Notes under the pieces: model-generated
Told to the model about the DNA's origin: nothing
The model's input: only the letters and a program-made list of their open reading frames with translations
Database searches by the model: none
DNA from: Roseivivax marinus
GTDB taxonomy: Bacteria; Pseudomonadota; Alphaproteobacteria; Rhodobacterales; Rhodobacteraceae
Direction: 5' to 3'
NCBI RefSeq assembly: GCF_900109705.1
Contig: NZ_FOAI01000001.1
Span: forward strand, 124,001-188,000
DNA length: 64,000 bases
Shown here: piece after piece, positions 1 to 64,000 of the stretch
How positions within the stretch are numbered: the first letter of the stretch is position 1
Layout: every line of letters begins with the position of its first letter
Translations under genes and position numbers: made by a program

Positions 1-1
1 A

Positions 2-626
2 CAGGCCCGCGCCGTGCGCGCCGTGGCGACGGAGATGGGCGTCGAGGCGCTCATCACCGACGATTATCTCGAGGTCGAGGCGGCGATCGAGGCCGCCGCG
101 CCAGAGCTGATCCTCGGCACCCAGATGGAGCGGCATATCGGCAAGCGGCTGGGCATTCCCTGCGCCGTGATCTCGGCCCCCGTGCACGTGCAGGACTTCC
201 CCGCCCGCTACGCTCCTGTGATGGGGATCGAGGGCGCGAACGTGCTGTTCGACACGCTGGTGCATCCTCTGGTCATGGGACTGGAAGAGCACCTGCTGAC
301 CATGTTCCGCGCCGATCCCGAGTTCCACGACGCGGCCGGCCCGTCGCATCACGGCGGCCACGCGCCCCTGGTCGCGGCGGAGGAGGGGGGCGCTGGCCCT
401 CGTGCGCCGGTGGCGGAGTCCCCCCGGGATATTTCGGCCAAGAAGACCGAGGGCGGAGGCGCGACTGGGGCGATCGAGGTCGTCTGGCTGGCTGCGGCCG
501 AGCGCGAATTGAAGAAAATCCCGTTCTTCGTGCGCGGCAAGGCCAAGCGCAACACCGAGGCCTTCGCGGCCGCGCGCGGCGAGACCGAGATCAGCGTCGA
601 CACGCTCTACGAGGCGAAGGCCCATT

Positions 627-637
<11 letters not shown>
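2..637 (+). CDS. bchB: Light-independent protochlorophyllide reductase subunit B, C-terminal part (5' end outside window)
   Basis: The reading frame is open to the first base, so only the last 211 residues are present. BchB with BchN forms the catalytic NB component that reduces protochlorophyllide ring D using electrons from BchL. Visible are the end of the nitrogenase-like domain ([20 protein letters not shown], then the HVQDFPARY segment) and the family's C-terminal helical domain ([20 protein letters not shown] to KAHYAR). Between them, about residues 115-160 of the fragment, lies a Gly/Ala-rich linker. Part of it ([13 protein letters not shown]) is encoded by a copy of the dispersed repeat at 421-447. 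The stop overlaps the bchH start by 11 bases. Confidence 0.95.
421..447 (+). repeat. REP-like element core inside bchB
   Basis: The sequence CCCCCGGGATATTTCGGCCA followed by AGAAGAC matches the core of the intergenic element seen at 4294-4340 and 10971-11020 (CCCCGGAGTATTT, a short spacer, then a purine-rich AAG tail). Here it is translated in frame as part of the bchB interdomain linker. Confidence 0.6.
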
Positions 638-5346
<4,709 letters not shown>

Positions 5347-5357
5347 GGGGAGGGGGC

Positions 5358-6029
5358 ATGAGCTACGAGATCACCCGGTCCCGCGTCGAGACCTATTTCG
5401 ACCGCACCGCCACCGCGACCTGGGCCGCGCTGACCTCGGACGCGCCGGTGAGCCGCATCCGCGAGACGGTGCGCGCGGGTCGCGACGCGATGCGCGCGCG
5501 GCTCCTGGGCGCGCTGCCCGAGGACCTGAGCGGCGCGCGCGTGCTCGATGCCGGGTGCGGGGCGGGGCAGATGAGTGCGGAACTGGCCGCACGCGGGGCC
5601 GAGGTGGTCGCGGTGGACCTGTCGCCGCAGCTTCTGCAGGTGGCCGAGGCGCGGCTGCCCGACACGGTGCGGTCCCGGGTGCGCTTCGTTGCCGGCGACA
5701 TGACGGCGCCGGAACTCGGGCGCTTCGACCACGTCGTCGCGATGGACAGCCTCATTTACTATCGCGCGGGTGACATCGACGCGCGGCTCTCGGGGCTGGC
5801 GCAACGTGCGAATGGCTCGATCCTGTTCACAGTGGCGCCGCGTACGACTCTGCTGATGGGGATGTGGTACGCGGGCAAGCTGTTCCCGCGCGGCGATCGG
5901 TCGCCCGTCATGGTGCCGCACGCACCGGGCGCGCTGGCGCGCCGGCTTGTCGGGCACGGGTCCGTGCGCGACGTGGGCCGGGTCAGCTCGGGCTTCTACA
6001 TCAGTCATGCGCTGGAGGTCCGGCCATGA
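5358..6029 (+). CDS. bchM: Magnesium protoporphyrin IX methyltransferase
   Basis: Transfers a methyl group from S-adenosylmethionine to the ring C propionate of Mg-protoporphyrin IX, giving the substrate of AcsF. The 223-residue protein has the SAM motif VLDAGCGAGQ at residues 62-71, an acidic motif EVVAVDLS and a post-motif VAMDSLIYY. The start follows GAGGGGAGGGGGC, 11 bases after the bchL stop. The stop overlaps the lhaA start (ATGA), so expression is coupled within the superoperon. Confidence 0.96.
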   Translation: MSYEITRSRVETYFDRTATATWAALTSDAPVSRIRETVRAGRDAMRARLLGALPEDLSGARVLDAGCGAGQMSAELAARGAEVVAVDLSPQLLQVAEARLPDTVRSRVRFVAGDMTAPELGRFDHVVAMDSLIYYRAGDIDARLSGLAQRANGSILFTVAPRTTLLMGMWYAGKLFPRGDRSPVMVPHAPGALARRLVGHGSVRDVGRVSSGFYISHALEVRP

Positions 6030-7459
6030 GCGGGGTGCGCATCGCAAAGCGGTTCCTGCCGTTCTCGGACGCCGCTTCCGATGCGCTGCCGCTGCCGCAG
6101 CTTCTGCGGCTGGCGCTGTTCCAGGTGTCGGTCGGCATGGCCGGGGTCCTGCTGCTCGGCACGCTGAACAGGGTGATGATCGTCGAGTTGTCGGTGGCCG
6201 CCACCGTGGTCGCGGTGATGATCGCGCTGCCGGTGCTGATCGCACCGTTCCGGGCGCTGCTGGGGTTCCGGTCGGACACCCATCGCTCGGCCATCGGTTG
6301 GAAGCGGGTGCCCTACCTGTGGTTCGGCTCGCTGTGGCAGATGGGCGGGCTTGCGGTGATGCCGATGGCGCTGCTGGTGCTGGGCGGCGACACCGTGCAC
6401 GACGTGCCCTTCGCGGGCGAGGTGCTGGCCGCACTCGCGTTCCTGATGACCGGTCTCGGCATGCACATGACCCAGACCGCTGGGCTCGCCCTGGCGTCGG
6501 ACCGGGCAACGGACGAGACCCGGCCGCGGGTTGTGGCGCTGCTTTACGTCATGTTCCTGCTGGGCATGGGCCTGTCGGCGCTGGTCGTCGGATGGCTCCT
6601 GCGGGACTTCACACCGCTCGGCCTGATCCGCGTGGTGCAGGGCGCAGCCGTGGTCGGCGTCGTCCTGAACGTGATCGCGCTGTGGAAGCAGGAGCGCGTG
6701 CGCCCGATGAGCGCGGAGGAGCGCGCGGCGCCCCGCCCGGCCTTCTCGGAGGCGTGGGCGGATTTCGCGCGCGGCGGTACTGCGGGGCGGTTGCTGGCGG
6801 TGGTCTTCCTCGGGACCATGGCGTTCAACATGCAGGACGTGCTTCTGGAACCGTATGGCGGAGAAATCCTCGGCCTGTCGGTCTCGGCCACGACCCTGCT
6901 GACGGCGATGTGGGCGGCGGGTGCGCTCGCGGGCTTCGCCTTCGCCGCGCGGATGCTCAAGCGGCAGGCCAATGTCTACCGCATGGCGGCGAGTGGCGTG
7001 CTGGTGGGCATCGCGGCGTTCTCGACGGTGATCTTCGCGGCGCCGATGGCTTCGCCCGCGCTGTTCTTCGCGGGGGCGGGTCTGATCGGGCTCGGCGGCG
7101 GCTACTTCGCGGTCTCGACGCTGACGGCGGCGATGACCATGCCCGCCGAAGGCGTCGCAGGACGCGGGCTGGCGCTGGGCGCCTGGGGCGCGGCGCAGGC
7201 CACGGCGGCGGGCCTTTCGACCGCGATCGGGGGCGGTCTGCGCGACTGGGTGAACCTGCACGCGACCGCCGGAGACCTCGGCACCGCCCTCGCCACGCCC
7301 GCGACCGGCTACTCGGTCGTCTACCACCTCGAGATCGGACTTCTCTTCGTCACGCTCGTCGCGCTCGGCCCGCTGGTCGGGCGGGCGATGCGCGGCCCCG
7401 ATACGACCTCCACCACCGCGGACCGGCAGGGCATGGGCCTTGCCGATTTCCCCACCTGA
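6026..7459 (+). CDS. lhaA: Light-harvesting complex 1 assembly protein, PucC/LhaA family transporter-like protein
   Basis: Polytopic membrane protein of the PucC/LhaA (BCD) branch of the major facilitator superfamily, required for assembly of the LH1 antenna and probably for bacteriochlorophyll handling. The 477-residue product has about twelve hydrophobic segments and the conserved RSDTHRSAIGWKRVPYLWFG region near residues 83-102. It starts at the ATG overlapping the bchM stop. Its place between bchM and puhA is the standard one in purple-bacterial photosynthesis clusters. Confidence 0.94.
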   Translation: MSGVRIAKRFLPFSDAASDALPLPQLLRLALFQVSVGMAGVLLLGTLNRVMIVELSVAATVVAVMIALPVLIAPFRALLGFRSDTHRSAIGWKRVPYLWFGSLWQMGGLAVMPMALLVLGGDTVHDVPFAGEVLAALAFLMTGLGMHMTQTAGLALASDRATDETRPRVVALLYVMFLLGMGLSALVVGWLLRDFTPLGLIRVVQGAAVVGVVLNVIALWKQERVRPMSAEERAAPRPAFSEAWADFARGGTAGRLLAVVFLGTMAFNMQDVLLEPYGGEILGLSVSATTLLTAMWAAGALAGFAFAARMLKRQANVYRMAASGVLVGIAAFSTVIFAAPMASPALFFAGAGLIGLGGGYFAVSTLTAAMTMPAEGVAGRGLALGAWGAAQATAAGLSTAIGGGLRDWVNLHATAGDLGTALATPATGYSVVYHLEIGLLFVTLVALGPLVGRAMRGPDTTSTTADRQGMGLADFPT

Positions 7460-7486
7460 GCCCACCGCACCAGAAGGAACCGGGTC

Positions 7487-8257
7487 ATGATCAACGACTA
7501 TCCCTTCGGAAACCTCGACCTCGCGAGTCTCTCGCTCTGGGTCTTCTTCATCTTCTTCGTGGGCCTCGTGATCTGGCTGCAGCGCGAGAACCAGCGCGAA
7601 GGCTATCCGCTGGTGGACGAGGACGGCACGCGCGCCGATGCCGGCGGCATCTGGCCGGTGCCCTCGGACAAGACCTTCATCCTGCCGCACGGCCACGGCG
7701 AGAAGAAGCTGCCGTCGCAGCAGAACGTCGACCGTTCGGACCTTGCGCTTTCGGCGGTGGCCAAGACCGGGGGCTTTCCGTTCATGCCGTCGCTCGATCC
7801 GATGAAGGCGGGCGTGGGGCCGGGATCGTGGGCGCCGCGCAGCGATCTGCCCGAGCTCGACGGTCACGGAAAACCCAAGATCGTGCCGATGTCGACGACG
7901 GACTTTCACCACGCCGCCGGGCGCGATCCGCGCGGGATGCCGGTGGTGGCCGGGGACGATGCCATCGTGGGCATGATCTCGGACATGTGGGTGGATGAGC
8001 CGGAGCAACTGGTCCGATACCTGCAGATCGACCTCGATCCCGAGTTCGGCGGCGGCGCGCGGCTGGTGCCGATGACCATGGCGCGGATCCGTTCGGACCG
8101 GGTGCAGGTGCGCTCGATCTACGGCGCGCACTTCGCCGGGGTCCCGACCACGGCGAAGCCGGGCGAGGTGACCAAGCTCGAGGAGGAGAAGATCATGGCC
8201 TATTACGGGGCCGGCCTTCTCTACGCCGATGAGGCGCGGTCGGCGCCGCGGTTGTAA
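7487..8257 (+). CDS. puhA: Photosynthetic reaction centre H subunit
   Basis: Caps the cytoplasmic face of the L/M reaction-centre core and shapes proton delivery to QB. The 256-residue product has one N-terminal membrane helix (LSLWVFFIFFVGLVIWLQ, about residues 15-32) followed by QRENQREGYPL and a soluble PRC-barrel-like domain containing DLDPEFGGGARLVPM. An AGAAGGA ribosome site precedes the ATG. It leads the puhABC group. Confidence 0.97.
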   Translation: MINDYPFGNLDLASLSLWVFFIFFVGLVIWLQRENQREGYPLVDEDGTRADAGGIWPVPSDKTFILPHGHGEKKLPSQQNVDRSDLALSAVAKTGGFPFMPSLDPMKAGVGPGSWAPRSDLPELDGHGKPKIVPMSTTDFHHAAGRDPRGMPVVAGDDAIVGMISDMWVDEPEQLVRYLQIDLDPEFGGGARLVPMTMARIRSDRVQVRSIYGAHFAGVPTTAKPGEVTKLEEEKIMAYYGAGLLYADEARSAPRL

Positions 8258-8268
8258 CGACACGAGCC

Positions 8269-8291
8269 GGCGCGCCCCAGCCAGGCGCGCC
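8269..8291 (+). promoter_or_regulatory. Intercistronic stem-loop between puhA and puhB
   Basis: GGCGCGCC, a 7-base loop (CCAGCCA), and GGCGCGCC again form an 8-bp GC stem in the 60-base puhA-puhB gap. There is no T-run, so it is more likely an mRNA-stabilising or processing hairpin than a terminator. PuhA is needed in larger amount than the assembly factor PuhB. Confidence 0.45.
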
Positions 8292-8317
8292 CGAACGACA
8301 TTGGGGAGGGACGGGAC

Positions 8318-9019
8318 ATGAGCCAACATCACGACGATTTCGCGGTCGAGCCGATCCGCGGGCTGCCGGAGCTTCCGCCCGAGGGCGAGACGATCCTCTG
8401 GCAGGGCCGGCCGGACGCCTTCGCACTCTCGTGGCAGGCACTGAGCCTGCCGTGGATCGCGGGCTATTTCGTGGTGCTCGCCGCGTGGCGGTTCCTGTCG
8501 TTGGTGGACCTGCTGCCCATGGGGCAGGTGATCGGATACTCTGTGCCGTTCCTCGGCCTCGGCGCCATCGTGCTCGGGCTTCTCGGCGCGTTCGGTTACG
8601 TGCAGGCACGCAGCACGGTCTACACGGTCACGAACCGCCGGATTGCCATGCGCGTGGGCGCGGCGCTGACGGTGACGCTGAACCTGCCCTACACACGGAT
8701 CGCGGCGGCGGACTTCGCGCCGGGGCGGCGCGGAACGGGCACAATCGCGCTGCACACGCTGGGCGGGCCGAAGCTGTCCTACCTTACGCTCTGGCCGCAC
8801 GTGCGCCCGTGGCGCATCTCGGTGCCGCAGCCCGCGCTGCGCTGCATTCCCGACGCCGAGCGGGTGGCGCGGCTGATCGCCGAGGCCGCGGAGGCCCGCG
8901 TGGCAATGCCGCAAGTCGCACAGGCCGCTGCAACGGCCGCGGTCGCCGCTCCGCCGTCCGCGCCAGCCGCGCGTCCCACGCGTCCTGCGGCGGCCGCGGC
9001 CGCCGTGGCCGCGGAGTGA
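8318..9019 (+). CDS. puhB: Photosynthetic complex assembly protein PuhB
   Basis: Membrane assembly factor for the reaction centre. The 233-residue product begins with a soluble stretch containing LPPEGETILWQGRPD, has about two to three membrane helices between residues 42 and 100, and then a PH-like domain (VYTVTNRRIAMRVG). From about residue 190 it ends in an Ala/Pro-rich low-complexity tail of roughly 45 residues. The ATG follows GGGGAGGGACGGGAC. Confidence 0.93.
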   Translation: MSQHHDDFAVEPIRGLPELPPEGETILWQGRPDAFALSWQALSLPWIAGYFVVLAAWRFLSLVDLLPMGQVIGYSVPFLGLGAIVLGLLGAFGYVQARSTVYTVTNRRIAMRVGAALTVTLNLPYTRIAAADFAPGRRGTGTIALHTLGGPKLSYLTLWPHVRPWRISVPQPALRCIPDAERVARLIAEAAEARVAMPQVAQAAATAAVAAPPSAPAARPTRPAAAAAAVAAE

Positions 9020-9029
9020 GGGCCGGGCG

Positions 9030-9500
9030 ATGAGCACGCAAAACGCCGATTTCCGCGGATCGTCCGAGGACCTCGTCCCGCTTCCGCTGATCCGCGCACT
9101 CTGTGCGCTGGTGGTCTTCAGCCTCGTCACGGTGAGCTGGGCCGTGCTGACCGACCGTCCGCTCGACGCGACGCCGCCCGACAGCCGCGTGGTGGCGGAA
9201 CGGGTGCTCTACCTCGACGGGGACCTCGCCGGCGCCGCGCGGATCACGGAGGCCGACGGCACGCTGGTCGCGGACCTTGCGCCGGAGGAAGGCGGGTTCA
9301 TCTCCGGTGTCGCGCGCGTCCTCGACCGTGAACGCACCAAGGCGCGCGTCCCGCCCGACGGGCCGGTGCGCCTGATCGCCATGGAAAACGGCCGGGTGGC
9401 GATCCTCGATCCGTCCACCGGCTGGCGCGCGGACCTCATGGGGTTCGGCGCCGACAACGCGGCGGCCTTCGCCAGGCTGCTGCCGCAACCGACCGAATGA
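9030..9500 (+). CDS. puhC: Photosynthetic complex assembly protein PuhC
   Basis: 156 residues with a single N-terminal membrane anchor (about 17-38, IRALCALVVFSLVTVSWAVL) and a periplasmic domain. The sequence VLYLDGDLAGAARITEADGT with GFISGVARVL is the PuhC signature. PuhC supports reaction-centre/LH1 organisation. The gene starts 10 bases after puhB and 13 bases before the next small gene, so all are one transcript. Confidence 0.92.
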   Translation: MSTQNADFRGSSEDLVPLPLIRALCALVVFSLVTVSWAVLTDRPLDATPPDSRVVAERVLYLDGDLAGAARITEADGTLVADLAPEEGGFISGVARVLDRERTKARVPPDGPVRLIAMENGRVAILDPSTGWRADLMGFGADNAAAFARLLPQPTE

Positions 9501-9513
9501 GGAGGGAAGTCTC

Positions 9514-9810
9514 ATGGGTCTACTGACGAAAGAGGTCGAACGGGCACCCTGCACCGTCGAGATCAGCCACAAGTTCGAAAGCCTGCACGCCCACGTGCGG
9601 TTCAACAACGGCGCCGTGATTCATCCCGGTGACGAGGTGAAGGTCCACGGCCCCGAGATCATGGCCCCCTTCGGCGAGGTCGTGAGCGAGGACCGCGAGG
9701 CGACCATCGTCCGGGCCTCCAAGCTGGAGCGGCTCTGGACCCGCCTGACCGGCGACCTGGAAGTGATGGAGCTTTGCGAGTTCTCGTTCTCCGAGGAGGT
9801 GCGGCTATGA
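9514..9810 (+). CDS. Conserved small protein of the photosynthesis cluster, function unknown
   Basis: A 98-residue soluble protein beginning MGLLTKEVERAPCTVEISHKF. It has a compact beta-rich pattern (VRFNNGAVIHPGDEVKVHGP) and no signal peptide or membrane segment. It has a strong ribosome site (GGAGGGAAG), and its stop overlaps the acsF start by four bases, so it is translationally coupled to acsF. From general knowledge, a small hypothetical gene at this spot is common in purple-bacterial clusters. A role as an AcsF partner is inference from position only. Confidence 0.85.
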   Translation: MGLLTKEVERAPCTVEISHKFESLHAHVRFNNGAVIHPGDEVKVHGPEIMAPFGEVVSEDREATIVRASKLERLWTRLTGDLEVMELCEFSFSEEVRL

Positions 9811-10943
9811 ACGTCCATGCTGATCCCGTCGCCGACAAGCGCGCCGAGGCCCAGACCGCCGAGGAGGGCATCGCCCTTCAGGAGGAGCAGGCCAAGTACG
9901 ACAGCGCCTTCGCCACCGACGTCGCCATGCAGAACACCCTGCTGACGCCGCGCTTCTACACCACCGATTTCAACGAGCTCGACGCCATCGATGTCTCGCC
10001 CGTGCGCGCCGACTGGGACGCGCTGATCGCCGAGATGGAAGCCGATCCGAACAAGGGTCACTTCAAGAAGACCGAGGCCTGGGACCACGTCGACTGGGAC
10101 GGCATGGACCCCGCGCTCAAGAAGGAGTTCATCGACTTCCTGATCTCGTCCTGCACCGCCGAGTTCTCGGGCTGCGTCCTGTACAAGGAGATGAAGCGGC
10201 GCGGCACGAACGTGGACGTGACCAAGCTGTTCCAGCTCATGGCACGGGACGAGGCGCGGCATGCGGGCTTCATCAACGACGCGCTGCGCGAGGCGGGCGT
10301 GGCGGTGAACCTCGGGTTCCTGACGCAGAAGAAGAAGTACACCTTCTTCCGGCCGAAGTTCATCTATTACGCCACTTACCTCTCGGAGAAGATCGGCTAC
10401 GCCCGCTACATCACGATCTTCCGGCACCTCGAGGCAAATCCGCAGCACCGTTTTCACCCGATCTTCAAGTGGTTCGAGGAGTGGTGCGGCGACGAGTTCC
10501 GCCACGGCGAGGCCTTCGCGCTGCTGATGAAGACCGATCCGAAACTGACCAGCGGCGTCAACGTCTGGTGGATCAAGTTCTTCCTGACGGCGGTCTATGC
10601 CACGATGTACGTGCGTGACCACCAGCGGCCGGCCTTCCACGAGGCGCTGGGCGTCGATCCGGACTGGTACGCCCACGAGGTGTTCACCAAGACCTCCGCC
10701 CTGTCCGAGCAGATCTTCCCGATCACGCTCGACATCGAGCACCCGCGCTGGCAGCGCACGCTGGAGACGCTGCACCGCGCCAACGTCGCCATTGCCGACG
10801 GCAAGGCCACGGGCGGCGTGGCCGGAAAGCTGAAGGAGCTGGCGAACTCGGCCAAGGCGGCGTGGTGCTTCGCGGCGCTCTACACCATTCCGGCGAAACG
10901 CCACGACCGGCCCGAAAGCGTGCGGCTGGAGCCGGTCTATTGA
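9807..10943 (+). CDS. acsF: Magnesium-protoporphyrin IX monomethyl ester (oxidative) cyclase
   Basis: Membrane-associated di-iron monooxygenase that forms the fifth (E) ring of bacteriochlorophyll using O2. The 378-residue product has two carboxylate-bridge motifs: E128 with D/E/H in DEARH (148-152), and EEWCGDEFRH (about 224-233). The oxygen-independent BchE is not seen in this window. The ATG overlaps the upstream small gene's stop. In the pathway it acts after BchM. Confidence 0.97.
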   Translation: MNVHADPVADKRAEAQTAEEGIALQEEQAKYDSAFATDVAMQNTLLTPRFYTTDFNELDAIDVSPVRADWDALIAEMEADPNKGHFKKTEAWDHVDWDGMDPALKKEFIDFLISSCTAEFSGCVLYKEMKRRGTNVDVTKLFQLMARDEARHAGFINDALREAGVAVNLGFLTQKKKYTFFRPKFIYYATYLSEKIGYARYITIFRHLEANPQHRFHPIFKWFEEWCGDEFRHGEAFALLMKTDPKLTSGVNVWWIKFFLTAVYATMYVRDHQRPAFHEALGVDPDWYAHEVFTKTSALSEQIFPITLDIEHPRWQRTLETLHRANVAIADGKATGGVAGKLKELANSAKAAWCFAALYTIPAKRHDRPESVRLEPVY

Positions 10944-10970
10944 TGCGGTCGGGGGACATGCGCGTCGCGC

Positions 10971-11020
10971 GCCGGGGGCTCTGCCCCCGCACCCCCGGAG
11001 TATTTGTCCCGAGAAGAGGG
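10971..11020 (+). repeat. REP-like element between acsF and puhE
   Basis: The clearest copy of the dispersed element. A GGGGGC-TCT-GCCCCC hairpin (10974-10988) is followed by CACCCCCGGAGTATTTGTCC and a GAGAAGAGGG tail. It fills most of the 85-base gap between acsF and puhE, and the purine tail abuts the puhE ribosome site. Confidence 0.7.
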
Positions 11021-11028
11021 GGGGCGCC

Positions 11029-11829
11029 GTGAGCGGATCGGCCGGTTTCGCGGCGCTCTTCGCGCTTTTCGCCTGGTGGTTCTCGACCGGGGCGATCCTC
11101 CTGGTCGTGCGGTGGGCGGACCGCGGCGGCTCCGGCGGCGCGACGACGGTTGCTGCGCTGCCGCTCCTGGCCGCGGGGCTCGCCGGCGTGTGGCTGAGTG
11201 CCGGGGATGGCAGCGTGGCCGGGGTCTACGGGGCGTTCCTCTCGGCGCTGGCGGTCTGGGGATGGATCGAGCTGGCCTTCCTGACCGGCACGATCACCGG
11301 GCCGAACGCCCATATCTGTCCGCGCCACCTGCCGGAATGGGAACGCTTCATCCGGGCGTGGGGCGTGCTTGCCTACCACGAGATGCTGCTGGTCGCGACG
11401 CTGATCGCGCTCTGGGCGCTTACTCGCGACGCCGCCAACGCGGTGGCGTTCTGGACCTTCGCCGTCCTGTTCTTCGCGCGCGTTTCGGCCAAGCTGAACC
11501 TTTTCCTCGGCGTGCCGCGCATCAACACCGAGTTCATGCCCGCCGCGCTCGCGCACGTGCCGAGCCACTTCCGCAAGGCCGGCGTGAACGGGCTGTTCCC
11601 GGTTTCGGTCACCGCGCTCGCGGTCGCCACCGGGGCCTGGGGCGTGGAACTGGCGTCGGCGGAGAGTGCCGCGGCGGCCGCCGGGTTCGCGCTGCTGGCC
11701 GCGCTCACCGCGCTCGCCCTGCTCGAGCACTGGTTCATGGTGCTGCCGGTGCCTGACGAGAAACTCTGGCGCTGGATGCTGCCCGCGCCCACCACCAAGA
11801 CGACCCGGGAGGATGCCCATGGACTTTGA
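11029..11829 (+). CDS. puhE: Photosynthetic complex assembly protein PuhE (DUF3623 type)
   Basis: A 266-residue integral membrane protein with about seven hydrophobic helices, starting [20 protein letters not shown]. It has the family motifs [17 protein letters not shown] and [17 protein letters not shown]. PuhE affects reaction-centre and bacteriochlorophyll accumulation. It starts with GTG after AGAGGGGGGGCGCC. Its end overlaps the hemA start by 11 bases. Confidence 0.92.
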
Positions 11830-13033
11830 CGCCCTGTTCGCCAAGGAGCTCGACGCGCTGCGGCGCGACGGCAATTACCGCATCTTCGCGGAACTGGAGC
11901 GCGAGGCAGGCGCGTTCCCGCGCGCGACGAGCCACGACGCCGACGCGCCGGACCAGGTGACGGTCTGGTGCTCGAACGACTATCTCGGGATGGGGCAGCA
12001 CGCCGATGTCATCGCAGCCATGTGCGACACCGCGCGGGCCTGTGGCACCGGGGCGGGCGGCACGCGTAACATCAGCGGCAACACGCACCAGCACGCGCTC
12101 CTGGAGGCCGAGCTGGCCGACCTGCACCGGAAGGACGCGGCGCTGCTCTTCACCAGCGGCTATGTCTCGAACTGGGCGGCGCTGTCCACCCTGGGCGCGA
12201 AGCTGCCGGACGCGGTGATCCTGTCGGACGAGAAGAACCATGCCTCGATGATCGAGGGCATCCGCCATTCCAAGGCCGACAAGGTGATCTGGCGGCACAA
12301 CGATCCCGAGGACCTCGACCGCAAGCTGGCGGCGTGCCCGTCCAACGCCACCAAGATCGTGGCCTTCGAATCCGTGTACTCTATGGACGGCGACATCTGC
12401 CCCATGGACGAGATCGTGGAGGTCGCCGAGAAGCACGGCGCGATGACCTATCTCGACGAGGTGCACGCGGTGGGCATGTACGGCCCGCGCGGCGGCGGCG
12501 TCAGCGAACGGCTCGGGTTGCAGGACCGCATCACCCTGATCGAGGGCACGCTCGGCAAGGCCTACGGCGTCGTCGGCGGCTACATCGCCGGGTCGGCGGC
12601 CCTGTGCGATTTCATCCGGTCCTTCGCGTCGGGCTTCATCTTCACCACGGCGCTGCCGCCGGCGGTCGCCGCCGCGGCGCGGACCTCGATCGCGCATCTC
12701 AAGGAAAGCGACGCCGAGCGCCATCGCCAGCGCGGGCAGGTGGCCAAGCTGCGCGCGCGGCTCGACGCGCTGGGTATCCCGCACCTGCACAACGACAGTC
12801 ACATCATCCCGGTGATGATCAAGGACCCGGTGAAGTGCCGCCAGATCGCCGACATCCTGATGAACGACTTCGGGATCTACGTGCAGCCGATCAACTATCC
12901 CACGGTGCCCAAGGGCACCGAGCGGCTGCGTTTCACCCCCGGGCCGCTGCATTCGGACGAGGACATCGAGTACCTCGTGCAGGCGCTGAGCACGCTCTGG
13001 AAGCGGTGCGCGCTGGCGCACGCGGTCGCGTAG
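11819..13033 (+). CDS. hemA: 5-aminolevulinate synthase
   Basis: PLP enzyme condensing glycine and succinyl-CoA to 5-aminolevulinate, the C4 route to tetrapyrroles in alphaproteobacteria. The 404-residue product has the entry motif [24 protein letters not shown], and the PLP lysine at about 247 in [14 protein letters not shown]. Two in-frame ATGs lie six bases apart. The second (11819) is chosen because GGGAGG lies six bases before it. Placing hemA at the end of the bacteriochlorophyll operon ties precursor supply to pigment synthesis. Confidence 0.96.
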
Positions 13034-13106
13034 GGTTTACCGGACCTGTTTTCCGGCGCACGGGAGCTTAGATCAGCGGTCTGACCCGACCCGAGACGTC
13101 TCCCCC

Positions 13107-13517
13107 ATGCGCCGAATTCTGACCACCCTCTTACTGACCTTTTCCGCCGGCCTCCCGGTTGCGGCGCAGGACGCCGGGCGGGGCGCCGCCCTGTTCGGGC
13201 AGTGCGTCGCGTGCCACTCGGTCGTCACGCCGGACGGCACGGTGCTGCGCGGCGGGTCGCGGGTGGGACCGAACCTCTACGGCGTGGCAGGACGGCGGGC
13301 GGGCGGCGATCCGGGCTTCGATTACAGCCCGTGGCTGCGCGAGGCGGGGCGCACCGGCCTGACATGGACGCCCGAGACCTTTGCGGCCTACCTCAGGAAT
13401 CCGACCGCCTTCACCAAGGACTGGCTCGGCGACGACAGCGCGCGGGCGCGCATGGCGTTCCGGCTGGAGTCCGGGGCGGGCGACATCCTCGCCTACCTGC
13501 GGAACCTGGAACGGTAG
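13107..13517 (+). CDS. cycA: Class I c-type cytochrome, cytochrome c2/c551-like
   Basis: A 136-residue periplasmic electron carrier with a Sec signal peptide (MRRILTTLLLTFSAGLPVAA). It has one haem site CVACH at residues 33-37 and a candidate Met ligand at about 116 (RARMAF). The core GPNLYGVAGRRAG is typical of the cytochrome c2 family. Located just after hemA, it is a plausible donor to the photo-oxidised reaction centre or an intermediate between bc1 and oxidase. The symbol reflects family and position; a c551-type name is also possible. Confidence 0.85.
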   Translation: MRRILTTLLLTFSAGLPVAAQDAGRGAALFGQCVACHSVVTPDGTVLRGGSRVGPNLYGVAGRRAGGDPGFDYSPWLREAGRTGLTWTPETFAAYLRNPTAFTKDWLGDDSARARMAFRLESGAGDILAYLRNLER

Positions 13518-13556
13518 GCGTCCGACCCCGCGCCGGGGCGCAGGGCCGAGAGCCTA

Positions 13557-15326
13557 TCAGGCCGAAACCTGTTCCCTCAGGATCGAGGCGGTGAGCGACA
13601 CCATCAGGTAGATGCCCGAGAAGATCAGCAGGGCGAGGAGGGTGTTCTCGAAGGCGCGCGGATAGGACGGATCCTCGGAGGCCACCGGCACCACGGATGT
13701 GGTCAGGTAGCGCGCCTGGCTGTCGGCGTCGCGGCGCGCGGTCTCGAGCCGTTCGAGCGCTGACGACAGCATCATGTCGCGGGTGGCAAGGTCGGCCTCG
13801 GCCAGTTGCACCTGCACCGCCACGTCGGCGAGCGAGGTCTCGCCCTCCTGCGCGGTGGTCATCTGGGTGTTCAGTTCGGCCAGCACCGCCTCGAGCCGGC
13901 GGATGTCGCCTTCGGCGCCGTCGACGCGGCTCTGGTTCGGGCGGGCGTTGTCGAGCAACGCCTGAAGCTGCAGGCGCTTTTCGCGCAGCTGGACCTCGAA
14001 GGTGTTCATCTGGCTGCGCAGGGCGGCGATCCGGCCCTCGGGGTCGAGGAGCGAGCTTTCCTGCTGCAGGCGGACCAGCTTCTCCTGCGCGTCGCGACGA
14101 GCGACCTGTGCCTCTTCGAGCGCGGCCTCGGCGTCGATCACGGCGTTCGAGCGCTTGCGCTGTGACAGGTTGTCGACGCGCTCTTCGGCGTAGGAGATCA
14201 GCGCGCGGCTGAATTCGGCGGCGACCTCGGGGTCGGCGGCGGTTACCTCCATTTTCACCACCCCCTCGGTGGGGTCGTAGCCGATCTCCACGTTGCGCTG
14301 GTAGACATCGTAGGCTTCCTCGTTCGAGGCGGTTTCGTCCAGCCGCTGAAGCGGGTCGATGAAATCCTGGCTGAAATGCGTCTTGAAGCCCTCGTCGCGG
14401 TCGAGCCGCAGCATCGCGTCCTTCGAGGCGAGGTAGGATTGCACAGCGATGGCGTCCTGGTTGGTGGCGAACTGGGTGCCCGAGAACAGCCCGCCGACGC
14501 CGCCTCCGCCGCCGCCATCCGCCGCGAGGATGAGGAACTGCGACTTGGTCGAATAAAGCGGCGTGGCCACGTTGAAGAAATAGTGCCCGGCCAGCGCCGT
14601 CGGCACGGCGATGAAGAAGAACAGACGGGTGACGAGCAGCGCCATCTTGCGGCGGCGCCGGCGCGCGAGGTCGCGCTGCATCCGGCTGATTTCCTGCGCG
14701 CGGCGCTCGGCCGGGCTGGGGCCGGGATCGACCTCGGTCGAGGGGACCTGCTGCTTCTTGAACTGCATGGTCTGCGGCAGCTGCACGCGGGCGTCGTCCT
14801 TGCGCGCGGGGCGGCCGGGCGCATCCTGTTCCGCGGGTGCCTTGGCGCGCGCCTCGGGCGCGGGAGCAGCGGCGCTCTCGGTGCCATCGTCGTTACGGGT
14901 CACCACCAGCTCGAGCGTGTTGATGCGCTGGAACGGGTCGATGCCCTTGAGCCGCAGGAGCCGCACCGCGTCGAAGTCCGAGGTCGGCGCGAGCCCGTGC
15001 TTCTGCGCCACGCGGCGGGCCATGCGCAGCTGGCGGCCGGTCAGGCCCTCGGCGCGGATTGCCTGGATGTCGGTTTCGCCCTGCACCTCGGCGGCGGAGG
15101 ACACGGCGCCGCTGCGGGGAGCGGCGGGTGTCTCTCCGGCTACGGCGCGGCGGCGCGGGGCTTCGGCGTTGGCCGCGTTGGCGGCCTCGGGGCGGGCCGC
15201 TGTGGCACGGCGACCGGCCGCGGCCGCTTCGGCGGTCTCGATATCGAGCGCATGGTCCGTGGTCTCTGCCGAGGCGGAGGACGAGCGGCGGATGCGGAAT
15301 TTCCTAGCCTTGAGTTTCGTAGTCAT
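13557..15326 (-). CDS. kpsE: Capsule polysaccharide export inner-membrane protein (PCP/KpsE family)
   Basis: A 589-residue polysaccharide co-polymerase-like protein. The first ~225 residues are disordered and Ala/Arg-rich, with a small helical unit (LTGRQLRMARRVAQKHGLAP) and RRRRRK just before the first membrane helix (about 228-250). A periplasmic region with long coiled coil follows (about 395-510), then a second helix near 560-582. KpsE-type proteins link the ABC exporter to the outer-membrane channel. The N-terminal cytoplasmic extension is much longer than in Escherichia coli KpsE (about 380 residues). The start overlaps the kpsT end by 23 bases. Confidence 0.85.
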   Translation of the reverse strand: MTTKLKARKFRIRRSSSASAETTDHALDIETAEAAAAGRRATAARPEAANAANAEAPRRRAVAGETPAAPRSGAVSSAAEVQGETDIQAIRAEGLTGRQLRMARRVAQKHGLAPTSDFDAVRLLRLKGIDPFQRINTLELVVTRNDDGTESAAAPAPEARAKAPAEQDAPGRPARKDDARVQLPQTMQFKKQQVPSTEVDPGPSPAERRAQEISRMQRDLARRRRRKMALLVTRLFFFIAVPTALAGHYFFNVATPLYSTKSQFLILAADGGGGGGVGGLFSGTQFATNQDAIAVQSYLASKDAMLRLDRDEGFKTHFSQDFIDPLQRLDETASNEEAYDVYQRNVEIGYDPTEGVVKMEVTAADPEVAAEFSRALISYAEERVDNLSQRKRSNAVIDAEAALEEAQVARRDAQEKLVRLQQESSLLDPEGRIAALRSQMNTFEVQLREKRLQLQALLDNARPNQSRVDGAEGDIRRLEAVLAELNTQMTTAQEGETSLADVAVQVQLAEADLATRDMMLSSALERLETARRDADSQARYLTTSVVPVASEDPSYPRAFENTLLALLIFSGIYLMVSLTASILREQVSA

Positions 15327-15963
15327 AGAGCCGCTTCGCTTCTTCCAAACTCTCGAACATGTGCATCTGGCCGTCCATCAGCACGGCGGCCCGGCGGGCG
15401 AACTTCTCAAGGACCTGCGGCTGGTGGCTCACGATCACGATGGTCGTGGTGCGCAGCCGCTCTGCCAGCACTTCTCCGGCGCGCCGGTTGAACTCCACGT
15501 CGGTGGAGGACGGCATCCCCTCGTCGATGAGGTAGATGTCGAAATCCAGCGCCAGCATCAGCGCAAAGGAGAACCGCGCCTTCATACCCGACGAATAGGT
15601 GCCCAGCGGCTGGTCGAAATATTCGCCGAGGTTGCACAGCCACCGGCAGAACGCCTCGACGTAGTCGGGATCGAGCCCGTAGAGCTTGGCGATGTAGCGG
15701 GCATTCTCGCCCGCCGAGATCTTGGCGATCACGCCGCCCATGAAGCCAAGGGGGAACGACACCCGCGCGGTGCGGCGGATCGTGCCCTCGTCGGGTTTCT
15801 CCAAGCCCGCCATCATCTTGATGACCGTGGTCTTGCCGGTCCCGTTCGGGGCTAGGATGCCGAGGCTTTCGCCCAGATCGACCCGGAACGACACACGGTC
15901 GAGGATCACCTTGCGGTGCGATCCCGTCCAGAAGGACTTGCTGACCTGGTCGAATTCGAGCAT
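15304..15963 (-). CDS. kpsT: Capsule polysaccharide ABC transporter ATP-binding protein
   Basis: A 219-residue ABC ATPase of the capsule/O-antigen exporter type. It has Walker A APNGTGKTT (about 38-46), signature YSSGMKARFSFA, Walker B DIYLIDEG, and switch His in VSHQPQ. It normally pairs with the permease KpsM, which is not adjacent: upstream is a divergently oriented hydrolase. The start MLEFDQVSKSF is the usual start; a longer open frame upstream shows no coding sense. It forms one transcript with kpsE. Confidence 0.88.
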   Translation of the reverse strand: MLEFDQVSKSFWTGSHRKVILDRVSFRVDLGESLGILAPNGTGKTTVIKMMAGLEKPDEGTIRRTARVSFPLGFMGGVIAKISAGENARYIAKLYGLDPDYVEAFCRWLCNLGEYFDQPLGTYSSGMKARFSFALMLALDFDIYLIDEGMPSSTDVEFNRRAGEVLAERLRTTTIVIVSHQPQVLEKFARRAAVLMDGQMHMFESLEEAKRLYDYETQG

Positions 15964-16171
15964 CCGGAAGGGGCCTCGTGATGGGGGACGCGGCCGTGCC
16001 TTGCCGCACGGTTCGTTTGTAAAAGCGCTATTGCCAGATTTTGTTCGGAGTATGTCTGCTTCTGGAAACAAAAGGCAATCGTGCCGCCGTCTGTGCCTGA
16101 CGCACCGGTGAATTGACCATGTCGACCGCGTACTATGTGGCAGCCGAGGTTCCGACAGGAGGGTCCCCCGC

Positions 16172-16957
16172 ATGACACAGACACGCCGCCAGTTCCTCGT
16201 CACCGCCACGGCCACGGCCGGCGCGATGACGGTCCTGCCCTATTCCGCAATGGCCGAGCAACACATGAGCAACACATTCGCGACCGACGCCGGAGATCTG
16301 ACGGTTCACCCGGTGAGCCACGCCTCCTTCGTCATGGAAACGCCGAAGGGCACGATCTACGTCGATCCGGTGGGGGATGCCTCGGCCTATGCCGACTTCC
16401 CTGAACCCGACCTGATCCTCATCACGCACGAGCACGGCGACCACTACAACGCGGAGACGCTTCAGGCGCTGATGGCCGACGGCACGCATCTGATCACCAA
16501 CCCCGCCGTCTCCGAAATGCTTCCCGAAGGACTGGCCGAGGGCGCCGAGTCGATCGGCAACGGCGAGTCGACCGAGTGGGAGAGCCTGTCGATCGACGCG
16601 ATCCCCGCCTACAACACCACCGAGGGCCGCACCGATTTCCATCCCGAGGGGCGCGACAACGGCTACGTGCTCGGCTTTGACGGCTTCCGCGTCTACATCT
16701 CCGGCGACACCGAGGACATTCCCGAGATGCGCGCGCTCGAGAACATCGACGTGGCTTTCGTCTGCATGAACCTGCCCTTCACCATGACCGCCGAGCAGGC
16801 GGCCGATGCGGTGAACGAGTTCCAGCCTGCCTATGTCTATCCCTATCACTACCGCGGCCGTGACGGCGGCACGCAGGACCCGCAAGAGTTCGCAGGCGTG
16901 GTCGAGGGCACCGAGGTGCGCACGCCCGACTGGTATCCCGAGAACGACGAGCTCTGA
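16172..16957 (+). CDS. Tat-exported metallo-beta-lactamase-fold hydrolase
   Basis: A 261-residue protein with a twin-arginine signal (TRRQFLV, cleavage probably after SAMA near residue 29). It has the metal motif H-x-H-x-D-H at about residues 86-91 (THEHGDHY) and a later metal-ligand region YISGDTED. The fold resembles UlaG-type lactonases of the superfamily. The substrate is unknown. The ATG follows GACAGGAGGG. It is transcribed away from kpsT with a gap of about 200 bases, and a hairpin terminator follows the gene. Confidence 0.85.
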   Translation: MTQTRRQFLVTATATAGAMTVLPYSAMAEQHMSNTFATDAGDLTVHPVSHASFVMETPKGTIYVDPVGDASAYADFPEPDLILITHEHGDHYNAETLQALMADGTHLITNPAVSEMLPEGLAEGAESIGNGESTEWESLSIDAIPAYNTTEGRTDFHPEGRDNGYVLGFDGFRVYISGDTEDIPEMRALENIDVAFVCMNLPFTMTAEQAADAVNEFQPAYVYPYHYRGRDGGTQDPQEFAGVVEGTEVRTPDWYPENDEL

Positions 16958-16987
16958 TCCCGGCGGCAAGCGCCGTGCCGGCATTGA

Positions 16988-17023
16988 AAGCCTCCGCAGA
17001 CCTCTGCGGGGGCTTCCTTGTTT
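16988..17023 (+). terminator. Terminator after the MBL hydrolase gene
   Basis: AAGCCTCCGCAG and CTGCGGGGGCTT pair over about 12 bp (one G-T) around a short loop, followed by CCTTGTTT. It lies 30 bases past the stop, between converging genes. Confidence 0.7.
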
Positions 17024-17196
17024 CTGGTCGTTGACCGGGACAAATGCGTTGCGGCCCCGGCGCGAAAGTGCGGCCGCAGGCCGGCGCGCACCCCGGGCCG
17101 GCAATTTGTTGGCGCCGGCGGCCTTGTTCGGTGCCTGGCCGCTTTCAAGCGCGCCGCTCACCGGCCCGTCGCCGCGCAACTCGGATATTATCAGGC

Positions 17197-17883
17197 TCAC
17201 GCCTCTGTGGTCAGGCGGCGGTAGCTCATCGAGATGTGCGCCCGGCGAACGAGGGCGGCGGCGCTCGGGTCGTCGGCGTCGAGGGCGGCGGCGACCTGCC
17301 GGATCTCCTGTGCGAAGGACGTTGCCTCGCGGCGCAGGTCCAGCCGCGGGATGGTCTGCAGCCAGATCCGCGCCGTCTGGTAGTAGAGCCGCTCGGACGT
17401 CTCGGCGAGCGCGGCGTTTCCGCAGAGCCTCAGGCCGAAGTCGAAGAAGTCCATGTTCAGCGTCGCGAAATCCCGTGGGTCGGGGCGTGCCACCAGCGTC
17501 TCGCTCCGGTCCACGAAGTCACGCGCCTCGGCGCGGATCGCGGCCGTGACGGGGCGCGGCGACAGGGTGCCGGCGAGCTGCGCCAACTCCATCCGAAGGG
17601 CGTAGACGTCGGACAACTCGCGTGCGTCGACGTCGGTGACGATCGTGCCGACACCGTGACGCGCCTCGACCAGGCCTTCGTCCGAAAGTCGTGCCAGCAC
17701 CCGGCGCACGGGCGTGCGCGACACGCCGAACTCGGCGGCCAGCGCCTCTTCGCCCAGCTTGGTGCCGGGCGGGTAGTCGAGCAGGCAGATCCGTCCCCTG
17801 AGCTCGGCGTAGAGCTTGCGAAAGCGCTCTTCCGCGCTCAGGCGGCCAGGTTCCGCCGCAGGCCTTCGAGCATCGTCAGGCAT
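17197..17883 (-). CDS. GntR-family transcriptional regulator, FCD (FadR) subfamily
   Basis: A 228-residue regulator with an N-terminal winged helix (about 14-80: GTKLGEEALAAEFGVSRTPVRRVL) and an all-helical FCD ligand domain. FCD domains often bind metal plus a small carboxylate. It starts inside the argE 3' end (46-base overlap), so it is the third gene of the M24-argE-gntR operon. Two TTGTGTAC boxes in the divergent promoter region are likely operators (inference). The ligand is unknown. Confidence 0.88.
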   Translation of the reverse strand: MPDDARRPAAEPGRLSAEERFRKLYAELRGRICLLDYPPGTKLGEEALAAEFGVSRTPVRRVLARLSDEGLVEARHGVGTIVTDVDARELSDVYALRMELAQLAGTLSPRPVTAAIRAEARDFVDRSETLVARPDPRDFATLNMDFFDFGLRLCGNAALAETSERLYYQTARIWLQTIPRLDLRREATSFAQEIRQVAAALDADDPSAAALVRRAHISMSYRRLTTEA

Positions 17884-18992
17884 TCGGACAACTGTGTGCG
17901 CGAGATGTATTCGTCGGGCTTGTGGGCCTGCGCGATCGACCCCGGCCCGCAGACCACGACGGACATGCCGAGCTCCTGGAAGAGGCCCGCCTCGGTGCCG
18001 AACGGCACCACGTCGGCGGAGTTGCCGCCGGTAAGCTGCGCGACCAGCGCGCGGGCCATGTTGTCGTCCATCGGCTCGAGGCCCACGACCTCGCCGATGG
18101 TCTCGACGCTGATGTCGGCCCAGGGCGTGATGGCGCGCATGGCCGGCAGAAGCTCGCCCTCGACGTAGGCCTGCAGCTGCTCCTTCACGAACTCGGCGTC
18201 GCCATACTGAACGGGCCGCATTTCCCACTCGACCTCGGCGCGGCCGGGGATGACGTTGTGCGCGACGCCGCCCGCCAGCTTGCCCACGTTGACCGTGGTC
18301 CAGGGCGGATCGAAGCGGGAATCGCGCGGGGCCCGAAGCTTCAGTTCCTCGGCCAATTCCATCAGTCGGGTCACGTATTTGACGGCGTAGGCGACCGCGT
18401 TGACGCCGCGGTCGGGGTTTGAGCCGTGCCCCTCGAGCCCGTGGAACCGCGCGGTGTATTCGCAGCAGCCCTTGTGGCCTTCGATGATGCGCATCTCGGT
18501 CGGCTCGCCGACCACCGCGATGGCGGGCAGATGCTCGCGCTGCTTCAGAAGCGGCACCAGCGCCTGTGCGCCGAGGCAGCCCACCTCCTCGTCGTGGGTG
18601 AAACAGAAGTGCACGGGCCGACGCAGCGACGTGGCGCCGTATTCGTCCGCCATCGCCACCGCGGCGGCGATGAAGCCTTTCATGTCGCAGGTGCCCCGAC
18701 CCAGCAGAAGGTCGCCGCGCTCTGTCAGCTCCCATGGGTCGGTGGACCAGTCCTGATCCTTGACCGGCACCACGTCGGAGTGTCCGGACAGCAGAACGCC
18801 GCCCGCCACGTCCGGGCCGATCGTACCCCAGAGATTGGCTTTCTCGCCGGTCTCGTCCGCGAATATCTCGACGCGGGCGCCCGCGGATTCGAGGCGGTCG
18901 GCGAGATTGCCGATCAGCGCGGCGTTCGGATCGGACGAGACCGAGGGATGGGCGATCAGGTCGCGGAGGATATCTTCGGTGCGGTCGAGCAT
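17838..18992 (-). CDS. argE: M20-family deacetylase, acetylornithine deacetylase (ArgE)-like
   Basis: A 384-residue zinc amidohydrolase. Metal and catalytic motifs are intact: SGHSDVVP, GRGTCDMKG, HDEEVGCLGA with the catalytic Glu pair, VGEPTEMRIIEGHKG and the dimer-domain GHGSNPDRGVNA. It is closest to ArgE, which deacetylates N2-acetylornithine. Coupled to an M24 hydrolase and a catabolic-type regulator, it may instead deacetylate an N-acetyl-diamino acid released by the upstream enzyme. Its gene begins one base after the M24 stop. Confidence 0.85.
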   Translation of the reverse strand: MLDRTEDILRDLIAHPSVSSDPNAALIGNLADRLESAGARVEIFADETGEKANLWGTIGPDVAGGVLLSGHSDVVPVKDQDWSTDPWELTERGDLLLGRGTCDMKGFIAAAVAMADEYGATSLRRPVHFCFTHDEEVGCLGAQALVPLLKQREHLPAIAVVGEPTEMRIIEGHKGCCEYTARFHGLEGHGSNPDRGVNAVAYAVKYVTRLMELAEELKLRAPRDSRFDPPWTTVNVGKLAGGVAHNVIPGRAEVEWEMRPVQYGDAEFVKEQLQAYVEGELLPAMRAITPWADISVETIGEVVGLEPMDDNMARALVAQLTGGNSADVVPFGTEAGLFQELGMSVVVCGPGSIAQAHKPDEYISRTQLSECLTMLEGLRRNLAA

Positions 18993-18993
18993 C

Positions 18994-20190
18994 TCAGTCC
19001 TTCACGAACATCTTGCGGGGACGGTTGCAGAAGGTCTCGGCCGCGCCGTCCTCCTTGATGAGGATCGACTCGGTGATCTCGAGACCCCAATCCGACATCC
19101 AGAGGCCTGGCATGAAGTGGAAGGTCATGCCCGGCTCGAGCACGGTCTCGTCTTCGGAACGCAGGGAGATCGTCCGCTCGCCCCAGTCCGGCGGATAACT
19201 CAGACCGATCGGGTAGCCGCAGCGGGCGCCGCGTTCGATGCCGGCCGATTCCAGCGGCGCGGCCAGCGCGTTGGCGATATCGCAGGCGCGATTGCCGGCG
19301 CGCGCTGCCTCCAGACCGGCCTCGAGGCCCTCGACCAGCGCCGCTTCCGCACGCTTGAAGATGTCCGACGGCTCGCCGAGGAAGATCGTCCGGCAGAACG
19401 GCGCGTGGTAGCGACGGTAGCAGCCGGAGATCTCGAAGAACGTGGCCTCTCCTGCATTGAACGGGTCGCCGTCCCACGTCAGGTGCGGAGCGGCAGCGTC
19501 CGAGCCCGAGGGCAGCAGCGGCACGATGGCGGCGTAGTCGCCCCAGTGCCCGTCCACGCCGGTGAGCGCATCGCGGTAGACCTCGGCCACCACCTCGTTC
19601 TTCGGGACGCCGGGTTCCACCCGCTCGATCAGGCCGTCGACGATCTTCTCCGAGATCTTCGCGGCGCGGCGAATGAACACCAGCTCCTCTTCGGACTTCA
19701 CCGCACGCTGCCAGTTGGTCAGCGCGGTTGCGTCGATCAGCGTGGCGTTCGGCAATTCCTGCACGAGGGTCATGTAGGCCTTGGCCGAGAAGTAGTAGTT
19801 GTCGAGCTCGACCCCGATCCGGGCCTTTTCGAGTCCCATGCCGATCAGGCGCTGCGCGAGATCCTGCATCGGGTGGCGTTCGGTCGACTGCACGTAGTTG
19901 TCGGCGTAACCGATCACCCGGTCGTCGCCCATCCAGACGGTGCGGACGGCGCCGTTGGCGTCCTGGTTGCGGCCCCACCAGATCGGGTCGGCATCCGGAA
20001 GGACGATCACGCCTTGGTGCACGTAGAAGGACCAGCCGTCGTAGCCGGTCAGCCAAGCCATGTTCGAGGGGTCGGTGACGTAGAGGACGTCCACCCCGGC
20101 CCGATCCATCGCGGCGCGTGTCTTGGCCAGACGTCGGGTGTATTCGTCTTCACTGAAGGGCAGGTCCTTGGAGAAGCGGTGATACGCCAT
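18994..20190 (-). CDS. M24-family (pita-bread fold) hydrolase, creatinase/ectoine-hydrolase-like
   Basis: A 398-residue protein with an N-terminal creatinase domain (DVLYVTDPSNMAWLTGYDGW) and a C-terminal M24 domain. Three of the five dinuclear-metal ligands of M24 aminopeptidases are replaced: the first Asp is E253 (FFEISG), the second is P264 (HAPFCRT), and the GHG histidine region reads GYPIGLSYPPDWGE. E352 and E371 remain, as does H236. This matches metal-independent members such as creatinase and the ectoine hydrolase DoeA/EutD rather than true aminopeptidases. The ATG at 20190 is preferred over an upstream GTG because AAAGG is seven bases away. The substrate is not proven. Confidence 0.8.
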   Translation of the reverse strand: MAYHRFSKDLPFSEDEYTRRLAKTRAAMDRAGVDVLYVTDPSNMAWLTGYDGWSFYVHQGVIVLPDADPIWWGRNQDANGAVRTVWMGDDRVIGYADNYVQSTERHPMQDLAQRLIGMGLEKARIGVELDNYYFSAKAYMTLVQELPNATLIDATALTNWQRAVKSEEELVFIRRAAKISEKIVDGLIERVEPGVPKNEVVAEVYRDALTGVDGHWGDYAAIVPLLPSGSDAAAPHLTWDGDPFNAGEATFFEISGCYRRYHAPFCRTIFLGEPSDIFKRAEAALVEGLEAGLEAARAGNRACDIANALAAPLESAGIERGARCGYPIGLSYPPDWGERTISLRSEDETVLEPGMTFHFMPGLWMSDWGLEITESILIKEDGAAETFCNRPRKMFVKD

Positions 20191-20239
20191 GGGCACGCCT
20201 TTCTGCCTTGCTGGGTCTTACTCCCCCAGTCTTTCCAAA

Positions 20240-20249
20240 TTGTGTACAT
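20240..20249. promoter_or_regulatory. Candidate GntR-FCD operator 1
   Basis: TTGTGTACAT contains the core TGT-GT-ACA typical of GntR/FadR-type half-site pairs. It lies about 50 bases upstream of the M24 start. A near-identical box occurs 116 bases away. Confidence 0.5.
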
Positions 20250-20355
20250 CTCACCTTGCCTATTCGCGACATGGCATGACGTTTCCTGACCTCAGGCCGA
20301 TTTTCGATGAAAATTTCGGCGCCTGAAAGGGTCTCGGGGCGACCCTCCCGGCATG

Positions 20356-20365
20356 TTGTGTACAA
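20356..20365. promoter_or_regulatory. Candidate GntR-FCD operator 2
   Basis: TTGTGTACAA is near-palindromic and shares nine of ten bases with the box at 20240-20249. It sits toward the plus-strand transporter operon, so one regulator could control both arms. Confidence 0.5.
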
Positions 20366-20449
20366 CCTCGGCCAAAGTGCAGAACGCCCGGCGGGGTGAT
20401 TCCGTTTCATCCGGGGTGTCGCACGGGCCTTTGGAAGTCCTCTCCGGCG

Positions 20450-20488
20450 TCGGCCGCTTCGCTGCGAAGGACGGAAGCGCGCAGCCGA
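20450..20488 (+). promoter_or_regulatory. Stem-loop in the leader of the ABC-transporter operon
   Basis: TCGGC pairs with GCCGA and CGCTTC with GAAGCG, with a 4-base bulge and a 13-base loop. It would lie in the 5' leader of potA if transcription starts near the upstream operator. No known riboswitch consensus was recognised. Confidence 0.35.
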
Positions 20489-20647
20489 TCCGCCTGTCAG
20501 GTGCCCCGAACTTGAGCAAATCTCCTGTTTGAGCCGCCAGTGCCTGCAAAAGCGGCATCAGCAGTTGCATCGCGCAATCCGCCGCGCTTTAGTCATGGCA
20601 ATCAAACGCGGGACAACACCGCGAACGACAAACCAGGGAGCCAACGG

Positions 20648-21748
<1,101 letters not shown>

Positions 21749-21881
21749 GGTTCGTTTGTCCTGCCGTCCCGATGCGTGCCCGAGGCGCGCCCGAACGGGG
21801 ACGGTGGACCGAAGAAGGGTCCGAGCGTTCCGCCCGTGACACGGACCCACGACGCAAGACGGGTGCTACAGGGAGAAAGAG

Positions 21882-23000
21882 ATGACCATCTCCAAGACGC
21901 TTCTGGCCACAACCGCGCTGACGCTCGCGGCAGGCACTGCGTTCGCACAGGACCAGGAAATGGCCGACAGCATGACCATCGTCAGCTGGGGCGGCGCCTA
22001 CCAGAACAGCCAGCAGAAGGCCTATGCCGAGCCTTACATGGAGAACAATCCCGACGTGTCGATCACGTGGGACGAAAGCTCCAACGAGGCGGTGGCCAAG
22101 CTGCGTGCTATGAACGAAGCCGGCAACATCACCTGGGACCTCGTGGACGTGGTGGCTTCCGACGCCATTCGCCTCTGCGACGAAGGCCTGGCGATGGAAT
22201 ACGATCCCGACGACCTGCTGGCCGAAGCCCCCGACGGCACCTCGGCCGAGGATGATTTCGGCGACATGATCGTGTCGGACTGCTTCATCCCGCAGATCGC
22301 CTACTCGACCACCTTCGGCTACCGCACCGACATGGTCCCCGAGGGCGCCGACGCGCCGAGCGACATCTGCTCGGTCTTCGACCTCGAGACCTACCCGGGC
22401 AAGCGCGCGCTCGAGAAGCGCCCGATCAACAACATGGAGTGGGCGCTCCTGTGTGACGGCGTCGCCAAGGACGAGATCTACGACGTTCTGGCCACCGAAG
22501 AGGGCCAGGACCAGGCGCTCGCCAAGCTCGAGACCATCAAGGACGACGTCGTCTGGTGGTCGGCCGGCGCCGACACGCCGCAGCTTCTCGCCGACGGCGA
22601 GGTGTTCATGGGCTCGACCTACAACGGCCGCCTGTTCTCGCTGATCGAGGAGCAGGACCAGCCCGTCGCCATGATGTGGGACGCGCAGGTCTACGACCTT
22701 GACGGCTGGATCATCCCGACCGGTCTGCCGGACGACCGTCTGGCCCGCGTGCGCGACTTCGTGACCTTCGCCACCGACACCCAGCGCCTCGCAGACCAGG
22801 CCAAGTACATCTCGTACGGCCCGGCGCGCGAATCCTCGGCGCCGCTGGTGGGTCAGCACGCCGACCTGGGCATCGACATGGCGCCGCACATGCCGACCAA
22901 CCCGGAGAACGCCGGCAACACGTTCCTCTACAACTACGAGTTCTGGGCCGACTATCGCGACGACATCGACGCGAAGTTCCAGGCCTGGCTCGCGCAGTAA
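21882..23000 (+). CDS. potD: Extracellular solute-binding protein, PotD/PotF-like
   Basis: A 372-residue periplasmic protein with signal peptide MTISKTLLATTALTLAAGTAFA. The mature protein starts near residue 23 and contains MTIVSWGGAYQNSQQKAY, typical of the polyamine/opine binding-protein cluster (family 1 SBP). It is the substrate receptor for PotABC. The mature chain is acidic, in keeping with a cationic ligand, but specificity cannot be read from sequence. The ATG follows AGGGAGAAAGAG. Two GC hairpins follow the gene. Confidence 0.9.
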   Translation: MTISKTLLATTALTLAAGTAFAQDQEMADSMTIVSWGGAYQNSQQKAYAEPYMENNPDVSITWDESSNEAVAKLRAMNEAGNITWDLVDVVASDAIRLCDEGLAMEYDPDDLLAEAPDGTSAEDDFGDMIVSDCFIPQIAYSTTFGYRTDMVPEGADAPSDICSVFDLETYPGKRALEKRPINNMEWALLCDGVAKDEIYDVLATEEGQDQALAKLETIKDDVVWWSAGADTPQLLADGEVFMGSTYNGRLFSLIEEQDQPVAMMWDAQVYDLDGWIIPTGLPDDRLARVRDFVTFATDTQRLADQAKYISYGPARESSAPLVGQHADLGIDMAPHMPTNPENAGNTFLYNYEFWADYRDDIDAKFQAWLAQ

Positions 23001-23010
23001 GACGGGGCAG

Positions 23011-23071
23011 GGCGGGCCGGCGCGACCGGCCCGCCACGCACATCCGGAGGCGGGCGGTCCCGTCCGCCTCC
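23011..23071 (+). promoter_or_regulatory. Two consecutive hairpins between the binding-protein gene and the DUF1330 gene
   Basis: GGCGGGCCGG / CCGGCCCGCC (10 bp, loop CGCGA) is followed by GGAGGCGG / CCGCCTCC (8 bp). Without T-runs they probably stabilise the binding-protein mRNA or partly attenuate the downstream permeases, as is common after periplasmic-binding-protein genes. Confidence 0.5.
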
Positions 23072-23145
23072 GACATCGACCAGAACGACAGGCGCCGCCC
23101 GAACGGCGCAGGACACCGACAGGGAACGGCCGCAGGACACGGGCC

Positions 23146-23433
23146 ATGCCGAAGGGCTACATCATCGCACATATCAGCGTTCGCGATCCGGAGGCGTATC
23201 GCGAATACGTCGAGCGCGACACGCCGATCCTCGAAGGGCTGGGCGGACGCTTCGTCGTGCGCGGCGGCCGTGCCGAGGTGATGGAAGGCGAGACCCACGA
23301 CAGGCACGTGATCATCGAGTTCCCGACCTACGACGCGGCGCTCGCCGCCTATAACGACACCGCCTACCAGGAGGTCGCAGCCATCCGGCGCGCCAGCGCC
23401 GACAGCGTGATCCTGGTGGCCGAGGGGACGTGA
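23146..23433 (+). CDS. DUF1330 family protein
   Basis: A 95-residue ferredoxin-like (dimeric alpha-beta barrel) protein starting MPKGYIIAHISVRDPEAYREY. The family pattern GGRFVVRGGRAEVMEG and IIEFPTYDAALAAYNDTAYQ is clear. Biochemical function is unknown for the family. It is unusually placed inside a transporter operon: its stop overlaps the GTG immediately upstream of the permease start. It might act on the transported compound (inference). Confidence 0.88.
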   Translation: MPKGYIIAHISVRDPEAYREYVERDTPILEGLGGRFVVRGGRAEVMEGETHDRHVIIEFPTYDAALAAYNDTAYQEVAAIRRASADSVILVAEGT

Positions 23434-23438
23434 CAGAC

Positions 23439-25154
23439 ATGACCGACGCCACCCAGCATCCGATGGACGGGCCGACGCCCGACGACGCGCTTCGGCAGGC
23501 CAAGGCCGCCGACAGCGTCGACGACCAGGGCCGCCTTCTCGCGGCGGACGGCACGCCGCTCAAGCGCTCGCTCGCGCGCTCGCTCCGGGTCCAGAAGATC
23601 CGTGCACTTGCGCTGATCGCGCCGCTGCTGCTGTTCGTCCTCGTGACCTTCATCGCGCCGATTGCGGACATGCTGTTCCGCTCGGTCGAGAACGAGATCG
23701 TCCCCGAGACGCTGCCACGCACGGTTCAGCTCATCGGCGACTGGGACCACAACTCGGGCGAGGCACCCGACGCCGAGCTGTTCGAGGCCTTCTACTACGA
23801 CATGGCCATCGCCGCGCAGCTCAAGAACCACACCCGTCTCGGCACGCGCCTGAACTACGAGCAGACCGGCATCTCCTCGCTGTTCCGCCAGTCCGGCCGC
23901 GACATCGAGGACATCGGCGACGTCTACGTCGACCAGTTCGAGGACCTCGACGAGGCGTGGGAAGAGCCCGCGACCTGGCTCGCGCTCATGGGCGATGCGG
24001 ATTGGCGCGACAGCTACATGGAGTGGTTCGAGGGCGAGCAGGCGGGTGCGCCGCCGGCCTTCCAGCCCTCGGCGGCCGCCAGCGAGGCGCTGCCCCGCAC
24101 GGTCGAGATGTACACGCTCTTCTCCGAGTTCACTGCCGGTGCCCGTCGCGACAGCCTCGCCGAGGACGAGCCGTGGCCCGTGGCCTACACCGCGCTCTAC
24201 CAGGACCTGACGGCCCAGCCGAGCGCGACCGCCCCCTTTGAGGGCGAGATGGCGACGCTGGTCGGCGCCGCCGAGGACGCGGTCGCGGACTTCGAGACCG
24301 TGGACTTCCGCAGCTATTTCATCGACGAGATCGACGAGGACTGGGGCAACCCCGAGGTCTGGGCGACGATCCAGACATTCTCCGGGCCGTTCACCGCCGG
24401 CTACTTTCTGAACGCGGTGGACATGCAGGAGACGCCCGACGGCGTGGCCATGCAGCCCGACGACCAGCGCATTTACGGCCTTCTGTTCAAGCGCACTATG
24501 TTCATGTCGCTGACCATCACTTTCTGCTGCATCGCGCTGGGCTACCCGGTGGCCTACCTGCTGGCGACCCTGCCGATGCGGTCGGCGAACCTGCTGATGA
24601 TCCTCGTGCTGCTGCCGTTCTGGACTTCGCTGCTGGTGCGGACCTCGGCGTGGAAGGTCATGTTGCAGCAACAGGGGGTCATAAACGACGTGCTCGTCTG
24701 GCTCGGTCTCGTCGGCGACGGCTCACGCCTGGTGATGATCAACAACCAGTTCGGCACCATCGTGGCCATGACCCACATCCTGCTGCCGTTCATGATCCTG
24801 CCGATGTACTCGGTGATGTCGACGATCCCGCCCTCCTACGTGCGCGCGGCCAAGTCGCTGGGCGCGACCAACTGGACGGCGTTCTGGCGGGTCTACTTCC
24901 CGCAATCGGTGCCGGGCATCGGCGCGGGCTCGATCCTCGTCTTCATCCTCGCCATCGGCTACTACATCACCCCCGAGATCGTCGGCGGCACCACCGGCAC
25001 GTTCATCTCGAACCGGATCGCCTACCACATCTCCAGCTCGCTCAACTGGGGCCTCGCCGCGGCGCTGGGCACGATCCTTCTGGGCGTGGTTCTCATCCTC
25101 TACTGGGCCTACGACCGGATCGTCGGCATCGACAACGTGAAGCTGGGAGGCTGA
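23439..25154 (+). CDS. potB: Polyamine-type ABC transporter permease with a large periplasmic insertion (PotB-like)
   Basis: 571 residues, about twice a usual PotB (~285). TM1 spans about 56-80. Residues 84-350 form an acidic, probably periplasmic insertion. The MetI core follows with TM segments from about 352 and the coupling-helix motif SLGATNWTAFWRVYFPQSVPGI. The insertion contains a repeated motif, DEAWEEPATW (171-180) and DEDWGNPEVW (299-308), suggesting duplication of a smaller family-specific insert. The ATG at 23439 is preferred over the overlapping GTG at 23430, which is only two bases from GAGGGG. Confidence 0.85.
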   Translation: MTDATQHPMDGPTPDDALRQAKAADSVDDQGRLLAADGTPLKRSLARSLRVQKIRALALIAPLLLFVLVTFIAPIADMLFRSVENEIVPETLPRTVQLIGDWDHNSGEAPDAELFEAFYYDMAIAAQLKNHTRLGTRLNYEQTGISSLFRQSGRDIEDIGDVYVDQFEDLDEAWEEPATWLALMGDADWRDSYMEWFEGEQAGAPPAFQPSAAASEALPRTVEMYTLFSEFTAGARRDSLAEDEPWPVAYTALYQDLTAQPSATAPFEGEMATLVGAAEDAVADFETVDFRSYFIDEIDEDWGNPEVWATIQTFSGPFTAGYFLNAVDMQETPDGVAMQPDDQRIYGLLFKRTMFMSLTITFCCIALGYPVAYLLATLPMRSANLLMILVLLPFWTSLLVRTSAWKVMLQQQGVINDVLVWLGLVGDGSRLVMINNQFGTIVAMTHILLPFMILPMYSVMSTIPPSYVRAAKSLGATNWTAFWRVYFPQSVPGIGAGSILVFILAIGYYITPEIVGGTTGTFISNRIAYHISSSLNWGLAAALGTILLGVVLILYWAYDRIVGIDNVKLGG

Positions 25155-25158
25155 CGCG

Positions 25159-26349
25159 ATGAACGACGTCGTCATCACCGAGACCAAGACCATGCCGATG
25201 GGCTTCACCCTGCCCGTGGTCGCCGCGGCGGGGGCCTTCTTCGGCCTCTTCGTGGGCACCGCGCAGGGGTCGGGCCTCCTCGGCATCCTGATTGCCGGGG
25301 TCCTCTGCGCCGCCATCGCCTACGTCGCGATCTTCGTCGTCGGCACCGCGCAGGAGCGCGCGGTCCGCTGGGCCTGTGTCGCGCTCTTCGCGCTCGGCGG
25401 GTTCCTCTTCGCCGGCATTCCGGCGGCGATCATGGGCGCGCTCTTCGGCTGGTTCATCGGCTGGTTCGCCTACTGGATCGGGCGCTGCCGTTACCGCATG
25501 ACCCTGGCCCCCTACCTGACCTCGGGCCAGGTCCTCTGGCACTACAGCTTCCGCGTGCTCTGCGGGGCGATCTTCGTGTTCCTGATCACGCCGATCCTCG
25601 TGGTCATGCCGCTCTCGTTCAATGCCGAGAACTTCTTCACCTTCACCCCCGAGATGCTGTCCTTCGACCCCGAGGGCTACTCGCTGCGCCACTACCGCAA
25701 CTTCTTCCAGTCCTCGGAATGGCAGCACGCGCTGCGAAACTCGCTTCTGATCGCGCCGGTCGCGACCCTGCTTGCGGTGAGCTTCGGCACGCTGGCGGCC
25801 ATTGGTCTCAGCCAGCCCCACGTCCCGGGCCGGCAGGTCATCATGGCGATCCTGATCTCGCCGATGATCGTGCCGCTCATCATCTCGGCCGCGGGCATGT
25901 ACTTCTTCTACAGCCGGATCGGCCTTCAGGGCACCTATGTCGGCGTGGTGCTGGCGCACGCGGCGCTCGGGATTCCCTTCGTCATCATCACCGTGACGGC
26001 GACGCTCGTGGGTTTCGACCGCTCGCTCACGCGGGCAGCGGCGAACATGGGCGCGAACCCGGTGACCACGTTCTTCCGCGTGCAGATGCCGCTGATCCTG
26101 CCCGGCGTGATCTCGGGCGGCCTCTTTGCCTTCATCACGTCGTTCGACGAGGTGGTGGTGGTCCTGTTCGTCGGCTCGGCCAACCAGCAGACGCTGCCGT
26201 GGCAGATGTTCACCGGCCTGCGCGAGCAGATCTCGCCCACCATCCTCGCGGTGGCGACGATCCTCGTGGGCATCTCCATCTGCCTGCTGACCACCGTCGA
26301 GATCCTGCGGCGCCGGTCCGAGAAGATGCGCGGCATGAGCCCGGGCTGA
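25159..26349 (+). CDS. potC: Polyamine-type ABC transporter permease with extra N-terminal membrane domain (PotC-like)
   Basis: 396 residues versus about 265-290 for usual PotC. The first ~115 residues carry about four extra hydrophobic helices (for example LPVVAAAGAFFGLFVGTA and GLLGILIAGVLCAAIAYVAI). The MetI-type core begins near residue 128 (LWHYSFRVLCGAIFVFLITP) and has the EAA-like loop TRAAANMGANPVTTFFRVQMPLI. Four bases separate it from potB. It forms the translocation pore with PotB. Confidence 0.87.
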   Translation: MNDVVITETKTMPMGFTLPVVAAAGAFFGLFVGTAQGSGLLGILIAGVLCAAIAYVAIFVVGTAQERAVRWACVALFALGGFLFAGIPAAIMGALFGWFIGWFAYWIGRCRYRMTLAPYLTSGQVLWHYSFRVLCGAIFVFLITPILVVMPLSFNAENFFTFTPEMLSFDPEGYSLRHYRNFFQSSEWQHALRNSLLIAPVATLLAVSFGTLAAIGLSQPHVPGRQVIMAILISPMIVPLIISAAGMYFFYSRIGLQGTYVGVVLAHAALGIPFVIITVTATLVGFDRSLTRAAANMGANPVTTFFRVQMPLILPGVISGGLFAFITSFDEVVVVLFVGSANQQTLPWQMFTGLREQISPTILAVATILVGISICLLTTVEILRRRSEKMRGMSPG

Positions 26350-26350
26350 C

Positions 26351-27331
26351 ATGCTCAAACAGGCACTCGCCCGAATAGCGCACCCGGTCGAACAGGCGTT
26401 CGACCGGGTGTTTCTTCGCTCCACGCCCGACGAGGTGGTGATCGATCCCTACCTCGGCTACGCGACGCCCGAGCACATCCTCCTGCGCGGCCGCGTCTTG
26501 ACGCATCTCAGACGAACCAACCCCGCGCCCGAGGCCAGCTGGTGGGTGAACCTGCGCCAGATGGCGGGCCTGTTCCTGACCCGCGAGGTTGCGGGAAAGA
26601 CGGTGTGCTGGGGCGAGGTGACCGCGCAGACCGACGAGGAGGGCTATTTCACCCTCCACGTGCCGCGCGGCGAAGCCGCGCCCGGCTGGTTTTCGGCCGA
26701 GGTCGCCATCGATGGCGGCGAGGGCGCGACGCTCGAGGCGCTGGTTCCGCCTGCCGACGCGCCATTCGGCGTGATCTCCGACATAGACGACACGGTGCTC
26801 GAGACCGGGGCCTACTCGCTCCTGCGGAACCTCTGGACGTCGCTCACCGGCAACGCGATGACTCGGCACGTCTACGAGGACGCCGTGACGCTGATGCACG
26901 GCTTCGTGCGGCTCGGCGCGCCGGTCTACTTCGTGTCGTCGAGCCCGTGGAACCTGCACCATTTCCTGCGCCGCATCTTCGAGCGGCATGACCTGCCCAA
27001 GGGCCCGATGTTCCTGCGCGACCTCGGCATCTCGCGGACGCAGTTCATCTCGGGCACCCACGGCGACCACAAGGGGGCGGCCATCGACTCGCTGCTCGCC
27101 GCCAATCCCGATCTGCCTTTCGTGCTGGTGGGCGACACCGGCCAGCACGACCCGCAAGTCTACCTCGCCGCCGCCGAGCGTCACCCGGGCCGGATCGTGC
27201 GCGTCATCCTGCGCGAGCCGGGCAAGGGCGCCGACCGCCGAGACCTCGCCCGGATCGAGGCGATGGAAGAGCGCGGCATCGTCGTCGAGCACGGCACGGA
27301 CTACACCGCCATCATCCCGGAGCTGCCATGA
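26351..27331 (+). CDS. App1-like phosphatase (DUF2183, HAD-type DxDDT)
   Basis: A 326-residue protein with the phosphatidate-phosphatase APP1 catalytic domain. The nucleophile motif SDIDDTVLETG places D144, D146 and D147 at the HAD-like site; YFVSSSPWNLHHFLRR and GDTGQHDPQVY are the later motifs. Yeast App1 dephosphorylates phosphatidate; bacterial substrates are unclear. No signal peptide is seen. It starts one base after the potC stop and overlaps the next gene by four bases, so it belongs to the transporter operon. Confidence 0.85.
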   Translation: MLKQALARIAHPVEQAFDRVFLRSTPDEVVIDPYLGYATPEHILLRGRVLTHLRRTNPAPEASWWVNLRQMAGLFLTREVAGKTVCWGEVTAQTDEEGYFTLHVPRGEAAPGWFSAEVAIDGGEGATLEALVPPADAPFGVISDIDDTVLETGAYSLLRNLWTSLTGNAMTRHVYEDAVTLMHGFVRLGAPVYFVSSSPWNLHHFLRRIFERHDLPKGPMFLRDLGISRTQFISGTHGDHKGAAIDSLLAANPDLPFVLVGDTGQHDPQVYLAAAERHPGRIVRVILREPGKGADRRDLARIEAMEERGIVVEHGTDYTAIIPELP

Positions 27332-28077
27332 CCATCCATGCCCCCAACCTGACCGATTGGGACACGCGCGCCGACCTTGCCGCGGCCCTGCGCTGGACCG
27401 CCCGGCTCGACATGCACGAGGGCGTCGCCAACCACTTCTCGATCGCGGTGAACGAAGCCGGCACGCGCCTCCTGATCAATCCGAACCAGCGCCACTTCTC
27501 CCGCGTCCGCGCCTCGGACCTCGTGGAGATCGACGCGGACGATCCCGCGACGCTCGATCGTCCCGACGCGCCTGATCCGACCGCATGGGGCCTGCATGGC
27601 GCGCTCCACCGCCGGGTCCCGCACGCGCGCTGCGCCATGCATGTCCATTCGACCTACGCCACCGTGCTCGCGACTTTGGCCGATCCCACCCTTCCGCCGA
27701 TCGACCAGAACAGCGCGGCGTTCTTCGACCGCGTTGTGATCGACGACCAGTACGGCGGCCTCGCCTTCGAGGAGGAGGGCGCGCGCTGCGCCGCCCTCTT
27801 CACCGACCCGAAACGGAAGGTGATGATCATGGGCAATCACGGCGTGCTGGTGATCGGAGCGAGCGTGGCCGAGACCTTCGACCGGCTCTACCATTTCGAA
27901 CGCGCCGCCCGCACCTACGTCCTCGCGCTTCAGACCGGACGCGCGTTGCGCGTGCTGTCCGACGAGATCGCGGAGAAGACCGCCCGTGAACTCGAGGCCT
28001 ATCCCGAACAGGGCGACGGACATCTCTCCGAACTCCGCGCCATTCTGGACGCGGAAGCCTCGGACTACGCGAGCTGA
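27328..28077 (+). CDS. Class II aldolase/adducin family protein
   Basis: A 249-residue protein of the zinc-dependent class II aldolase fold. Metal histidines are visible in MHVHSTY (H105, H107) and GNHGVLV (H171). Family members include fuculose-phosphate aldolase and ribulose-phosphate epimerase-like enzymes, but many have unassigned reactions. The start overlaps the App1 stop (ATGA), ending the seven-gene plus-strand operon. A REP-like element and a convergent gene follow. Confidence 0.87.
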   Translation: MTIHAPNLTDWDTRADLAAALRWTARLDMHEGVANHFSIAVNEAGTRLLINPNQRHFSRVRASDLVEIDADDPATLDRPDAPDPTAWGLHGALHRRVPHARCAMHVHSTYATVLATLADPTLPPIDQNSAAFFDRVVIDDQYGGLAFEEEGARCAALFTDPKRKVMIMGNHGVLVIGASVAETFDRLYHFERAARTYVLALQTGRALRVLSDEIAEKTARELEAYPEQGDGHLSELRAILDAEASDYAS

Positions 28078-28090
28078 CGGCGCTGACGCG

Positions 28091-28143
28091 GCTCTTCTCG
28101 TCGCCAACACTCCGGGCGTGCGACGGGGGCAGCACACCCCCGC
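28091..28143 (-). repeat. REP-like element (minus orientation) between converging genes
   Basis: Read on the minus strand, the core is CCCGGAGTGTTGGCGACGAG followed by AAGAG, with a GC-rich GTGTGCTGCCCCCGTCGCA segment upstream. It matches the acsF-puhE copy (CCCGGAGTATTTGTCCCGAG, AAGAG) at 20 of 25 core positions by eye. It lies between the converging aldolase and transglycosylase genes. Confidence 0.6.
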
Positions 28144-28163
28144 CCGCGGTCCGGCGTCCGCGC

Positions 28164-28661
28164 TCAGCCCGCGCGCAGGCCGGTCTCCACCAGCATCCCG
28201 CGCCGCTTGGCCTCGTAGTAGTAGCCGCGGGCGTACCAGCCGACCGCGCGGTCATAGCTTCCATCCGACACGAGCCAAGCACCGCGCAGATATTTCACCG
28301 CGTACTTGAGGTTCGTCTCGGCATCGAGAAGGTCGCCCGGCGCGCCCCGGAACCCCATGGTTCGGGCGGTGGCGGGCAGGATCTGCATGAGACCGTAATA
28401 GGGGCCGTTGCGTGCGCCGGGCCGGTGGGTGCTCTCGCGGATGATGACGCGGTGCACCAGCGGGCGCGGCACGCCATAGAGATCGGCGTACTCGTTGATG
28501 AGCTGCCGCAGCTCCGGCGTCTCGTTGGGATGGAGCGGCAGCTTTGGCTGCTGGACCGGGGCGAAGTTGGCCCGCTCGGCGGTGTCGAGCGGGGCGAGGC
28601 TGGCGCAGCCCGACAGGCCGAGGCCGGCCAGGGCGACGAACGCGGCGACGGTGAGGCGCAT
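28164..28661 (-). CDS. Lytic transglycosylase lipoprotein (SLT domain)
   Basis: A 165-residue lipoprotein (lipobox LSGC, lipidated Cys at 19) with a compact SLT fold: catalytic Glu at about 76 in IIRESTHRP, then YYGLMQILPATARTMGF. It cleaves the glycan strand of murein to 1,6-anhydromuropeptides, probably from the outer-membrane inner leaflet. A longer in-frame start exists upstream, but MRLTVAAFVALAGLGLSGC gives a proper lipoprotein signal. Confidence 0.88.
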   Translation of the reverse strand: MRLTVAAFVALAGLGLSGCASLAPLDTAERANFAPVQQPKLPLHPNETPELRQLINEYADLYGVPRPLVHRVIIRESTHRPGARNGPYYGLMQILPATARTMGFRGAPGDLLDAETNLKYAVKYLRGAWLVSDGSYDRAVGWYARGYYYEAKRRGMLVETGLRAG

Positions 28662-28837
28662 CGCGGGTATCTCCGAAAGAACTGTCCCTGCCTCGCTCAT
28701 AGCCCAGGAACCTGCTCGCGGAAGCCGGAAGCTGCGCCGCGGGCTCTCGCTCGGCGGTCCTTCGCCGATCGCGGCAAATGCGCCGTCGCGTTCGCGCAAT
28801 GCTTGCCAAACGATCCCGTGCGCCTCATCTTTGCGCC

Positions 28838-29704
28838 ATGACCCAAACACGTCCCACGCTCCTCGCCCTCGGATACGGGTTCTCCGCCCGTGCGCTGGCC
28901 GCCCGCCTCCTTCCGGAAGGATGGCGGGTCCTGGGGACCACCCGCGACGACGACAAGGCCAAGCGGATGCAGGCCGAAGGTGTCGAGGCGGTCTCGTGGT
29001 CGGCCGAGGGCCTCGCGGATGCTCTGAGCGAGACCACGCACCTGCTCGTCTCCGCGGGCCCCGACGATGACGGCGACCCGAGCCTCCGCCTGGCCGGTGA
29101 CGCCATCGCAGACGCCGCTCCGGCGCTGCACTGGGCCGGATACCTCTCGACCACCGGCGTCTACGGCGACCACCACGGGGGCTGGGTGGACGAGACCACG
29201 CCGCTCCTGCCGACGACCGAACGCGGAGAGAAGCGCGTCGAGGCCGAGGCGGCCTGGGGCGCGATTCCCGGCCTGCCGCTGCACGTCTTCCGGCTGGCGG
29301 GCATCTACGGTCCGGGCCGCGGGCCGTTCGAGAAGCTGCGCCGCGGCAAGGCCGAGCGGATCGTGAAGCCGGGGCAGGTCTTCAGCCGCATCCATGTGGA
29401 CGACATCGCGCAGGTTCTGCACGCGTCCATCGAGCGGCCGAACTTCGGCGCCGTCTACAACGTCTGCGACGACGACCCGGCACCGCCGCAGGACGTGATC
29501 GCCTATGCCGCCGAGCTTCTCGGCGTGCCGGTGCCGCCCGAGGTTCCCTTCCACAAGGCGGACCTGTCGCCGATGGCACGCAGTTTCTACTCGGACAACA
29601 AGCGGGTTTCGAACGACCGCATCAAGACCGAGCTGGGTATCGAGCTGATTCATCCGAACTACCGCAGCGGTCTGGCCGCGCTCCTCGACACCGAACCGGC
29701 CTGA
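28838..29704 (+). CDS. NAD(P)-dependent epimerase/dehydratase-like (extended SDR) protein
   Basis: A 288-residue Rossmann protein, starting MTQTRPTLLALGYGFSARAL. It has a GYGFSAR dinucleotide loop, STTGVYGDHHGGW and FRLAGIYGPGRG, as in the YeeZ/YbjT-like atypical SDRs. The classical YxxxK is not obvious (ERGEKRVEAE). The substrate is unknown. It is followed after 34 bases by exoD in the same direction. Confidence 0.85.
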   Translation: MTQTRPTLLALGYGFSARALAARLLPEGWRVLGTTRDDDKAKRMQAEGVEAVSWSAEGLADALSETTHLLVSAGPDDDGDPSLRLAGDAIADAAPALHWAGYLSTTGVYGDHHGGWVDETTPLLPTTERGEKRVEAEAAWGAIPGLPLHVFRLAGIYGPGRGPFEKLRRGKAERIVKPGQVFSRIHVDDIAQVLHASIERPNFGAVYNVCDDDPAPPQDVIAYAAELLGVPVPPEVPFHKADLSPMARSFYSDNKRVSNDRIKTELGIELIHPNYRSGLAALLDTEPA

Positions 29705-29738
29705 CGACACGCGCCGCCCGCCGTCCGGAGGACTTTCG

Positions 29739-30341
29739 ATGAGCGACACGGACGGCCCGCCGGTCACGTCCCTTGGCGAGCTTCTGACCCGGATCGCGCC
29801 CGCGGAGGGCGAGACCAGCGTGTCGGTGGCGGAGATTCTGGACAAGATCGGGGACCGCTCGTTCCCGGCGGCGATCCTTGTCCCCGCGCTGATCCTGGTT
29901 TCCCCGGTCTCGGGCATTCCCGGCACGCCCACGATAGGCGCATGCATCATCGCGCTGATCGTGGCGCAGGCGCTGCTGGGGCGCGATCACCTCTGGCTGC
30001 CGGGCCTCCTGACCCGACGCGAGATCGGTGCGAAGCGGCTGAGTCAAGGGCTGTCATGGCTGCGCAAACCGGCGGGATGGGTCGACCGGCACAGCCGCGA
30101 CCGCTGGACGATCCTGACGTATCCGCCGTTCAGCACGGTGTCGCTTCTGTCGATTCTCGTGGTGGTGATGACGTGGCCGCTGCTCGAGCTTCTGCCGTTC
30201 TTCACCTCGTTCGGCGCCGGCGCAGTATCGCTCTTCGCCATCGGGCTGATGATCCGCGACGGGCTCTACATCATCGCGGGCTGGATCACGGTCGCGGGCG
30301 TGCTCGCCGTGGCGACCGCGATCTGGCAGGGCATCGTCTGA
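29739..30341 (+). CDS. exoD: ExoD family membrane protein
   Basis: A 200-residue membrane protein with the ExoD family pattern SFPAAILVPALILVSPVSGI and GRDHLWLPGLL, and three to four hydrophobic helices. In rhizobia exoD mutants are altered in exopolysaccharide and alkaline tolerance; the biochemical role is not settled. An AGGAC ribosome site precedes the ATG. The gene ends seven bases from the converging dxs end. Confidence 0.85.
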   Translation: MSDTDGPPVTSLGELLTRIAPAEGETSVSVAEILDKIGDRSFPAAILVPALILVSPVSGIPGTPTIGACIIALIVAQALLGRDHLWLPGLLTRREIGAKRLSQGLSWLRKPAGWVDRHSRDRWTILTYPPFSTVSLLSILVVVMTWPLLELLPFFTSFGAGAVSLFAIGLMIRDGLYIIAGWITVAGVLAVATAIWQGIV

Positions 30342-30348
30342 GCGCGGG

Positions 30349-32277
30349 TCAGGCCCGCCGTTCGCTCATCCGCGCCACGCCCATGACGTCCAGCACCTTG
30401 GCCTCGATGTCCTCGGCGTTCAGCTTGGCCACCGCGTACATGTCCGCGGGGCTGGCCTGATCGATGAAGATGTCCGGCAGCACCATCGAGCGGAACTTGA
30501 GGCCCTGGTCGAACACCCCTTCGTCCGCCAGAAGTTGTGCCACGTGGCTGCCGAAGCCGCCGACCGCGCCTTCCTCGATGGTGATCAGCGCCTCGTGATC
30601 GCGGGCGAGTGTCAGGATCATCTCCCTGTCCAGCGGCTTGGCGAAGCGCGCGTCGGCGATGGTGGGCGTCAGCCCGCGTGCCTCGAGCTTCTCGGCGGCC
30701 TCGCGGACCTCCTTGAGCCGGGCGCCGAACGACAGGAGCGCCACGCCCGAGCCTTCGCGGATCATCCGGCCCTTGCCGATCTCGAGAGGTTCGCCGCGCT
30801 CGGGCATCTCGACGCCGACGCCTTCACCCCGCGGGTAGCGGAAGGCGATGGGGCCGGAATCATGCGCCGCCGCCGTGGCGACCATGTGCACCAGTTCCGC
30901 CTCGTCGGCGGCGGCCATGACGGTAAAGCCCGGCAGGTTCGACAGGTAGGCCACGTCGTAGCTGCCCGCGTGGGTCGCGCCGTCGGCGCCCACGAGCCCC
31001 GCGCGGTCGATGGCGAAGCGCACCGGCAGCCGCTGGATCGCCACGTCGTGCACCACCTGGTCGTAGCCGCGTTGCAGGAAGGTCGAGTAGATCGCCGCGA
31101 AGGGTCGCATCCCGCCTGCCGCGAGGCCCGCGGCGAAGGTCACCGCGTGTTGCTCGGCGATGCCGACGTCGAAGCAACGCGACGGGTAGGCGTTGTTGAA
31201 CAGATCGAGCCCGGTGCCGTCGGGCATGGCCGCCGTCACCGCGCAGATCCGGTGATCCTGCTCGGCCTCCTGCAACAGCGCCTTGGCGAAGGTCTTGGTG
31301 TAGGACGGTGCGTTCGAGGCGGCTTTCTTCTGCTCGCCCGAGGGGATGTCGAACTTGGCGGTGGCGTGGCCCCGGTCGGCACGATCCTCGGCGGGTTTGT
31401 AGCCCTTGCCCTTCTGGGTGATGACGTGCAGCAGGACCGGCCCGTGGGCGCGCGCCTTGATCGCGCGCAGCACCGGCAGCAGCTGCGTCATGTCGTGCCC
31501 GTCGATCGGGCCGAGATAGCTGAAGCCCAGTTCCTCGAAGAGCGTGCCGCCCATGGCCATGCCCTTGAGCATGTCCTTCGCGCGCTTCGCGCCCTCGCGG
31601 AAGGGCTCGGGCATGAAGGAGACGATGCCCTTGGCCGCGTCCTTGAGCGTGTGGAACGGCGCCTCGGCGTAGAGCCGCGACAGGTAGGACGACATCGCAC
31701 CGGTGGGCGGCGCGATGGACATCTCGTTGTCGTTCAGGATCACGATCATCCGCTTGCCGAGGTGGCCCGCGTTGTTCAGCGCCTCGTACGCCATGCCCGC
31801 GGACATCGCGCCGTCGCCGATCACCGCGATGGCGTCGCCGTGGCCGGTCTCGGACTTGCCGTCGAGGTCGCGCGCCACGGCAAAGCCGAGCGCGGCCGAA
31901 ATCGAGGTCGAGGAATGCGCCGCGCCGAACGGGTCGTAAGGAGATTCCGAGCGCTTGGTGAAGCCCGACAGCCCGTCCTTCTGGCGGATGGTGCGGATCC
32001 TGTCGCGGCGCCCGGTGATGATCTTGTGCGGATAGGACTGATGCGAGACGTCCCAGATCAGCTTGTCGCGTGGTGCGTCGAACACCGCGTGCAGCGCAAC
32101 GGTCAACTCCACAACGCCGAGGCCCGCGCCCAGATGGCCGCCGGTCTCGCTCACCGCCGAGATCGTCTCGGCGCGCAGCTCGTCGGCCACCTGTCGCAGT
32201 TCGACGTCCGAGAACGCCTTGAGGTCGGCCGGCGTGGTCACGCGGTCCAGATACGGTGTGGCGGGACGGTCTGACAT
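30349..32277 (-). CDS. dxs: 1-deoxy-D-xylulose-5-phosphate synthase
   Basis: First enzyme of the MEP isoprenoid pathway, condensing pyruvate and glyceraldehyde 3-phosphate with thiamine diphosphate. The 642-residue product has the ThDP motif [15 protein letters not shown]...ND and transketolase-type [15 protein letters not shown]. It is the last gene of the HDAC-like/xseB/ispA/dxs operon. It supplies isoprenoids for carotenoids, bacteriochlorophyll tails and ubiquinone. Confidence 0.97.
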
Positions 32278-32325
32278 GGCTCGCGCCTCCTCTCTGCGCG
32301 TCGGCTGTTCGTCGGGAGGGGCCGC

Positions 32326-33192
32326 TCAGGTGCGACGGGCGATAACGAAGCGGGCCGCGCCGATCAAGCCCTGCGCCTCCGGTCCGAGGGGAGATAGGGC
32401 ATCGCACGCGTCGTCCACCAGTGACGTTGCGCGCGCCTTGGCGCCGTCGAGTCCCAGCAGCGAAACGAAAGTCGCCTTGTTCCGGCCCTCGTCCTTGCCG
32501 ACTGCCTTTCCCATCGCGTCCGCATCCCCCTCCACGTCGAGAATATCGTCCGCGATCTGAAAAGCCAGCCCGAGGGCGTCGGCGTAGGCGCGCATGGGGG
32601 CCGGGTCGGCACCGGCAAGTCGCGGCCCGGCCTCGGCGGCCCAGCCGATCAGCGCGCCGGTCTTGCCGCGCTGGAGCGCCACGATCGCGTCGAGGTCGAG
32701 CGGCGCGTCCGCCGCCTCGGCGGCGATGTCGAGGGCCTGTCCCATGACCATGCCCTCGGCGCCCGCGGCCCGCGCGAGGCTTAGCGCCAGGTCCGCGCGC
32801 ACGCCCGCGTCCGGATGCGCCTCGGGGGAGAGGCAAAGCTCGAAGCCCAGCGTCTGCAGCGCGTCGCCGGCGAGGATCGCGGTCGCCTCGTCCCAGCGGC
32901 AGTGCACGGTGGGGTGTCCACGGCGGAGATCGTCGTCGTCCATCGCCGGCAGGTCGTCATGCACGAGCGAGTAGGCGTGCACCGCCTCGATCGCCATCGC
33001 CGGGTGCAGCGCGTCGGGAATGCCGTGCACCCGCGCGCCCTCCATCACGAGATAGCCGCGCAGGCACTTCCCGCCGCCGCAGGCATAGGCCATGGCCCGG
33101 TGCAGCGGCAGGTCGGGGAGGGCGGCAAAGCGCGCGTCAAAGCCCGCGCCGATCCGCGCGGCGGCGTCGGCGAGCCCGTCCTCGAACCGCAT
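32326..33192 (-). CDS. ispA: Polyprenyl (farnesyl) diphosphate synthase
   Basis: A 288-residue trans-prenyltransferase with both aspartate-rich motifs: DDLPAMDDDDLRRG (first, DDxxxxD bacterial type) and DDILD (second). It makes farnesyl diphosphate from IPP and DMAPP. The start overlaps the xseB stop (ATGA). The neighbouring dxs supports the isoprenoid role. A geranylgeranyl synthase is less likely given the bacterial FPP-type spacing of the first motif. Confidence 0.94.
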   Translation of the reverse strand: MRFEDGLADAAARIGAGFDARFAALPDLPLHRAMAYACGGGKCLRGYLVMEGARVHGIPDALHPAMAIEAVHAYSLVHDDLPAMDDDDLRRGHPTVHCRWDEATAILAGDALQTLGFELCLSPEAHPDAGVRADLALSLARAAGAEGMVMGQALDIAAEAADAPLDLDAIVALQRGKTGALIGWAAEAGPRLAGADPAPMRAYADALGLAFQIADDILDVEGDADAMGKAVGKDEGRNKATFVSLLGLDGAKARATSLVDDACDALSPLGPEAQGLIGAARFVIARRT

Positions 33193-33437
33193 CAGAGCCC
33201 GTCGACGGGCTTCGTGCCGGTGGGGGTGCCCTGCGCGTCGAGGGTGATCGCGGCGACCTTTTCCTCGGCGTCCTTGAGTCGGGCCTCGCAGCGCTTCTTG
33301 AGCGCGGCGCCGCGCTCGTAGAGCCGGATCGAGTCGTCGAGCGGCACGTCGCCGCGTTCGAGCTGGGCGACCACGCGCTCGAGTTCGGCCATGGCCTGCT
33401 CGAACGTCATCTCTTCGACGGGGGTTTCCTCGGTCAC
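33192..33437 (-). CDS. xseB: Exodeoxyribonuclease VII small subunit
   Basis: 81 residues with the XseB pattern TFEQAMAELERVVAQLERGD and SIRLYERGAALKKRCEARL. It forms ExoVII with XseA (not in the window) and degrades single-stranded DNA. It begins with GTG overlapping the upstream stop, and its own stop overlaps the ispA start: a chain of translational coupling that is usual for xseB-ispA. Confidence 0.95.
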   Translation of the reverse strand: MTEETPVEEMTFEQAMAELERVVAQLERGDVPLDDSIRLYERGAALKKRCEARLKDAEEKVAAITLDAQGTPTGTKPVDGL

Positions 33438-34357
33438 GATCCGGCCTCCACCAATTGCTCTACATGCGCCTTCGCCGCGGCGGCGAGGGCGGTCAGATCA
33501 TAGCCGCCCTCCAGTGTCGAGACCACGCGGCCGCCGCACGTCTCGGCGGCGATCGTGCAGAGCTCTCCGGTCAGCCACGCGTAATCCTCGGTCTCCCATT
33601 TGAGGTTGGCGAGCGGGTCGTCCACGTGGGCGTCGAAGCCCGCCGAGAGGATGACCAGTTCCGGCGCGAAGGCGCGGAGTGCCGGAAACACCTCCGCCTC
33701 GTAGACCCGGCGCATGGCATCGCCGTCCGAGCCCGGCGCCAGCGGCAGGTTCATCACGTTGTCATGGGCGCCGGTCTCGGTGCGGCTGCCCGTGCCGGGC
33801 CAGAGCGGCGACTGGTGCGACGAGACGAAGAGCGCGCGGCCCTCGTTCCACAGCAGGTCCTGCGTGCCGTTGCCGTGGTGGACGTCGAAGTCCACTACGG
33901 CCACGCGGTTCAGCTTGTGATGGTCGAGCGCGTGCTTCGCCGCGATCGCCGCCGTGCCGAAGATGCAGAACCCCATCGAGGTCGCGGTCTCGGCGTGGTG
34001 ACCCGGCGGCCGGGTGGCGCAGAAGGCGTTCGGTGCCTCGCCGCCCAGCACCATGTCCACCGCCCGGATCGCGCCGCCGACCGCGCGCAGGGCCGCGTTC
34101 CAAGACCCCGGCGATAGCCACGTGTCGGCATCGAGGGGGACCGAGCCGCGCGACGGCAGCTTGTCGCGGATGCGGTCGATGTAGTCCTGCGGGTGGCACC
34201 GCAGCAGGTCGTCCTCGGTGGCGAGCGGCGCGGTCACCCGCGAAAGGCCCAGCGGTTCGAGGGCGTGCAGGACGTGTTCCAGCCGCGCGACCCGTTCGGG
34301 GTGACCGTCCGGGGTGACGTGCGCGAGGCCGTCGGCATGTGTGATGAGGGCTGTCAT
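33434..34357 (-). CDS. Histone deacetylase-like / acetylpolyamine amidohydrolase family protein
   Basis: A 307-residue zinc deacetylase-fold protein. Active-site motifs are PPGHHAE (tandem His), VDFDVHHGNGTQ (Asp/His zinc ligands) and GFDAHVDDPLA (Asp ligand). Bacterial relatives deacetylate acetylpolyamines or act as AcuC-type deacetylases; the substrate here is unproven. The gene heads the xseB-ispA-dxs operon. Confidence 0.9.
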   Translation of the reverse strand: MTALITHADGLAHVTPDGHPERVARLEHVLHALEPLGLSRVTAPLATEDDLLRCHPQDYIDRIRDKLPSRGSVPLDADTWLSPGSWNAALRAVGGAIRAVDMVLGGEAPNAFCATRPPGHHAETATSMGFCIFGTAAIAAKHALDHHKLNRVAVVDFDVHHGNGTQDLLWNEGRALFVSSHQSPLWPGTGSRTETGAHDNVMNLPLAPGSDGDAMRRVYEAEVFPALRAFAPELVILSAGFDAHVDDPLANLKWETEDYAWLTGELCTIAAETCGGRVVSTLEGGYDLTALAAAAKAHVEQLVEAGS

Positions 34358-34429
34358 GGCGGCGAGGTAAGCGCGAAGCGGGGGGCGCGTGCAAGGGGGC
34401 GCGTCGGGTGAGGTGTCGCGCGGCCCGGT

Positions 34430-35131
34430 TCAGTCCGGCGACAGCATGTAGCCCGCACCGCGCACCGTCTGGAGATAGCGCGGCTGCTTGGGGTCGTCCT
34501 CGATCTTGCGGCGCAGGCGCGTGATCTGGACGTCCACGGCGCGCTCCTGGCTCTGCCCCCGGTCACGGCCGAGGTCCTCGACCAGTTGCGTGCGGCTCAG
34601 CGCCTCGCCCGGCTTGGCCGAGAAGATCCGCATCAGGTGCGCTTCGGTCGCGGTCAGGCGCACCGGGTCCTCGCCGCGCCACATCTCGCCGCGCTCGATG
34701 TCGTACCGGATCGGTCCCAGCGTCAGCAGCTTCGGCGTAGACGCGCCCGGTCCGACCTCGGGCATCCGCCGCAGGATCGCGTTGATCCGCAGCAGCAGCT
34801 CCTTCGGCTCGAACGGCTTGGCGAGGTAGTCGTCCGCGCCGGCCTCGAGCCCCGCGATGCGGTCGTCGGTCTCGGACTTCGCGGTCAGCAGAAGGATCGG
34901 GGTGGTGCGGCTCTCGCGGAGCCAGTGAGTGAGCGACACGCCATCCTCGCCCGGCATCATCACGTCGAGCACGATCAGGTCGAAGTCGAGCCCCGACAGG
35001 ATGCGCCGCGCGTGTCCTGCATCGCGGGCGGTGGACACCATGAAGCCGTTGCGCACCAGGAACCGCTGCAAGAGCGATCGGATGCGTTCGTCGTCATCGA
35101 CGATCAGCAGGTGCGCGTCTGGATCGCTCAT
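34430..35131 (-). CDS. petR: OmpR-family response regulator, PetR-like
   Basis: 233 residues. The receiver domain has the acidic pocket DDDE, phospho-acceptor in VLDVMMPG (about residue 56), the TAKSE segment and KPFEPKELL. The C-terminal winged helix ends RAVDVQITRLRRKIEDDP...RGAGYML. In Rhodobacter capsulatus PetR is paired with PetP upstream of the bc1 genes. Here petP lies just upstream in the same direction. No histidine kinase is adjacent. Confidence 0.88.
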   Translation of the reverse strand: MSDPDAHLLIVDDDERIRSLLQRFLVRNGFMVSTARDAGHARRILSGLDFDLIVLDVMMPGEDGVSLTHWLRESRTTPILLLTAKSETDDRIAGLEAGADDYLAKPFEPKELLLRINAILRRMPEVGPGASTPKLLTLGPIRYDIERGEMWRGEDPVRLTATEAHLMRIFSAKPGEALSRTQLVEDLGRDRGQSQERAVDVQITRLRRKIEDDPKQPRYLQTVRGAGYMLSPD

Positions 35132-35158
35132 CTGTTCCGGTCCTCCCTCGTGCCCAAA

Positions 35159-35671
35159 TCAGGCACGCCCGTCGCGGAGCGCATGATACTGACGACGCTG
35201 CTCGGGATCCATCATTGCTTCCAGCACCTTGCGGAAGCCCGATACAGCCTCGGGTCCGACCTGCCGGTAGGCGGCGCGCATCCGGGCCCGCTGGGCGTCC
35301 GACAGGCGTTGCTCCAGCTCCTGCCCGGCCTCGGTCAGGAAGAGGTTGCGCTCGCGCTTGTCGGCGTGGCCGACGCGGCTTTCGATCAGGCCGTCGGCGA
35401 CCAGCGTCCTGAGCACCCGGTTCAACGACTGCTTGGTGACGCCCAGGATCGAGATCAGGTTGCTGACCGTCGTTCCGGGCGCGCAGGCGCAGAAGTGCAG
35501 CGCCCGGTGGTGGGCGCGGCCATAGTCCAGCGTGGCGAGGATGCGGTCGGGGTCGGCGGTGAAGCCGCGATAGGCGAAGAACATCGCTTCGATGCCCTGT
35601 CTGAGCTGTTCGTCGGTCAGGAACAGCAGCGATTCGCCACCGGCATGGGGGGCGCGGTCGGGGTCGGCCAT
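35159..35671 (-). CDS. petP: MarR-family regulator, PetP-like
   Basis: A 170-residue MarR-type protein with a winged helix (TTVSNLISILGVTKQSLNRVLRTL, wing VGHADKRERNLFLT). The petP-petR order matches that in R. capsulatus, where both are needed for photosynthetic and respiratory growth and bc1 expression. The start MADPDRAPHAGG is the first Met that gives a normal MarR length. Confidence 0.85.
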   Translation of the reverse strand: MADPDRAPHAGGESLLFLTDEQLRQGIEAMFFAYRGFTADPDRILATLDYGRAHHRALHFCACAPGTTVSNLISILGVTKQSLNRVLRTLVADGLIESRVGHADKRERNLFLTEAGQELEQRLSDAQRARMRAAYRQVGPEAVSGFRKVLEAMMDPEQRRQYHALRDGRA

Positions 35672-35833
35672 GGGAACCTCGTGCAGTCGCCGATCACTTT
35701 GCACGCACTTTAGGGCAGCCTTGTTGACATTCCAAGAAGCGGCTGATAGCGAAACTCGGCGATTTGCGACATTTTGTGTCCGTTGCGGACGTATCTGGCG
35801 CAATAAACGGAAATACTGGCGGAGGATGGCGTG

Positions 35834-36703
35834 ATGGCCGGAGCCTATGACGATCGGGACGGAAAGATCTGGATGGACGGCCAGATGGTCGACTGGCGCA
35901 CCGCCAACGTACACGTCCTGACGCACGCGATGCATTACGCCAGCTCGGTCTTCGAGGGCGAGCGGGCCTACGGCGGGACGATCTTCAAGTCGCGCGAGCA
36001 TTCCGAGCGGCTGCACTACTCGGCTGGCGAACTGGACTTCGAGATCCCGTTCACCGTCGACGAGATCGAGGCCGCCAAGGCCGACGTGCTGAAGGAGAAC
36101 GGCTTTACCGATGCCTATGTCCGCGCGGTGGCGTGGCGCGGCGTCGGCGAGGACATGGGTGTCGCGTCGAAGCGCAACCCGGTCCGGCTCGCCATCGCGG
36201 CGTGGGAATGGGGCAGCTACTACGGCGACGCGAAGATGAAGGGCGCCAAGCTCGACATCGCCAAGTGGAAGCGGCCCTCGCCCGAGACCGCGCCCTCGCA
36301 CGCCAAGGCCGCCGGCCTCTACATGATCTGCACCATGGCCAAGCACGCCGCCGAGGCGAAGGGTTGCTCGGACGCGATGATGTTCGACTACCGCGGCTAC
36401 GTGGCCGAGGCGACCGGCGCGAACATCTTCTTCGTCAAGGACGGCGAGGTCCACACGCCCAAGCCCGACTGCTTCCTCAACGGCATCACGCGCCAGACGG
36501 TGGTGGGGATGCTCGAGGACCGGCAGGTGAAGGTGCACGAACGCCACATCATGCCCGAGGAACTGGAAGGCTTCGAGCAGTGCTGGCTGACCGGCACCGC
36601 CGCCGAGGTCACCCCGGTCGGGCAGATCGGCGACTACAACTTCGAGGTCGGCGCGCTCGCACGTGAGATCGCTGAGGGCTACGAGACACTCGTCCGCAGC
36701 TGA
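35834..36703 (+). CDS. ilvE: Branched-chain amino acid aminotransferase
   Basis: A 289-residue fold-type IV PLP enzyme interconverting branched-chain amino acids and 2-oxoacids. It has HYASSVFEGERAY, the PLP lysine in PSHAKAAGLYMI and EATGANIFFVKDG. The ATG at 35834 lies eight bases after GGAGG; an overlapping GTG three bases earlier is also open. It is divergent from petP across about 160 bases. Confidence 0.95.
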   Translation: MAGAYDDRDGKIWMDGQMVDWRTANVHVLTHAMHYASSVFEGERAYGGTIFKSREHSERLHYSAGELDFEIPFTVDEIEAAKADVLKENGFTDAYVRAVAWRGVGEDMGVASKRNPVRLAIAAWEWGSYYGDAKMKGAKLDIAKWKRPSPETAPSHAKAAGLYMICTMAKHAAEAKGCSDAMMFDYRGYVAEATGANIFFVKDGEVHTPKPDCFLNGITRQTVVGMLEDRQVKVHERHIMPEELEGFEQCWLTGTAAEVTPVGQIGDYNFEVGALAREIAEGYETLVRS

Positions 36704-36727
36704 GCGGCGGCTTAATCTATCCGATAG

Positions 36728-36755
36728 GGGCGCGTCCGTTGGGCGCGCCCTTTTT
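36728..36755 (+). terminator. Rho-independent terminator after ilvE
   Basis: GGGCGCG (36728-36734) and CGCGCCC (36744-36750) form a stem with a 9-base loop, followed by TTTTT, about 25 bases after the ilvE stop. Confidence 0.85.
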
Positions 36756-36892
36756 CATTGGTCTCCAAGCGGTCCACCCAACCGCCGGGCGGCCGGCGGA
36801 CGAGAGCCCAACCGCGGCGTCGATCCGTTATTTGTGACGCCGCGTTCCGATCGTGCCAGAAGCACGGCGCTCGGTGCGCGCAGAGCCGGACC

Positions 36893-37885
36893 TCAGGTCG
36901 CTGGTTGAAGAAGATGCAGCAGCGCCGCCTCGGCCTGCCGCAAGCCACGGGTGTCGTCGGCGTCATCCAGAAGCTTCTGCCGGATATCCGCAGGCTCTTC
37001 GGCAAAGTCGATCACGTCCGGATGGATGTACGAGTTGCGCGAGATCGTCGGCGTGTTGTGCAACCGGTCGGCCGCGGCCTCGGACATCGCCTTGATCGTC
37101 GGCTTCTCCTCGGACAGTGCCACCTCCAGGGCCGCGACGCTGCCGGACCACGTGCGGAAGGTCTTGGCCGTCATCCCGTCGGTGCCGATCTGGCCCGAGA
37201 GGAAGGCGTTGACCTCGCCCGACGTGACCGCGCGCGAGGTGCCGTCCTCGTCGATCCACGACACCAGCGTCGGCCCCGGCAGGTCGTCGAGCTGCGCCAG
37301 CGTGCGGTGCAGGGTCCGGTCTCGCAGGGTCTTGGCAACGCGCTGGCCGCCCTTGGCCGCGTAGGTCAGGCGAAGTCCTCCTTCATGCAGGTCGAGGTGG
37401 CGTGGGCGCAGCGTGGTGGCGCCGTAGGTTTCGTTCTCGCGGGCGTAGTCGGGGTTGCCCACCCGCAGGTGCGCGCGGTCGATGAGCGCGAGGACGGCGG
37501 CGATTGCGAAGGACTGCTCGCCCGCCTCGCCCTCGCGCAGGTCGTGCTGGATGCGGCGGCGCAGGCCGGGCAGGGCCGCGCCGAACGCAGCGAGATGCTC
37601 GAACTTGCGGCGGGCGCGGTAGGCTGTCCAATCGGGGTGGTAGCGGTACTGCTTGCGCGCCCGCGCGTCCCGGCCCGTCGCCTGCAGGTGGCCGAGTGGT
37701 TCGGGGCAGATCCAGACGTCCTCGTAGGCCGGCGGCACGGCCAGCGCGTTCAGCCGCTTGCGCTCGGCGCGATCCTCGATCCGGGTGCCGTCGGGTGCGA
37801 TGTAGGACCAGCCGCGGCCGCGCTTTTCGCGCCGGATGCCCGGTCGGTCGTCGGGGTAGTAGATCAGGTCGGGCACCGCTTTCAT
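36893..37885 (-). CDS. DNA topoisomerase IB (poxvirus/bacterial type)
   Basis: A 330-residue single-subunit type IB topoisomerase that relaxes supercoils through a 3'-phosphotyrosyl link. It has the N-terminal domain LIYYPDDRPGIRREKRGRGWSYI, the Arg-Lys core (GKGGQRVAKTLRDRTL region, then KTFRTW) and the nucleophile Tyr in SRNSYIHP. The ATG at 37885 is preferred to the upstream TTG at 37987: the extra 34 residues are Arg/Pro-rich, unlike the family, and would leave only 26 bases to the divergent amn start. Confidence 0.9.
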   Translation of the reverse strand: MKAVPDLIYYPDDRPGIRREKRGRGWSYIAPDGTRIEDRAERKRLNALAVPPAYEDVWICPEPLGHLQATGRDARARKQYRYHPDWTAYRARRKFEHLAAFGAALPGLRRRIQHDLREGEAGEQSFAIAAVLALIDRAHLRVGNPDYARENETYGATTLRPRHLDLHEGGLRLTYAAKGGQRVAKTLRDRTLHRTLAQLDDLPGPTLVSWIDEDGTSRAVTSGEVNAFLSGQIGTDGMTAKTFRTWSGSVAALEVALSEEKPTIKAMSEAAADRLHNTPTISRNSYIHPDVIDFAEEPADIRQKLLDDADDTRGLRQAEAALLHLLQPAT

Positions 37886-38013
37886 GCGGCTCGAACGCGA
37901 CCCGGTCGCGGCGGTTCCGGCGACACGGCGCCGCGGCGGACGGGTCGCCTTGCGCCTGCCCGGGGTTGGTGTCACCGTCCGCCGCAATCGAAAACAGCGC
38001 GAAGAGGGCCGGG

Positions 38014-39498
38014 ATGCAGGATCTGCCGTCGAACCTTGAGGTGAAGACCCCCGACGTGCCGGAGCCGGAGTTGTTCGACAATGCCGATGCGGCGGTCGAT
38101 CGGCTGGCCGAGCTGTATGACGGGGCGCTCGACTTCCTCGTGGGTGGCTTCGACCGGGCGATGCAGAGCGGTCATCCCGGCACGCGATACCGCGCCTACT
38201 ACCCCGAGGTGCGGATCACCACGACGAGCTTCTCGAAGATCGACAGCCGGCTGAGCTTCGGCCACGTCGCGGCGCCGGGCACCTATGCCACGACGATCAC
38301 GCGGCCGGACCTCTTCCGGCACTACCTGCGCCAGCAGCTTCAGCTTCTGATCGAGCATCACGCTGTGCCGGTGCAGGTGGGGCCGTCCGAGACTCCGATC
38401 CCGATCCACTTCGCCGTTGCGGCGCGGTCGGACGTGGCGGTGCCGCACGAGGGGGCGGCGCAGTTCCCGCTGCGTGACATCTTCGACGTGCCGGACCTGA
38501 CCTCCACAAACGACGACATCGTCAACGGCACGTTCCAGGCGGCGCCGGACGGGACCGAACCTCTTGCGCCGTTCACTGCGCAGCGCGTCGACTACTCTCT
38601 GGCCCGCCTCGCGCACTACACCGCGACCGATCCCGAGCACTTCCAGAACCACGTCCTGTTCACCAACTACCAGTTCTACGTGACCGAATTCGAGGCCTAT
38701 GCCCGTGCCGCGCTCGCCGATCCGGACAGCGGCTACACCAGCTTCGTCTCGACCGGGAACGCCGAGATCACCGGCCCCGAGGACGAGCTGCCGCCGACGG
38801 TGAAGATGCCGCAGATGCCGACATACCACCTCAAGCGGCGAGACGGCTCGGGCATCACTCTGGTGAACATCGGGGTGGGGCCGTCGAATGCCAAGACGGC
38901 GACCGACCACATCGCGGTGCTGCGCCCCCATGCCTGGATCATGGTCGGCCACTGCGCGGGCCTGAGGAATTCGCAGTCGCTGGGCGACTTCGTGCTCGCC
39001 CACGCCTACCTGCGCGAGGACCGGGTACTGGACGACGACCTGCCGATCTGGGTGCCGATCCCGGCGTTGGCCGAGATCCAGGTCGCGCTCGAGACCGCGG
39101 TGGAAGAGGTGACCGAGCTCGAGGGCTACGACCTCAAGCGTGTCATGCGGACGGGCACCGTCGCCAGCGTGGACAACCGGAACTGGGAGCTGCGCGACAC
39201 GACCGGTCCGGTGCAGCGGCTGTCGCAGTCGCGGGCCGTCGCGCTCGACATGGAATCCGCGACCATCGCGGCCAACGGGTTCCGCTTCCGGGTGCCCTAC
39301 GGCACGTTGCTGTGCGTGTCGGACAAGCCGCTGCACGGCGAACTGAAGCTGCCGGGCATGGCCACGGACTTCTACCGGGCGCAGGTGGCGCGGCATCTGA
39401 TGATCGGGATCCGCGCCATGGAGGAGTTGCGCGAGATGCCCTTGGAGCGTATCCACAGCCGGAAATTGCGCAGTTTCTACGAAACGGCGTTCCTCTGA
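38014..39498 (+). CDS. amn: AMP nucleosidase
   Basis: Hydrolyses AMP to adenine and ribose 5-phosphate. The 494-residue product has the N-terminal AMP nucleosidase regulatory domain (RYRAYYPEVRITTTSFSKID) and the C-terminal phosphorylase-fold domain with VGPSNAKTATDHIAVLRPHA and VALDMESATIAANGFRFRVP. The ATG follows GAAGAGGGCCGGG. It is divergent from the topoisomerase. Confidence 0.95.
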   Translation: MQDLPSNLEVKTPDVPEPELFDNADAAVDRLAELYDGALDFLVGGFDRAMQSGHPGTRYRAYYPEVRITTTSFSKIDSRLSFGHVAAPGTYATTITRPDLFRHYLRQQLQLLIEHHAVPVQVGPSETPIPIHFAVAARSDVAVPHEGAAQFPLRDIFDVPDLTSTNDDIVNGTFQAAPDGTEPLAPFTAQRVDYSLARLAHYTATDPEHFQNHVLFTNYQFYVTEFEAYARAALADPDSGYTSFVSTGNAEITGPEDELPPTVKMPQMPTYHLKRRDGSGITLVNIGVGPSNAKTATDHIAVLRPHAWIMVGHCAGLRNSQSLGDFVLAHAYLREDRVLDDDLPIWVPIPALAEIQVALETAVEEVTELEGYDLKRVMRTGTVASVDNRNWELRDTTGPVQRLSQSRAVALDMESATIAANGFRFRVPYGTLLCVSDKPLHGELKLPGMATDFYRAQVARHLMIGIRAMEELREMPLERIHSRKLRSFYETAFL

Positions 39499-39510
39499 GC
39501 GGGTTTCCCC

Positions 39511-39573
39511 GTGAAATCAGCGTGAAATCACACTGCCGCGACGCAATTTCTTGTGTTCTACCCCAAGATTGGG
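39511..39573 (+). promoter_or_regulatory. Direct and inverted repeats upstream of the HU gene
   Basis: GTGAAATCA occurs at 39511-39519 and 39522-39530, one helical turn apart. CCCAA-GA-TTGGG forms an inverted repeat at 39562-39573. Both sit in the 128-base promoter region between amn and hupB. Confidence 0.4.
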
Positions 39574-39626
39574 TTTATTCGCGGCCAGTAGGCCCAAGAG
39601 ACGGGGCGGCAAGGAGACCATAGAAC

Positions 39627-39914
39627 ATGGCGAAAGCGATGACGAAGACCCAGCTCGTTGCGGCACTGGCCGACGAGATGGGAAGCGACAAGAAGACCGC
39701 GGGCGCAGCGCTGGACGCGCTGACCGGCATCATCACCAAGGAAGTCGCCGACGGCGGCGCGGTGACCCTGCCGGGCGTTGGCAAGTTCTACTGCCGCGAG
39801 CGTCCCGAGCGCATGGTGCGCAATCCCGCGACCGGCGAGCAGTTCAAGAAAGACGCCGACAAGCAGGTCAAGGTGACCGTTGCCAAGGCGCTCAAGGACA
39901 GCGTCAACGACTGA
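39627..39914 (+). CDS. hupB: HU family DNA-binding protein
   Basis: A 95-residue nucleoid protein with the HU beta-arm region GKFYCRERPERMVRNPATGEQ and N-terminal helices MTKTQLVAALADEMG. It bends and compacts DNA as a dimer. It is monocistronic: long leader with repeats, AGGAG ribosome site, and its own terminator. Confidence 0.95.
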   Translation: MAKAMTKTQLVAALADEMGSDKKTAGAALDALTGIITKEVADGGAVTLPGVGKFYCRERPERMVRNPATGEQFKKDADKQVKVTVAKALKDSVND

Positions 39915-39960
39915 CCCTTATCGCGACATCGTCGCGCGTGGCCCCGACAGGGGCCGCCCG

Positions 39961-39986
39961 AGGCCGCCAACTGGCGGCCTTTTTTC
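39961..39986 (+). terminator. Rho-independent terminator after hupB
   Basis: AGGCCGCCA pairs with TGGCGGCCT and is followed by a T-run (39980-39985), about 47 bases after the stop. Confidence 0.88.
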
Positions 39987-40130
39987 ATGTCTTTCGACAA
40001 CTTCCTTTCGATTGAGCCCGTGTCCGGGGAATTTCGGAACCGTCCGGTCTCGCGCCCGTTGAGGAAAATACGCGGCGCGCTTTGACGTCACCCGTGCCGT
40101 CCCTCGAACTGGCAAACAGGGATACTCATT

Positions 40131-41816
40131 GTGGAAGACCTCGCGCGCCGTCTCGGCCTCAAGACCGATCCCGTCATCTTCTTTTCCTCAGCGATATTCA
40201 TGGTGGTCTTCGCCCTGATCCTCGTGATCTTTCCGGAGGGTATCGGCGACGCCTTCGCGGCCGCGCGGGAATGGATCGTCACCAATCTCGGGTGGTTCTT
40301 CATCCTCGGCGTGAATGTGTGGCTGGGCTTCCTGATCTGGGTATCGGTCAGCCGCTACGGCCATATCCGCCTCGGCGGACGAGACGCGCGGCCGGAATAC
40401 AGCAGCATCTCGTGGTTCACGATGCTCTTCGCCGGCGGCATCGGCACGGTGCTGATGTTCTGGGGCGTGGCCGAACCCATGAGCCACTTCGCCACTCCGC
40501 CACTGCCGGGCATCGAGCCTCATTCCGAGGAAGCCGCCAAGGACGCCATCTCGATCGCGCTCTACCACCTGGGCCTGCACACCTGGACGATCTTCACGCT
40601 GCCGGGCCTCGCGTTCGCGTACTTCATCTACCGCTACAAGCTGCCGGTCCGCGTGAGCTCGGTGTTCTATCCGCTGCTCAAGGAAGGCATCCACGGCCCC
40701 ATCGGCAAAACCATCGACGTGGTGGCGATCCTCGGCACGCTGTTCGGCGTGGCTGTGTCGCTCGGCCTCGGCTCCAGCCAGGTGGCCGCGGGCCTCGACG
40801 AACTGATGGGCACCGGGGACGGGCCGTTCGTGCAGATCGTCATCATCGCCATCCTGACCGCCGTCGCGGTGACATCGATCGTGGCCGGCCTCGACAGCGG
40901 CGTGAAGTTCCTGTCGAACCTCAACATCGGTATGGCCGTCGTCCTGATGGCGTTCGTGCTGATCGCCGGCTCCACCCTGTTCCTGCTGCGCGGCATCGTC
41001 GAAACGGCGGGTCTCTACCTGTCGAACCTGCCGCGTCTGGCCTTCTGGAATGACATGCTGTCCACGGTCCGCGCGGATGACGAATGGGGCTGGCAAGGCT
41101 CGTGGACGGTCTTCTACTGGGCCTGGACGGTGACGTGGTCCCCCTTCATGGGTCTGTTCGTTGCGCGCATCTCGTTCGGCCGCACGATCCGCGAATTCGT
41201 CATGGGCGTGCTGCTGGCCCCGTCGATCTTCACCCTTGTCTGGTTCGGGATCTTCGGCTGGCAGGCGATGGAGTTCGACGGAATCGGCGCCGCCGCGCGC
41301 GAGGCGATGGGAGATCAGGCCGGGGCTCTCAGCCAGGCCGTCGCCGACTCGATCCCGCTTGCGATGTTCGCATTCCTCGAGAACTTCCCGTTCACGACCT
41401 TCCTTCAGGGCTTTGCGGTCATCATCGTGGCGATCTTCTTCGCCACCTCGTCGGACTCCGCGTCGCTGGTGGTGGACATGCTTTGCACCGGCGAGGCCGA
41501 GGCCGGCCCGGTGCAGCAGCGGCTGTTCTGGGGGATCGCAGAGGGCACCATCGCGATCCTCCTGATCGTCCTGGCGGGGCAGGCGGGTCTGACCGCGCTG
41601 CAGCAGGTGATCACCGTCGTCGGTCTGCCGGTGTTCTGCCTCGTCTTCATGATGATCCCGTCGCTGATCATGGGGCTATTGGCCGAGGACATCGACTATA
41701 TCACCGTGGGCCAACGGCCATTGCCGTCCGACCTGCACAGCGAGGAAAACGCGACCTCCACCTACGACAAGCCACATGGAACGGCGGGGGGCGCTGAACC
41801 GTCGCCAGCCGAGTAA
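40131..41816 (+). CDS. BCCT-family betaine/choline/carnitine-type transporter
   Basis: A 561-residue carrier with twelve predicted helices. The BCCT signature is near TM8 (GSWTVFYWAWTVTWSPFMGLFVARIS), with FFATSSDSASLVVDML later. It takes up quaternary ammonium or sulfonium solutes (betaine, choline, DMSP) by Na+ or H+ symport; the exact substrate is not determinable. It starts with GTG; the ribosome site is weak, but the N-terminus (LKTDPVIFFSSAIFMVVFAL) fits the family. Confidence 0.9.
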   Translation: MEDLARRLGLKTDPVIFFSSAIFMVVFALILVIFPEGIGDAFAAAREWIVTNLGWFFILGVNVWLGFLIWVSVSRYGHIRLGGRDARPEYSSISWFTMLFAGGIGTVLMFWGVAEPMSHFATPPLPGIEPHSEEAAKDAISIALYHLGLHTWTIFTLPGLAFAYFIYRYKLPVRVSSVFYPLLKEGIHGPIGKTIDVVAILGTLFGVAVSLGLGSSQVAAGLDELMGTGDGPFVQIVIIAILTAVAVTSIVAGLDSGVKFLSNLNIGMAVVLMAFVLIAGSTLFLLRGIVETAGLYLSNLPRLAFWNDMLSTVRADDEWGWQGSWTVFYWAWTVTWSPFMGLFVARISFGRTIREFVMGVLLAPSIFTLVWFGIFGWQAMEFDGIGAAAREAMGDQAGALSQAVADSIPLAMFAFLENFPFTTFLQGFAVIIVAIFFATSSDSASLVVDMLCTGEAEAGPVQQRLFWGIAEGTIAILLIVLAGQAGLTALQQVITVVGLPVFCLVFMMIPSLIMGLLAEDIDYITVGQRPLPSDLHSEENATSTYDKPHGTAGGAEPSPAE

Positions 41817-41840
41817 GGTCTGTTCCGTGGAAGAAGAAAA

Positions 41841-41880
41841 GGCCGCGTCCGGGATGCCGGGCGCGGCCTTTTTCTTTTCC
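41841..41880. terminator. Probable bidirectional terminator between BCCT and GNAT genes
   Basis: GGCCGCGTCCGG pairs with CCGGGCGCGGCC (12 bp, one G-T, loop GATG). It is flanked by an A-rich stretch (AAGAAGAAAA) on the left and TTTTTCTTTTCC on the right, so it can end transcripts from both converging genes. Confidence 0.85.
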
Positions 41881-41900
41881 CGAGTTTCGACGGGAGCGCG

Positions 41901-42593
41901 CTAGCCGCGCAGTTCCCGGAGCGACCTGAGCTGCCGACCATCCTCAAAGTTCGTCGGATCGAGCCACGCGGCAAAGGCGGCCTTCACCGCGGGCCATTCG
42001 CCGTCCAGCACCGAGAACCAAGCCGTATCGCGGTTGCGCCCCTTCACCATTTGCGCCTGCCGGTGGGTCCCCTCGTAAGTGAAACCCAGTCGCTCGGCAG
42101 CGGCACGCGACGGCGCGTTGAGCGCGTCGCACTTCCACTCGTAGCGGCGGTAGCCCAGATCGTCGAAGGCACGGGTCATCATCAGCGCCATCGCCTCGGT
42201 GGACATGACGGTGCGCTGGACGCGCGGCGAAAAGCTGATCCATCCGACCTCGATGCTGGCGGCCTGCGGATTGATCCGCAGGTAGGAGCACGTGCCGACC
42301 GCGCGTCCCTCGGTGTCGAGGACGGTGAAGAAAAGCGGGTCGTCGCTGGCCGCCATGTCGGTCAGGCGCGTGCGCATCTCGTCCGCGTCCTTCGGCGGGT
42401 CGAGCGGCAGGTAGGTCCAGTTGGCTCCGTCCTCCAGCGCGTAGGCCTCGAAGAGGTCCTCGGCGTGGGACGGATCGCAGGGCACGACCGAGCAGGTGCG
42501 CCCCTCCATCGGGGTGCGGGGCGGGACCGGGCGCGGCAGGTTGAGATCGACCGCCGCGCCTACAGGCAGACCGAAGCCGTTGGTGGGGCTCAT
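41901..42593 (-). CDS. GNAT-family N-acetyltransferase (RimJ/RimL-like)
   Basis: A 230-residue GNAT protein of the large group with GTCSYLRINPQAASIEVGWISFSP, QRTVMSTEAMALM as the acetyl-CoA loop and AAERLGFTYEGTHRQAQMVKGR at the end. These are often annotated as ribosomal-protein or small-molecule acetyltransferases. It is translationally coupled (ATGA) to the upstream aminotransferase, which is unusual for the RimJ type. Confidence 0.85.
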   Translation of the reverse strand: MSPTNGFGLPVGAAVDLNLPRPVPPRTPMEGRTCSVVPCDPSHAEDLFEAYALEDGANWTYLPLDPPKDADEMRTRLTDMAASDDPLFFTVLDTEGRAVGTCSYLRINPQAASIEVGWISFSPRVQRTVMSTEAMALMMTRAFDDLGYRRYEWKCDALNAPSRAAAERLGFTYEGTHRQAQMVKGRNRDTAWFSVLDGEWPAVKAAFAAWLDPTNFEDGRQLRSLRELRG

Positions 42594-43984
42594 CCGAAGA
42601 CGCGGCCCAGTGCCCCGTCCACGGCGGTCACGATCTCGTCGATGTCGTCCTTCGTGGCGATCAGCGCCGGCGAGAAACACAGCGTGTTGTTCTTGCCGGG
42701 CACCGAACGGTTGGTCGCGCCGATGATGACGCCCTGTTTCATGCAGTCGCCGACCACGGCCTTCACGCGGGCTTCCTCGACCGGGTCCTTGGTCTGGCGG
42801 TCGGTGACCAGTTCCGCGCCGAGGAACAGACCCTTGCCGCGCACGTCCCCGATGATCGCGTGCTTGTCCTTCAGTTCGGACAAACGCTCCATCATGTAGT
42901 GGCCCATCGCGGTGGTGTTCTCGAGCAGGCCCTCGTCCTCGATGATCCGCATGTTCTCGATCGCCGCGGCGGGCCCGGCGGTGCAGCCGCCGAAGGTCGA
43001 GATGTCGCGGAAGTAGTCCATCGGATCGGTCTCGTCGGACTTGAAGAGGTCGAAGACCTCCTCGGTCGTGACGCAGCACGCGATGGCCGCGTAGCCCGAC
43101 GCGACGCCCTTGGCCATCGTCACCATGTCGGGTTTCACGCCGTAATGCTGGTAGCCGAACCACTCGGAGCCAGTGCGCCCGACGCCGCAGACGACCTCGT
43201 CGATGTGCAGCAGCACGTCGTACTTGCGGCAAATCTCCTGCACGCGCTGCCAGTAGCCCTCGGGAGGGCAGATGACGCCGCCGCCGGCGGTCACCGGCTC
43301 GAGGCAGAGCGCGCCCACGGTATCGGGGCCCTCGCGGAGAATGACCTCCTCGATCTGGTTCGCGGCCCATTCGCCGTAGTTCTCGTTCGGCGCGCCGTCC
43401 TGCTCGTGCTTGCGGTACTCGAGGCAGTGCGGCACCCGCACGAAGCCCGGCGCGAAGGGCCCGTATTGCGCGTTGCGCTCGTCCTGACCGCCCGCCGACA
43501 GGGCACCGATGGTGGTGCCGTGGTAGTCGCGGTCGCGGAAGAGGATCTTGTGCTTCTTGCCGCCGTAGCGCTTGTGCGCGATCTGACGGACCATCTTGAA
43601 GGCCTTCTCGTTCGCCTCCGAGCCCGAGTTGCAGTAGTAGACCCGGCTCATGCCCGGCATCTTCTCGATCAGCTTCTCGGCGAAGATCGCGCCGGGGACA
43701 GAGCCGCTGGCGCCGGCGAAATAGTTCATCTTGATGAGTTGGTCGTAGACCGCACGGGCAATGCTTTCGCGTCCGTAGCCCACGTTGACGGTCCAGACCG
43801 CGCCCGAGACGGCGTCGATGTGCTCCTTGCCCGCCTGGTTCCAGACGCGCATCCCCTTGCCCTCGATGATGACGTTCGGGTCCGACGTCTCCCACGGCTT
43901 GTGCTGGCTCAGGTGATGCCAGACGTGGCGTTTGTCGGCGGTGACGATGTGGGAAATGTCGTTGGCGGAGAGCGTGCCGTCCAT
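42590..43984 (-). CDS. tpa: Class III (omega) aminotransferase, taurine-pyruvate aminotransferase-like
   Basis: A 464-residue fold-type I PLP enzyme with YYCNSGSEANEKAFKMVRQI, the DEVVCGVGRTG loop (Asp to the pyridine N) and the PLP lysine in TMAKGVASGY. The N-terminal SHIVTADKRHVWHHLSQHKP resembles taurine-pyruvate aminotransferases, which give sulfoacetaldehyde and alanine. However, xsc and tau transport genes are not adjacent, so another omega-amine is possible. The ATG at 43984 follows GAGGAG by six bases; the open frame reaches further upstream without family similarity. Confidence 0.8.
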   Translation of the reverse strand: MDGTLSANDISHIVTADKRHVWHHLSQHKPWETSDPNVIIEGKGMRVWNQAGKEHIDAVSGAVWTVNVGYGRESIARAVYDQLIKMNYFAGASGSVPGAIFAEKLIEKMPGMSRVYYCNSGSEANEKAFKMVRQIAHKRYGGKKHKILFRDRDYHGTTIGALSAGGQDERNAQYGPFAPGFVRVPHCLEYRKHEQDGAPNENYGEWAANQIEEVILREGPDTVGALCLEPVTAGGGVICPPEGYWQRVQEICRKYDVLLHIDEVVCGVGRTGSEWFGYQHYGVKPDMVTMAKGVASGYAAIACCVTTEEVFDLFKSDETDPMDYFRDISTFGGCTAGPAAAIENMRIIEDEGLLENTTAMGHYMMERLSELKDKHAIIGDVRGKGLFLGAELVTDRQTKDPVEEARVKAVVGDCMKQGVIIGATNRSVPGKNNTLCFSPALIATKDDIDEIVTAVDGALGRVFG

Positions 43985-44020
43985 GATGGCTCCTCGGAAT
44001 GGATGTGTCAGGGGATGACG

Positions 44021-44030
44021 TTTGATCAAA
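44021..44030. promoter_or_regulatory. Perfect palindrome in the tpa/crcB divergent region
   Basis: TTTGATCAAA is a perfect 10-base palindrome about 37 bases upstream of the tpa-like start and 73 bases upstream of crcB. It is a candidate operator. It lacks the 4-base spacer of an FNR site. Confidence 0.35.
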
Positions 44031-44102
44031 CCCTGCACCCTGCCCGGGGGCGGCGCAAGGGTCGGGCTTGACAAGTTCGGGGTCGCGGACGAAGTGGCCT
44101 CC

Positions 44103-44480
44103 ATGTCGTTCACCCTTGTTCAAATCGCGGTCGGCGGCGCCGCAGGTGCGGTGTCGCGTTACCTGACCGGACTGGCCGCCATGCGCGTCATGGGGCCGGG
44201 CTTCCCTTGGGGCACGCTGACGGTGAACGTCGTGGGCTCTTTCGTGATGGGGGTGATCGTGGTCACCCTGGCCGAGTTGTCCGCGAACCGCATCTCGCCG
44301 CTTCTGGTGACCGGGTTCCTCGGGGCGTTCACGACCTTCTCCTCGTTTTCGCTCGATACCGCTTACATGTGGGAACGCGGCGAGACCGTGCAGGCCGGAG
44401 CGTATGTCGCGGCCTCGGTCGTCCTGTCGCTGGCGGCGCTCTTCGCTGGTCTCTGGGCGGCACGCGGGGTGATCGCATGA
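44103..44480 (+). CDS. crcB: Fluoride channel FluC/CrcB
   Basis: A 125-residue four-helix protein that exports fluoride as a dual-topology dimer. It has the Asn-containing TLTVNVVGSFVMG and the Phe-box GFLGAFTTFSSFS. The ATG is chosen where family similarity begins (MSFTLVQIAVGGAAGAVSRY). No fluoride-riboswitch consensus was recognised upstream. It is the first gene of the crcB-rluC-gph-atp12 run. Confidence 0.93.
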   Translation: MSFTLVQIAVGGAAGAVSRYLTGLAAMRVMGPGFPWGTLTVNVVGSFVMGVIVVTLAELSANRISPLLVTGFLGAFTTFSSFSLDTAYMWERGETVQAGAYVAASVVLSLAALFAGLWAARGVIA

Positions 44481-45523
44481 GCGGCGTTCAGACCATTACC
44501 GTCGGCCGCGGCGAAGGCAACCAGCGTCTCGACCGCTGGCTCAAGCGCCGCTTCCCGCACCTTGCGCAGGGCCGCATCGAGAAGATGTGCCGCAAGGGCG
44601 AACTGCGCGTGGACGGTGGGCGCGTGAAGGGTTCGCACCGGCTCGAGGAAGGACAGGCGGTGCGCGTGCCGCCGATCCCCGAACCGGGCGAGGTCGCTTC
44701 GCGCCCGAAACCGGGGGTGAGCGACGCGGACGCGGCGATGATCAAGTCCTGTGTGCTGTTCCGCGACGACCACGTGATCGCGCTGAACAAGCCGCCGGGA
44801 CTGCCCAGCCAGGGCGGCTCGAAGCAGACCCGCCACGTCGACGGTTTGTCCGAGGCGCTGACCTTCGGATACGACGAGAAGCCGCGGCTGGTGCACCGTC
44901 TGGACAAGGATACGTCGGGCGTTCTGCTGATGGCGCGCACCCGCGAGGTGGCCAAGGGCCTTTCCGAGGCATTCCGTGCCCGCGATGCGCGCAAGATCTA
45001 CTGGGCCGCGGTCGCCGGCGTGCCGCATCCGCCGATGGGCACCGTGCGCTACGGTCTGGTGAAGGCGCCGGGCCACGGCTCTGGCGGGGAGGGCGAGAAG
45101 ATGCTCTGCCTTCATCCCGACGACGTGCCGCGCACGGAAGGCGCCAAGAACGCCACAACCGATTACGCGGTGCTGTCTCCGCTGGCCAAGCGGGCGGCGT
45201 GGGTCGCGCTGGTGCCGGTGACGGGGCGCACGCACCAGCTGCGCGCGCACATGGCCGAGATGGGTCACCCGATCGTGGGCGACGGCAAGTATGGCGGCTC
45301 GGGACAGGAAAACCTCGGCGACGGCTGGGGCGCCCAGCTGGGCGGCGAGATCAGCCGAAAGCTGCACCTGCACGCCCGGATGCTGTCGTTCACCCACCCG
45401 GTGACCGGCGCCCGCGTGGTCGTCACCGCACCGTTGCCCGACCACATGGCCCGCACCTGGGACACCGTCGGGTGGGCCGCGAACGACGTGCCGGTGGACC
45501 CGTTCGACGAGGACGAACTGTGA
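44477..45523 (+). CDS. rluC: RluC/RluD-type 23S rRNA pseudouridine synthase
   Basis: 348 residues with an N-terminal S4 domain (RLDRWLKRRFPHLAQGRIEKMCRKGELRVDG) and the pseudouridine synthase core. The catalytic Asp is in the HRLDKDTSGVLL motif, with GRTHQLRAHMAEMGHPIVGD later. It modifies uridines in large-subunit rRNA; RluC-type targets are inferred. The start overlaps the crcB stop, and a GTG overlap couples it to the next gene. Confidence 0.9.
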   Translation: MSGVQTITVGRGEGNQRLDRWLKRRFPHLAQGRIEKMCRKGELRVDGGRVKGSHRLEEGQAVRVPPIPEPGEVASRPKPGVSDADAAMIKSCVLFRDDHVIALNKPPGLPSQGGSKQTRHVDGLSEALTFGYDEKPRLVHRLDKDTSGVLLMARTREVAKGLSEAFRARDARKIYWAAVAGVPHPPMGTVRYGLVKAPGHGSGGEGEKMLCLHPDDVPRTEGAKNATTDYAVLSPLAKRAAWVALVPVTGRTHQLRAHMAEMGHPIVGDGKYGGSGQENLGDGWGAQLGGEISRKLHLHARMLSFTHPVTGARVVVTAPLPDHMARTWDTVGWAANDVPVDPFDEDEL

Positions 45524-46197
45524 CCGACCTGCGACTGGTGATCTTCGACGTCGACGGCACGCTGGTGGACAGCCAGGCCGACATCCTCGCCGCGATGGGC
45601 GGCGCCTTCGCGGCGGTGAACCGGCCCGCGCCCGACCGGGGCGCGATCCTCGGTATCGTCGGGCTCTCGCTGCCGCAGGCGATGGTGGCGCTGGCCCCCG
45701 ACCTCGAGGCCGACCGGCGCGCGGTCATGGTCGAGGCCTACAAGGACGCCTATTTCGATCTGCGAGCCAAGGCGGGCGCCGCGGAATCCTCGCCGCTCTA
45801 TCCCGGCGTGCGCGATGTGCTGGAGCGTCTGCACGCGCACCCTGAAACTCTGCTCGGGGTCGCCACGGGCAAGTCGCGCCGGGGCCTCGACAAGCTGATC
45901 GAGGGGCACGGGCTGGAGCACCTGTTCGTGACACGCCACTGCGCCGACGATCACCCGTCCAAGCCGCATCCGGCGATGGTGCAGGCGGCGCTGGCCGACA
46001 CCGGGCTCGATCCGCACCGCGCGGTGATGGTCGGCGACACGAGCTTCGACATGGAGATGGGTGCGGCCGCGGGCGTCGTGCCCGTGGGCGTCGCCTGGGG
46101 CTACCACCCTGCCGAACGCCTGAACGCGGCGCATACCGTCATCGAGACGATCGAGGCGCTGCCGCCGCTTCTCGACACGATCTGGGAGGACGCATGA
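45520..46197 (+). CDS. gph: HAD-superfamily hydrolase, phosphoglycolate phosphatase-like
   Basis: 225 residues with nucleophile motif VIFDVDGTLVDSQ, the Thr motif in GVATGKSRRGLD, the Lys in DHPSKPHP and acidic motif MVGDTSFDMEMG. It is of the Gph/PpaX type; the likely substrate is 2-phosphoglycolate or a similar small phosphate ester. The GTG start overlaps the rluC stop, and the stop overlaps the ATP12 start. Confidence 0.88.
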   Translation: MTDLRLVIFDVDGTLVDSQADILAAMGGAFAAVNRPAPDRGAILGIVGLSLPQAMVALAPDLEADRRAVMVEAYKDAYFDLRAKAGAAESSPLYPGVRDVLERLHAHPETLLGVATGKSRRGLDKLIEGHGLEHLFVTRHCADDHPSKPHPAMVQAALADTGLDPHRAVMVGDTSFDMEMGAAAGVVPVGVAWGYHPAERLNAAHTVIETIEALPPLLDTIWEDA

Positions 46198-46910
46198 CCG
46201 AGTGGGCCGCACGCCGCTTCTGGACCGACGCGACCGCCGAACCGATGGAGGGCGGCGGCCATACCGTGCGCCTCGACGGGCGGGCGGTGAAGACCCCCGC
46301 CAAGTCGCCGCTGATCCTGCCGTCCGAGGCGATGGCGCGCGCCGTCGCCGCCGAATGGGCCGCGCAGGGCGAACTGATCGCGCCGCTGTCGATGCCGGTC
46401 ACCCGCGGCGCCAACGCCGCCATCGACAAGGTGCGCCCGCAGCGCGCCGAGGTCGCCGACATGTTGGCCGAGTACGGTGACAGCGATCTTCTGTGCTACC
46501 GTGCCGAGACGCCCGAGGAACTGGTCGCGCGGCAAGAGGCTGCGTGGGACCCGCTGCTCGACTGGGCGGCTGACACGCTTGGAGCACGGCTCGAGGCCCG
46601 CACCGGTATCATGCACGCGCCGCAGGACGCCGACTCGCTGGCGCGGCTGCGCGCCGCCGTGCACCGGCTGGACGCGTTCGAACTGGCGGCGTTTCACGAC
46701 CTCGTGTCGCTGACCGGCTCTCTCGTGATCGGCTTCGCGGCCGAGCGAGGACAAGGCGCGCCGGACGATCTCTGGGCTGCCTCGCGCATCGACGAGGACT
46801 GGCAGGCGCAGCAATGGGGCGAAGACGAAGAGGCTGCCAACGCAGCCGAACACAAGCGCCGCGCGTTCCACGACGCGGTCGCCTTCCTGAGCCTCGCGCG
46901 GGCCGAATAA
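46194..46910 (+). CDS. ATP12 family F1-ATPase assembly chaperone
   Basis: A 238-residue homologue of mitochondrial Atp12, which shields the F1 alpha subunit during assembly. Conserved segments are LDGRAVKTPAKSPLILPSEAMARAVAAEW, MPVTRGANAAIDKV and the essential acidic stretch DSDLLCYRAETPEELVARQ. It is coupled to gph by ATGA overlap. The family is largely restricted to alphaproteobacteria and mitochondria, which supports the taxonomic call. Confidence 0.93.
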   Translation: MTEWAARRFWTDATAEPMEGGGHTVRLDGRAVKTPAKSPLILPSEAMARAVAAEWAAQGELIAPLSMPVTRGANAAIDKVRPQRAEVADMLAEYGDSDLLCYRAETPEELVARQEAAWDPLLDWAADTLGARLEARTGIMHAPQDADSLARLRAAVHRLDAFELAAFHDLVSLTGSLVIGFAAERGQGAPDDLWAASRIDEDWQAQQWGEDEEAANAAEHKRRAFHDAVAFLSLARAE

Positions 46911-47113
46911 CGCTGCGTCAGCGGCCTGCCCGATTTCGCGCCGACTGCGGAATTACCGGGCAAACGTCAGGGCCTATGGCTTGACCTCCGGAAAAGATTG
47001 CGACCACACTCCTGCGCACCGATAGGGGAGATCCCGACTTTCGTCGCAAGGTCCCGGAACTGGGGCCACCGTAACCGCCCACGAAGGGCGGCGGACAACA
47101 GGAAGAGGTTACC

Positions 47114-48130
47114 ATGAACAAATCCGTCATTCTTGGCACGCTCACCGTGGCGGCGCTCTCGGCCGGCATGGCCAGCGCGCAGACCGTCTCGGATGTGCAG
47201 GATCGCGGCACGATGAACTGCGGTGTGACCACGGGCCTCGTGGGCTTTGCCGCTCCCGACGCCAACGGCGAGTGGTCCGGCTTTGACGTGGCCGTGTGCC
47301 GCGCGGTCGCCGCGGCCGTGCTGGGCGATCCCAGCGCCGTCGAGTTCGTCCCGACCACCGGCAAGACGCGCTTCACCGCGCTCGCCTCGGGCGAAATCGA
47401 CCTGCTCGCGCGCAACACCACCTGGACCTTCACCCGCGACGTCGACCTCAAGTTCGAATTCGTCGGCATCAACTACTACGACGGCCAGGGCTTCATGATC
47501 CCGAAGGAGCTGGGCGTCAGCTCGGCGCGGGAGCTTGGCGGCGCGACGGTCTGCATCCAGACCGGCACCACCACCGAGCTGAACCTCGCGGACTACTTCC
47601 GCAAGAACAACATGGAGTACACCCCGGTCCCGATCGAGACCAACGCAGAGGCGCAGCAGCAGTACCTTGCCGGCGCCTGTGACGTGTACACGACCGACGC
47701 GTCCGGCCTCGCCGCGACCCGTGCCGCTTTCGAGACCCCGAGCGATCACGTCATCCTGCCCGAGATCATCTCGAAGGAGCCGCTGGGCCCGCTGGTCCGC
47801 CATGGCGACAACGAGTGGGGCGACATCGCACGCTGGACCCTCAACGCGCTGATCGCGGCGGAAGAGTACGGCATTACGTCGGCCAACATCGACGAGCTGA
47901 AAGAGGGCACCGACAGCCCCGAGATCAACCGGATCCTCGGCACCGAGGGCAACCTGGGCGAGATGCTGGGCCTCGACAACGAGTGGGCCTACCGCGCCAT
48001 CAAGGCGAACGGCAACTACGGCGAGATCTTCGCCAAGAACATCGGTGAATCGACCCCGATCGGCCTGTCGCGCGGCCTGAACGCGCAGTGGACCGACGGT
48101 GGCCTGATGTACGCACCGCCGTTCCGTTGA
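47114..48130 (+). CDS. bztA: General L-amino acid ABC transporter, substrate-binding protein
   Basis: A 338-residue periplasmic receptor (signal MNKSVILGTLTVAALSAGMASAQ) of the AapJ/BztA family. It has GVTTGLVGFAAPDANGEWSGFDVAVCRAVA, LLARNTTWTFTRD and EIISKEPLGPLVRHGDNEW. It binds polar and charged L-amino acids such as glutamate. The ribosome site is AGGAAGAGG. A strong hairpin follows, separating it from the permease genes. Confidence 0.94.
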   Translation: MNKSVILGTLTVAALSAGMASAQTVSDVQDRGTMNCGVTTGLVGFAAPDANGEWSGFDVAVCRAVAAAVLGDPSAVEFVPTTGKTRFTALASGEIDLLARNTTWTFTRDVDLKFEFVGINYYDGQGFMIPKELGVSSARELGGATVCIQTGTTTELNLADYFRKNNMEYTPVPIETNAEAQQQYLAGACDVYTTDASGLAATRAAFETPSDHVILPEIISKEPLGPLVRHGDNEWGDIARWTLNALIAAEEYGITSANIDELKEGTDSPEINRILGTEGNLGEMLGLDNEWAYRAIKANGNYGEIFAKNIGESTPIGLSRGLNAQWTDGGLMYAPPFR

Positions 48131-48140
48131 TCGCATGACC

Positions 48141-48176
48141 GGGGGCGCTGGCCTGTGTAAGGCCCGCGCCCCCTTT
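48141..48176 (+). terminator. Hairpin/partial terminator between bztA and bztB
   Basis: GGGGGCGC-T-GGCC pairs with GGCC-C-GCGCCCCC (12 pairs, one mismatch), followed by TTT. It probably attenuates read-through or protects the bztA mRNA, giving excess binding protein over permease. Confidence 0.65.
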
Positions 48177-48283
48177 CCGTTCGGCCCCCGCGGGGGCCGG
48201 CGGCCAGGATAAGGATCCGCTCGGGACGTCAGGACGGGATCAACCCGCCGGCAGTGAAGCGGACGCCAACAGGGATCACATCG

Positions 48284-49504
48284 ATGGCTTCTCTCAGCGA
48301 CCCGCAAGGCAGCGAGTCGTCGTTCCGGCTTTCTATGCTGCTGAACGACACGCGCTATCGTTCCTATACATTCCAGTTCATCGCGCTTGTCTGCGTCGCC
48401 CTGCTGTTCGCCTATCTGGGCTCGAACCTGGCGGCGAACCTGCGGGCGGCCGGCCTGAGTATTTCGTACGACTTCCTCGGCGATCCCTCGGGCTATGACA
48501 TCAACCAGGCTCTTCTGCCCTATACCAGCCAGTCCACCCACCTGCGCGCCTCGCTCGTGGGCCTGCTGAACACGCTGCTGGTGTCGATCCTCGCCTGCAT
48601 CACCGCGACCCTGATCGGGGTGACGGCGGGCGTGCTCCGGCTGTCGAACAACTGGCTCGTGTCCAAGCTGATGGCCGCCTACGTCGAGCTGTTCCGCAAC
48701 GTGCCGGTGCTGATCTGGATCATCATCATCTTCACGATCATGACCGCCGTGGCCCCGGCCCCGAGCGCCTTCCGCGGTGACAACCCGGATGCGAACATGC
48801 TCTTCGGCGCCATCGCCTTCACCAACCGCGGGGTCTACGTGCCGAAGCCGCTGCTCGACCCGCTTGGATGGGTCGTGGTCGCTGTCTTCGTCGCGTCGAT
48901 CATCGGAGCGATCCTCTACCGGCGCCACGCGCGCAAGCGGCTCTACGCGGACGGAACGCTTTTGCCGACGACCTGGCCGACGCTTGCCATCGTGTTCCTG
49001 CCGGCGCTCGTGGCCTACGTCATCCTCGGCCGCCCGATCACGCTAGAGCTGCCCGAGCTTGGCGGCTTCAACTTCTCGGGCGGGATCAACCTTCTCGGGT
49101 CGCTGATCGCGCTGTGGTTCGCGCTAGCCATCTACACCGGCGCCTTCATCGCCGAGAATGTCCGCGCCGGCATCCTTTCGGTCAGCCGGGGCCAGACCGA
49201 GGCGGCCGCCGCACTCGGCCTGCGCCCGCGCCGGATCATGAACCTCGTGATCCTGCCGCAGGCGCTGCGTGTGATCGTTCCGCCGCTGATCTCGCACTAC
49301 CTCAACATCACCAAGAACTCGTCGCTGGCGATCGCGGTGGGATACATGGACCTCACCGGCACGCTGGGGGGCATCACGCTCAACCAGACGGGCCGCGCGA
49401 TCGAGACGATCCTGCTGCTGATGCTGTTCTACCTCGCGATCAGCCTGACGATCTCGGCGCTGATGAACGTCTACAACAACGCCGTCCGGCTGAAGGAGCG
49501 CTGA
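48284..49504 (+). CDS. bztB: General L-amino acid ABC transporter permease (AapQ/BztB)
   Basis: A 406-residue permease. It has the family insertion between the first helix and the core, and the EAA loop QTEAAAALGLRPRRIMNLVILPQALRVIVPP near residues 305-335. The ATG at 48284 lies eight bases after AGGGA and is preferred to the GTG at 48254. It forms a heterodimeric pore with BztC. Confidence 0.92.
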   Translation: MASLSDPQGSESSFRLSMLLNDTRYRSYTFQFIALVCVALLFAYLGSNLAANLRAAGLSISYDFLGDPSGYDINQALLPYTSQSTHLRASLVGLLNTLLVSILACITATLIGVTAGVLRLSNNWLVSKLMAAYVELFRNVPVLIWIIIIFTIMTAVAPAPSAFRGDNPDANMLFGAIAFTNRGVYVPKPLLDPLGWVVVAVFVASIIGAILYRRHARKRLYADGTLLPTTWPTLAIVFLPALVAYVILGRPITLELPELGGFNFSGGINLLGSLIALWFALAIYTGAFIAENVRAGILSVSRGQTEAAAALGLRPRRIMNLVILPQALRVIVPPLISHYLNITKNSSLAIAVGYMDLTGTLGGITLNQTGRAIETILLLMLFYLAISLTISALMNVYNNAVRLKER

Positions 49505-49505
49505 G

Positions 49506-50798
49506 ATGAGCGATCTTCACGCGCATTCCGTCGCCTATGTCCGCGAGTCGATGCTGGACCAGCAGCCGCCCCCGGCCACCGAAACCGGCGTGGTCAAGTG
49601 GATGCGGTCGAACCTATTCTCGACGATCCCGAACGCGATCCTCACGCTGCTTGCGCTCTGGGCGCTGTGGTCTCTTCTGTCCGGCGTGGCGCCCTGGCTG
49701 TTGAACGGCATCTGGACGGCACCATCGCTGTCGGCGTGCCGCGAGATCCTCGACGGCGCGACAGGCGGCTGCTTCTCGGTTCTGACCGAGCGGTGGAACC
49801 AGCTTCTGTTCGGTTTCCAGTATCCGTCCGAGCTTTATTGGCGGCCGACGCTGGCCTTCGTGCTGCTGTTCGTCGCCATCGCGCCGGTGCTGTTCTTCAA
49901 CACCTTCCCGCGCAGGATGCTGATCTTCACCGCGATCTACCCCTTTCTCGCCTACTGGCTGATCTGGGGCGGCTCGATCCTTGTGCCGCTTCTCGCGGCG
50001 GTTGGGCTGGTCGCGGGCTACTTCGTCTACGCGCGCTTCGTGGCGCAGTCCTTCGCGATGGGCTTCTTCGGCGGGATCGTCGCGGCCTTCGTGGTGTGGT
50101 GGATCACCGGCTTCCTGCCGGTGGAGGGCATCCTCGCCCTGACCCCGGTGGAAAGCCGGAACATGGGCGGCTTCATGCTGAACCTGATCCTGGGCTCGGT
50201 CTGCGTGTCGCTGTCGATCCCGTTCGGCATCGCGCTGGCCCTCGGGCGGCAGTCCCGGATGCCGATCATCAAGTGGATCTGCGTGGTCTTCATCGAGTTC
50301 ATCCGGGGCGTGCCGCTCATCACATTGCTCTTCGTGGCGAACGTGGTGCTGGCCTACTTCCTGCCGCCGGGCACCAACTTCGACCTGATCCTGAGGGTGA
50401 TCATCATGATCACGATGTTCGCCTCGGCCTATATCGCCGAGGTGATCCGCGGTGGCCTCGCCGCCCTGCCCAAGGGTCAGTACGAGGCGGCCGACAGCCT
50501 CGGGCTCGACTATCCGCAGGCGATGCGCCTCATCATCCTGCCGCAGGCGCTGAAGATCTCGATCCCCGGCATCGTCAACGTGGCGGTGGGCCTGTTCAAG
50601 GACACGACGCTGGTGTCGGTCATCTCTATGTTCGACCTCGTGGGCATGATCCGCGGGCCGATCCTCGCCTCGACCGAGTGGAACGGCGTCTACTGGGAGC
50701 TTCTGGGATTCGCCGCGCTCCTGTTCTTCGTCACCTGCTACGGCATCTCGCAATATTCCCAGTGGCTCGAGCGTCAGCTCAACACAGACCGGCGCTAA
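49506..50798 (+). CDS. bztC: General L-amino acid ABC transporter permease (AapM/BztC)
   Basis: A 430-residue permease with eight or more hydrophobic helices. Its EAA loop is QYEAADSLGLDYPQAMRLIILPQALKISIP; IEFIRGVPLITLLF precedes it. It starts one base after the bztB stop. The larger size relative to single-domain His-type permeases is normal for the Bzt/Aap family. Confidence 0.93.
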   Translation: MSDLHAHSVAYVRESMLDQQPPPATETGVVKWMRSNLFSTIPNAILTLLALWALWSLLSGVAPWLLNGIWTAPSLSACREILDGATGGCFSVLTERWNQLLFGFQYPSELYWRPTLAFVLLFVAIAPVLFFNTFPRRMLIFTAIYPFLAYWLIWGGSILVPLLAAVGLVAGYFVYARFVAQSFAMGFFGGIVAAFVVWWITGFLPVEGILALTPVESRNMGGFMLNLILGSVCVSLSIPFGIALALGRQSRMPIIKWICVVFIEFIRGVPLITLLFVANVVLAYFLPPGTNFDLILRVIIMITMFASAYIAEVIRGGLAALPKGQYEAADSLGLDYPQAMRLIILPQALKISIPGIVNVAVGLFKDTTLVSVISMFDLVGMIRGPILASTEWNGVYWELLGFAALLFFVTCYGISQYSQWLERQLNTDRR

Positions 50799-50810
50799 GG
50801 AGGTCAGGAC

Positions 50811-51599
50811 ATGGCACAAACCGCAGTAGACACGCCGTCCCCGGCAAAGCTCGAGGTCTCCGACGAGGTCGCGATCCAGATCTCGAATATGAACAAGTGG
50901 TACGGCACCTTCCACGTGCTGCGCGACATCGACCTGACCGTCTATCGGGGCGAGCGGATCGTGATCGCGGGGCCCTCGGGCTCGGGCAAGTCCACCCTGA
51001 TCCGCTGCATCAACGCGCTGGAGGAACACCAGCGCGGCCGGATCGAGGTGGACGGCACGGTGCTGTCCTCCGACATCAAGAACATCGACACGATCCGGTC
51101 GGAGGTCGGGATGGTGTTCCAGCACTTCAACCTGTTCCCGCACCTCACGATCCTCGAGAACTGCACGCTTGCGCCGATCTGGGTGCGCAAGACGCCGAAG
51201 CACGAGGCGGAGAAGACCGCCATGCACTTCCTCGAAAAGGTCAAGATCCCCGAACAGGCCGACAAGTATCCCGGCCAGCTCTCGGGCGGTCAGCAGCAGC
51301 GCGTGGCGATCGCGCGGTCGCTCTGCATGAAACCCCGGATCATGCTGTTCGACGAGCCGACCTCGGCGCTCGATCCCGAGATGATCAAGGAGGTGCTCGA
51401 CACCATGGTCGAGCTCGCCGAGGAAGGCATGACGATGATCTGCGTCACCCACGAGATGGGCTTTGCCCGGCAGGTGGCGAACCGGGTGATCTTCATGGAC
51501 CAGGGCCAGATCGTTGAACAGAACGAGCCGGAAGAGTTCTTCAACAACCCGCAGAACCCGCGGACGAAGCTCTTCCTGAGCCAGATCCTCGGGCACTGA
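50811..51599 (+). CDS. bztD: General L-amino acid ABC transporter ATP-binding protein (AapP/BztD)
   Basis: A 262-residue ATPase of the polar-amino-acid type. It has Walker [11 protein letters not shown]-loop [12 protein letters not shown], signature [17 protein letters not shown], Walker [15 protein letters not shown] and H-loop CVTHEMGFA. It energises BztBC. It starts 12 bases after bztC with AAGGAGG. Confidence 0.95.
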
Positions 51600-51953
51600 G
51601 GCGATCGGGGCAGGGGCTCTGGCCCCTGCCTCGCGGCCGGCCGTTCGTGCGTCGGCCGACGGGCAGAGGGCTGGCCACGAACCAGCAAGGCGTGGCGGAG
51701 ATCGATCGCGCCCCTGCCATTGATCTCGAAGGCTGCGTCCGCCGGTGCGGAAAGCATCCGCGCGATTTCCATCCTGATAACCAAAGCCGAAATTGCGCCG
51801 CGACTGGTCGTTTGCGGGCCTTTTCGCGACCGGGCCCGCGTGTAGGGTGCCGGTCAGCACACCGGGCGTGCGACTGATCTCCATGGCACGCGCGCGGTCG
51901 GCGTGTCCGGGATCGCGCGACCCTGACCAAGGCCCCCGACCGCCGGAACCGTC
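51600..51953. other. bztD-purU intergenic region
   Basis: A gap of about 354 bases without a gene. It begins with a strong hairpin, GGCAGGGGC-TCTG-GCCCCTGCC (51609-51630), without a T-run. Near 51806-51839 two mutually exclusive pairings are possible: GGTCG with CGACC, or GCGGGCC with GGCCCGC. It probably holds the bzt transcript end and the purU promoter/leader. Confidence 0.5.
51609..51630 (+). terminator. Hairpin after bztD
   Basis: A 9-bp perfect GC stem with a 4-base loop starts 10 bases after the bztD stop. The lack of a T-run makes it a processing/stability hairpin or Rho-assisted end rather than a classical terminator. Confidence 0.5.
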
Positions 51954-52838
51954 ATGTCTGAATACTTCCTCACGATGACCTGCCCCTCGACGCGCGGGAT
52001 CGTCGCGGCGATTTCGACCTACCTCGCCAAGAACGGCTGCAACATCACCGACAGCGCGCAGTTCGACGACCAGGAGACCGGCAACTTCTTCATGCGCACG
52101 AGCTTCGTGCCCGAGACCGGCGTGTCGCTCGAGGACCTGCGCGATGGCTTCGACGAGGTCGCGGCCCCCTTCGACATGACTTTCGACTTCCACAGCCGCG
52201 ACACGCGCATGAAGGTCGTCATCATGGTGTCGCGCTTCGGGCACTGCCTGAACGACCTGCTTTACCGCTGGCGCATCGGCGCGCTGCCGATCGACATCGT
52301 GGCGGTGATCTCGAACCACATGGATTACCAGAAGGTCGTGGTGAACCACGACCTGCCGTTCCACTGCATCCGCGTCACCAAGGAGAACAAGCCGCAGGCC
52401 GAGGCGCAGATCATGTCCATCGTCGAGGAGACGGGGGCCGAGCTGATCGTGCTGGCGCGCTACATGCAGGTGCTCTCGGACGACATGTGCGCGCGCTACT
52501 CGAGCCGGATCATCAACATCCACCACTCGTTCCTGCCCTCGTTCAAGGGGGCCAACCCCTACAAGCAAGCCTTCGAGCGGGGCGTGAAGCTGATCGGCGC
52601 GACGTCGCATTACGTGACGGCCGACCTCGACGAGGGCCCGATCATCGAACAGGATGTGGTGTCCGTCACCCACGCCCAGAGCGCGTCGGACTACGTGTCG
52701 CTTGGCCGGGACGTCGAGGCGCGGGTGCTGTCGCGCGCGGTACACGCGCACATCCACCGGCGGGTGTTCCTGAACGGGGCGAAGACGGTGGTCTTCCCGG
52801 CCTCGCCCGGCTCTTACGCGTCAGACCGCATGGGCTGA
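51954..52838 (+). CDS. purU: Formyltetrahydrofolate deformylase
   Basis: Hydrolyses 10-formyl-tetrahydrofolate to formate and tetrahydrofolate, balancing one-carbon pools. The 294-residue product has an N-terminal ACT domain (EYFLTMTCPSTRGIVAAIST) and a formyltransferase-like domain with NHMDYQK, IINIHHSFLPSFKGANPY and GATSHYVTADLDEGPIIEQD. A separate promoter and a clear terminator suggest a single-gene transcript. Confidence 0.95.
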   Translation: MSEYFLTMTCPSTRGIVAAISTYLAKNGCNITDSAQFDDQETGNFFMRTSFVPETGVSLEDLRDGFDEVAAPFDMTFDFHSRDTRMKVVIMVSRFGHCLNDLLYRWRIGALPIDIVAVISNHMDYQKVVVNHDLPFHCIRVTKENKPQAEAQIMSIVEETGAELIVLARYMQVLSDDMCARYSSRIINIHHSFLPSFKGANPYKQAFERGVKLIGATSHYVTADLDEGPIIEQDVVSVTHAQSASDYVSLGRDVEARVLSRAVHAHIHRRVFLNGAKTVVFPASPGSYASDRMG

Positions 52839-52892
52839 TCCCGCCGATATTGGTCGGCCTCCCGTTTCGACCGAAGCGGAGTGACAAATCGG

Positions 52893-52923
52893 AACCGCCG
52901 GAATTGCCTTCCGGCGGTTTTCT
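52893..52923 (+). terminator. Rho-independent terminator after purU
   Basis: AACCGCCGG (52893-52901) pairs with CCGGCGGTT (52911-52919) around a 9-base loop, followed by TTC and a T-rich stretch. Confidence 0.85.
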
Positions 52924-53024
52924 ATTTTGGAAACCGCGGGCGGTTGGAAACTGTCTTTCCCGGATTACACTCTGTGTTTACGATGGAAGACATAAAAACA
53001 AATCGGGCAAATCGTGGCGGCACA

Positions 53025-53483
53025 ATGCCAGACCGGGGAGAACAGATCGCGGCCCTTCCTCTAAGCTGGGACCGCAAGGCGCGGCTGCGCGTGCTGATGG
53101 TGACATCGCGCGACACCGGCAGGTGGGTCATGCCCAAGGGCTGGGAAATGGACGGCAAGAAACCGTGGGCCGCCGCCGAGATCGAGGCGCTCGAGGAAGC
53201 CGGGGCAAAGGGTTACATTTCCAGGCAGTCGGTCGGGTCCTACACCTACGACAAGGGTTTGGACGACGGCACCGTGCTCCCGTGCATCGTGCAGGTCTAC
53301 CCGATGTTCGTCAGCAACCTGAAGCGCCGGTGGAAAGAGCGGAAAGAGCGCAAGCGCCGCTGGTTCACGCTCGACGCCGCGGCCGATCGTGTGGACGAGC
53401 CGGACCTCGCGGAGCTTCTGCGCAACCTCGACCTCAAGGGCATCCCGCGCGACGTCGCCAAGCGGCTGAAGCGCGCAGCCTGA
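53025..53483 (+). CDS. NUDIX-fold protein (DIPP-like)
   Basis: A 152-residue NUDIX domain of the small diphosphoinositol-phosphatase-like group (RDTGRWVMPKGWEMDGKKP). The box departs from consensus G-x5-E-x7-RE-U-x-EE-x-G-U: position 7 is Lys and the Arg at 15 is Ile (AEIEALEEAGA), while the later metal-binding Glu residues remain. The ATG at 53025 is chosen over 52983 because the intervening codons are AT-rich and atypical; neither has a strong ribosome site. The substrate is unknown. It converges with smc, six bases apart. Confidence 0.8.
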   Translation: MPDRGEQIAALPLSWDRKARLRVLMVTSRDTGRWVMPKGWEMDGKKPWAAAEIEALEEAGAKGYISRQSVGSYTYDKGLDDGTVLPCIVQVYPMFVSNLKRRWKERKERKRRWFTLDAAADRVDEPDLAELLRNLDLKGIPRDVAKRLKRAA

Positions 53484-53489
53484 GGGTGG

Positions 53490-56400
53490 TCAGGCCACCA
53501 TCTTCTCTGCGCGCTTGAGGTCGACCGAGACCAGCTGGCTCACGCCCTGTTCCTGCATCGTGACACCGAACAGCCGGTCCATCCGCGCCATCGTCACCGC
53601 GTGGTGCGTGATGATGAGAAAGCGCGTGTCGGTCTGGCGGCACATCTCGTCAAGCATGTCACAGAACCGCGTGACGTTCGCGTCGTCCAGCGGGGCGTCA
53701 ACCTCGTCGAGCACACAGATTGGCGCCGGGTTCGCGAGGAACACCGCGAAGATCAGCGCCAGCGCGGTCAGTGTCTGCTCACCCCCTGACAGGAGCGACA
53801 GCGTCGACAGCTTCTTGCCCGGCGGCTGACAGAGGATCTCGAGTCCGGCCTCCAGCGGATCGTCGCTTTCGACCATGACGAGGTTCGCCTCGCCGCCGTT
53901 GAAAAGATGGGTGAAGAGCAGTTTGAAGTTCGAGTTCACCTGCTCGAACGCGGTCAGCAGCCGTTCGCGGCCTTCCTTGTTCAGGCTGGCGATGCCCGAC
54001 CGGAGCGTGGTGACGGCCTCTTCGAGGTCGGCCTTCTCGGAAACGAGGGTGTCGTGCTCCTCCTGCACGGTGCGTGCGTCCTCTTCGGCGCGCAGGTTAA
54101 CCGCCCCAAGGGCGTCGCGCTGGCGCTTGAACGTGTTCACCTTCGCCTCGATCTCGTCGGCGGCTTCCAGTGCCTCGGCGTCGATCTCCAGGCTCGCCTG
54201 CAGCGCGGCAGGCGTCGTTTCGAGTTCGTCCTCGATGCGCTCCTCGGCGGCCTTCACGGCCTCGTCCGCGGCCTCGGCACGGGCCTCGTCGCGGGCGCGG
54301 GCCTCGCGGGCGTCGGACGCGGCGCGCTCGGCCTCGCGTTCGGCGGCGACCGCCTCGCGCAGCGCGGTCTCGGCGGCGGCGAGCGCGTCCGACGACGCGC
54401 GGCGGCGGGTTTCGGCGGCCTCGATCTGTCCGGTCAGCTTCTCGCGCCGTGCGATCAGCGCCTCGGGCGCGGCCGATGCTTCAGCCAGTTCGGCCTCGGC
54501 CTTGGCGCGGCGGCTGTCGAGTTCCGAGGTTCGGGTCCGTGCCGTCTCCAGCCGGTGGCGCCAGCCCGCCAGCTCCCTCGTGACCTGCTGTTTGCGGTGT
54601 GCCCGGGCCTCACCCTCGCGGCGCACCTCGTCGTGGGCCGAGCGGCGGGCCATCATCGTCATGCGCGCCGCCTCGACCGTCATCCGTACATCCTCGAGTT
54701 CGGCGCGTGCGGCGTCGAGGTCGGGCAGGTCGGCGACGGCGCTCTCGGCCTCGGCGAGGTAGCGTCGCGCTTCCGAGGCCTCTTCCGCATGGCGGTCCAC
54801 CGATGCGGCGGCGGTCTCGACCTTGCCCTCGGCCATGTCGCGGTCGGCCTCCGCACGGCTGACCGCGCGGGCGGCCTCGGCCACGGCCTTGTCGGCCTCG
54901 CGCCGGGCGGCGCGCGCCTCGGTCTCGGCGCGGCTGAGATCCGCCAGCCGCGACGCCAGCGCCTCGTGCGCGGACGCCGCCCCTTCCAGCTGCGCCTCGG
55001 CGTGGGCGTTCTCCTGCTTCAGCGCCTCGAGCCGGTTGAGCTGCTCAAGCCGCAGCGCGGCGGCCGAGGGCATGTCCTCGGCCCAGGCGCGGAACCCGTC
55101 CCAGCGCCAGAGGTCGCCGTCGCGGTTCACCAGTCGCTGCCCGGGGGCGAGCTCTGCCTGCAGCACGGTGCCCTCGTCGCCCTCAACGAGCCCGATCTGC
55201 GCCATCCGGCGTTCCAGCACGTCCGGCACCGAGACATGGCGCGACAGGGGCGTGACGCCCGGCGGCAGCGGCTGCGCGGTGTCGTAGGCCGGAAGCACGG
55301 CCCAGCCGGAGGGACCGTCGGCGGCCACTTCCGGTGCGCGCAGGTCGTCGGCCAGCGCGGCGCCGAGCGCCTTCTCGAAGCCCTGCTCGACCTGGAGACG
55401 GTCGAGGATCTGCCCGCCCTCTGCGGTATCGCGGTCGAGCAGCCGGGCCAGTGCCGACACCTCGGCGCGAAGGGCGGTGGCTTCGCCCTCGGCGGCGCTG
55501 CGGGCGGCGCGGGCATCGGCCTCGCGACCCTGGGTGTCGGCGCGGGCGGCCTCGGCATCGGTCAACAGAGTCTCCGCGCGGGCGGCGGTCTGGCGGGCGC
55601 GCTCGGCTTCGGCCTCGGCACCGAGCTGCGCGTCGCGGGCCGCGGCGCGGGTCGCTTCGGCCTCGGTTGCGGCGGTGCGCGCCGCCTCGGCGGCGGCTTC
55701 GCTGCGGGTCAGTGCCTTGGCGGCCTCGTCGCGCGTCCGGTGCGCGGACTGGTGGCGCGCGGACAGGCGCGCCATGTCCTCGGTCTGCTCGGACAACGCG
55801 CTTTCACGTGCCTCAAGCACCGATGCCGCCTCGCGCGCGGCCTCGGCCGCCTCGTCGAGTCGGTCCTCGTGGCCCTCGCCGGCCTCGGCCAGCTCCTCCG
55901 CCTCCTGTTCGAGGTTGGCGATGGTTTCGTCGGCGTCGCGGTTGAGCCCGCCCTCGCGCTCGATGTCGCGGGTGAGCTGTTCGATACGGGCCGTCAGGGT
56001 CTCGATCGCCTCGGCGGCGCGCGCCTCCTCGGCGGTCAGCTGGTCGCGCTCGACACCGAGCCGCTGAAGGATCGCGGACGCGACGCTGTCCTCCTCGCGC
56101 AGGGCGGGCAGGGCGTCTTCCTGTGTCTGTCGTGTGTCGGAGGCCTTCTGCGCGGCGGTCTCGGCGCGGGCTGCCGCGGCGACGGCCTCGCGCAGCGCGG
56201 CGCGGGCGGTGCGGCGCGCGGAATCGGCATCCATCCAGCGACGGTAAAGCAGCCGGCCCTCGGCCAGCCGCAGGTCCGCCCCGATGGCGCGGTAGCGCGC
56301 GGCCTGCTTGGCCTGCCGCGCCAGGCTGGCAAGCTGGGTCGCGAGGCCCTCGACCACGTCGTCGACGCGGGTGAGGTTGGCCTCTGTGTTCTTCAGCTTT

Positions 56401-56945
56401 AGCTCGGCCTCGTGCCGGCGCTGGTAGAGACCGCCGATGCCGGCCGCATCCTCCAGCACACGGCGCCTCGACTTGGGCTTGGCGTTGATCAACTCGCTGA
56501 TCTGGCCCTGCCGCACCAGCGCGGGCGAGTGCGAGCCGGTCGCCGCGTCCGCGAAGAGCATTTGCACATCGCGGGCGCGCACCTCCTTGCCGTTGACCCG
56601 GTAGGCGCTGCCCACGTCGCGGGTGATCCGGCGGGTGACGTCGAGCGTGTCGGTCTCGTTGAAGCCGGCCGGCGCCAGCCGGTCGGAGTTGTCGATCTGC
56701 AGCGCGACCTCGGCGTAGTTGCGCGCGGGGCGCGAGGCGGCGCCGGCAAAGATCACGTCCTCCATGCCGCCACCGCGCATGGCGGTGGGGCGGTTTTCAC
56801 CCATCACCCAGCGCAGCGCTTCGAGCAGGTTGGACTTGCCGCAACCGTTCGGCCCGACCACGCCGGTCAGACCCTCCTGAATCAGGAGGTCGGTGGGGTC
56901 GACGAAGCTTTTGAACCCTGTCAGGCGCAGCTTTGAAAAGCGCAT
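53490..56945 (-). CDS. smc: Chromosome segregation protein SMC
   Basis: 1151 residues. N-terminal ATPase half: MRFSKLRLTGFKSFVDPTDL, Walker A VGPNGCGKSN at about 32-41, Q-loop ALRWVMGE. Two long Ala/Glu/Arg coiled coils flank a hinge near residues 510-640. The C-terminal half has signature LSGGEQTLTALALIF and Walker B PICVLDEVDAPLDD. It compacts and segregates the origin with ScpAB (not in the window). The ATG is placed at MRFSK; upstream in-frame codons are not family-like. Confidence 0.96.
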   Translation of the reverse strand: MRFSKLRLTGFKSFVDPTDLLIQEGLTGVVGPNGCGKSNLLEALRWVMGENRPTAMRGGGMEDVIFAGAASRPARNYAEVALQIDNSDRLAPAGFNETDTLDVTRRITRDVGSAYRVNGKEVRARDVQMLFADAATGSHSPALVRQGQISELINAKPKSRRRVLEDAAGIGGLYQRRHEAELKLKNTEANLTRVDDVVEGLATQLASLARQAKQAARYRAIGADLRLAEGRLLYRRWMDADSARRTARAALREAVAAAARAETAAQKASDTRQTQEDALPALREEDSVASAILQRLGVERDQLTAEEARAAEAIETLTARIEQLTRDIEREGGLNRDADETIANLEQEAEELAEAGEGHEDRLDEAAEAAREAASVLEARESALSEQTEDMARLSARHQSAHRTRDEAAKALTRSEAAAEAARTAATEAEATRAAARDAQLGAEAEAERARQTAARAETLLTDAEAARADTQGREADARAARSAAEGEATALRAEVSALARLLDRDTAEGGQILDRLQVEQGFEKALGAALADDLRAPEVAADGPSGWAVLPAYDTAQPLPPGVTPLSRHVSVPDVLERRMAQIGLVEGDEGTVLQAELAPGQRLVNRDGDLWRWDGFRAWAEDMPSAAALRLEQLNRLEALKQENAHAEAQLEGAASAHEALASRLADLSRAETEARAARREADKAVAEAARAVSRAEADRDMAEGKVETAAASVDRHAEEASEARRYLAEAESAVADLPDLDAARAELEDVRMTVEAARMTMMARRSAHDEVRREGEARAHRKQQVTRELAGWRHRLETARTRTSELDSRRAKAEAELAEASAAPEALIARREKLTGQIEAAETRRRASSDALAAAETALREAVAAEREAERAASDAREARARDEARAEAADEAVKAAEERIEDELETTPAALQASLEIDAEALEAADEIEAKVNTFKRQRDALGAVNLRAEEDARTVQEEHDTLVSEKADLEEAVTTLRSGIASLNKEGRERLLTAFEQVNSNFKLLFTHLFNGGEANLVMVESDDPLEAGLEILCQPPGKKLSTLSLLSGGEQTLTALALIFAVFLANPAPICVLDEVDAPLDDANVTRFCDMLDEMCRQTDTRFLIITHHAVTMARMDRLFGVTMQEQGVSQLVSVDLKRAEKMVA

Positions 56946-57148
56946 GGCGCGGCCTCGATTCCTGCTCTTTTTTCCAATGTGCCGGTCCGCGAGGGGGAGA
57001 GTCAAAAGCTTTCGACTGCATATCGCCGTGGGCAAGGGCTTATCCACAACATCTGGGTCGTGCTAACGCAAATCCGCGGCTTGACCCGCAGGCATTTCGG
57101 CCTGTCTTGTGGGGAGTAGATACATGCTAGCCAAGATCGGTGGACGTC

Positions 57149-57640
57149 ATGCCCCTCGTCATCCGCCCCGTCTCGCCGGATTTGCCCGCTGCGCGCGCCC
57201 TCCTGGACGCCAGTCACGCGCTGATGGCAGCGCTGTTTCCACCGGATGAAAATGCGGTTCTCGATGCGACGGCGCTGGCCGAACCGGACGTTACCTTCTA
57301 TGGCGCCGAAGAGAGCGGGGCGCTTCTGGGCTGCGTCGCGCTGAAGCGTCATCCGGAATTCGCCGAGGTGAAATCGCTGTTCGTGGCGCCCGAAGCGCGG
57401 GGGATCGGGCTCGGTGCTCGGCTGCTCGCCCACGTCGAGGCTGAGGCCGCGCGCGAGGGGCTGCCACTCGTGCGGCTCGAGACCGGCGACAAGCTGATGG
57501 CGGCAAGCGCGCTCTACCGGCGGGCGGGCTACCGCGCACGGGGACCGTTCGGCAGCTACCGCGCCAATGCCTCGAGCGTGTTCTTCGAAAAGGCGCTGAC
57601 CGCGCCGGCCACCGCGGCGCAATCGAGAGAAAGGCCGTAA
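57149..57640 (+). CDS. GNAT-family N-acetyltransferase
   Basis: 163 residues with the acetyl-CoA motif SLFVAPEARGIGLGARLLAHVEAEA and terminal ALYRRAGYRARGPFGSY. It is of the PhnO/YhbS-like small GNAT type; the substrate is unknown. The ATG at 57149 (MPLVIRPVS) is preferred over GTG at 57140. Its last 85 bases overlap the 3' end of an antisense lipoprotein gene. Confidence 0.85.
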   Translation: MPLVIRPVSPDLPAARALLDASHALMAALFPPDENAVLDATALAEPDVTFYGAEESGALLGCVALKRHPEFAEVKSLFVAPEARGIGLGARLLAHVEAEAAREGLPLVRLETGDKLMAASALYRRAGYRARGPFGSYRANASSVFFEKALTAPATAAQSRERP

Positions 57641-58020
57641 CGAAAGCCGCCCACGTCCGAGGGGTCGGCATCGAGAACCTCGCAGTCCACTACCGGCGGC
57701 GGGTGCGGCGGCGCGGGCGGCAGTCGGGCCGGGCAATCCAGACCCATCCGCAAGAGAGCCGCATCGCCCCGCACCCACTCCACCCCGCAGCCGGTTCTTC
57801 GCGACACCACCAAGGCGGCATGGGTCGCAACGCGCGCAGGGTCGGGCATCCATGCGGGGTCGAGGCGTATCGCCTCCACCTCCGGGCCAGCCTGGCGCAG
57901 GGCGAAGCGGTGAGGTCCGCTTGCCACCAGATGCACCGGTGCCCCCCGAAAGCCCGGACCCGCCACGTTGCAGGCGGCGAGCCAGGCCATCAGGGGGCCA
58001 AGGAGAAGCAGGCGGACCAT
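57556..58020 (-). CDS. Putative lipoprotein, function unknown
   Basis: 154 residues beginning MVRLLLLGPLMAWLAAC, a good lipoprotein signal with the lipidated Cys at 17. No recognised domain follows; there are Cys residues at about 78 (TGCGVEW), 95, 112 and 134. Its 3' end overlaps the converging GNAT gene by 85 bases, which lowers confidence in the exact end. I do not recognise a function. Confidence 0.65.
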   Translation of the reverse strand: MVRLLLLGPLMAWLAACNVAGPGFRGAPVHLVASGPHRFALRQAGPEVEAIRLDPAWMPDPARVATHAALVVSRRTGCGVEWVRGDAALLRMGLDCPARLPPAPPHPPPVVDCEVLDADPSDVGGFRYGLSLDCAAVAGAVSAFSKNTLEALAR

Positions 58021-58140
58021 GTCCCCGATCTACAGCAGGCACCTTCCCGAAGGATTAACGGCGCACATTCCGCAAGAACCGGGTCGCGCGCGCGACCCGC
58101 GCCCCGTTAGATGGGGCAGCGTTCCATCGGAGGTTCCGCG

Positions 58141-59028
58141 ATGACCGACATGACCCTGACCGCCGAGACCACCCCGCCCGCTGGTCGCAGCCGCTACCAT
58201 TTCGAGGTGATGCGCCGGGCGATTGACGTGATCGACGCCGCCGGCCCGCAGGCGCGGCTCGAGGACGTGGCGGCCGAGATGGGCATGAGCGCAGCGCACT
58301 TCCAGCGCGTTTTCTCGGACTGGGCAGGCATCAGCCCCAAGCGCTTCGCGCAGTATCTTGCCCTCGGTCACGCCAAGTCGCTGTTACAGGAGCGGTTCAC
58401 CACGCTCGAGGCCGCGCATGCCGCGGGTCTTTCGGGCACCGGCCGGCTGCACGATCTCTTCCTTCGGTGGGAGGCGATGAGCCCCGGAGATTTCGCCCGC
58501 GACGGCGCGGGCCTCGACATCGCGTGGGGCTGGTTCGACAGCCCGTTCGGGCCTGCATTGGTGACCGGCACGGCACGTGGCATCTGCGGGATCGCCTTTG
58601 CCTCCGAGGCCGGGGAGGATGCGGCCTTTGCCGACCTGACCGGGCGCTGGCCGGCGGCGGCCTTCACCGAGTCGCCGGGACGACTGGCCCCGTGGGTGGA
58701 CAGCGCCTTCGGGCAGGGCGGCGGCGGGCCGACCCCGCTGGTGATGATCGGCGCGCCGTTCCAGATCAAGGTGTGGGAGGCGCTGATGCGGATCCCCTCG
58801 GGCCATGTCACCACCTATTCCGAGATCGCCGGCGCCATCGGTCATCCGAAAGCCGTCCGCGCCGTCGGGACCGCGGTGGGGCGCAACCCGATCAGCCTTC
58901 TGATCCCGTGCCACCGGGCCTTGCGGAAATCGGGCGGGCTCGGTGGCTATCACTGGGGCCTGCCGGTCAAGCGCGCGATCCTCGCCTGGGAAAGCGCGCG
59001 GGCCGATGCGGGCGTCTCGGGAGGCTGA
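58141..59028 (+). CDS. ada: Ada-like bifunctional regulator / methylated-DNA-protein cysteine methyltransferase
   Basis: 295 residues. An AraC-type helix-turn-helix (about 35-115: LEDVAAEMGMSAAHFQRVFSDWAG) is fused to an O6-alkylguanine transferase. The acceptor Cys is in IPCHRALRKSGGLGGYHWG, with GHVTTYSEIAGAIGHPKAVRAVG before it. The N-terminal zinc domain of full Ada, which senses phosphotriesters, is absent. The start follows CGGAGG by about eight bases. Confidence 0.9.
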   Translation: MTDMTLTAETTPPAGRSRYHFEVMRRAIDVIDAAGPQARLEDVAAEMGMSAAHFQRVFSDWAGISPKRFAQYLALGHAKSLLQERFTTLEAAHAAGLSGTGRLHDLFLRWEAMSPGDFARDGAGLDIAWGWFDSPFGPALVTGTARGICGIAFASEAGEDAAFADLTGRWPAAAFTESPGRLAPWVDSAFGQGGGGPTPLVMIGAPFQIKVWEALMRIPSGHVTTYSEIAGAIGHPKAVRAVGTAVGRNPISLLIPCHRALRKSGGLGGYHWGLPVKRAILAWESARADAGVSGG

Positions 59029-59159
59029 AACAGTGTTTCAAGGAGGGCGGCGAAACTTCGCCGAAATATCGCGGCAAGGTGTCGCTTGCGCGCAAACGGC
59101 AAGCTATACCTGAGCGGGATCCCGAGCCGGGACCGAAACAAGGAACGAGGCCTACCGAC

Positions 59160-59831
59160 ATGATCCGCGCCAAATCCGCACTTCTTCTCGCCTCTGCCGC
59201 CGTCGTGGGCCTTGCCGCCTGCGAGCCGCTGCCGAGCGACCCGAACAACCCCAACCCGCGCCAGAACACCCAGCGCGGCGCGCTGATCGGTGCCGGTGTC
59301 GGCGCCGCGGCTGGCGCGCTGATGGGCAATGACCCCGAAGAGCGTCGCGCCAACGCGGCCGCGGGCGCCCTGATCGGTGGCGGTGCGGGCGCGCTCGTCG
59401 GCAACGAGCTCGACAAGCAGGCGGCAGAGCTGCGCAACTCGGTCGGCAACTCGAACATCGACGTGCGCAACACCGGCGACCGCCTGATCGTGACGCTGCC
59501 GCAGAACATCCTGTTCGCCACCGACAGCGCCCAGGTGTCCGGCTCGATCCAGGGCGACCTGCGCGCCGTGGCGTCGAACCTGCAGCAGTACCCGAACCAG
59601 ACCATCCAGGTGATCGGCCACACCGACAACACCGGCGAGGCCGCCTACAACTACGACCTGTCGCAGCGCCGCGCGCAGGCGGTGTCGGGCATCCTGATCG
59701 CCAACGGTGTGCCGTCGGGACGCGTGCAGGCCATCGGCCGTGGCGAGGACCAGCCCGTTGCGTCGAACCTGACGCCCGAGGGTCGTCAGCAGAACCGCCG
59801 CGTCGAGATCGTGATCCTGCCGAACGCCTGA
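59160..59831 (+). CDS. OmpA-family outer-membrane lipoprotein with glycine-zipper domain
   Basis: 223 residues: lipoprotein signal ending LAAC (Cys about 21), then a Gly-zipper region (GALIGAGVGAAAGALMG and GALIGGGAGALVGNELD). It ends with an OmpA peptidoglycan-binding domain containing VIGHTDNTGEAAYNYDLSQRRAQAV and GRGEDQPVASN...NRRVEIVI. It tethers the outer membrane to murein. It is related to YiaD-type proteins. Confidence 0.92.
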   Translation: MIRAKSALLLASAAVVGLAACEPLPSDPNNPNPRQNTQRGALIGAGVGAAAGALMGNDPEERRANAAAGALIGGGAGALVGNELDKQAAELRNSVGNSNIDVRNTGDRLIVTLPQNILFATDSAQVSGSIQGDLRAVASNLQQYPNQTIQVIGHTDNTGEAAYNYDLSQRRAQAVSGILIANGVPSGRVQAIGRGEDQPVASNLTPEGRQQNRRVEIVILPNA

Positions 59832-59853
59832 TCGTTCACGCAGACCAAGTGTG

Positions 59854-59883
59854 GAGCGCCGCGGCTTGCCGCGGCGCTTTTTC
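59854..59883 (+). terminator. Rho-independent terminator after the OmpA-like gene
   Basis: AGCGCCGCGG and CCGCGGCGCT form a perfect 10-bp stem with loop CTTG, followed by TTTTTT. Confidence 0.9.
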
Positions 59884-59925
59884 GTGTCATGTCGGGCGCA
59901 GACACGGCCACAGGAGACCCATCGC

Positions 59926-60480
59926 ATGTCCGACCTTCGCCTTCTCGGCCTCTGCGGCGCCTTGCGCGCCGCCTCCACCAATCGGCTTCTCCTGCATGAG
60001 GCCGCTCGTCGCTTCGGGCCCGCACACTTCGCCGAGGCCGATCTGCGCCTGCCGCTCTTCGACGGCGATCTCGAGGCCGAGGGCATCCCGCCCGAGGTGC
60101 AGGCCCTGTCCGACCAGATCGCGGAGGCGGACGCGGTCATCGTCTGCACCCCGGAATACAACAAGGGCGTCTCGGGCGTTCTGAAGAATGCGCTCGACTG
60201 GGTCAGCCGCACCAAGGGCGCGCCGTGGCGCGACAAGCCGGTGGCGATCCTGTCGGCGACGTCGGGCGTAGCGGGCGGTCATCGCGCTCAGACCATGCTG
60301 CGCGCGTGCCTCAACCCGTTCCGTCCGCTCGTGCTGCCCGGTCCGGAGGTCTTCGTCGGAAATACCTCGCAGAAATGGGACGAAGACGGGCGCCTCACCG
60401 ACGAGGTCGGCGGCAGGATGATCGACGAACTGATGGGCCTTCTGCGCGAGGCGGCCGAGGATCGTCGCGCCAGGGGGTGA
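59926..60480 (+). CDS. NADPH-dependent FMN reductase family protein
   Basis: A 184-residue flavodoxin-like protein with the FMN phosphate loop GALRAASTNRLLLHEA (about 10-25), TPEYNKGVSGVLKNALDW (FMN ring contact) and LSATSGVAGGHRAQ. It is of the ChrR/ArsH/SsuE-like family; it reduces flavin, quinone or other acceptors. The ribosome site is AGGAG. It lies in its own unit after a terminator. Confidence 0.88.
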   Translation: MSDLRLLGLCGALRAASTNRLLLHEAARRFGPAHFAEADLRLPLFDGDLEAEGIPPEVQALSDQIAEADAVIVCTPEYNKGVSGVLKNALDWVSRTKGAPWRDKPVAILSATSGVAGGHRAQTMLRACLNPFRPLVLPGPEVFVGNTSQKWDEDGRLTDEVGGRMIDELMGLLREAAEDRRARG

Positions 60481-60501
60481 GGCGTCCGGAGCGGTACCGG
60501 C

Positions 60502-61194
60502 CTAGCAGCCGGTGCCGGTGACGACCACGCGCACGGTACGGGCCAGCACCCGCATGTCCGTGCCGAAGGACAGCTCGCGCAGGTAGGCGGCGTCGAAGCG
60601 CGCGCGCTCGGCAAAGCTTGCCTCGTTGCGGACCGAGGTCTGCCAGAAGCCGGTGATGCCGGGCCGCAGCGCGTAGTAGGCGGAGCCGGGATAGAGAGCG
60701 CGCTGGTTCACCATCATCGGACGCGGACCCACGAGGGCCATGTCGCCGGCCAGCACGTTCCACAGTTGCGGCAGCTCGTCGAGCGACGTCTTGCGCAGCA
60801 GGTGCCCGATTGGCGTGATGCGCGGATCGCGCCGCAGCTTCTGGGTCACCGTCCACTCCAGCCGCGCGTGGGGATCGGCGGCGAGATGCGACTCGAGCCG
60901 CGCCTCGGCGTCCGGAACCATGGTGCGCAGCTTCCACATGCGAAACACGCTGCCGTTGCGGCCCACCCGGGCCTGCCGGTAGATCGGCGCTCCGCCGTCG
61001 AGGGCGATCAATGCGAGGAGCGGCAGGAGAATGGCGAGCACGGGTAGCGCCGAGAGCAGAACCGCGGCCACGTCGAACGCGCGCTTGAAGATGTCGCGGT
61101 AAAGAACGGGAGCGGTCGCCGGCGACAGGGCCTCGGCGATCAGCGGGTCGAACTCGGCAACGGCCTGGACCGGCTGGCGAACATGCAACGTCAC
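60502..61194 (-). CDS. exoY: Undecaprenyl-phosphate sugar phosphotransferase (ExoY-like)
   Basis: A 230-residue bacterial sugar transferase that starts exopolysaccharide synthesis by moving a sugar-1-phosphate to undecaprenyl phosphate. It has one membrane hairpin (about 40-64), KRAFDVAAVLLSALPVL, FRMWKLRTMVPDAE, KTSLDELPQLWNVLAGDMAL and VGPRP. The start is GTG after GAGGAG. No other glycosyltransferase genes adjoin, so its polymer locus lies elsewhere. Confidence 0.9.
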   Translation of the reverse strand: MTLHVRQPVQAVAEFDPLIAEALSPATAPVLYRDIFKRAFDVAAVLLSALPVLAILLPLLALIALDGGAPIYRQARVGRNGSVFRMWKLRTMVPDAEARLESHLAADPHARLEWTVTQKLRRDPRITPIGHLLRKTSLDELPQLWNVLAGDMALVGPRPMMVNQRALYPGSAYYALRPGITGFWQTSVRNEASFAERARFDAAYLRELSFGTDMRVLARTVRVVVTGTGC

Positions 61195-62013
61195 GGTGCT
61201 CTCCTCGGAGGCAGCGCGGAAGAGAGCACCGGCGGCGCGACCTCGCCCTCAAGGGGCGGCCGTCAGACGCCGGTGCGACAGCAGCGTCGCGAGCGGTTGA
61301 CGGATCACGTCGCCGGACGATCCCTCCCGCTCGAATGCACCAGCCCCCAAGTGCCACGATGGGAAAAACGTCTGAAATGTGGCGGTCCACATGTGCCAAG
61401 GATATGCGATTGCGGCATATTTTAGTCAACTTGGCTCACGCAGATACATCCGGAAGGAGAGCTGCGCCCAAGTGTCCGCACGGGCATCGATGACACACGC
61501 GCCTTCGCTTCATGGTTTGGCGCAGCGAAGTGTTCTCGTGAGAAGAGAAACGATCGCTCGGGCGTCGAGTGGCAACTGATCTCGACTTTCGCACACTTCC
61601 CGGTCAGCGAGGGGATTTTGCGGGGTTTGTCCGCCTCGGGCTCATCGAGCTACCGCGCTACCGGCTGTTTGATTGGTATTCGGAAACAATAGGGCTCCGG
61701 CAATCTACATGACGATGCGGCGCGCCGGCTGGGCGCGGGGCCGCAGCGGGCTGGCCCTGACACGCACAGGCTGTGTGGCGCGGCTTTCGGTTTGTAACAA
61801 TGCACCGCTTAAACCCGGCCTCATTCTGGCGGGAAGCCCGGAATTTCGCCTCAATTCGTGCGAATCGTTCAGTGACCGGACAGCTTGCGCAGGGGCAGGC
61901 GGGACTTCGGACCGCGGCCGACGCCCCGCCCGCGCCTTGCCTCGGACCCCCGCGCTGGCTATGTGCGCCGGGAAGACGCTGCGGGAGTGCGGCGGAATTG
62001 AGGACGCGAGGGC
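61195..62013. other. Long non-coding region between exoY-like and RNase D-like genes
   Basis: 819 bases between divergent genes, with no open frame of convincing codon usage. Base composition falls markedly between about 61370 and 61700. Inverted repeats are ATATGC-N7-GCATAT (61402-61420) and ATTCG-TG-CGAAT (61854-61865). No tRNA, rRNA or insertion sequence is recognised. It may hold promoter elements or a small RNA. Confidence 0.5.
61402..61420. promoter_or_regulatory. Inverted repeat upstream of the exoY-like gene
   Basis: ATATGC-GATTGCG-GCATAT has two perfect 6-base arms with a 7-base spacer, about 210 bases upstream of the exoY-like start in an AT-richer stretch. It is a candidate operator for an exopolysaccharide regulator (inference). 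Confidence 0.35.
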
Positions 62014-62628
62014 ATGGCGAACCACCTCTACCAGCGGGACCTGCCGAGCGGCCTCGACCTCGGGCCGGTGGTGGCCATCGACTGCGAGAGCATGGGCCTC
62101 AACCCGAATCGGGACCGCCTCTGCGTTGTGCAGCTGTCCTCGGGTGACGGTGATGCGCACCTCGTGCAGATCGCCCGGGGTCAGACCGACGCGCCGAACA
62201 TCGTGCGGCTTCTGACCGATCCCGCGGTGCTCAAGCTCTTCCACTTCGGGCGCTTCGACATCGCGATCCTGCTGCGGACATTCGGCGCCCTGACCGCTCC
62301 GGTCTACTGCACCAAGATCGCGAGCCGTCTGGTGCGGACGTATACCGACCGGCACGGGCTCAAGGTCCTGCTGCAGGAGCAGGTCGGCGTCGACATTTCC
62401 AAGCAGCAGCAGAGTTCCGACTGGGGGGCGGTGCAGCTGACCGACGCGCAGATCGGTTATGCCGCCTCCGACGTCCTGCACCTTCACAAGTTGCGGGACC
62501 GGCTGGCCGCCATGCTCGACCGCGAGGGCCGCACCGAGATGGCGCAGGCCTGCTTCGACTTCCTTCCCATGCGCGCGCGTCTCGACCTGGCCGGCTGGCC
62601 AGAGACCGACATCTTCGCGCATTCCTGA
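62014..62628 (+). CDS. rnd: RNase D-like 3'-5' exonuclease
   Basis: 204 residues with the DEDDy exonuclease motifs: AIDCESMGLNP (Exo I), HFGRFDIAILLR (Exo II) and the Exo III Tyr/Asp in QIGYAASDVLHLHKL. It lacks the C-terminal HRDC domains of full RNase D (about 375 residues), as do many alphaproteobacterial short forms. The role is likely RNA 3'-end trimming. It is the first of a run leading to lptCAB. Confidence 0.88.
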   Translation: MANHLYQRDLPSGLDLGPVVAIDCESMGLNPNRDRLCVVQLSSGDGDAHLVQIARGQTDAPNIVRLLTDPAVLKLFHFGRFDIAILLRTFGALTAPVYCTKIASRLVRTYTDRHGLKVLLQEQVGVDISKQQQSSDWGAVQLTDAQIGYAASDVLHLHKLRDRLAAMLDREGRTEMAQACFDFLPMRARLDLAGWPETDIFAHS

Positions 62629-62643
62629 CGGGGAGGGATGGCG

Positions 62644-63255
62644 ATGGCCCGGGGGGTGGGCTCCTATTCGCGGATCGTCTCCTGGCTGAAGCTGCTTCTG
62701 CCGCTGGGCGCCCTGGCGCTTCTGTCCACGATCTTCCTCTTCGCGCGCAGCTCGGACCCGGTGGAGAACCTGCCGGTCGCCACGCGGGAAGGACTGGCGG
62801 GACGCGCCTCCGAGATGGTGACCTCCCCCAGCTATTCCGGAACGACCGATGATGGCGCCATGCTGACGATCAGTGCCGAGAGCGCCCGCCCCGATCCGGA
62901 CACCGAGGGCCGCATTCGCGCGCAGGCGCTCGATGCGGCGATGAGCTTCGAGGATGGCAGCCGCATCGACCTGTCGGCGCCCGAGGCCACCATCGACGAC
63001 GAGAGCGATGCCGCCCGGCTGACCGGCGGCGTGACGATCCGCAGCTCGCAAGGCTATCGCCTGACCACCGACGCGCTGGACGCCGCCCTGACCCGCGTCG
63101 AGGTGGAGAGCGACGGGCCGGTCGAGGGGCAGGGGCCGTCGGGCACGCTGTCGGCGGGCAAGATGCGCGTCGAGGCCGAGACCGGCGAAGGCGCAGATAC
63201 GGGCGCGGTGCGACTGCTCTTCACCGGGGGCGTCGACATGATATATCAGCCGTAA
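62644..63255 (+). CDS. lptC: LPS export ABC transporter periplasmic protein LptC
   Basis: 203 residues: one N-terminal membrane anchor (LKLLLPLGALALLSTIFLFA, about 14-33), then a beta-jellyroll periplasmic domain, part of the bridge carrying LPS from LptB2FG to LptA. The ATG at 62644 is preferred over 62638, because GGGAGG is seven bases before the former and almost touches the latter. Confidence 0.9.
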   Translation: MARGVGSYSRIVSWLKLLLPLGALALLSTIFLFARSSDPVENLPVATREGLAGRASEMVTSPSYSGTTDDGAMLTISAESARPDPDTEGRIRAQALDAAMSFEDGSRIDLSAPEATIDDESDAARLTGGVTIRSSQGYRLTTDALDAALTRVEVESDGPVEGQGPSGTLSAGKMRVEAETGEGADTGAVRLLFTGGVDMIYQP

Positions 63256-63276
63256 CCCCAGACCGGAGAACTCCCA

Positions 63277-63786
63277 ATGGTCCGCGCCTTCCTTCTTGCC
63301 GCCCTCCTTGCGGCCCCGGCCCTGCCCGTCCTCGCGCAGGGCACCGAGGTCGCGTTCGGCGGGATGCGGCAGGACAGCTCTCTTCCGGTCGAGATCAGCG
63401 CGGACCAGCTCGAGGTCAGCCAGTCCGATGGCACCGCGCTTTATACCGGCAACGTGGTGATCGGCCAGGGCGAGATGCGCCTCGCGGCCCCGCGCGTGCT
63501 GGTGGTCTACGGCGAACAGGCAGGCCGGATCGACCGGCTCGAGGCGTCGGGCGGCGTCACGCTTGTCTCGGGCGAAGAGGCCGCGGAGGCCGACCAGGCG
63601 GATTACGACATCGACGCCGGCACAGTCGAGATGACCGGCAACGTGCTTCTCACCCAGGGCCAGAACGCGCTGACCTCCGAGCGCATGGTCGTGGATCTCG
63701 ACACCGGAACGGCGCAGATGGCCGGCCGCGTGCGGACCGTGCTCCAGCCCGGCGAGGGCAACGGCACCGGCGGCGGGTCGCAATAG
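63277..63786 (+). CDS. lptA: LPS transport periplasmic protein LptA
   Basis: 169 residues with signal peptide MVRAFLLAALLAAPALPVLAQ and the OstA beta-jellyroll domain (LPVEISADQLEVSQSDGTALYTGNVVI, later YDIDAGTVEMTGNVLLTQG). It polymerises into the trans-periplasmic LPS bridge. The ribosome site is GGAGAA. It sits between lptC and lptB in the standard order. Confidence 0.93.
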   Translation: MVRAFLLAALLAAPALPVLAQGTEVAFGGMRQDSSLPVEISADQLEVSQSDGTALYTGNVVIGQGEMRLAAPRVLVVYGEQAGRIDRLEASGGVTLVSGEEAAEADQADYDIDAGTVEMTGNVLLTQGQNALTSERMVVDLDTGTAQMAGRVRTVLQPGEGNGTGGGSQ

Positions 63787-63788
63787 GC

Positions 63789-64000
63789 ATGGCCGAGAGT
63801 CCCGATCTGAGCGTGGCCGACGGGCCACACGGCCTCGAGGTGCGCCACCTGCGCAAGAGCTATCGCAAGAAGGTGGTGATCCGGGACGTGTCGATCTCGC
63901 TCGACCGGGGCGAGGTCGTGGCGCTGCTCGGGCCGAACGGGTCGGGCAAGACCACCAGCTTCTATGCGATCGCGGGTCTCGTGAACCCCGAGGGCGGTCA
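63789..64000 (+). CDS. lptB: LPS export ABC transporter ATP-binding protein LptB (3' end outside window)
   Basis: Only the first 70 residues are present: LEVRHLRKSYRKKVVIRDVS and Walker A GPNGSGKTTSF. LptB powers LPS extraction with LptFG. It starts two bases after the lptA stop. The frame runs open off the window. Confidence 0.93.
   Translation, partial: MAESPDLSVADGPHGLEVRHLRKSYRKKVVIRDVSISLDRGEVVALLGPNGSGKTTSFYAIAGLVNPEGG

Follow-up and report, generated by a model that had tools for sequence, protein, structure and literature searches.

Organisation and conservation of the locus

Positions 17197 to 28077 of the window (the whole stretch of Roseivivax marinus DNA that was analysed, 64,000 nucleotides long) carry ten genes in two divergent arms (Table 1). 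Profile searches bear out all ten, together with the families and the divergent layout given to them by a sequence-only reading. That reading also described two tightly packed operons, interrupted only behind the binding-protein gene; here it needs amending, as a gap of 133 bases lies before that gene in addition to the 145 bases after it. The divergent junction itself spans about 500 bases.

Table 1. Predicted genes and sites of the locus (window coordinates).
Feature	Position	Strand	Basis or remark
GntR/FCD regulator	17197..17883	-	PF00392 69.3 bits, PF07729 48.4 bits; start uncertain
ArgE-type M20 deacetylase, proposed DoeB/EutE substitute	17838..18992	-	PRK07522, TIGR01892, co-occurrence with DoeA
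M24 ectoine hydrolase DoeA/EutD	18994..20196	-	TIGR02993, PDB 6twj, tree
Operator-like site TTGTGTACAT	20240..20249	.	motif search
Operator-like site TTGTGTACAA	20356..20365	.	motif search
PotA-like ABC ATPase	20693..21748	+	gene-caller start; ORF opens 20540, start uncertain
Solute-binding protein (SBP), SBP_bac_8, GABA/opine-binder-like fold	21882..23000	+	
DUF1330 protein, accessory	23146..23433	+	PF07045 107 bits
PotB-like permease, 574 aa, large N-terminal/insert region	23430..25154	+	PF00528 residues 372-564
PotC-like permease, 396 aa, N-terminal extension	25159..26349	+	PF00528 residues 207-386
App1-domain protein, genus-level passenger	26351..27331	+	PF09949 140 bits
Class II aldolase family protein, neighbour	27328..28077	+	PRK07490 395.6 bits

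Gene maps of relatives were drawn with our own codon-usage gene caller followed by clustering, in which genes may have been missed or mis-started, and clusters were named from one profile-tested representative each. We mapped 60 DoeA loci, picked across the identity range from 95 DoeA genomes (G013 and G038 appear twice), and, for importer loci away from DoeA, a sample of 40 stretches. All eight same-genus genomes examined keep GntR-ArgE-DoeA on one arm and ATPase-SBP-DUF1330-permease-permease-APP1 on the other; in named close relatives, a sample chosen by M24 similarity and not scored for orientation, the ATPase and SBP lie in the M24 locus in 68 of 69 evaluable cases. The gene order expected beside the transporter is thus conserved, the aldolase excepted. 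Within the named loci the GntR gene is present in 24 of 74 that could be evaluated, and ArgE is missing from behind DoeA in 27 of 76, 22 of these being Roseovarius.

The App1-domain protein and the class II aldolase had been counted in the uptake-and-hydrolysis system, and we rejected both as pathway members. App1 follows the second permease in 8/8 congeners and in 0/59 other DoeA loci (some cut by contig ends), whilst the aldolase is found at this place in none of the eight congeners; no pathway role is therefore needed for either, and the aldolase is probably not part of the system. The ‘enlarged’ permeases were likewise set aside as a special feature of the locus: across the transporter family their lengths range over 393-594 aa (63 genes) and 264-419 aa (61 genes), large permeases being ordinary there.

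The M24 protein groups with ectoine hydrolases

The M24 protein scores 612.7 bits against TIGR02993, 0.3 bits short of the NCBI cut-off of 613, and matches PDB 6twj with an E-value of 4e-157; it shares 59.2% identity, and the same catalytic segments, with the solved DoeA of Halomonas. In a 67-row tree (rooted for drawing only) it falls inside the DoeA group, with both characterised and annotated members, so that the tree placement called for earlier comes out in favour of DoeA. At the positions that we take to be the prolidase metal ligands for comparison within M24 (D, D, H, E, E), an alignment places E, P, Y, M and T in both this protein and Halomonas DoeA. The window's M24 gene is also the only DoeA-like gene of its genome. 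Judged by its sequence, the gene most likely encodes an ectoine hydrolase, which would open the ectoine ring to give N-acetyl-2,4-diaminobutyrate, the chemistry of the DoeA family. As a separate observation, a DoeA relative of 66% identity, carried on an Alisedimentitalea plasmid, has unrelated genes around it.

An ArgE-type protein accompanies DoeA

The adjoining M20 protein resembles the acetylornithine deacetylase ArgE in passing the cut-offs of PRK07522 (446.8 bits; cut-off 412) and TIGR01892 (365.7 bits; cut-off 297.7), but differs from it in setting: the genome makes arginine with ArgJ, which is present and leaves ArgE unneeded for that purpose, and the clade is nearly always found with DoeA. 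Among the best 25 of 50 families listed for the protein there are M20 models but neither TIGR02994 (EutE) nor NF038260 (the M20-type DoeB2), and a search of the window's genome (G000) with TIGR02994 found no EutE at E<=1e-60.

Across the family, the ArgE clade occurs in 61/95 DoeA-bearing genomes versus 1/54 that lack DoeA, and is in this way almost confined to DoeA genomes (61 of 62). The 95 divide into 59 with ArgE only, 19 with EutE only, two with both and 15 with neither, where EutE is taken as present in 21 genomes, those of the 35 listed at E<=1e-60 that exceed the curated cut-off; P-values for this co-occurrence ignore shared ancestry, and a single change on the DoeA tree suffices to account for the ArgE/EutE distribution. 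ArgE directly adjoins DoeA in 46 of the 50 genomes having both it and a DoeA of at least 62% identity, a cut that marks 56 genomes as bearing ArgE-type DoeA and misplaces at least one of them (G026, 64%, which possesses EutE and whose DoeA lies in the EutE group of the tree).

Where ArgE has been relocated, it is found with EutB-EutC-Lrp-DoeD (G138), Lrp-DoeD (G117) or EutB-EutC (G004). Seven of the 60 mapped loci (L045, L049, L052, L063, L067, L068 and L076) hold EutB and EutC clusters as well as ArgE and DoeA, and in 14/60 the DoeD cluster is present alongside these two; DoeD at 70% identity or more is lacking from 27/95 DoeA genomes, the DoeD counts taking in 70 of 74 genomes, with G030, G040, G118 and G140 (52-63%) dropped. 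Most probably the ArgE-type gene stands in for EutE/DoeB, the usual deacetylase, and deacetylation would fall to its product instead of to the AstE-type enzyme; the earlier idea that a deacetylase acts in series with a DoeA-like M24 enzyme is supported.

The remainder of the pathway and the identity of the solute

DoeD (80%), SSADH, Lrp, EutC and EutB are encoded together at 109-115 kb of contig C24, about 28 kb from the window's block, EutB scoring 437.8 bits against a cut-off of 413.35; uehABC-usp and an EutA-like gene lie on contig C18. The genome therefore holds DoeA, DoeD, an SSADH-type DoeC, EutB and EutC, with ArgE as the presumed deacetylase. DoeD and DoeC take diaminobutyrate to aspartate in the known pathway, and their counterparts in the second cluster, recognised by similarity, would do the same here.

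The block is also seen beside other ectoine genes: in L063, L067 and L068, GntR-ArgE-DoeA faces the genes of an Ehu transporter. In L063 we profile-tested one of the two Ehu permeases, EhuB, EutB, EutC, Lrp, SSADH and DoeD; EhuB, EhuD and EutB score above their respective NCBIfam cut-offs, EutC above that of PRK08291 and not that of TIGR02992, and the matches listed for SSADH include no DoeC-specific model.

The sequence-only reading had favoured a related N-acyl or amidine solute. We consider ectoine/hydroxyectoine itself the most likely solute of the enzymes, because relatives carry EutB, EutC and DoeD in the same loci as the block and this genome has the other pathway genes. That importer and enzymes instead handle some other, unnamed relative of ectoine, be it a cyclic amidine or an N-acyl compound, seems to us unlikely: other M24 subfamilies do adjoin the same importer, some in DoeA-less genomes (L101, L126), the genome has UehABC for ectoine, DoeA falls just below the NCBI cut-off and the Alisedimentitalea relative has its own surroundings, but this is the sole DoeA-like gene of a genome in which EutB, EutC, SSADH and DoeD are present, and the block faces Ehu genes in the three loci above.

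Compared with known ectoine systems, EutD/DoeA is alike, as are EutB, EutC, Lrp/AsnC, SSADH and DoeD elsewhere in the genome; the differences are the ArgE-type M20 enzyme in place of EutE, the Pot-type importer beside DoeA, the distribution of the pathway over three places and, from comparison of the loci, a GntR/FCD gene beside DoeA rather than the MocR-type EnuR.

A probable regulator, and candidate operators between the arms

Of the 60 mapped loci, 58 (all but L046 and L051) were scored for the operator motif, which occurs in 9/11 loci with the GntR gene and 2/47 without; this comparison and that of 47 named loci have genomes in common and are not independent. The window alone contains two matches where 0.28 are expected, and at least two arise in 5 of 100 shuffles; the motif is not significant from the window by itself, and what gives it weight is its distribution over the loci compared. 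A search of the genome's two other ectoine loci (L139, L239) gave no match to it.

In relatives the operators in the divergent region come and go with the GntR gene, which makes co-regulation of the two arms probable; independent regulation would have told against the original proposal. The GntR/FCD protein is the probable local regulator of the two, and would act by binding these operators. Taken with conservation of the block, the position of the operators suggests that uptake and enzyme genes probably do form one functional unit, as had been supposed.

A Pot-type importer

The importer is, as first noted, of neither Ueh nor Ehu type, comprising a Pot-type ATPase, an SBP_bac_8 protein and BPD permeases; DUF1330 is present in 29 of 63 loci with the SBP and first permease. 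The ATPase scores 373.4 bits against TIGR01187 of the potA subfamily (cut-off 355.6), and an NCBIfam profile search places the permeases closest to PotB and PotC. The SBP matches no NCBIfam family at E<=0.001; it has 26-38% identity, and a similar fold, to the GABA/opine binders SAR11 PotD, Atu4243, MotA and AgtB, and 14-18% to solved polyamine binders. Its likeness to the former is known from fold and sequence, the difference being that its neighbourhood here is one of ectoine catabolism. The 50 structures listed include no ectoine binder, an absence that proves nothing, and a literature search found no paper naming structure 8jv1.

A polyamine transporter, PotABCD proper, would agree with the ATPase and permease assignments and with the importer adjoining PotFGHI in some relatives; we nonetheless judge it very improbable, given an SBP so distant from polyamine binders and given the demonstration, in PMC10130141, that PotFGHI of Ruegeria pomeroyi transports cadaverine, putrescine and spermidine.

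A more serious contender, albeit one that we lean against, is that the enzymes serve ectoine catabolism whilst the importer carries GABA or another omega-amino acid, ectoine entering through UehABC or by some other route. The best structural matches of the SBP are GABA and opine binders, and the uehABC and EutA-like genes elsewhere in the genome mean that the Pot importer is not the sole candidate. The importer (SBP of at least 60% identity) occurs in 11/54 DoeA-less genomes, five loci place it beside PotFGHI and another aminotransferase with DoeA absent from the locus, and the SBP tree has no separate ectoine clade, its contexts intermixing with four changes, a number as low in 90 of 500 shuffles. 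Against this, the importer is retained in the DoeA locus of almost every evaluable named relative, and the operators lie in the intergenic region common to both arms. Elsewhere it directly follows DoeD (L042, L065, L094) or an EutA-like gene (L045, L049, L055, L076, L106, L112), and in L112 directly precedes a DoeA of the other group. Of the 46 family genomes with both importer and DoeA, 26 have the two no more than 15 kb apart; a close UehA is present in only two of these 26 (G000 and G047), and in none does an EhuB exceed the cut-off. That the divergent Pot-type importer takes in ectoines or close zwitterionic analogues is the weakest step of the proposed mechanism, and we put its chances at about even.

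Implications for ectoine use in roseobacters

Ectoine is a widespread osmolyte, salt-protectant and nutrient. Viewed as a whole, the locus is likely to be an ectoine/5-hydroxyectoine uptake-and-breakdown module of Roseivivax-like roseobacters. Our literature search, with subscription papers outside its scope, found neither a DoeB of the ArgE type nor an ectoine importer of the Pot type described. We suggest more tentatively, at a little under an even chance, that ectoine use throughout the roseobacters may draw on DoeA with an ArgE-type deacetylase instead of DoeB, a new Pot/GABA-type ABC importer of ectoine and, in some lineages, a GntR/FCD switch.

As described in PMC8739950, one survey was restricted to genomes with adjacent eutD and eutE (363 genomes); a second, in PMC13188858, pursued only genomes with EutD, EutE and EutB. 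On those descriptions, clusters like that of the window would fall out of both. With the ArgE type without EutE in 59/95 DoeA genomes of our sample and EutE in 21/95, the textbook form would therefore be the minority in the family; if true, the arrangement described here would explain some of the ectoine degraders in which doeB or a neighbouring transporter is reported to be lacking.

Identity of the M24 enzyme and location of its pathway

All ten genes that the sequence-only reading had assigned to a candidate uptake-and-hydrolysis system are present, at the positions it had given. Taking the M24 protein first, we see that it scores 612.7 bits against the NCBI ectoine hydrolase model (cut-off 613), and shares 59.2% identity with the Halomonas DoeA of known structure and 62–63% with the annotated DoeA of Caballeronia and Chelatococcus, both found in ehu-eut-doe clusters. 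At the metal-ligand positions it has E, P, Y, M and T, as does Halomonas DoeA; the aligned prolidase has D, D, H, E and E, which we take to be its metal ligands. By sequence comparison, the M24 enzyme is DoeA. It is the only DoeA-like gene in its genome (the next M24 proteins are 27–28% identical), and the eight named relatives at 88–91% identity belong to Roseivivax (six) and Puniceibacterium (two), which makes the host Roseivivax-like.

EutB (437.8 bits, cut-off 413.35), EutC, Lrp, SSADH and DoeD (80%) lie on the same contig, C24 (of which the window is 124001-188000), ~28 kb from DoeA. A uehA, uehB, uehC, usp group with a EutA-like gene lies apart from these on contig C18; the pathway genes of this genome thus occupy three separate sites. 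The presence of two genes of the ectoine-synthase family, scoring 196 and 150 bits, suggests that the host may also be a maker of ectoine.

Positions of features discussed in the text
Feature	Sequence	Coordinates	Strand
ArgE-type M20 enzyme	window	17838..18992	-
DoeA (M24)	window	18994..20196	-
First permease	window	23430-25154	+
Ectoine-synthase family, 196 bits	C24	432661-433035	
Ectoine-synthase family, 150 bits	C24	493838-494206	
uehABC-usp and EutA-like gene (L239)	C18	75000-94500	

DoeA relatives also occur on plasmids: one from Alisedimentitalea scapharcae (66%, annotated merely as M24 metallopeptidase) has no adjoining ArgE, its neighbours being trimethylamine-methyltransferase-family and ring-hydroxylating dioxygenase genes; Klebsiella, the first name on 28 of 343 matching plasmid records, has genes annotated doeA (61%).

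Shared loci and the deacetylase

The clearest pointer to the substrate is given by loci common to ArgE-DoeA and ectoine genes. Comparison across loci supports the importer linkage; ectoines or close zwitterionic analogues are candidates for what the importer carries. Genes of the EutB and EutC sequence clusters lie with ArgE and DoeA in seven of the 60 mapped loci (L045, L049, L052, L063, L067, L068, L076), and those of the DoeD cluster in 14. L063 sets GntR-ArgE-DoeA opposite EhuB, Ehu permeases and ATPase, EutB, EutC, Lrp, SSADH and DoeD; its EhuB, EhuD and EutB exceed their NCBIfam cut-offs, and its EutC exceeds that of PRK08291, not that of TIGR02992. By clustering, L067 and L068 are laid out similarly, with the SSADH cluster missing.

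No EutE was found in the window's genome at E<=1e-60. ArgJ is present, so arginine can be made by that route; N-acetylornithine is one carbon longer than N-alpha-acetyl-diaminobutyrate. Among 149 family genomes, one per genus, the ArgE clade occurs in 61 of 95 with DoeA versus one of 54 without; the single exception, G147, has a completeness of 73% and carries DoeD. Comparison of the 95 supports ArgE/EutE exclusion: ArgE only in 59, EutE only in 19, both in 2, neither in 15. The Fisher values, 7.6e-16 and 5.7e-9, take no account of ancestry. In a DoeA tree of 67 rows, one branch (support 98/94) parts 42 ArgE-locus rows from eight EutE-locus rows (Halomonas, Caballeronia and Chelatococcus included), 17 falling in neither group; drawn with loci L091 and L092 outside, ArgE-group DoeA is nested among EutE-linked DoeA. 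A single change suffices on this tree, and ArgE-DoeA adjacency alone may thus represent one event; relocated ArgE is better evidence for a DoeB role. Away from DoeA, ArgE is grouped with EutB-EutC-Lrp-DoeD in G138, Lrp-DoeD in G117 and EutB-EutC in G004. In G002, where no EutE was found, ArgE remains beside the importer, and a DoeA of the EutE group lies with Lrp, SSADH and DoeD; in G009, G049, G065, G093 and G132, ArgE is away from DoeA with no adjoining ectoine gene seen. The DoeB step is probably done by the ArgE-type enzyme, presumably acting on acetyl-diaminobutyrate.

Importer surroundings

In L045, L049, L055, L065, L076, L106 and L112 a second M24 protein (no NCBIfam match at E<=1e-25) adjoins a EutA-like protein, which scores 156 bits where the cut-off is 318; the pair is joined in five of the seven by a diaminopropionate-ammonia-lyase-like PLP enzyme and followed directly in six by the Pot-type importer. 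The group may form another pathway, one that acts on an analogue of ectoine. A third M24 subfamily (~405 aa) lies near such importers in L065, L095, L101, L106, L112, L126 and L127, L101 and L126 being from genomes without DoeA. The first permease has its core at residues 372–564 behind a long region, its orthologues ranging from 393 to 594 aa.

App1 and the aldolase, which the earlier reading could place in no pathway, were set aside as passengers. App1 follows the second permease in 8/8 congeners and was absent from the 59 other DoeA loci examined, one copy outside the genus (51%) lying at another place in G002. The aldolase is at this place in 0/8 congeners, and one of 69 named loci contains one; a copy (71%) lies ~13 kb from DoeA in G005.

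Control of the two arms

The motif TTGTGTACAA (<=1 mismatch) has two sites across the 64 kb of the window, and both fall in the stretch that separates DoeA from the ATPase; taken alone these are weak evidence. Comparison supports shared operators: eight congeners keep the motif in the same intergenic region (L141 with the weaker ATGTGTACAT only), and it lies upstream of DoeA in 9/11 loci with a GntR gene versus 2/47 without (p 2.6e-7), and in 17/19 versus 1/28 among named relatives. As the motif tracks the gene, GntR, where present, probably controls both arms, as we infer for the window. Of the 74 named loci that could be evaluated, just 24 have GntR, and the motif is absent from the two other ectoine loci of this genome, so that such control would be local and lineage-dependent. 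Judged by its sequence, the locus is most likely an ectoine-catabolism system with a familiar core in which some parts are exchanged.
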